Positions 1 to 21,565 of a stretch of DNA of 21,565 nt are shown here, one piece after another. How positions within the stretch are numbered: the stretch's first letter is position 1; every line of letters starts with the position of its first letter. Both the position numbers and the translations under genes were made by a program. Origin of the DNA: a virus; IMG/VR virus record IMGVR_UViG_3300018063_000046, positions 1 through 21,565 of that record, one strand, 5' to 3'. Under the pieces are notes generated by a model that was not told the DNA's origin, searched no databases, and saw nothing but the letters and a program-made list of their open reading frames with translations.

Positions 1-1265
1 CGTGCGCCGGCGTAGCTGCGGATCACGTTGGTTTTCGCTTCGGAGATCGCATCCTCGAACATGGCCTTTTGCTCTATCGATTTATCGAAGTCGGTCCAGG
101 GTTTTTTTGCTATGCCAAATAGCCGGGCCTTTGCGCCTCGGGAAATCTGGTCGTGGTACCGATTGAAAATCTCAGTTTCTATTCCGACCGCGGCCCGCGT
201 TGGCGCGATCACCACCTTCGCGGTAAGGCCATCGCCGCTTGAGGGGCCAGTCGGCGTTGGGACCACGATCAACTTTCCTGGCGTATCCTGGACAAAATAC
301 ACCGGCGGTCCATCGGCGCGCATGTAATCGCCGTACAGGTCCGAGAGTTCATTGCGAGTCTTCGGAAGGAGCGGCTTCTTGTCGAGCCACACCTGCTGCA
401 CGCGCGCGACCGTGCTGACAGCAGACTGGATATTCGTCGCCGCGGTCCCGTTCAGCGTCCAGGTTTCGCTGGTCACCATCCTGGCGGTAGCACCAGGGGC
501 GACAGCGCCAGCGGTGAAGCGTGAAGGATCAAAGTCCACAACTACCGGGCCACCGATGCCGTTGCGCACGGTGGCGCGGTAGACTCTACCGGCCCAAGGA
601 TAGGCTGCCCCCGCGTTTATTCCAACGTACAAGAGATCGGGGTTGTCGAAAATGGCCCCTGGCGTTGAGGGCACCGTCGCGCCGAGTTGCACCCATGTTG
701 CGCCGTCCCAGGTGTAGAACTTGATGTTGCCCGTTGCTGCGCTGCGCGTGACCTTGACCTTGTGGCGGGTCGCCCCCTCGTGAGACCAAGGCAGGATGAC
801 AGTAGAGTTATAACCAACGCCATTCAAGAGCAGCATAAGAAGTGGTGAAGTTCCTGCTGCACTAACAGCCGTAACTGCAAACCAGTAGCTGTCCTGAAAC
901 CCCTTGCTGATCAGTGTCGCGTTACCAGGAAGTGTCGCCGCTTTCCAATCGACCGCCGGCGATCCATCCCACTCCAGCTCGATGTCGCCGGTGACGCTGT
1001 TCGGCACGCTATCCGACGTGCTCGCAGAGTTGCCCGTGGTACCGGGGAGCACCAAATGTACGGCATCATCTTCCCGTCCGGGCAACGGATAAATATTTTT
1101 TGCCGCCTCAATCAATATCGGCCCTTGGTCAGCCAGCCATACCCAAGAGCGTTCGCAGAACTCGATTGCCGCGAGCTTGACGTGATGCTGCGCGAAAGCC
1201 GGCAAGACCCCAGGGATTTCCGAGAGCACATCGTCGTTAAAATCTGACCACAGCGTTGTTGCCAT
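1..1265 (-). CDS. Phage head-tail adaptor-like protein with inserted LamG-like domain (partial, C-terminus outside window)
   Basis: An open frame starts at ATG 1265-1263 and runs without a stop for 421 codons to the window edge, so the 3' end is missing. The start follows the stop of the HNH gene after one base, and an AGGGA ribosome site lies within that gene's last codons. Residues 1-65 (LWSDFNDDVLSEIPG, then AAIEFCERSW and IYPLPG) and 282-421 (VQQVWLDKKPLLPKTRNEL, YFVQDTPGKLIVVPTP, a YHDQISRGAKARL helix, KPWTD) resemble the phage adaptor family that joins portal to tail. Between them, residues about 75-276 look like a concanavalin A/LamG-type module: GDIELEWD, ISKGF, HKVKVTRSA, IKFYTWDGATWVQLG, then AGRVYRATVRNGI, VVDFDPSRF and ETWTLNGTA. 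Such modules often bind carbohydrate, so a surface-exposed insertion is likely. Family recognition is from memory of conserved patterns. The exact domain boundaries are inferred. Confidence 0.8.
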   Translation of the reverse strand, partial: MATTLWSDFNDDVLSEIPGVLPAFAQHHVKLAAIEFCERSWVWLADQGPILIEAAKNIYPLPGREDDAVHLVLPGTTGNSASTSDSVPNSVTGDIELEWDGSPAVDWKAATLPGNATLISKGFQDSYWFAVTAVSAAGTSPLLMLLLNGVGYNSTVILPWSHEGATRHKVKVTRSAATGNIKFYTWDGATWVQLGATVPSTPGAIFDNPDLLYVGINAGAAYPWAGRVYRATVRNGIGGPVVVDFDPSRFTAGAVAPGATARMVTSETWTLNGTAATNIQSAVSTVARVQQVWLDKKPLLPKTRNELSDLYGDYMRADGPPVYFVQDTPGKLIVVPTPTGPSSGDGLTAKVVIAPTRAAVGIETEIFNRYHDQISRGAKARLFGIAKKPWTDFDKSIEQKAMFEDAISEAKTNVIRSYAGA

Positions 1266-1266
1266 A

Positions 1267-1866
1267 TCACATCCCTGGCCAGAAAGTGTTGTGCTTGGCC
1301 CTATTCGCCAGCACCGTGATAACTTGCAGATTGCCCTCCCAATGCAGTCCGCTTACAGTTCGTCCGCGCAATGGCACAATATGATCAACACAATGACCAA
1401 TGCCTGTCTCCAGAGATAAGCGCCTGGCGTCTTCGTAAAGCGTTCGTATTTTCTCGTGGTCTGCCCATCTAGGAGTAGCGAGAATTTTCGTCGCGTCGCG
1501 TGCGGCAATGTTTGCCGCGACGCGCGCTGCGTTATCCTTGGCCCACTGGCGGGAGTTGGCGCGAGATTTCTTCCGGTTCTTGACGTACCAACGGAACGAA
1601 CGTGCTTTCTGCATAACGCGGACACGTTCTGCGTTGTCGGCGAGCCACTTTGCATGTGAAACCACGTGCTTGGCCATGTTTTCAGGCACGGCGCGCCACG
1701 CGCGCGACTTTCCACGATATTTCTCAGGATTGGCAGCGTACCGCAACCTGGCTAATTCGCTGGTGCAGTCCTTGCAACAATAGGCGAGTCGCGTAGCAGA
1801 TTTCCGGTCTGGAGAAAACCCCGCTTGATTAGGCGTTCGCTTGCAGCGGCGACAGTAGTGATTCAT
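1267..1866 (-). CDS. HNH homing-type endonuclease
   Basis: The product is 199 residues. The N-terminus is a zinc ribbon (C5-RR-C8 and C30/C31-KD-C34). The middle is very basic (about residues 50-125, rich in Arg, Lys and Trp). The C-terminus carries the nuclease signature HCVDHIVPLRGRTVSGLHWE followed by GNLQV and ANRAKHN, so H158/D161/H162, N179 and H192 are candidate metal and catalytic residues. This pattern is typical of free-standing phage HNH endonucleases, which cut DNA lacking the insertion and so spread themselves. The start ATG overlaps the preceding stop (TGATG), and its own stop is one base from the next start, so it sits cleanly between two adaptor genes without breaking either. 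The coding sequence is visibly less GC-rich than its neighbours, which supports later acquisition. Confidence 0.88.
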   Translation of the reverse strand: MNHYCRRCKRTPNQAGFSPDRKSATRLAYCCKDCTSELARLRYAANPEKYRGKSRAWRAVPENMAKHVVSHAKWLADNAERVRVMQKARSFRWYVKNRKKSRANSRQWAKDNAARVAANIAARDATKILATPRWADHEKIRTLYEDARRLSLETGIGHCVDHIVPLRGRTVSGLHWEGNLQVITVLANRAKHNTFWPGM

Positions 1867-2207
1867 CAGCCGGCCTCCGCCTCGAATAGAGCGAAGAACG
1901 CCTGCGCAGAACCGGCATTGGCCGACTCATCGTCTTTCGATTGCGCGCGTGCTGTCACCCAATCCTGGAGCGCTGGCGCATAGTCTTCGAGCAGGGGAAA
2001 AGTCGAGCCCAGGGCGAGCGTCTCCGCTGAGAAGGAGGCAATCGCCCCGAAGAACAAATCTGGACGCTTCTGGTGGAGGATCTGCAGCCCGCCCTTCGCA
2101 TAAGCGAGCAATATCGCGTCGGGGTCTCGTCGGTTTGCGTCTACCGGATCGGCATCATTCAGCGGCAGGCGAGCACGATCGACGATGTTTTGCATGGTGA
2201 GTGGCAT
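1866..2207 (-). CDS. DUF6682-like phage adaptor protein
   Basis: This is a 113-residue protein beginning MPLTMQNIVDRARLPLNDAD, followed by DPDAILLAYAKGGLQIL and KRPDLFFG. These are hallmarks I associate with small phage adaptor or connector proteins (DUF6682-type), which are found next to capsid and tail-connector genes. The rest is helical and acidic, ending in a SAQAFFALFEAEAG helix. No enzyme motif is visible. The gene lies between a hypothetical protein and the HNH gene, with which it shares a TGATG junction, and the larger adaptor follows. Placement after the capsid genes fits a role in closing the portal vertex or attaching the tail. The ribosome site is weak (GGTGAG). Assignment to a head-tail connection role is by family and context. 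Confidence 0.72.
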   Translation of the reverse strand: MPLTMQNIVDRARLPLNDADPVDANRRDPDAILLAYAKGGLQILHQKRPDLFFGAIASFSAETLALGSTFPLLEDYAPALQDWVTARAQSKDDESANAGSAQAFFALFEAEAG

Positions 2208-2220
2208 GACTCACCCGCTT

Positions 2221-2676
2221 CTATGCGGTCTGCGTCGCTTCTGCGTCCAGGGCCTCGAGCTGCGCGACGAGCTTGTCCGTCGGCGTTGTGCCGTGCGGCG
2301 CTTTGCCGGTGAACTTCGGATGCCCGGCGATTCGCTTGATAAGGTCGGGCTTCTTCAGGTTCGAGTAGCCACCGGGTTTCGACGCAGACTTGCTGCCGTT
2401 CTTTGTTGCGGCAGGCCTGGCCTTCGCAGTCGGCTGAGCAACAACGCTGTCGTGGACCTCGTAGCCCTCGGGGATTGCGAGTAGCGTGGCGATGTCCTCT
2501 TTTTCGGAAACGTCGCAGACGTGCTCCAGATCCGGATCGCTCAACGCGCCCAACAGTTCCGGGCCCTTGAGCCCGGCGGCTTCGCGCGGAATGAACTTGT
2601 AGATGCGCCGGCCTTTGCCCTTGCCGAGTTCGACAGTGGTGCCGCCTGTGCGAAAGATCTTGCATCGTATCAGCAT
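2221..2676 (-). CDS. Hypothetical phage protein with C-terminal HeH/LEM-like helices
   Basis: The product is 151 residues with a clear GGAGAA ribosome site eight bases before ATG. Residues 1-30 are a small basic beta-rich piece (KIFRTGGTTVELGKGKGRRIYKF). The middle is followed by a flexible Ala/Lys/Ser linker (about 82-103). The C-terminus (about 104-145: SNLKKPDLIKRIAGHPKF, then DKLVAQLEAL) looks like a short helix-extended-helix element, a fold often seen in small phage head and connector proteins. I do not recognise a defined family. The gene is the first one after the terminator that closes the capsid unit, so it may be read from read-through or from a promoter I cannot identify. A virion-assembly role is inferred from position only. 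Confidence 0.7.
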   Translation of the reverse strand: MLIRCKIFRTGGTTVELGKGKGRRIYKFIPREAAGLKGPELLGALSDPDLEHVCDVSEKEDIATLLAIPEGYEVHDSVVAQPTAKARPAATKNGSKSASKPGGYSNLKKPDLIKRIAGHPKFTGKAPHGTTPTDKLVAQLEALDAEATQTA

Positions 2677-2709
2677 GGTGGTTGTTCTCCGATCGGTTGA
2701 AGAAAGGCG

Positions 2710-2738
2710 AAAAACAAGAGGGCCGAAGCCCTCTTGTT
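2710..2738 (-). terminator. Rho-independent terminator with UUCG tetraloop
   Basis: A perfect 11-bp stem (AACAAGAGGGC at 2713-2723 paired with 2728-2738) encloses a loop that reads TTCG on the minus strand. It is followed in the minus direction by five T residues (2714-2710). It lies 10 bases after the stop of the 2749-3240 gene. Stem strength, tetraloop and U-tract make this a classic terminator for the capsid unit. Confidence 0.9.
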
Positions 2739-2748
2739 CTCCTTGCTG

Positions 2749-3240
2749 CTAGTTGCCGTGGTACGCGGCGCGATAGCTGAGCTTCATGCCCACTACCGCG
2801 TTGGCCGCTGCCGCGGCGTTGCCCGCCGCGATGACGACCAGCCCGATCGAGCGCTCCGCTACGTCGACCGCGATCCGCGCGAAAGCGGTGACGACCGCCG
2901 CCGTCTGCGCCCGGCGCTCGGTGAAGGCTGGCGCCTGGCCGAACGTCGAGGCCGTGAGCCACTTACCACCGTTTGCCGCGGCCGCCGACACTGCGCCGGC
3001 AACGATCACCCCGAGGTCCAGCGTCAGCGTCGCCACGCCGGTATCCAGGTCGTCGTTATCGATCTCCCAATCGATCGGAATTGCTCCGGCCGGCAGTTTG
3101 GCCAACGGAATCGTGTCGTTTGCCGCACCCGTACCGTTGACGATTGCGGTGCAGCGCAACGACACGACTTCCGACCCGTTCGGATCGGGAATCGGCTTGC
3201 GACCGACCGCGTGGAGGTTGAGAGTAACTGCGAAAGGCAT
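2749..3240 (-). CDS. Virion structural protein downstream of the capsid gene
   Basis: The product is 163 residues with AGGAG eight bases before ATG. It contains SEVVSLRCTAIVNGTG, then the stretch LAKLPAGAIPIDWEIDNDDLD and ATLTLDLG. I have seen that LPAG-x-IP-x-D-x-DNDDLD pattern in small proteins encoded directly after DUF4043-type capsid genes. The C-terminal half is Ala-rich with RSIGLVVIAAGN near the end. It has no signal peptide, no enzyme motif, and a beta-rich composition. It is the last gene before a strong terminator and is probably co-expressed with the capsid. It is likely a head decoration, minor capsid or completion protein. The specific role is inferred from position. Confidence 0.75.
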   Translation of the reverse strand: MPFAVTLNLHAVGRKPIPDPNGSEVVSLRCTAIVNGTGAANDTIPLAKLPAGAIPIDWEIDNDDLDTGVATLTLDLGVIVAGAVSAAAANGGKWLTASTFGQAPAFTERRAQTAAVVTAFARIAVDVAERSIGLVVIAAGNAAAAANAVVGMKLSYRAAYHGN

Positions 3241-3272
3241 GGTCTATTCTCCTGAAGAAGTTGAAGGGAATC

Positions 3273-3296
3273 GGGGCCCGCCCGAAGGCGAGCCCC
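3273..3296 (-). other. GC-rich UUCG hairpin after the capsid gene, no U-tract
   Basis: A 10-bp stem with one G-T wobble (GGGGCTCGCC pairing with GGCGGGCCCC on the minus strand) closes a TTCG loop between the capsid stop and the next gene. No run of T follows (GATTCCC instead), so it is a poor terminator. It is better read as an mRNA-stabilising or partial-attenuation element that would raise capsid expression over the downstream gene. Confidence 0.7.
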
Positions 3297-3313
3297 ACCT
3301 GTCCCCGTTTGGG

Positions 3314-4432
3314 TTACGGGTTCGGGTCCGCCGCGGCGGTGTCGAGAGCGATCACACCGAAGTCGCGGCTAACGGCCTCGATGGTAAACGCGGTCTTCTT
3401 CACGCCGAAGATACTGGCGGTCGTGATGACCGCCTGGTTGCCCCGGTCCTCCGATTCTTCGGTCCAGTCGAATCGAAGACCCGTGCCCGGTGATCCAAAG
3501 GAGACCACCCCGGCCTGGCGACCGAGGAAAAGAGCACGCGCGGCAAGCACGTTCGCGCCGGCGCCGTAGTCGCTGAACCGGATCACGCCCTTGTGCTTCT
3601 GGAGAATCGTGTCGGCATACATCCCCATCGCACCTTTGAACATCGGGCTGTTGTTGCCCTCCGCCCCCGCAGCCGCCTTCTGAACGTCGAGCCACTGGCC
3701 GGTCGACGAGTTGGTGCGCACGTCGAATGCTTGCCAGGGGTGCATGACGATCACGTACCGGCCCTCGCCGTCGATCTCGCACGGCTCGATGGCAGGGATG
3801 CCCTCGATGCCGCCACCCATCGTTTCCGCCTGGGTTTGCGCGCGCTCGACCAACGTGAGGTTGAACTTGTCGCCGACCACCAGCGTCGCCTTCGAGGTCG
3901 CCGCACCACCGAACAGGATGTGCTCGGTGTCCGGGGCCACGAAGCCGTTGTTGGCAAAGCCGGGGTAGCTCGTCGGGTAGATGTAGTCCGAGTTGATGCC
4001 CCGGGCCCCCGACAGGTACATGAAGAACAGCTCGTCGAAGATGCGAGCCCACCACTCGGACTGACGCACCCGGGCGATCTTGCGCAGATCGTGGATGGTG
4101 CGCTTGCGGGTCATCCGCCCGCCGGTATTTACACCGCCGCGTGCTTGGTCGATGAAGATCTGGTCCGTGTAGAACTTGAGGTCTTCTTCCTTGCCTCGCA
4201 GGGTGTTGTCGCCTTCGATCGGCTGCATCTTGAGTTGCAGCACGAGATCGTAGGTGATCTGCTCGCCGGCGTCGTTCTCCAGATTCGTGAGAAGCTGGAG
4301 CGGCGTCTGAGCAGTCTCGCCCCGGGCCATGAACTTCTTGCTGAAATAGGACTTGCGCCCTACGTCAACGGCCAGGAAACCGGAGTATTTCTTTACCGCT
4401 TTCGCATCATTGAGGCCTACGATCGTCTTCAA
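3314..4432 (-). CDS. Major capsid protein, N4-gp56-like (DUF4043-type), TTG start
   Basis: The product is 372 residues. Diagnostic pieces in order are GLNDAKAVKKYSGFLAVDV (6-24), SYFSKKFM, the segment around KRTIHDLRKIAR and EWWARIFDELFF leading into LSGARG (110-145), AATSKATL, RYVIVMHPWQAFDVRT (225-240), MFKGAMGMYADTIL, ARALFLGRQAGVVSFG, GNQAVI, and GVKKTAFT with DFGVIALDT at the end. This is the N4 gp56-type HK97-fold coat protein that forms the icosahedral shell. The start is TTG (4432-4430): it lies eight bases after a perfect AAGGAG, no in-frame ATG is near, and the family's N-terminal GLND...KAVK motif starts immediately. The first four bases overlap the GIY-YIG stop (TTGA). Upstream RNA structures can hide the ribosome site (see the 4436-4470 entries). 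Confidence 0.95.
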   Translation of the reverse strand: MKTIVGLNDAKAVKKYSGFLAVDVGRKSYFSKKFMARGETAQTPLQLLTNLENDAGEQITYDLVLQLKMQPIEGDNTLRGKEEDLKFYTDQIFIDQARGGVNTGGRMTRKRTIHDLRKIARVRQSEWWARIFDELFFMYLSGARGINSDYIYPTSYPGFANNGFVAPDTEHILFGGAATSKATLVVGDKFNLTLVERAQTQAETMGGGIEGIPAIEPCEIDGEGRYVIVMHPWQAFDVRTNSSTGQWLDVQKAAAGAEGNNSPMFKGAMGMYADTILQKHKGVIRFSDYGAGANVLAARALFLGRQAGVVSFGSPGTGLRFDWTEESEDRGNQAVITTASIFGVKKTAFTIEAVSRDFGVIALDTAAADPNP

Positions 4433-5130
4433 AGTAAGTGCTCCTTAAAAATTGAGCACTTCCTATGCTCGGTCCTTGCGAAATGCAGACCGTTTCCGGT
4501 CTGCCATTTGCGCGCAGCGGACTGCCAAATCATCTGCGCTGTGAGGCCGTGCTCTTTGCAGAACACAGCGACATTTTCGATCTCGACGCGCCTTCCATCG
4601 GGGAAGATCGCGGTGTAGTCCCACTTTTGGGCACGCTGATTTCCAGTGTGCGCTCTGGACATCTTCGCCTTCGTTTCGTCCGAAGCCTTGCGACCACGTA
4701 AAGCTGCGGCGTGAGCCGCGCGCCACTCCGGCCCGTGGCCTTTGCCTTTGTTCGATGCACTGATGCGCGCGCGCGTTTCTTCCGACGTGTTGATACGCCC
4801 CTGCCCGCCGTGCTTCATGTTCAGGAGCGGGATGCCGCGCCAGTGCGCACGAGCGATCCAATATTTCTCGCGCGCTGCGGACTCGGCGGGCGTGCATCCC
4901 TCGATGACGATCAGGTCCGGCCTGAGACCGGAAGCGCGAAGCTTGCGTATCCACTCGTCCTTCGGTGAATTATCGAACCTGCACTGCTTGAAATGATTGC
5001 GATCGCGCTGGCGCACATCGAGCGCCTTGCCGATGTAGCGCAGTTGATGCGAGCGAGGATCGATGAGGGCGTAAACGGAGGCCGTGGCTGCCTGAGAGGC
5101 TGGCCCTTCCGTTCTGGCGCATACGTTCAT
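4429..5130 (-). CDS. GIY-YIG homing endonuclease with NUMOD3 motifs
   Basis: The product is 233 residues from ATG 5130, chosen because GAGGAG lies eight bases upstream. A GTG at 5166 in the same frame is less likely because it would place the start within the leader hairpin at 5161-5177. The nuclease domain (about 17-110) shows SVYALID for GIY and RYIGK for YIG, then the R40/R43 region, E88 in AAREKYWIAR, and N104 in LLNMKHGG. Two NUMOD3-like DNA-binding helices follow (about 115-130 SEETRARISASNKGKG, 149-164 SDETKAKMSRAHTGN). A C-terminal part (176-219) contains a helix-turn-helix-like piece (VAVFCKEHGLTAQMIW). It cuts intron- or gene-less alleles to spread itself. It sits between a small CsrA-like gene and the capsid gene, and its last codons carry the capsid ribosome site. 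Confidence 0.92.
   Translation of the reverse strand: MNVCARTEGPASQAATASVYALIDPRSHQLRYIGKALDVRQRDRNHFKQCRFDNSPKDEWIRKLRASGLRPDLIVIEGCTPAESAAREKYWIARAHWRGIPLLNMKHGGQGRINTSEETRARISASNKGKGHGPEWRAAHAAALRGRKASDETKAKMSRAHTGNQRAQKWDYTAIFPDGRRVEIENVAVFCKEHGLTAQMIWQSAARKWQTGNGLHFARTEHRKCSIFKEHLL
4436..4461 (-). promoter_or_regulatory. Shine-Dalgarno-sequestering hairpin before the capsid start
   Basis: On the minus strand AAGTGCTC (4461-4454) pairs perfectly with GAGCACTT (4443-4436) across a 10-base AT-rich loop. The stem takes in GAG of the capsid AAGGAG site, and the remaining AAG lies in the loop. The TTG start follows three bases later. Its left arm is shared with the hairpin at 4454-4470, so only one of the two can form at a time. 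The pairing is seen directly. A regulatory role is inferred. Confidence 0.55.
4454..4470 (-). promoter_or_regulatory. TAGGAAG-loop hairpin, copy B (capsid leader)
   Basis: The minus strand reads GAGCA-TAGGAAG-TGCTC, a 5-bp stem with a 7-base loop carrying GGA. The same loop and inner stem recur at 5161-5177, where one stem pair is swapped (A-U for U-A). It is mutually exclusive with the SD-hiding hairpin at 4436-4461, so forming it would free the capsid ribosome site. It lies inside the final codons of the GIY-YIG gene. Confidence 0.5.
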
Positions 5131-5140
5131 CGAAAATGCT

Positions 5141-5160
5141 CCTCGGTTTCTCAACCAAAG
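5141..5160 (-). promoter_or_regulatory. Hairpin burying the GIY-YIG ribosome site
   Basis: The minus strand can fold as CTTTGGTT-GAGA-AACCGAGG, eight pairs including two G-U, with a GNRA-type GAGA loop. The right arm ends inside the GAGGAG site of the GIY-YIG gene. It abuts the hairpin at 5161-5177, so the two could stack. Hairpins that hide endonuclease ribosome sites are known from phage T4 homing endonucleases such as I-TevI. Here the function is inferred. Confidence 0.5.
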
Positions 5161-5177
5161 GTGCACTTCCTATGCAC
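5161..5177 (-). promoter_or_regulatory. TAGGAAG-loop hairpin, copy A (GIY-YIG leader)
   Basis: The minus strand reads GTGCA-TAGGAAG-TGCAC. One more G-C pair (5160/5178) is possible if the neighbouring hairpin opens. Thirteen bases (5163-5175) are identical to 4456-4468. The loop offers an unpaired GGA, the core recognised by CsrA-type proteins, although the preferred A-N-GGA context is not exact. Confidence 0.5.
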
Positions 5178-5182
5178 CACCA

Positions 5183-5230
5183 TCCCGGCGGGAGACTTCC
5201 CCCGGCGGGGTCGCGGCTCTACGTCCGCGA
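5183..5230 (-). promoter_or_regulatory. Structured GC-rich leader segment with three small hairpins
   Basis: Three hairpins are packed together: a 6-bp stem at 5211-5230 (TCGCGG with CCGCGA), a 4-bp stem at 5200-5210 and a 4-bp stem at 5183-5193, the last two sharing the same core (CCC-GCC-GGG on the minus strand). There is no U-tract, so it is not a terminator. With the hairpins at 5141-5177 this makes a highly structured 100-base leader containing five GGA triplets. Confidence 0.4.
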
Positions 5231-5232
5231 TT

Positions 5233-5424
5233 CTACGCCTGTTCCAAAAGAAAAGGTGACTTCACCCGTACAGGTTCAATCGCCACGCCCTTCTCCGACG
5301 AGAAATGCAGGCTCAGGCGCCGCCCGCTTTTCTGATTCGCCGTGACAATCACCCGCCCCGAGTCGATCGAAACCCGATCGCCGACCTCGAGGTTGATGAG
5401 AAGGGATTCGCGTGGTTCTTCCAA
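5233..5424 (-). CDS. Small beta-barrel protein, possible divergent CsrA-like regulator
   Basis: The product is 63 residues, starting at TTG 5424 with a GAGGT ribosome site that overlaps the scaffold gene's last codons. The sequence LLINLEVGDRVSID, then RVIVTA, SGRRLSLHF and KGVAIEPV can be laid on CsrA (LxILTRRVGE..IG, VxVTVL, GxxVRIG, APxxVxV) with one inserted residue. Length and strand order match a 61-residue CsrA. However, the residues matching CsrA Arg6 and Arg44, which are central to RNA binding, are not Arg here (Leu, and Glu/Pro). The gene sits directly before a GGA-rich hairpin leader and the capsid unit, which suits an RNA-binding or capsid-assembly role. It may instead be an unrelated small virion beta-barrel. 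The gene is likely real; the CsrA link is tentative. Confidence 0.6.
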   Translation of the reverse strand: MEEPRESLLINLEVGDRVSIDSGRVIVTANQKSGRRLSLHFSSEKGVAIEPVRVKSPFLLEQA

Positions 5425-5431
5425 AGTCTGT

Positions 5432-6604
5432 TTACCTCGCGCGCAGATACTTTTCCTGTTTTGCCGGCGACATCCGCGCCAGCGCGTCCTCGTATTCCTG
5501 GCCCACCAGCTTATCCAGGTTGACGAATTCAGCGTCTCCGCCGGCGGCATCCTCGCCGTCTTCCTCACCCCCGGATCCCGGAATCTTGCCGAGGTCCGGT
5601 ACCAGGGCGAGCTTGGGCGTGCGGCCGGGCACCTTCTTGCCTTTGTCGCCAGCCGCGGCGCTCTTGTCGTCCGCCGCGGGCTTCTTCGCAACGAGCCCCA
5701 GGTCTGCCTTGACCAACTTGTGAGCTTCGCGCAGGAACCACGCCTCGCTCTTGTCTTGGTTTGCGTCCACCACTGCCAAGCCCTTGAGCGCGTCATCGAA
5801 GGCAACGTTCAGCGCCCGCTTGCTGTAGTCGATTCCTTCCTTCGCCTTGACAATCGTAAAGAAGTCTTCAATGTCGCCCATCCACTCAGCCTTGCCGGTG
5901 TTATCGTTGTGCTCCGTCGCCAGGTCCGCCCTGAGCTTGGCCTCGCGCAGTTCGGCACGCTTGGCGTTGAGTTCGCGTTCCTTCTTGAGCAGGTCCTCGA
6001 CGGCAAGGTCGCCCTCCTTGTATTTCGCCAGCGTCGCGTCGTAGTCGTCATCGAGCGCCTTCATCTTCTCGTCGAACTTCTCCACCGGCTTGACGTTGAG
6101 GCGCGCCATGCGCGGGCGCAGGGGCACGTCGATATCGTCTTCGCCCTCCTCTTCGCCCTCCTCTTCGGCGTCAGCCTTGGCGGCGCCCTTCTTTTTGTCT
6201 TTTCCTTCGTCCTCGCCTTCACCCTCGGCGTCGCCTTCGGCCTCGCCTTCACCTTCGGTCTCGCCTTCTCCTTCGCCTTCGGCGTCAGCGGCGGCCGCGG
6301 TCTTCTTCTTTTTGCTCTCCGGATCGGCGTCCTTCGCCTTCTTCTTGTCCTTGGCTTTGGGCTCGTCCCCCTCGCCCTCCTCGCCCTCACCGGCGCCTTC
6401 TTCACTTTCTGCGGCAATCTCGCGCAGATTCTCGGCGTCGTCGTCTTCTTCCTCGATTGCCGCGCGCTCCTCTGCCGACAGGCCCTCAAGTTCTTCCTCG
6501 GATACGCCGTGCGTCGTCTTCGTTTGTTTCAGCGCGGCCTTTTCCTCGGGGGTGAGATCCTCGTCTTTGTCGGTGCCCTTGTCGCTACCCTTGTCCTTCG
6601 CCAT
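5432..6604 (-). CDS. Capsid scaffold-like hyper-acidic protein
   Basis: The product is 390 residues with GGAGGT five bases before ATG. Residues 1-160 are low-complexity Glu/Gly/Asp/Lys, including KKK clusters at 87-101 and a Gly-Glu repeat at 108-134. Residues 170-235 form a charged coiled-coil helix (EKFDEKMKALDDDYDATLAK, then LLKKERELNAKRAELREAKL). Residues 236-310 are a folded, mixed region (WMGDIEDFFTIV, SKRALNVAFDDALKGL). The C-terminus ends in a helix-turn-helix-like basic tail (LARMSPAKQEKYLRAR), the usual place where scaffolds bind capsid protein. Position between the portal region and the capsid gene, acidity and helicity all fit a scaffolding protein that templates procapsid assembly and then leaves. 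No protease motif is visible. Confidence 0.75.
   Translation of the reverse strand: MAKDKGSDKGTDKDEDLTPEEKAALKQTKTTHGVSEEELEGLSAEERAAIEEEDDDAENLREIAAESEEGAGEGEEGEGDEPKAKDKKKAKDADPESKKKKTAAAADAEGEGEGETEGEGEAEGDAEGEGEDEGKDKKKGAAKADAEEEGEEEGEDDIDVPLRPRMARLNVKPVEKFDEKMKALDDDYDATLAKYKEGDLAVEDLLKKERELNAKRAELREAKLRADLATEHNDNTGKAEWMGDIEDFFTIVKAKEGIDYSKRALNVAFDDALKGLAVVDANQDKSEAWFLREAHKLVKADLGLVAKKPAADDKSAAAGDKGKKVPGRTPKLALVPDLGKIPGSGGEEDGEDAAGGDAEFVNLDKLVGQEYEDALARMSPAKQEKYLRAR
6208..6283 (-). repeat. In-frame GAA/GGC-type low-complexity repeat in scaffold gene
   Basis: Repeats of a 6-base unit coding Gly-Glu (with Ala and Thr variants) span residues 108-134 of the scaffold-like protein. The plus strand shows many copies of GCCTTC with small changes. 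Such a tract is prone to slippage in 6-base steps, so length variation between relatives is expected without loss of frame. Confidence 0.8.
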
Positions 6605-6620
6605 GTGCCACCTCCGGTTG

Positions 6621-6642
6621 AAAACCCGGTTTAAACCGGGTT
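6621..6642 (-). terminator. Palindromic terminator or attenuator before the scaffold gene
   Basis: AACCCGGTTTAAACCGGGTT (6623-6642) is a perfect 20-base palindrome between two genes. On the minus strand it is followed by a short run (four T, 6624-6621, overlapping the stem base). As RNA it makes a 7-bp GC-rich stem with a TTTAAA loop. The short U-tract suggests partial termination or attenuation. A protein-binding operator is the alternative. Confidence 0.6.
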
Positions 6643-6648
6643 GTTGGA

Positions 6649-6846
6649 TCAGTACTCGTCGCGATCGCCAGCGGCGATCTTCGCCATCTCCGCGACCTTG
6701 TCCTTGGCCATCGCTTGCGCCGCCTTAAAGCGAGCCTTGTCCTTGCGGATGACGCACGCATCCAGCAGCGTCCGAAGATCGGATTCCGCCTGCCACTTCT
6801 TGTCGCTCACCATGCCGATGCCTGCCACCCGCGATTTCTTGGCCAT
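6649..6846 (-). CDS. Small conserved phage protein (MAKKS...AESD type)
   Basis: The product is 65 residues with a GGAGGT site four bases before ATG. It begins MAKKSRVAGIGM, followed by KWQAESDLRTLLDACVIRKDK and ARFKAAQAMAKDKVAEMAKI. Small proteins with this plan (MAKK...VAG.GM, then AESD.RTL..A..I..DK.R..AA) are common next to scaffold and capsid genes of tailed phages. The function is unknown. It is basic at the N-terminus and helical throughout. The neighbouring palindromic terminator or attenuator follows its stop. A role in head assembly is inferred from position only. Confidence 0.78.
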   Translation of the reverse strand: MAKKSRVAGIGMVSDKKWQAESDLRTLLDACVIRKDKARFKAAQAMAKDKVAEMAKIAAGDRDEY

Positions 6847-6863
6847 CTAAACCTCCGTTGTGG

Positions 6864-7580
6864 TTAGTCGTCGTCATCTGCGGCCGCTACGGCCATCAGT
6901 ACCAGCAGTTCCATTTCCTCAACTTCAGCGATCGCTGCGCGCATCGCGTTGTGCCGCTCGACCTCGTCAGCCGCGTCATCCAAGACCTTGCGCGTGAGTA
7001 TCCAGTCGAGGTCGATCTTGAGCAGCGGCGAAAGAACCGGGGCCAGTTCTGTTACAGCAGCCGGCGCAAGCGGTTCTGGAGAGATCCTATCCAGACTCTC
7101 CTCGGGATCCGCGCCCGGCTTGCGCTTCGCCTGGGCGTGGCGCCGCAGCTCGAGTACTTCCCAAGCCTTGACCACGTCCTCGTAGGAAACGTCATCGCCT
7201 AGGCGATGGCGCTTGCGGTGCCCGCGGTAGACGAGCTCGGGCTCGACTTGGCCGCCGGACACGGTCCCGGACGCCGAGGCGGTATCCCGCCCATCGGTCG
7301 CAGCGATCGTGCCCGAGATGTTGTCGCCGACGACGCCGCTCGCAATCGCTGTGTCGCGTCCGTCGGTAACCGCGACGGTCCCGGTGGCGATCACCGCACC
7401 ACTTGCCGCGCCTGTGTCGCGGCCATCAACTGCGTCGATCAGGCCCGATACGATTACAAGCCCAGACCCAGCCGCCGTGTCGCGTCCATCTGTTGCGGCG
7501 ATCGTGCCGGAGATCGGTGCTTCTAAAAGGCCGCGACTTGCGCGCGGCGGAAACGGCTGGCGCCTACCGAAACGAGCCAT
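6864..7580 (-). CDS. Repeat-containing virion protein with four DGRDT units
   Basis: The product is 238 residues, and its ATG directly follows the previous stop with no gap. After a basic Pro/Arg head (MARFGRRQPFPPRASRG), four tandem units of about 21-23 residues carry the core (S/T)G-x-(I/V)-x-x-x-DGRDT-x-x-x-SG, with DGRDT at 31-35, 52-56, 73-77 and 96-100. Units of this kind occur in phage fibre and other surface proteins as short beta elements. From about 112 onward the protein changes to charged helices (DVSYEDVVKAWEVLELRRHA, DWILTRKVLDDAADEVERHNAM) ending in an acidic DDDD tail. The repeat part probably projects from the virion and the helical part may anchor it. No known enzyme motif is present. 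The function is inferred. Confidence 0.75.
   Translation of the reverse strand: MARFGRRQPFPPRASRGLLEAPISGTIAATDGRDTAAGSGLVIVSGLIDAVDGRDTGAASGAVIATGTVAVTDGRDTAIASGVVGDNISGTIAATDGRDTASASGTVSGGQVEPELVYRGHRKRHRLGDDVSYEDVVKAWEVLELRRHAQAKRKPGADPEESLDRISPEPLAPAAVTELAPVLSPLLKIDLDWILTRKVLDDAADEVERHNAMRAAIAEVEEMELLVLMAVAAADDDD
7293..7502 (-). repeat. Four in-frame ~63-base repeats encoding DGRDT units
   Basis: The plus strand shows recurring GTGTCGCG(T/G)CC-(A/G)TC cores spaced 63-69 bases apart, each coding for DGRDT on the minus strand. The copies are similar but not identical, so they are old duplications. They could change in number by recombination. Confidence 0.7.
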
Positions 7581-8042
7581 CTAACCCCTAGACCACTTCA
7601 CCGAGCAAAGCACATTCACATTTGCCGAGACGTTGATTCTCACAAAGAATGAATCGGCGGCGTCCCCTGGCGATTCATTCTCCAACCCAAGGGGATTCTG
7701 GAGAATCAAGATGCCCATGAACTGCGGAACGAAAATATGATCGTGAACTGTATAGGTCGTCCCTTCCGCTGAGTGGTTTTGCGTGACGGTCAACCCGTGC
7801 GCTTGTGCCCGACCTTTAATTTGCGTAGTAACAGCCGTTCCACTCCCGGTCCCTGCGGTAGTTTCGTCCGATGTTCCCCAATCCACCGTCGCTGGCACGG
7901 CGGAGCTTGTCACGCCGTCCATCGACAACTTCAGCTCGTGGACCTTGATGTTGAAGCCCGATGGAGTAACGAGCTTTAGAACAGTTTTCGCCCCAGCCGT
8001 GGCAGCGAAAACGGTATTTCTCGTAACGTATACGGCATCCAT
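7581..8042 (-). CDS. Conserved phage structural protein (beta-rich)
   Basis: The product is 153 residues from ATG 8042, chosen because AGGAG lies eight bases upstream; an earlier in-frame start at 8147 would overlap the previous gene by 94 bases. Recognisable pieces are NTVFAATAGAKTVLKLVTPS, KVHELKLSMDGVTSSAVPATVDW, GTAVTTQIKGRAQAHGLTVT, FVPQFMGILILQNPLG and FFVRINVSANVNVLCSVKW. Proteins with this plan (a DGVTSSAVPV-type strand, then QI.GRA and a C-terminal PLG...R) recur in structural clusters of tailed phages. It is beta-sheet rich with no signal or membrane segment. It is probably a virion appendage or baseplate-like protein. The precise role is unknown. Confidence 0.75.
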   Translation of the reverse strand: MDAVYVTRNTVFAATAGAKTVLKLVTPSGFNIKVHELKLSMDGVTSSAVPATVDWGTSDETTAGTGSGTAVTTQIKGRAQAHGLTVTQNHSAEGTTYTVHDHIFVPQFMGILILQNPLGLENESPGDAADSFFVRINVSANVNVLCSVKWSRG

Positions 8043-8053
8043 TTCTTCGTCTC

Positions 8054-9394
8054 CTACCAAGAAGCCGCGTGCCTCACGGCCTCGCGGGTAATTGTAGGTG
8101 GCGGCGGCATAACAACGGCCACCGCTTGGTCCCCCATCGTGTACCACTGATACTCACGCGCAACCGTGTCGATGTCATTCCACGAAAGGCGGAAGTTGTT
8201 GCCGCTGAACGAGCCATCGGCCTCCGACTGCAACACAGCGTTGACGAGATAGTTCTTGATGACCTTAGACTCGGAGTGGAAGCTATCACTGATTGAGGTT
8301 GCCGCAGCGTCGTCATCCATGATGCCTGCGGCGCGCTCGTTCGTTCCGTCAGTCGCCCCCATCGAGAGTGCGCCAAGGTCCGCACTGCTGACGTCCACTG
8401 CCGTCGCAGCCACGAGGTTCCACCCCATAATCCAGCCGAGCTTGGGAACCGAGCCGTGGTTCAGGTCTTGCACCACCGGTAGCCCGCCCGCAGTGGGCAC
8501 GGTGCCGTTGCCAGTGGTGGAGGTAAACGTTCCTTTGAGCGCGAGGCCGACGCAATCGATCGCGCCAGTCAGCTGAACAGGGTAGTCGAGTTGATACCCA
8601 TCTGTCGGCCAGTTCGCGATCGTGGTGCTTAGTGTTGCGTCACCCTGTGACGCGCCCGTGCCACCAGAAGCGGAGAAGTTCCGCAGGATCATGTCGCTGC
8701 GCTGCGACATGGTCACAAACATCGTAGTGTTGCCGTCGCGCGTACCGTAGTAAATGCACCGACCCGCCTCGCCCTTCTTGGCGAATCCGTAGCACATCTC
8801 CCCGGAGGCGGCGACAGTGTTATGCACTCCCCCACCGGTCGTCAGCTCGATAAAATCAGGCTGCCCGAATCCTGCGGCTACAGTAATATCCTCACTAGCC
8901 ACTGCCGCCGACGCCGTGAACGAGTGAACGAGCGCGTCGGTGACCTCTGAGCCGCCCCAAATCTTGTAGTTCAGCCGCACCGAGGCGGTGCCGTGCAAAT
9001 TGACCCAGTTGACTACCACCTCAGAAACCGCCCCGGTCTGCATGGACACCAGATCGAGTTCCAGATCACGCGCGCCGGGAGCCGCCGCCGTGTGAAGTAC
9101 GGCCAATGCGTTGTTGAAGCTCTCTCCACAGGTGTCGCCCGTCGCTGCAGCGTCCCGTGCATCAGTTGCTACGCCACCTTGCTGCACCACCGCGCCGCGA
9201 TAGGTGCCAAAGCCAATCGTGAACTGCGCGTGAACCTTGGTGCCGTCCGCCGTGTGCCCGACGCCCCAGACCTTAATTGCCTTCGGGTCGAAGTTGGCGG
9301 GCAGGCTGATCGTCTGGTTGCCCGTAGCCCCGGGCTGCACCAGATGGCCGACGGCGATGTTAAGGGCCACGAGCAAAGCTCCGAATAAGTTCAT
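8054..9394 (-). CDS. Putative virion appendage protein with three related domains
   Basis: The product is 446 residues, with its start overlapping the previous stop (ATGA). Three similar segments are visible: about 28-130 (LPANFDPKAIKVWGVG, IGFGTYRG, LDLVSMQTGAVSEVVVNW), 171-270 (VAAGFGQPDFIELTTGGG, CYGFAKKGEAG, DATLSTTIANWPTDG) and 312-410 (SVPKLGWIMGWNL, LGALSMGATDG, NNFRLSWNDID). Each starts with a GFxPxxIxxxxxG-type strand followed by a Gly-rich IGF/YGF strand, a design seen in phage fibre and receptor-binding proteins. Residues 5-17 are hydrophobic (GALLVALNIAVGH), but no typical signal peptide follows. The C-terminus (PPPPTITREAVRHAASW) is a proline-led tail. Host recognition or tail-appendage function is inferred. 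Confidence 0.68.
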   Translation of the reverse strand: MNLFGALLVALNIAVGHLVQPGATGNQTISLPANFDPKAIKVWGVGHTADGTKVHAQFTIGFGTYRGAVVQQGGVATDARDAAATGDTCGESFNNALAVLHTAAAPGARDLELDLVSMQTGAVSEVVVNWVNLHGTASVRLNYKIWGGSEVTDALVHSFTASAAVASEDITVAAGFGQPDFIELTTGGGVHNTVAASGEMCYGFAKKGEAGRCIYYGTRDGNTTMFVTMSQRSDMILRNFSASGGTGASQGDATLSTTIANWPTDGYQLDYPVQLTGAIDCVGLALKGTFTSTTGNGTVPTAGGLPVVQDLNHGSVPKLGWIMGWNLVAATAVDVSSADLGALSMGATDGTNERAAGIMDDDAAATSISDSFHSESKVIKNYLVNAVLQSEADGSFSGNNFRLSWNDIDTVAREYQWYTMGDQAVAVVMPPPPTITREAVRHAASW

Positions 9395-9711
9395 GTGCCA
9401 AGGCGTGCCTGCACCGCTTGCGGCGTGCCGTAGGGCGGAGCCAGTACCTCCGCAAGCATGAGCACGTCGTCAATCTCCTTCGCGCGTCCGAGCTTTAAGA
9501 GCAGCGTTAGCTGCGATGTCACGGTAGCGAGCAGCGTCTGCGCCTCCGTTACCTCACCTGGTGTCAACGGCGCGCCGGAGACTGAGTTAACTGCCGCTTG
9601 AGCCTGTGTGCCGGTTAACTGACCCCGGGCAAACTCTGCGAGGATCGCTGAGAACTGATGCACGGGAATCTTGAAATCCTCCGCGCCCATCAACCGACCG
9701 TAGAGGCTCAT
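9391..9711 (-). CDS. Small conserved phage protein, helical
   Basis: The product is 106 residues beginning MSLYGRLMGAEDFKIPVHQF, with the helix AILAEFARGQLTGTQAQAAV. A second helix pair follows (TPGEVTEAQTLLATVTSQLT, then LLKLGRAKEIDDVLMLAEVL) and a QAVQARLG end. Small proteins with the opening M(S/A)LYGRL.G.ED.KI..H.F.A...E.ARGQLT accompany virion appendage genes in many phages. It has no membrane or enzyme motif. It overlaps the next gene by four bases (ATGA), so the two are probably translated together. It may be a chaperone or linker for the appendage protein. This is inferred from the gene pair. Confidence 0.75.
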   Translation of the reverse strand: MSLYGRLMGAEDFKIPVHQFSAILAEFARGQLTGTQAQAAVNSVSGAPLTPGEVTEAQTLLATVTSQLTLLLKLGRAKEIDDVLMLAEVLAPPYGTPQAVQARLGT

Positions 9712-9715
9712 GGTT

Positions 9716-10846
9716 TCACGCGCTCCCCTCGGTGTACACCTTGCTGGTGCAAGACACCTGCTGGCCGACGCTGATGCTGGTCGAGTTCAGGTTCAGGTCC
9801 GAGCCGGCCGTGCCGACCGAGCCGTCCACGCAGCACGTGCCGGTCGAATCCACGTCCCGATACCAAGTCGCGGTCCCGGTGGCGTTCGCGCTTGCGTCCG
9901 CGGTGATCGCGCTGAAGGTGAGCACGCCGCTCGCGGGCGCCCCGGCGCATGGATCGGAGTGTGTCAGTTCGGCCAGAAGCGTGGTCGCCGCGCCGCAGGT
10001 CGCCGGCCGCGCGCCGTCGAAGATGCGCATGAGCCCCGCGCCGGCGCCGCCGTCAATCGCGTCCCGGACCTGCACCATGCGGTTGTTGCGCACCGTGGTC
10101 GAGTAGGCAATCGCCATCAGGACGAGGTCGAACAGCTTCCCGGCGATCGCGTAGCCCAGGCCAACCAGCATCCCGAAGGGCCCGCCCAGGGCCAGAGCGT
10201 ACCCGCGCTCCCACTTCGTTGCGACTGTGGCGTCGATGTTCTTCGGCTCCTTGATCTTGATGGCCGAGGACTTCAGCCGCCCGCGAATGCGATCCACAGC
10301 GCCGAAGTCCTTCGCCAAACGGGCGGCGTCGAACGCCACGACCAGGGCCGCTACGTCCTCATCGGTGAGCGGTTCCAGGACCACCGCGCGCCGGAAGTTC
10401 TGCATCTGATCGAGCACCCACGTCTGCGCCGCGGTATCGGCTTTGTCGCGGGTTTCCGTTACTCCGATCGTCTCGAAGACCACATGAACGGCCTTCGGGC
10501 TCGCCTCGTAGATCCTCGCGCACTCGGCGCGGAAGGCATCCTGCCGGACGCGCTCGGCTGCTTGTAGGCGGGCACGATTGCCAGGCGGTGTGTCCGGGAT
10601 CGTGTTGTAAGCCAGTTCCCGCATGAGATGCGCGTCCGAGGGGTACGCAAGCCTGGGCACATCCGGGCGATCGACCGTGCGCGTGCCCTTGTACTCCCAC
10701 GCAACTGGCTCGTAGCTCAATATCTGCGCCGCCCACCGATACCCTTCCTTGTCGTCGCCGGCGACCTGGATCGCCCAATAGGCCGAGTAGTCCTGGCGCG
10801 GGTAGTCGTAGATGCTGATGAGCGCAACCTTGCGTGGGCGTTTCAT
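9716..10846 (-). CDS. Two-part phage protein: unknown N-terminal domain fused to a common virion domain
   Basis: The product is 376 residues, with its start overlapping the portal stop (ATGA). Residues 1-243 are a helical, Arg-rich region of unknown type (TVDRPDVPRLAYPSDAHLMR, then RDKADTAAQTWVLDQMQNF), ending in a glycine-zipper hydrophobic stretch (YALALGGPFGMLVGLGYAIA). Residues 244-376 (MAIAYSTTVRNNRMVQVRDAI, LMRIFDGARPATC, TGTATWYRDVDSTGT, NSTSISVGQQVSCTSKVYTEG) match a common stand-alone phage virion protein of about 130 residues. Met244 (ATG at 10117-10115) lies where that protein normally starts, within a TGATG, so it could be an internal start or a scar of a former gene boundary. Either one fusion protein or two products from one frame is possible. 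The role is likely structural, near the portal. Confidence 0.7.
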   Translation of the reverse strand: MKRPRKVALISIYDYPRQDYSAYWAIQVAGDDKEGYRWAAQILSYEPVAWEYKGTRTVDRPDVPRLAYPSDAHLMRELAYNTIPDTPPGNRARLQAAERVRQDAFRAECARIYEASPKAVHVVFETIGVTETRDKADTAAQTWVLDQMQNFRRAVVLEPLTDEDVAALVVAFDAARLAKDFGAVDRIRGRLKSSAIKIKEPKNIDATVATKWERGYALALGGPFGMLVGLGYAIAGKLFDLVLMAIAYSTTVRNNRMVQVRDAIDGGAGAGLMRIFDGARPATCGAATTLLAELTHSDPCAGAPASGVLTFSAITADASANATGTATWYRDVDSTGTCCVDGSVGTAGSDLNLNSTSISVGQQVSCTSKVYTEGSA

Positions 10847-13518
10847 GCCGCTCCTTTCGGCGCCGCCGCAGGTTCAATGCGGATGGACACCTTCTTGCCG
10901 TTGATCGTCGCCGTGGCCACCTTCGCCACTGGCTTCTTCGCCGCGCTCTGTTCGAGTGCCTTACCAATCTTCTCCAGGGCCTTCATCATCTGCGAATCGG
11001 CCACCGTCTTGCCGCTGGAATCGACGATGACGGTCGTGGGCTGCGCCGCTTCTCCGCCCTCCTTGCCACCCTCGGTAGTCACCTTGAGCCGGGTGGCGAG
11101 TTCCTTCAGCTTGTCCTCGAGGCCGCGCACCAGCGCATCGACCTGCTTCATCACCGCCTCATTGGCAACGCTCGCCTCCGCATTGCCACGCTCGATCTCC
11201 ACCTTGGCGTCGGCGTTGATCTTGGCTACTGCCTTGTCGGTCGCGGCCTTGGTGTTGATTTCGTCCTTGCGATCGGCGAGCTTGACCAGCAGCTCGTTGA
11301 TCTTGCGCATCGCGGTCTCGAGGGCTTCCGCGCCGGCGCGCTCGACTTCGGCCATGCGCCGCTGGAACTCGGCGTTCGCCTCGGAATCGGCGCCGGTGAG
11401 TAGGTTCTGAGCTTCCGCGTCGATCTTGTTGGCCTCGGCCGTGATCTTCTCTGCGTCCGCGGTGAGCTTCTTGATGGTGGCGCCCTTCTCGCCAAGCTCG
11501 AGCTGCATCGCCATATCGGCCGCTTGGGCCTGTCGCTGTGCCTGCGCCTGGCGCTGCTGCAGGGCCTGCTGTTCCTCCGGCGAGAGCTTTTCCTCGTCGC
11601 CCGGCTCCACGATGCCGAGCATCCGCTTGACCTCGTCGGCCATCTCGTCCTTGTTCGGCAGATCCGAGAACTCCAGAGCCATGCGCAGCAGGCGCAGCGC
11701 GTACTCCGGGTTGATCGCCGCCACTTTGCCGATCAGGTCGAGCATCGACTCGAACATCGCCTGGCGCGTGCTCTGCGCGAAGTCCTGCTCGTCGACGTGG
11801 AAGTCCGCCTGCGATGCCGTGATGTCGTTCAGGTACCGGACCGTGCCATCCGGATCGACCACCGGCTGATTGACGCGAATCAGTTCGGGCGGACGGCGCG
11901 AACCCGTCCCGCCGGTGATGCGGAAGGTCCGATCCTCGGTCAAATACTGCTCGGCGAGCGAGAGGCGAATCGCGCCCTGGCTCTGCACCGCCAGGCGTAG
12001 GTTCGAGAAAATCTCGGCCGTGACGATGGTGCCGCCGAGCTGTCGCGCCCGAATGGCCTCGCCCGACTCGGCGTTGCTCTCGATCCCGCGATTCTCCGCA
12101 GTCACCCCGCCGGCGTTGCGGATCATCTGCACGTCGCGGTCCATGAGCTGCATGTGCCCGAGGGCAAGCTCGGCGTGGCTTTGAATGACGAACTCCGAGC
12201 CCTTCTTCTTGATGATGTAGGCGTCGGGGTGGCTGACTTCCTCGCGCGCCTCGTCATGGTCCTCGACTGCGTCCCGATCCGCAATCACGCGGTTGGTCGA
12301 AAGCAGGAACAGCGTCTTGGACGCCCGCTTGTTCAGGTCGTCTTGGGGGTCGCGGATCCGGCGCATGACGCCGTAAGGCATCCGGTCGCGCCCGCGCCGG
12401 TAGCACCACAGCGGCGTGAAGCCGAAGCGGTTGTGCCGGAACGGGCTCACGATGTTGGCGAGGAGTCCCTTCTCGGTGCGCAGCCCCATCCACACACGCA
12501 GTTCCGTCTGCTCGCGGACCTGGAGCTGGCCGTGCCGGTAGGCGTCCACCATTTCGCGGTTGCGATGGTCGAACCGCATCCCTTCCCAGGGCCCGCCGCC
12601 AGGCGCCACATAGAAGCAGCGCGTAGGCATCCGGTAGCGCGTCTCGATGATCTTCACGCGCTCGCGCCGGTTGTCCACCATCCCTGTCTCGGTAAGGAAA
12701 CCGCGCCAAGTGAGATCCCCGTAGTCCCTGGAGGTGAACCTCTTGCCGATGTACCAGAAGTCCTCGGCTTCCTCCTCGTCGAGCGCGAGCAAGCTGCTCG
12801 CAGAGACCGCTTCCTCAATCAGCCAAGCGCGGTCTTTGAACATCATCCGGCCGATATCGGCGTCGATGTACTTCACCCGGTGGACGTAGCGCCAATCCTC
12901 ATCGGTGAGCGTCGTGCCGAAGGAGTCGTGCCACATATGCCGCCAGGACTGATAGCGGTTAAAGATCACTTCTTCGTCGGGTTGGTTTCGCACCCCATCC
13001 TCAACCCACCCCAGGCCAGCCTTGACGCAGTCACCGAAGGCCGTGGAGCGGTTGAACGTCACTGTGTTGACGTCGTTCAGGTACTTCAGAATCTTCGTCT
13101 TGACATCAGCGGACTCTACATCGTCGTCTGCACGCGGGAATACCTTGAAATCGACCCGGGTGCGGCGCTCGGTTCCGAGAACCCAGTCGATCGTGGCGGC
13201 CGACTCGTTGTACACGAGCGGCGCCTGGCCGCGGTTTATCAGGTCCTCGGCCTCATCCTGCTTCCACTGGTTCTGATCGTAGTAGTCGGCGTCGATCGCC
13301 TGCTGGTAGCGGTTGTCGGCCTGGCGCTCGCGCTCCTGCTCGAACCAGCTCTTGAGCCGGTTGAAGCGTTTCTGATTGCGCTCGCTGTCCAGCTCGTGTT
13401 GTTTGCCCTTTGACCCACCGGCGTCGGCGATTTCTTTCGCGCGATCGTCGTCGTCGAGCATCTGATCCAGGGCCTTGAGCTTCTTCTCCCCCTTGACCAG
13501 ACGCAGGGCGGCGGGCAT
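10843..13518 (-). CDS. Portal protein, P22-type, with extended coiled-coil C-terminus
   Basis: The product is 891 residues. Residues 45-130 (KRFNRLKSWFEQERERQADN, DADYYDQNQW, APLVYNESAATIDWVLGTER) are the usual opening of P22-type portals. Next come the clip and stem-bearing core: GWVEDGV, RYQSWRHMWHDSFG (188-201), and RYGFTPLWCYRRGRD-like FGFTPLWCYRRGRDRMPYGV (366-384) with RIRDPQDDLNKRASK (387-401). SNAESGEAIRARQ follows (481-493) in the place of the portal crown helix. From 645 to about 815 the sequence is a long Gln/Ala/Lys/Glu coiled coil, likely the inward-projecting barrel. The last 75 residues are Lys/Ala-rich. It forms the dodecameric ring through which DNA is packaged and ejected. 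The start overlaps the previous stop (TGATG), and the stop overlaps the next start (ATGA). Confidence 0.93.
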   Translation of the reverse strand: MPAALRLVKGEKKLKALDQMLDDDDRAKEIADAGGSKGKQHELDSERNQKRFNRLKSWFEQERERQADNRYQQAIDADYYDQNQWKQDEAEDLINRGQAPLVYNESAATIDWVLGTERRTRVDFKVFPRADDDVESADVKTKILKYLNDVNTVTFNRSTAFGDCVKAGLGWVEDGVRNQPDEEVIFNRYQSWRHMWHDSFGTTLTDEDWRYVHRVKYIDADIGRMMFKDRAWLIEEAVSASSLLALDEEEAEDFWYIGKRFTSRDYGDLTWRGFLTETGMVDNRRERVKIIETRYRMPTRCFYVAPGGGPWEGMRFDHRNREMVDAYRHGQLQVREQTELRVWMGLRTEKGLLANIVSPFRHNRFGFTPLWCYRRGRDRMPYGVMRRIRDPQDDLNKRASKTLFLLSTNRVIADRDAVEDHDEAREEVSHPDAYIIKKKGSEFVIQSHAELALGHMQLMDRDVQMIRNAGGVTAENRGIESNAESGEAIRARQLGGTIVTAEIFSNLRLAVQSQGAIRLSLAEQYLTEDRTFRITGGTGSRRPPELIRVNQPVVDPDGTVRYLNDITASQADFHVDEQDFAQSTRQAMFESMLDLIGKVAAINPEYALRLLRMALEFSDLPNKDEMADEVKRMLGIVEPGDEEKLSPEEQQALQQRQAQAQRQAQAADMAMQLELGEKGATIKKLTADAEKITAEANKIDAEAQNLLTGADSEANAEFQRRMAEVERAGAEALETAMRKINELLVKLADRKDEINTKAATDKAVAKINADAKVEIERGNAEASVANEAVMKQVDALVRGLEDKLKELATRLKVTTEGGKEGGEAAQPTTVIVDSSGKTVADSQMMKALEKIGKALEQSAAKKPVAKVATATINGKKVSIRIEPAAAPKGAA

Positions 13519-13895
13519 CAGTGCGCTCCCAACACAACTAGTTCGCCCGAACGGATAGCAGTTTTAATGAGGTCGATCAGACGGGCCTCTGACCACCGTA
13601 TTTCTGGAGTTGTGCTCTTGATGATGGCTATTGCCCCTTCCACGATCTCGACATCATTCAAGGGGCCGAGATTTTCATAGCGCAGAACCCTCAACTCTCT
13701 GAGCAATCGCAGCCTCACCGTCCATTGCCCGTCGCGCCATATTTTCAGGGATGGCAGCATGGGAGGAGATGAGGCTTTTTGTTTAAGCCGAAACTTCCTC
13801 CCTCGACCTTTTAACCCAGGGTATTGATACGGCCGATGAGCTGGAATCTCGAATGATTCTCCGACCCACGCGGCTAGTGGCGATCGGTAGCCCAT
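13518..13895 (-). CDS. Hypothetical protein, AT-richer insert before the portal
   Basis: The product is 125 residues. Its start shares TGATG with the previous gene and its stop shares TGATG with the portal start. The first half is basic with many Pro and Tyr (PAHRPYQYPGLKGRGRKFRL), and the second half is helical (LRLLRELRVLRYENLGPLND, then VEIVEGAIAIIKSTTPE, IDLIKTAIRSGE). I do not recognise the family. The DNA is clearly less GC-rich than the portal and packaging genes around it, with runs such as TTTTAATGA, which suggests a separately acquired gene (a moron). No membrane segment, zinc site or nuclease motif is visible. Confidence 0.65.
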   Translation of the reverse strand: MGYRSPLAAWVGESFEIPAHRPYQYPGLKGRGRKFRLKQKASSPPMLPSLKIWRDGQWTVRLRLLRELRVLRYENLGPLNDVEIVEGAIAIIKSTTPEIRWSEARLIDLIKTAIRSGELVVLGAH

Positions 13896-14329
13896 CAGTG
13901 CAACCGCTCCGATTCAGGCCCGGTCGTAATTTCCCCCTCGACGATCTTCGAGCCGCCCTGAAAGAGCGTGGCTACGCCGAGCGGTGGCGAGGTGTCCTTC
14001 TTCGGACGCTCCTCGGGCATCTTCACCAGGTCCTCGAGGCCATCGAGGATGATCTCGACGATGTGCTTGCAGGTCTCCCGGCCGGCGTCCATGCCCATCA
14101 CCTGCGCGGCGATCACCGCCTGCTGGATGCAGTACGCGGTTGGGTAGCCGGTGTTCTTCGCGTACTTGTAGGCATGCGACAGGCCGATGCAATAGGGCAC
14201 GCAGCCCAGGGGCTTGCGCTCCGGCCACATCACCATCGCCGGTTCGGCGTTGACCCAGTGGTAGGCGACGACGATGTCGCCCTGGCGCCGAATCTTCCAG
14301 GCATTGGGACCGCCGACGATCAGGCCCAT
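13895..14329 (-). CDS. Hypothetical phage protein between packaging and portal genes
   Basis: The product is 144 residues from ATG 14329. A TTG six bases upstream (14335) in the same frame overlaps the previous stop as TTGA and is a possible alternative start. Neither has a clear ribosome site, so coupling to the upstream gene is likely. Visible features are MGLIVGGPNAWKIRRQGDIV, a Cys/Tyr-rich middle (CVPYCIGLSHAYKYAKNTGY), AYCIQQAVIAAQVMGMDAG and an acidic-basic C-terminus (IILDGLEDLVKMPEERPKKD). Cys45, Cys49, Cys69 and Cys88 (approximate) might bind metal, but no standard motif is formed. The gene is compact and in line with its neighbours. Its function is unknown. Confidence 0.7.
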   Translation of the reverse strand: MGLIVGGPNAWKIRRQGDIVVAYHWVNAEPAMVMWPERKPLGCVPYCIGLSHAYKYAKNTGYPTAYCIQQAVIAAQVMGMDAGRETCKHIVEIILDGLEDLVKMPEERPKKDTSPPLGVATLFQGGSKIVEGEITTGPESERLH

Positions 14330-14331
14330 GT

Positions 14332-14742
14332 TCAATTAATGACCGAAGCGGCGATCGTCGCAGTGACCGCCGGGGTGGTGCCGCCGATTACGGTGATGAC
14401 GCGCCATTCCCGAGGTAGTACATCATTCGCCGCTAGGTTGGCGATGACCGTGAGACCCGGATAAACGCGCAGCACCGTGGTAGCCACTACGGCCAAGGCG
14501 ACGGATGCGGTGATTGCCGTGATATCAATCGTCAGGTGCAGACCGCGACCGTTGTAATTGACCTGATCGGCTCCGTTGGAACCCACCGCTGCAGCTACAA
14601 GCGCCGCGATCGGGGTGAGGCTCATGTTGTTGCGCACACGGTCGTATGTCGCGCCGTTGAACGCAAAGTGGGTCACGGCTAGGTTCCCATCCATCTCGCC
14701 ACGAGGGACTGCGCCATCGCTTGTATCGCGGTGTTTTTCCAT
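14332..14742 (-). CDS. Conserved phage virion-type protein (beta-rich)
   Basis: The product is 136 residues, with AAGGAG six to nine bases before ATG. After a charged head with FAFNGATYDRVRNNMSLTPI it contains NGADQVNYNGRGLHLTIDIT, VVATTVLRVYPGLTVIANLA and ANDVLPREWRVITVIGGTTP. The order (Q.NY..RG.H..ID.TA, then T..L.VYPGLT..AN..ANDVLPR.WRV) is a pattern I know from small virion-associated proteins. In longer relatives a further 20-30 residues sit between the ID.TAI strand and the VLRVYPGL strand; they appear to be missing here, so this may be a shortened version. It is a secreted-free, soluble, beta-rich protein. A head or appendage role is inferred. Confidence 0.72.
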   Translation of the reverse strand: MEKHRDTSDGAVPRGEMDGNLAVTHFAFNGATYDRVRNNMSLTPIAALVAAAVGSNGADQVNYNGRGLHLTIDITAITASVALAVVATTVLRVYPGLTVIANLAANDVLPREWRVITVIGGTTPAVTATIAASVIN

Positions 14743-14745
14743 CGG

Positions 14746-15060
14746 TTACTCTCCTTGAGAATTCCAAGCGTTCACGCGGCGCCGGCGCCCATGCGGGCGT
14801 GCCCCACCCCACCGATACGCGCGCGATCCCTGACGCTCCCACGCGAGCAGCCGATCGACCGGCGCGTAGTCCAGAGCGACCACACGCCTGGCATACGACG
14901 TGAAGAACGCATACGGGTCGAAGCCCGTGTCGTGTTGCTTCGGGATCGGTGTTGGCGCCAGATCGGGCCGCAGCGAGACCCGTGGTGCAGCTCGAGGTAG
15001 CGCAGCAGCAATCACGGCCGCGAACACCGCGCGCATCTTGGCTCGGTTGAACAGGCTCAT
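14746..15060 (-). CDS. Small basic hypothetical protein with hydrophobic N-terminus
   Basis: The product is 104 residues from ATG 15060 with AGGGGA four bases upstream. Residues 1-22 (MSLFNRAKMRAVFAAVIAAALP) are a basic stretch followed by a short hydrophobic run that could be a weak signal anchor. It then has Pro/Arg-rich RPDLAPTPIPKQHD, an aromatic middle (FDPYAFFTSYARRVVALDYA), an AWERQGSRAYRW segment and an Arg-rich tail (GRRRRVNAW). I do not recognise a family. It starts 13 bases after the previous stop and is followed after three bases by the next gene. A structural or accessory role is possible; no function can be assigned. Confidence 0.62.
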   Translation of the reverse strand: MSLFNRAKMRAVFAAVIAAALPRAAPRVSLRPDLAPTPIPKQHDTGFDPYAFFTSYARRVVALDYAPVDRLLAWERQGSRAYRWGGARPHGRRRRVNAWNSQGE

Positions 15061-15073
15061 GCGTTCCCCTTCA

Positions 15074-15484
15074 TCAGTGCGGCTTGGGCGGTTCGAGCGG
15101 CATCGAGCGCAGGCCATCGACGTTCGCCATGACCACGTCGCACACCAGGTTGATCGTGTGCACCGTGTCGTCCAGGCCCATGCGCAGCGCGGCCTTGCGG
15201 GCAACCTCGGTGAGCGCCGGCAGCGGCGCGCCGAAGGCCCCGACATACCGGTCCAGCCTCGAAAGCGGGATCACGTACCCGCGTCCGCCCAGAACCGGCG
15301 GGTAGGCCATGAGAAACATCGCCGGCTCGACGAAGTGCGCAAAGCCGACGGGCGCCCACTCGAGGGCACACACCACGTTGCCCTTCTTGTTCGCGGAGTA
15401 CGGGTCCTGGAGGTTCGGCATCCGCGGCTTCGGCGCCGCGACTTCAGGCTGCATTGCTGTCCACGACAACTCTCCCAAGATCAC
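15074..15484 (-). CDS. Hypothetical phage protein, first gene after the packaging terminator
   Basis: The product is 136 residues if GTG 15484 is used (GGAG four bases before it, GAGGAAG further up), or 126 from ATG 15454, which lacks a good ribosome site. Features are a Pro-rich head (EVAAPKPRMPNLQDPYSANK), then VVCALEWAPVGFAHFVEPAM, FLMAYPPVLGGRGYVIPLSR, RYVGAFGAPLPALTEVARKA and a hydrophobic helix (TVHTINLVCDVVMANV) before a Pro-rich end. The sequence is soluble with no membrane helix. I do not recognise the family. It follows the terminator at 15508-15534, so it may begin a new unit or be reached by read-through. Confidence 0.65.
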   Translation of the reverse strand: MILGELSWTAMQPEVAAPKPRMPNLQDPYSANKKGNVVCALEWAPVGFAHFVEPAMFLMAYPPVLGGRGYVIPLSRLDRYVGAFGAPLPALTEVARKAALRMGLDDTVHTINLVCDVVMANVDGLRSMPLEPPKPH

Positions 15485-15507
15485 TAGGCTCCATCACTTC
15501 CTCCATG

Positions 15508-15534
15508 AAAAAGCCCCCGCACAATGCGAGGGCT
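15508..15534 (-). terminator. Rho-independent terminator after the packaging genes
   Basis: On the minus strand AGCCCTCGCA pairs with TGCGGGGGCT (one G-U) across a three-base loop, followed by TTTTT (15512-15508). It lies about 90 bases after the stop of the 15625 gene and ends some 25 bases before the next start. It closes the lysis-packaging unit. Confidence 0.88.
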
Positions 15535-15624
15535 CGAATGGGTCGGGCTTGGCTGCGAGATTCGTTGGCCCGGTTTCTCAGGATCGGGGACGCCGCCCGG
15601 CGTCGAAGCCTCGCGGCCTTGCCC

Positions 15625-15912
15625 CTATTCGGTCGGCTCTGCCTCGGGCTTGGGCTTCTTCAACCCCATCAGCTCGCGGCAATGCGTGTTGAGCTTCACG
15701 TCTTCGTCGTGGTCGATCTCGAAGTCGTCCACGCCGGCGCGCTTGGCCAGATTCTTCAGGGTGCGTGCCGCCGCCTCCTGCGAATTCGCGCAGCGCGCCG
15801 TGTCGCTCACGTTCAGGGGAAACTTAGCTCCGTTGACGACGACCACCGCGGTCTTCATGCGCTGGTTGTGATAGGACGCCTTGTCCTGGGTAAAGCTGAT
15901 CCGCGCTTCCAT
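15625..15912 (-). CDS. Small hypothetical protein following terminase
   Basis: The product is 95 residues from ATG 15912, chosen because GGAGGAT lies just upstream. An in-frame ATG at 15927 overlapping the terminase stop is an alternative. It starts MEARISFTQDKASYHNQRMK, then TAVVVVNGAKFPLNVSDTAR, SQEAAARTLKNLAKRAGVDD and a charged tail (FEIDHDEDVKLNTHCREL, then KKPKPEAEPTE). It is a small alpha/beta protein with no recognisable motif. It is the last gene before a terminator, and a 140-base gap follows that holds only that terminator and GC-rich sequence. The function is unknown; co-expression with terminase is likely. Confidence 0.68.
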   Translation of the reverse strand: MEARISFTQDKASYHNQRMKTAVVVVNGAKFPLNVSDTARCANSQEAAARTLKNLAKRAGVDDFEIDHDEDVKLNTHCRELMGLKKPKPEAEPTE

Positions 15913-15923
15913 CTTATCCTCCA

Positions 15924-17507
15924 TCACACCGTTTTGTAGTTCCGCCGGCGGCTGCGCTTCGAGCTACCGATGGCGTAGTCGCGTTCCTCGTTTCGCCTGG
16001 GCGTGGTCCGCGGCGGTTCGAACCCGCGAGCGCCCGTCTCGAGCGCGTCAGCCCCATGCGAGTTATCGTCGTGTGCGGGATGGTCCCGCCAGCACGCTAG
16101 CTTTTCGTTCCACTCCTTCTTGTAGCCGTCCAGGCGCTTCATGCCCCCGTCGCAGTTCGTCTTGTCGATCAGGCACGTCGCCAGGAACGCGCGCGTGCTA
16201 CCGATGCCGTCGTGCCACTTGTTCTCGACGATCGGCACGACCTCCGTGTCCAGGATGCCCATCTCGTTGAGCATTTCCTCGACGGACTTGCCCTGCATCT
16301 TGGGCGTCAGGCGCTTGTGCGCGGCATCGTGCGGCAGGTAGAACTTCCCGAGCAGGTAGCGGTGCGCCCGAATCTCGGTGATGTAGTGCTCCAAGCCGAA
16401 CCCCATGTTTTCGTAGTACCGGATGAGCCGGTTCTCCGGGCCCACCCGCTGATGAAACCAGATCGCCATGAAGTCCCCGCCCAGACCGGCGCCGCCGATG
16501 TCCCAGAAGGTGTTGACCGGGATGTTCGGCACCACGGGAATCCGATCCAGGAGGCGCCCCTCCTCGCGCAGCTTGAACATCTCGCGCTTGTAGATCCTGC
16601 CCTCGCCCGAAACCTCGAAGGCCTCCTGCGGCGTCGATGGGAATTCAGCCTTCATTTCTTCCCCCTGCGTTCGCGCCTTCTCCACGTACCAAGCCTTTTG
16701 CTCGTGGGTAAGCTCGACTTCCATGTCCTCCTCGACCTTGGCGAAGTACGCGCGCTGCTCCTTGGTCCGCTTGATCGTCCTCGCCACTTCGTGCGGCAGG
16801 GCGTAGCTCTCGTCGAGGTACCACGGGTAGAAGTGGAACTTGAAGGTAAGCTGCGTGAGCAGCCGCTTCTCCGCCTTGTCCTGCTGCGCGATCTCACACA
16901 GTTCGTGAAACAGGCCCTCGCGCCCCTTCGCCGTGCTCTCGACGAATAGGAACTGCCCGGCGTGTACCGTGTTGAACGAGCCCGTGCGGATTTCCTCGGC
17001 CTTGGCCGGCGACTCTGCCGCGATCTTCCCGAGCTCGGTCACAAGGAGATACTGCTTCGTCGTGCCGCGCATCGACGTGCCCACCGCGATGCTCGACCCG
17101 TTGTCGAACTCCAGCATGTGCGTGGACTCCACCACCGTCTCGCGCGCGCTCCGCAGGCCTGGCGGCAGGTGATCGTAGGCGAACCGCACCTTGTCGCGGA
17201 ATATCTCCTTCGCCTTGTCGTCGGTGTCCGCGATGATGCCCGCCTGGATGTTCGGGCAGAACAGGCACGCATCCAGCATGAACAGCACGATCAGCGTGGT
17301 AAAGCCCAACTGCCGCGCCTTCAGGATGATATTCAGGTACCACATCTCCCCGAGGAAGTTCTCCTGCGTCCAGTTCGGCGTGAACTGGATGGCCGTGCCC
17401 TCCTTGTTCTTGATCCAGTACAGGGTGCGAAGCCGGTCCTCCGGATCAGTGAGGGCCCTGACTGCGAGCGACAGGCGCCTCTGACGAAACTCGTGTCCCT
17501 GTGCCAT
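15924..17507 (-). CDS. terL: Terminase large subunit (DNA-packaging ATPase/nuclease)
   Basis: The product is 527 residues. The ATPase half shows an adenine-side FTPNWTQENF, a Walker-A variant KARQLGFTT (63-71), a Walker-B-like LLVTELGK with E158 (154-161) and a coupling motif STAKG (191-195). The nuclease half has WDIGGAGLGGDF with D336/D345, LPHDAAH with D393, and DDNSHGADALE with D480/D481/D487, as in RNase-H-type terminase nucleases. The tail ends in a basic KRSRRRNYK stretch. It powers DNA into the procapsid through the portal and cuts the concatemer. It overlaps TerS by 62 bases. The stop overlaps an ATG (15927) of the next gene. The length is normal and all key residues appear present. 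Confidence 0.95.
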   Translation of the reverse strand: MAQGHEFRQRRLSLAVRALTDPEDRLRTLYWIKNKEGTAIQFTPNWTQENFLGEMWYLNIILKARQLGFTTLIVLFMLDACLFCPNIQAGIIADTDDKAKEIFRDKVRFAYDHLPPGLRSARETVVESTHMLEFDNGSSIAVGTSMRGTTKQYLLVTELGKIAAESPAKAEEIRTGSFNTVHAGQFLFVESTAKGREGLFHELCEIAQQDKAEKRLLTQLTFKFHFYPWYLDESYALPHEVARTIKRTKEQRAYFAKVEEDMEVELTHEQKAWYVEKARTQGEEMKAEFPSTPQEAFEVSGEGRIYKREMFKLREEGRLLDRIPVVPNIPVNTFWDIGGAGLGGDFMAIWFHQRVGPENRLIRYYENMGFGLEHYITEIRAHRYLLGKFYLPHDAAHKRLTPKMQGKSVEEMLNEMGILDTEVVPIVENKWHDGIGSTRAFLATCLIDKTNCDGGMKRLDGYKKEWNEKLACWRDHPAHDDNSHGADALETGARGFEPPRTTPRRNEERDYAIGSSKRSRRRNYKTV

Positions 17508-17880
17508 CTATGACCCTCAAGCGCGCTCGCGCCGATCGCGGCAAGCCCACGCGCGTCTGCTTTTCGAGCATCGAAAGAATTTCCTCCCACGGGTTGCTCT
17601 TGTCGGTCATCTTCATGACGACCGCCGCCAGGCGTGGCGCGTAATACGGCGCGGCCTTCGCGGCCGCTTCAATCCGCAGAAGTTTCTCCACCGTCGTTAT
17701 GTTCTTGCCGAACACCGCATTCGAACGGCCCTGACACACCGCCAGCAGAATCTCGTGAGGTAGGAGCCCCGTTTGGCTCGCCATCTTGAGCATCCTCTCG
17801 CGCTGCTCCTTGGTCCGCTTGTTGAGCGATCCTTTCGGGCGGCCAGCGCCAGGCCTGCGCCCGCCGTTTACTGATTTCAT
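17446..17880 (-). CDS. terS: Terminase small subunit
   Basis: The product is 144 residues. It begins with the basic MKSVNGGRRPGAGRPKGSLNKRTKEQ stretch (positions 1-26) common to small terminase subunits, then a helical region (ERMLKMASQTGLLPHEILLAV, TTVEKLLRIEAAAKAAPYYA) and a PRLAAV-containing helix, with a variable C-terminus that overlaps terL. TerS recognises the packaging site and loads TerL. The start is ATG 17880. No Shine-Dalgarno is visible; instead a run of nine A (17893-17885 on the minus strand) lies five bases upstream, which may serve as an A-rich ribosomal enhancer. It follows the zinc-ribbon gene after 12 bases. Confidence 0.88.
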   Translation of the reverse strand: MKSVNGGRRPGAGRPKGSLNKRTKEQRERMLKMASQTGLLPHEILLAVCQGRSNAVFGKNITTVEKLLRIEAAAKAAPYYAPRLAAVVMKMTDKSNPWEEILSMLEKQTRVGLPRSARARLRVIDGTGTRVSSEAPVARSQGPH

Positions 17881-17884
17881 AGTA

Positions 17885-17893
17885 TTTTTTTTT
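17885..17893 (-). promoter_or_regulatory. A9 tract as the terS leader
   Basis: Nine consecutive A residues on the minus strand lie between the zinc-ribbon stop, whose final A is the first of the run, and the terS start, which lacks a Shine-Dalgarno. The tract could bind ribosomal protein S1, or cause polymerase slippage. It is the longest homopolymer I noticed in the window. Confidence 0.5.
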
Positions 17894-18108
17894 CAATGCC
17901 GCGTGGGCATGAGGAACGGCGCCTCGCCGTCTAGCTCGCTGTTGCGCGCGCCGCAGAACGGGCATGACAGCCGCCGGTAATCGGTGCCAAGCAACCGCAC
18001 AGCGATCCAGCGTTGCGCGCAGCGCAAGCACGCCACGGATTCTTCCAGCCAGGGCAGCGTCTGGTCGCGGATCTCCGTCGGCCCGCGCTCGATGATTCCC
18101 TTGTTCAT
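17893..18108 (-). CDS. Small zinc-ribbon protein upstream of terS
   Basis: The product is 71 residues with two CxxC knuckles (C27-LR-C30 and C49-PF-C52), as in treble-clef or zinc-ribbon folds. The rest is charged (IIERGPTEIRDQTLPW, LDGEAPFLMPTRH). It has no nuclease or helicase motif. The start overlaps the stop of the preceding TM-protein gene (ATGA). A DNA- or nucleic-acid-binding role near packaging is plausible, for instance helping terminase site choice, but this is inference. It resembles many tiny phage zinc-ribbon proteins of unknown function. Confidence 0.72.
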   Translation of the reverse strand: MNKGIIERGPTEIRDQTLPWLEESVACLRCAQRWIAVRLLGTDYRRLSCPFCGARNSELDGEAPFLMPTRH

Positions 18109-18323
18109 CTGCGGTGGCGGTCGTCGTCCTGGTCGTCCCGATGATGGTCGTCGTTGTCGACTTTATCGTTCCCGTTGTCGGGGCGCGGGATAGGGGTAGG
18201 GGCCGGCGCGGGCCGACCTGCTGGCGGCGTGGCGGCTTCGTTGCGGCGCTTGCGCATGTACCACACAACGCCAGCAACCACGAGAAGAAATACGACGAGC
18301 CCGACGAATGAACTGAAGGTCAT
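18105..18323 (-). CDS. Single-TM protein with Pro/Asp-rich tail
   Basis: The product is 72 residues with GAGGAG before ATG. Residues 4-23 (SSFVGLVVFLLVVAGVVWYM) form one membrane helix, followed by RKRRNE and a Pro/Ala-rich stretch (PPAGRPAPAPTPIPRPD), then an Asp/His/Arg tail (DDHHRDDQDDDRHRR). Topology by charge suggests the tail is in the cytoplasm. It lies after the endolysin and may belong to the lysis set, for example as an antiholin or envelope anchor. There is no lipobox. The family is not recognised. Confidence 0.7.
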   Translation of the reverse strand: MTFSSFVGLVVFLLVVAGVVWYMRKRRNEAATPPAGRPAPAPTPIPRPDNGNDKVDNDDHHRDDQDDDRHRR

Positions 18324-18413
18324 GGATTTGCTCCTCTGCGGTTTAAGTGATACCTCACTTTGGAGGGGGGCGTTTCTTGTTGCGTAACTCGCGTGTGTAT
18401 GAGGAACGGGACA
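18324..18413. other. 90-base intergenic gap with a weak hairpin
   Basis: The gap between the endolysin stop and the next start holds a 6-bp inverted repeat at 18345-18360 (AAGTGA with TCACTT, loop of four) without a U-tract, the ribosome site GAGGAG, and a G-rich stretch. No promoter consensus could be identified. Confidence 0.4.
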
Positions 18414-18761
18414 CTAGCGACGCGGGACGTGGCGCTCGAAGTGCGGCACGTCCACGAATTTGTCCCAACTCCCTCCCCACCTATTTAATGGGTTAAGACC
18501 TTCCCAGAAATCTCCAAGCGGGCGAAGCGTAACCCGATCCTGCACTAGCTGTCCGTCCTTGAAAAAGTTCAGATCAATCGCGCAGCGCCTGATGTGGTCG
18601 CTGTCCATCGTCTTGCTCCGCCCGGTCTCGACATAGATTTGTTGCATCTCGATTGGTCTGGCAAGTTCGCCACCTGTAACCGTGTAACCGAGCTTCGTCG
18701 CATAGACGACCAGGCCGCACGCATCGAGGAGGAATGCCGCTTGCTCATTTACCATTGCCAC
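18414..18761 (-). CDS. Endolysin, M15-type peptidase (VanY/L-alanyl-D-glutamate peptidase-like)
   Basis: The product is 115 residues. It contains LGYTVTGGELARP (24-36), SDHIRRCAIDLNFF (54-67) with H56 and D63 as zinc ligands, and WGGSWDKFVDVPHFERH (95-111) with D104 and H107 as catalytic and zinc residues. This is the compact peptidase M15 fold that cuts the peptide bridges of peptidoglycan. It has no signal peptide, so release depends on the holin encoded just upstream. The GTG at 18761 has GGGAAA six bases upstream; ATG 18755 is an alternative. It overlaps the holin gene by 17 bases. The length is typical for short phage enzymes of this class. Confidence 0.9.
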   Translation of the reverse strand: MAMVNEQAAFLLDACGLVVYATKLGYTVTGGELARPIEMQQIYVETGRSKTMDSDHIRRCAIDLNFFKDGQLVQDRVTLRPLGDFWEGLNPLNRWGGSWDKFVDVPHFERHVPRR

Positions 18762-19275
18762 GAGATTTCCCGTTCTTCCACAAGCTGACAGCTTTCTCTA
18801 TAGTTCTGCCAGCGAAATATGCTGCAAGAATAATCTGGAATGCGCCCTCGAACACGTTGAGCACGTTGCTCTGGAAGGTCTTGCCGACACTGTCGGATAT
18901 CAAGATCAGCAACAGCAACGCTAGGAAAAAGATCAGCGTCATCGGTCGGATGTTCTTCGAGAGCCATGAGTCGGAACCCATGTCTGCCTTCCAGCGCTCG
19001 GTAACTTGGGTGCTGGCGTGTTCCTCCAGGTGCGCCATGATCTCGTCACGCTTTACCGCCGCGGCGAGCAGAATTTCCTCGTGGATCATCTCGGCCTGCT
19101 TAAATTCCAAGAGCTTGTCCGAGTTTGCGCCTTTGATCTCGTCGAGCTTGAGCCCAGTCTTGTCCTCGACCCATTCCTTTCCTTTGGTCGTGACCGCCCC
19201 GGCAATTGCGGAGAACCCAGCAGCGATCAGGTCTTTCACGAGCGGCGCTGCTGCCGCCATCAGCAACGGGATCAT
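18745..19275 (-). CDS. Holin, GTA_holin_3TM-like
   Basis: The product is 176 residues. An amphipathic, Ala-rich N-terminal segment (1-28) is followed by a charged cytoplasmic middle (TTKGKEWVEDKTGLKLDEIK, ERWKADMGSDSWLSKNIRP). Two strong membrane helices follow at 111-130 (PMTLIFFLALLLLILISDSV) and 136-156 (SNVLNVFEGAFQIILAAYFAG), with GRTIEK after. The string ERWKADM.SDSWLSKNIRP...FL, then YFAGRTIEK, is the signature of the three-TM holin family found with phages and gene-transfer agents. It permeabilises the inner membrane so that the endolysin escapes. No strong ribosome site is seen (AAAAG). The endolysin follows with overlap, as expected for a lysis pair. Confidence 0.85.
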   Translation of the reverse strand: MIPLLMAAAAPLVKDLIAAGFSAIAGAVTTKGKEWVEDKTGLKLDEIKGANSDKLLEFKQAEMIHEEILLAAAVKRDEIMAHLEEHASTQVTERWKADMGSDSWLSKNIRPMTLIFFLALLLLILISDSVGKTFQSNVLNVFEGAFQIILAAYFAGRTIEKAVSLWKNGKSRGNGK

Positions 19276-19323
19276 CTTTTAAGTTCGTCCCTGGTTGGGC
19301 ACTCGGAGAGCGCTTGGAGAATT

Positions 19324-19569
19324 TTACCTGTACGCGAGGGACGTAATCGTCTTGAAGCGGAAGTACCAGATGCCGAACGTCACGCCGACCGAGAGCCACG
19401 CACCGAACGTCGGATTGATGAGCGGCGTGATCTGCGGCAGGAAATCGCTCTGTACGAATTCGAGAAACTTGAGCGACCCGCCCATCATCAGGATCACGGC
19501 ACCTAACCATACGGTACCGGACTTGTAGGCGTTGGCGAGCTTCCCCCAGAAATCGCGGAATGCTTCCAT
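19324..19569 (-). CDS. Small two-TM membrane protein, holin-like
   Basis: The product is 81 residues from ATG 19569, with AGGAG eight bases upstream. A cytoplasmic-looking N-terminus (MEAFRDFWGKLANAYKS) leads into helix 18-38 (TVWLGAVILMMGGSLKFLEF), a loop with two Pro, and helix 55-72 (FGAWLSVGVTFGIWYFRF) with a KT tail. Two-helix hairpins of this size are common beside phage lysis genes as class II holins or antiholins. It lies 48 bases upstream of the holin gene. No enzymatic motif is present. The holin or antiholin role is inferred. Confidence 0.72.
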   Translation of the reverse strand: MEAFRDFWGKLANAYKSGTVWLGAVILMMGGSLKFLEFVQSDFLPQITPLINPTFGAWLSVGVTFGIWYFRFKTITSLAYR

Positions 19570-19580
19570 GATTATTTCTC

Positions 19581-19706
19581 CTATCGTTGGAAAAAGTACA
19601 GAAGCGCGAACCACCAGACGAGCGCGCTCCCCAGAACTATCCAAAGCAGTACCAGCGCCCGGCGCTCACACCGTCGCGCCCGGCCAAAGTGCCCGTACTC
19701 GCTCAT
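19581..19706 (-). CDS. 41-residue single-TM protein
   Basis: The ATG at 19706 overlaps the previous stop (ATGA) and there is only a weak ribosome site 12 bases away, so it probably relies on translational coupling. The sequence is a basic head (MSEYGHFGRARRCERR) and one membrane helix at 17-38 (ALVLLWIVLGSALVWWFALLYF). It is the smallest gene in the cluster and may be a lysis accessory or an anchor. A protein this short cannot be placed by family. Its position and coupling make it a likely real gene. Confidence 0.6.
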   Translation of the reverse strand: MSEYGHFGRARRCERRALVLLWIVLGSALVWWFALLYFFQR

Positions 19707-20149
19707 GGCCGACAGTGACCCTTCCCATCGGGGCGCAGGTCGAAGCGATCGAGGAAGTGCAGGCAAATGAACCTCGCCGCTTCTTGCCGGATGGGTGCAT
19801 CGTGCCGGTGCCACTTGAAGTCGCTCACCGTGCTCGTGAGCGGCAGATGCGTGATGCCCAGGAACATCGCGTGCCCAATGAGGATGTTGCACACGACGAT
19901 ATCGAGGACGATGAATGACACGATCACCAGTGGAGCGCCGAGCACCTTTGCCGGTAGCGTCAGCGTTCCAAGTTCTCGATCGCGAATCAGTTGCATCGAG
20001 CCCAGATATACGATCCAGGTGGCGAGCACCCCGGTCCACAACCCCACTAGGTACAACGGCACCAGCCACCAAGGCCAGCCGAACACCCAGACGACCGCGC
20101 TTGCCTCGGCAATCAGGATGCCAAGCGTCCATGTTGCGCTCTTGAGCAT
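19703..20149 (-). CDS. Three-TM inner membrane phage protein with conserved C-terminal motif
   Basis: The product is 148 residues with AGGAGGAG before ATG. Helices lie at about 7-25, 26-49 and 71-97, with short loops. The C-terminal 45 residues (VSDFKWHRHDAPIRQEAARF, CLHFLDRFDLRPDGKGHC) are soluble and include an ending D.FD..GKGHC that I have seen in other phage inner-membrane proteins. Cys-His pairs near the end could bind metal. It sits inside the lysis and envelope cluster. Its role is unknown; superinfection exclusion or lysis control are possible. Confidence 0.72.
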   Translation of the reverse strand: MLKSATWTLGILIAEASAVVWVFGWPWWLVPLYLVGLWTGVLATWIVYLGSMQLIRDRELGTLTLPAKVLGAPLVIVSFIVLDIVVCNILIGHAMFLGITHLPLTSTVSDFKWHRHDAPIRQEAARFICLHFLDRFDLRPDGKGHCRP

Positions 20150-20158
20150 TTGCTCCTC

Positions 20159-20533
20159 CTATCGACTTCCGTTGATCTCTTTCTGTTGGCGATAGACCTT
20201 GCGCACCGCTTGCGTGTTCGCGCAGGCGATGGCGTTGATCACCGTCCCCGAAAACGTGTCCGTCCCCTCGTCGTAGGAATAGCGCAGATACCAAATCAAT
20301 CCGGTGACGACGACGAATGGCCACACCGCGCCGGACCACACCGCGCCCTCCTTCATGGCAGCAAGCGAGTAGCCGAACTGCCCGAGTGAGCAGACCGTCA
20401 TCACTTCCTTGCTCGCAAACCACGGCACCTCGCGCCTCGGCTCGCCATCCGCGCGCACCAGGCCGTCATCGACGCGCGGCATGCTGAAACACCCGGAGAG
20501 CGCGAAGCATGCTGCCAGCACCAGCGCCCTCAT
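20159..20533 (-). CDS. Lipoprotein with internal TM segment, candidate u-spanin
   Basis: The product is 124 residues from ATG 20533 (GGTGG six bases upstream; an ATG at 20539 is also in frame). The N-terminus is a lipoprotein signal MRALVLAACFALSGC with lipobox LSGC (Cys15), followed by F-S and not Asp, which favours the outer membrane. About 50 residues later there is a hydrophobic helix at 64-85 (VWSGAVWPFVVVTGLIWYL) flanked by charges, and 40 residues follow. A lipid anchor plus a TM helix in one chain is the plan of unimolecular spanins such as phage T1 gp11, which fuse inner and outer membranes at lysis. It lies in the lysis cluster and overlaps the upstream gene stop. The role is inferred. 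Confidence 0.7.
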   Translation of the reverse strand: MRALVLAACFALSGCFSMPRVDDGLVRADGEPRREVPWFASKEVMTVCSLGQFGYSLAAMKEGAVWSGAVWPFVVVTGLIWYLRYSYDEGTDTFSGTVINAIACANTQAVRKVYRQQKEINGSR

Positions 20534-21171
20534 CGCCATCCACCGAAGTCGTTCGGACCTCGCACGCCGTCGTTGATATACACCCGAGCGGGAACGATGC
20601 GGATCGAATAGAAGTTGCGCTCCTCGCAGTACGCGATGCGTTTCTCCAGGCCTGACACATGTGCCTTAAGCGTGTTGAGTGTCGCTTGCAGATTGAGCGC
20701 GTCCTGTTTCGAGAGGATCGTGCAGCCGCCCGAGCGCACGCAAAAACCGTGCATCCGTTTTATCTCGTCCTGTGCCTTCTCGAAGTTCGGTGAGACGCCG
20801 AACTTGAGTGGCTCCTCCGCGCTGGCCTCGGGCTCCTGTCCACGCGCCGGCGTTCCCCAGGCCAGGATAAGCGCGAGAACCGTCGCCGACGCGGCCACAT
20901 ATGCTCCACGCCGGCCCCAACTCGTCGTCGGGGCCGACAGTGGCGTCCGCAGGTTGGCGAGCATGTATGTCGCCAAGCCCCCGAGCAGCGCGGTATCGGC
21001 CCACGCCTCCCACTTCCATACGTTGCCGAGCGCCGCAAAAAAGCCACCAACGGTGATGAGCACCACGCCCCATCGGACCCCGCATTGCGTGCCGCGCGTC
21101 ATCCCGTTAATCATCAGCAGCCCGAGTAACAGAATCACGATTCCGAACCCAGTGTTCAGCCACGTGATCAT
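20530..21171 (-). CDS. Four-TM protein with periplasmic Cys/coiled-coil domain
   Basis: The product is 213 residues; the start overlaps the previous stop (ATGA). TM helices lie at about 7-24, 33-50, 57-73 and 90-106. The fourth (AYVAASATVLALILAWGTPA, then RGQE) looks like a signal peptide or anchor, so residues 108-213 are probably periplasmic. That domain has a coiled-coil stretch (155-183, LSKQDALNLQATLNTLKAHV) and three Cys (144, 150, 182) that could form disulfides. A standard i-spanin has one TM plus a coiled coil, so this may be an elaborate version, possibly a fusion of a three-TM protein with a spanin-like part. It is encoded just before the lipoprotein. The role is inferred; the family is not recognised. 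Confidence 0.65.
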   Translation of the reverse strand: MITWLNTGFGIVILLLGLLMINGMTRGTQCGVRWGVVLITVGGFFAALGNVWKWEAWADTALLGGLATYMLANLRTPLSAPTTSWGRRGAYVAASATVLALILAWGTPARGQEPEASAEEPLKFGVSPNFEKAQDEIKRMHGFCVRSGGCTILSKQDALNLQATLNTLKAHVSGLEKRIAYCEERNFYSIRIVPARVYINDGVRGPNDFGGWR

Positions 21172-21565
21172 TTGGGGCCTCCTCCGGTGAGCTTGTCGAA
21201 AAGACCCCCAATCAATTCAGGGAACCGCCTGCGGACCATCGGCATGGTGAACGGCAGCGCCCCCGCAATCACCAGCGCGACGCCGGCCGCAGCCGGCGCC
21301 GGCGCGCCAAGCAAGTGCATGGCGAGCGGCACCGTGAACGCGCCGATCGACATATAAAAAAAACTCGCTGCGATGAGTTTGCCTATCCCCATCTGCCCAA
21401 GGTACGTCATCGCGCCAAATGCGCCGATCGCAGCCGCGAACAGTACTTGCAGCGGCACGCCGTAGATGGCGTCCGCCGCAACGCTCAACCCCGCCCATAT
21501 CGTGCCGATCACGCTTGCGCCAGCGACTCCTCCGCCCACAACCTGTGCCGCGGACACGGCAGGAC
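21168..21565 (-). CDS. Three-TM phage membrane protein (possibly 5'-truncated by window edge)
   Basis: The open frame reaches the right edge. A GTG at 21557 could be the start (129 residues), or the gene may begin outside the window. It has a Gly/Ala-rich N-terminal part (1-30), helices at about 35-56, 60-83 and 88-106, and a basic-to-glycine C-terminus (PMVRRRFPELIGGLFDKLTG, then GGPK). It resembles small phage holin-like or lysis-associated proteins by size and helix number, though no family is certain. Its stop overlaps the next start (ATGA). It is the most upstream gene seen, so no promoter is visible in the window. Confidence 0.6.
   Translation of the reverse strand, partial: PAVSAAQVVGGGVAGASVIGTIWAGLSVAADAIYGVPLQVLFAAAIGAFGAMTYLGQMGIGKLIAASFFYMSIGAFTVPLAMHLLGAPAPAAAGVALVIAGALPFTMPMVRRRFPELIGGLFDKLTGGGPK

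Follow-up and report, generated by a model that had tools for sequence, protein, structure and literature searches.

A probable CsrA-type bistable leader before the capsid gene, and its hairpin before other late genes, in a family of phages

The window, by which is meant the whole 21,565-nt stretch analyzed (IMG/VR virus record IMGVR_UViG_3300018063_000046), carries on its minus strand a CsrA-like regulator gene, a homing endonuclease ORF and a major capsid protein gene (Table 1). A first-pass annotation made from the letters of the sequence had already named the capsid gene and the homing endonuclease whose tail covers the hairpin region, and profile matches confirm both identities. The last codons of the endonuclease run through the capsid switch described below, and its TGA stop overlaps the capsid start as TTGA. 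An endonuclease VII-like protein (phrog_1035, E 8e-16) is encoded downstream of the head genes, at 1267-1866 on the minus strand.

Table 1. Coordinates of the genes and leader elements discussed, in window numbering.
Feature	Position	Strand	Basis and remarks
Major capsid protein gene	3314..4432	-	TTG start 4432-4430; PF13252 E 2.6e-57, phrog_334 1.7e-104
Shine-Dalgarno AAGGAG of capsid gene	4441..4446	-	Sequence; GAG (4443-4441) inside hairpin 2
Hairpin 2	4436..4461	-	AAGUGCUC-(10)-GAGCACUU; RNAfold minimum free energy (MFE) fold and own-versus-swapped family pairing test; putative OFF state
Hairpin 1, capsid copy (copy B)	4454..4470	-	Direct sequence; best match in window to covariance model R1, 15.4 bits; family alignment; putative ON state and CsrA-like binding site
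GIY-YIG/NUMOD3 homing endonuclease ORF	4429..5130	-	PF01541, PF07460; inserted between CsrA-like gene and capsid
Hairpin 2 of second copy	5132..5170	-	Fold MFE -21.5, P(hairpin 1)=0.0005; sequesters GAGGAG 5144-5139
Hairpin 1, second copy (copy A)	5160..5178	-	GGUGCAU-AGGAA-GUGCACC; R1 14.7 bits; precedes endonuclease gene
CsrA-like regulator gene	5233..5424	-	63 aa, TTG start; phrog_8397 E 2e-4; proposed trans-acting factor

Two hairpins can be drawn on the minus strand around 4430-4470 (...ACCGAGCATAGGAAGTGCTCAATTTTTAAGGAGCACTTACTTTGAAG...). Hairpin 1 is made of GAGCAU (4470-4465), the loop AGGAA (4464-4460) and GUGCUC (4459-4454); the stem proposed earlier, five pairs of GAGCA with TGCTC, is there and is slightly longer, with 6 bp including the A-U and U-G pairs that close the loop. 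Hairpin 2, read as DNA, joins AAGTGCTC (4461-4454) across a 10-nt loop to GAGCACTT (4443-4436) in eight perfect pairs, and, as had been described, takes in half of the Shine-Dalgarno (SD) sequence and ends 3 nt from the capsid TTG. The two are mutually exclusive, having in common the bases 4454-4458 of the original claim or, in full, 4454-4459. Taken singly the structure is only moderately unusual: the predicted energy of the 61-nt segment is -15 kcal/mol (z -2.26), and 4 of 200 shuffles do as well. When the whole window was scanned with R1, a covariance model of hairpin 1 built on capsid leaders, the capsid site ranked first and a second copy at 5179-5159 ranked second. None of 14 loci searched against Rfam reached a gathering score and nothing relevant came up, and an E-value scan of the window gave three sub-threshold matches only, all elsewhere in it. 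An intrinsic terminator was rejected: no U run follows either hairpin, and the stem of hairpin 2 is succeeded by ACTTTGAAG, the start codon region. A nut-type (boxA-boxB) antitermination site was likewise rejected: most leaders have no TGCTCTTT, and those that do have it as the pairing partner of a GAGAGG-type SD.

Relatives were drawn from 80 IMG/VR loci with a related capsid and 205 phage records with a more distant one; covariation and folding were evaluated on 54 leaders, their capsids having been clustered at 90% identity. The hairpin pair is retained in about 70 related capsid leaders. Hairpin 1, NNGCGC-ANGA(N)-GUGCNN with a near-invariant core GCGC-ANGA(N)-GUGC, lies at the same place, with inner pairs C-G, G-U, C-G and G-C in the 54 leaders; these are occasionally exchanged (G-U to U-G, G-C, A-U or C-G; G-C to U-A or A-U), and the outer pairs vary freely, complementarity being mostly retained. 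Its covariation score is 0.357, against 0.139±0.021 for shuffled alignments (0/500), and cells with a change on both sides number 58 against 25.2 shuffled. The loops are ATGA in 16, AGGA in eight and AAGA in five of the 54 clusters, the others including five-nucleotide ANGAN and AGAAN forms, and the G-U wobble second from the loop is conserved in 46 of 53 distinct sequences. Being mostly ANGA, the loop is not the canonical ANGGAN closed by C-G; the likeness to it lies in position and GA content.

Hairpin 2 is conserved in another manner. The SD and start region is complementary, in most leaders, to hairpin 1's 3' arm together with the bases that follow, while the sequences themselves differ widely among phages: GAAGUGC.GCCUGU/ACAGG.AGCACUUC at locus L005, a 16-bp stem at L021, GAGUGACU/GGUUACUC at L053, and, in the AUGA-loop class, CAUGAGUGC/GCACUCAUG, where the start codon is often paired with the loop bases themselves. 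Less favorable to the model, capsid leaders of the LASTA/Pavtok type have their hairpin 2 arm immediately 5' of the SD. A swap test, in which every hairpin 1 3' arm was paired with every start region (n=40, 80% clustering), gave -11.5 kcal/mol for a leader's own combination and -8.1 for swapped ones (z -9.3, 0/20000 permutations); own pairing also beats arms taken from the five nearest relatives (P 3e-6), and the 5' arm of hairpin 1, a negative control, gives no pairing signal (z 0.7). Loss of either stem in homologous phages, or a lack of compensatory change, had been put forward as grounds for refutation; instead both folds are kept, with compensation, across about 54 divergent capsid leaders. 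A bistable leader with two mutually exclusive hairpins, each under selection, is thus strongly supported by sequence comparison, and the family covariation and own-versus-swapped pairing favor the original reading of a switch that would hide the SD.

The same hairpin appears before other late genes. Over 22 phage genomes or large contigs, R1 matched at 34 sites with 19 bits or more: 18 in capsid leaders, as expected of a model built on them, 14 at other genes, each a short distance upstream of a gene on the same strand, and two antisense. The antisense pair, at 20.2 bits, are homologous sites inside a gene, with no gene start there, in phages DC1 (NC_018452, 32129-32148, minus strand) and BcepIL02 (NC_012743, 32161-32180, minus strand). 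Including some weaker matches, hairpin 1 precedes endolysin or lysozyme genes in PBC5, Atu_ph08, POI1126, Skulduggery, Pavtok, Parlo and Itty13, giant DarB-like protein genes in PBC5, Atu_ph08 and POI1126, and virion or tail genes in POI1126, Mwe-JY07, Atu_ph08 and the L038 and L020 phages, several of these non-capsid identities being read from position and sequence rather than curated annotation. Most of the non-capsid leaders also have a competing SD fold (17 leaders, own versus swapped z -4.6, 0/20000). AGGA-loop hairpins lie 21-22 nt before genes 48 and 53 of F116, which is distantly related and has a canonical CsrA gene. A scan of the whole of IMG/VR for hairpin 1 together with a complementary start codon gave 63 matches, 60 of which open an ORF: 49 capsids, the rest, by inspection, DarB-like, lysozyme-like or other mostly virion-like proteins.

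Which of the two folds is the default? Predicted ensembles put the probability of hairpin 1 below 0.1 in 48 of 54 capsid and 16 of 18 other leaders, and hairpin 2 is the MFE fold in 44 of 54 and 16 of 18, respectively; hairpin 1 is less disfavored in six leader clusters (L024, L052, L056, L059, L062 and L076). The gap is small in the window itself, where hairpin 2 is favored by 1.4 kcal/mol, hairpin 1 takes up about 4% of the free ensemble, and another weak helix is predicted over the start codon in the hairpin 1 state. Enforcing hairpin 1 raises the predicted exposure of the SD in 48 of 54 leaders. In prediction, then, the ligand-free fold hides the SD and formation of the putative binding site releases it; the SD pairing has the comparative support given above. 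Since hairpin 1 is improbable alone, the default state is probably OFF, with hairpin 2, the fold kept by complementarity only, hiding the SD; and since hairpin 1 so rarely forms unaided, the state whose sequence is conserved would need a ligand.

A candidate ligand is encoded just upstream. The window ORF alone has no Pfam match, and its similarity is to the phrog_8397 family, "CsrA-like" (Table 1); an alignment of the family matches RsmE, RsmA and CsrA chains in the PDB (best E 2.4e-9), and members from named phages match PF02599 above cutoff. An AlphaFold2 monomer (pLDDT 84.9) has CsrA, RsmA or RsmE as all of its top 14 Foldseek hits in the PDB, at 0.9-1.7 Å rmsd over 38-47 columns and probability 0.99-1.00, with E-values of only 0.05-0.5 for these 63 residues. 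The RNA-binding residues of CsrA (L4, R6, R7, V42 and R44) are not kept as a set among 45 phage proteins: R6 is replaced by L, I, V or M in 45 of 45, R7 is K or R in 35 and V42 is I or V in 44, and position 44 is R or K in 29 and P in the window protein. These substitutions suggest a divergent CsrA subfamily of changed specificity, and the loss of R6 and often of R44 is compatible with a shifted loop preference; together, the noncanonical loop and the missing R6 and R44 make binding by analogy less than certain.

Gene and hairpin occur together. Of 89 loci scored, 70 have both a CsrA-like ORF and the hairpin and 13 lack both; the gene never occurs without the hairpin, and the hairpin is present without a detected gene at six; among these six, L018 is a truncated contig, and L033/L034 and L088 have a weakly similar ORF in the CsrA-like position (hhalign E 5e-4 and 3e-5, respectively). 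In the other two, PBC5 and Atu_ph08, the gene order is rearranged and the CsrA-like gene lies elsewhere in the genome, which argues for action in trans. Leaders of related capsids at L068-L080 and L091 have no hairpin and no detectable CsrA-like gene, with the exception of L076, in the same identity range, which keeps both; the R1 model found no hairpin in leaders without the gene. Such leaders show less structure (P 5e-4) and have more open ribosome-binding sites (P 0.006). They fall into seven clusters only, mostly in one divergent identity range, so that independent losses are few.

The best explanation, and a likely one, is a bistable translational leader controlled by the CsrA-like protein, which would act as an activator. 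Unbound mRNA would prefer hairpin 2, in which the 3' arm of hairpin 1 is held by the SD and, in many leaders, by the start codon as well, so that initiation is off; a dimer made from the gene just upstream would bind the ANGA or AGGA loop of hairpin 1, hold that hairpin, prevent hairpin 2 and expose the SD, turning translation on. With hairpin 1 also before endolysin, DarB-like and tail genes, this would amount to a small late-gene regulon. By analogy with ymdA, phz2 and moaA, the CsrA-like protein is likely to be the ligand of hairpin 1, and it is reasonably likely that its binding activates translation.

The opposite sign of control, though unlikely, is the strongest competitor: the protein would repress from hairpin 1, perhaps with the GGA of the SD, leaving hairpin 2 to serve as an additional brake or in RNA stability. 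Repression through binding close to the SD is common among known CsrA targets (PMC7652899), some SDs here have a GGA (AAGGAG in the window), and hairpin 1 ends only about 20-30 nt from the start, a distance at which bound protein could also hinder the 30S subunit. Many SDs of the family, however, lack GGA (GAGAGG, GAGG), binding of hairpin 1 necessarily prevents the hairpin 2 that hides the SD, and two OFF states would leave selection for exact mutual exclusivity unexplained. Improbable, and more so than repression, is a cotranscriptional switch without ligand, in which hairpin 1, being 5', would form first and leave the SD briefly open before the thermodynamically favored hairpin 2 took over in most leaders, the CsrA-like gene being a passenger or acting elsewhere; the near-invariant core and loop of hairpin 1 would then go unexplained, as would the co-occurrence with the gene, including in phages where it is far from the capsid.

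Translational coupling is suggested by the window alone, where the endonuclease ORF spans both hairpins and stops within the capsid start: translating ribosomes would melt the hairpins and re-initiate at the TTG, so that capsid output followed that of the endonuclease. Relatives, however, have the switch without an overlapping upstream ORF, the CsrA-like stop typically lying 55-125 nt upstream, which makes coupling at most a local addition and never the general mechanism; as a full account it is very improbable, and in the window phage it may add to control. That the hairpins are incidental, short inverted repeats such as are common in a GC-rich leader or selfish gene, is hardly credible despite the modest single-sequence z-score, because the comparative evidence (family conservation, covariation and the swap test, along with the matches before other late genes) settles the matter against chance.

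Several known systems resemble the activating leader proposed. Protein-binding hairpins at phage gene starts that control translation are familiar from the MS2-type coat-protein operator; the phage leader described here differs from these in its protein family, its loop and its competing second hairpin. Closer is E. coli ymdA, which CsrA activates by opening a hairpin over the SD (Renda et al., 2020, PMC7492729), with Pseudomonas phz2 and E. coli moaA activated similarly by proteins of the CsrA family (reviewed in PMC7652899). Shared with these leaders are a CsrA-family protein and a 5'-leader hairpin sequestering the SD, whose removal by binding is shown for ymdA and proposed for the phages; unlike in the ymdA type, the phage protein is phage-encoded and divergent, the binding and SD hairpins have one arm in common and are mutually exclusive, the loop reads ANGA(N) instead of ANGGAN, and the arrangement is repeated in front of several late genes. 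The hairpins bound by RsmE have an ANGGAN loop (PMC7652899), and the hexaloop hairpins of CsrA/RsmE (hcnA, the RsmZ stem-loops) are like hairpin 1 in their short stem, C-G closing pair and A...GA loop; in the phages the loop is shorter and often without GG, although AGGA(N) is found in the window, F116 and others, and a G-U wobble is conserved second from the loop.

The gene itself has been seen before, at the same position: named Bcep22-like phages have, directly before the capsid, a gene annotated "CsrA-like regulator" (phrog_8397), whose function is not given (PMC7366521), and the CSP3 paper calls its CsrA-like gene a moron (PMC10269572). Earlier work names no target for these genes, and a search of open-licence papers gave none that connects the CsrA-like genes of phages with the leaders of capsid or other late genes, or that describes such a leader or late-gene set. 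Capsid and other late-gene leaders are now a concrete proposal for the target of genes catalogued without function. CsrA-type translational control is already known; here it would come with a new layout of the switch and a phage-encoded, divergent factor.

Late-gene timing in tailed phages is usually described as transcriptional, through sigma factors, antitermination or the phages' own polymerases. Here several late genes would apparently be timed at translation, by a phage RNA-binding protein acting via one repeated RNA element. The balance of evidence leans towards the divergent phage CsrA branch being a dedicated translational activator of late genes, recognizing a re-shaped ANGA hairpin that stands before the genes for capsid, endolysin, DarB-like and tail proteins, in each case opposed by a fold that hides the SD. 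If so, this would be a post-transcriptional early/late switch in many phages whose hosts are diverse bacteria, some of them reportedly without csrA; Burkholderia cepacia and B. cenocepacia are without a chromosomal copy (PMC7366521). The phages would also offer a natural series of protein-RNA pairs along which CsrA specificity may have drifted.

A further peculiarity of the window is that the switch is duplicated. Copy A (GGUGCAUAGGAAGUGCACC, 5178-5160), which lies downstream of the CsrA-like gene, is similar to the capsid leader of L003, where there is only one; the endonuclease ATG at 5130-5128 stands behind the GAGGAG SD that the hairpin 2 of copy A would sequester. Copy B, before the capsid, partly encodes the C-terminus of the endonuclease, read in frame, and is set apart from copy A by a compensatory A-U/U-A exchange (GAG..CUC versus GUG..CAC). 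The endonuclease gene would thus have taken over the ancestral capsid leader, the second copy, overlapping its 3' end, serving the capsid: a homing endonuclease that slipped under the control of its host gene's switch, with the switch preserved. Two tandem hairpins without an endonuclease are found at L001 and L002 (about 90% capsid identity), so that the duplication is either older than the insertion or a remnant of it. At L017 (1959-3000) and L022 (1988-3000) a similar GIY-YIG gene follows the CsrA-like gene and precedes a capsid leader that is not duplicated; the CsrA-like/capsid interval is a recurrent insertion spot.

Two smaller observations concern the presumed dimer. Seven loci (L025, L028, L031, L035, L036, L041 and L054) have, a few tens of nucleotides 5' of the capsid hairpin, a further ANGA hairpin, suggesting two binding sites per dimer. 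At L056 (2614-2934) the CsrA-like ORF has 107 aa and looks like a tandemly duplicated CsrA domain, which may amount to the dimer in a single chain.
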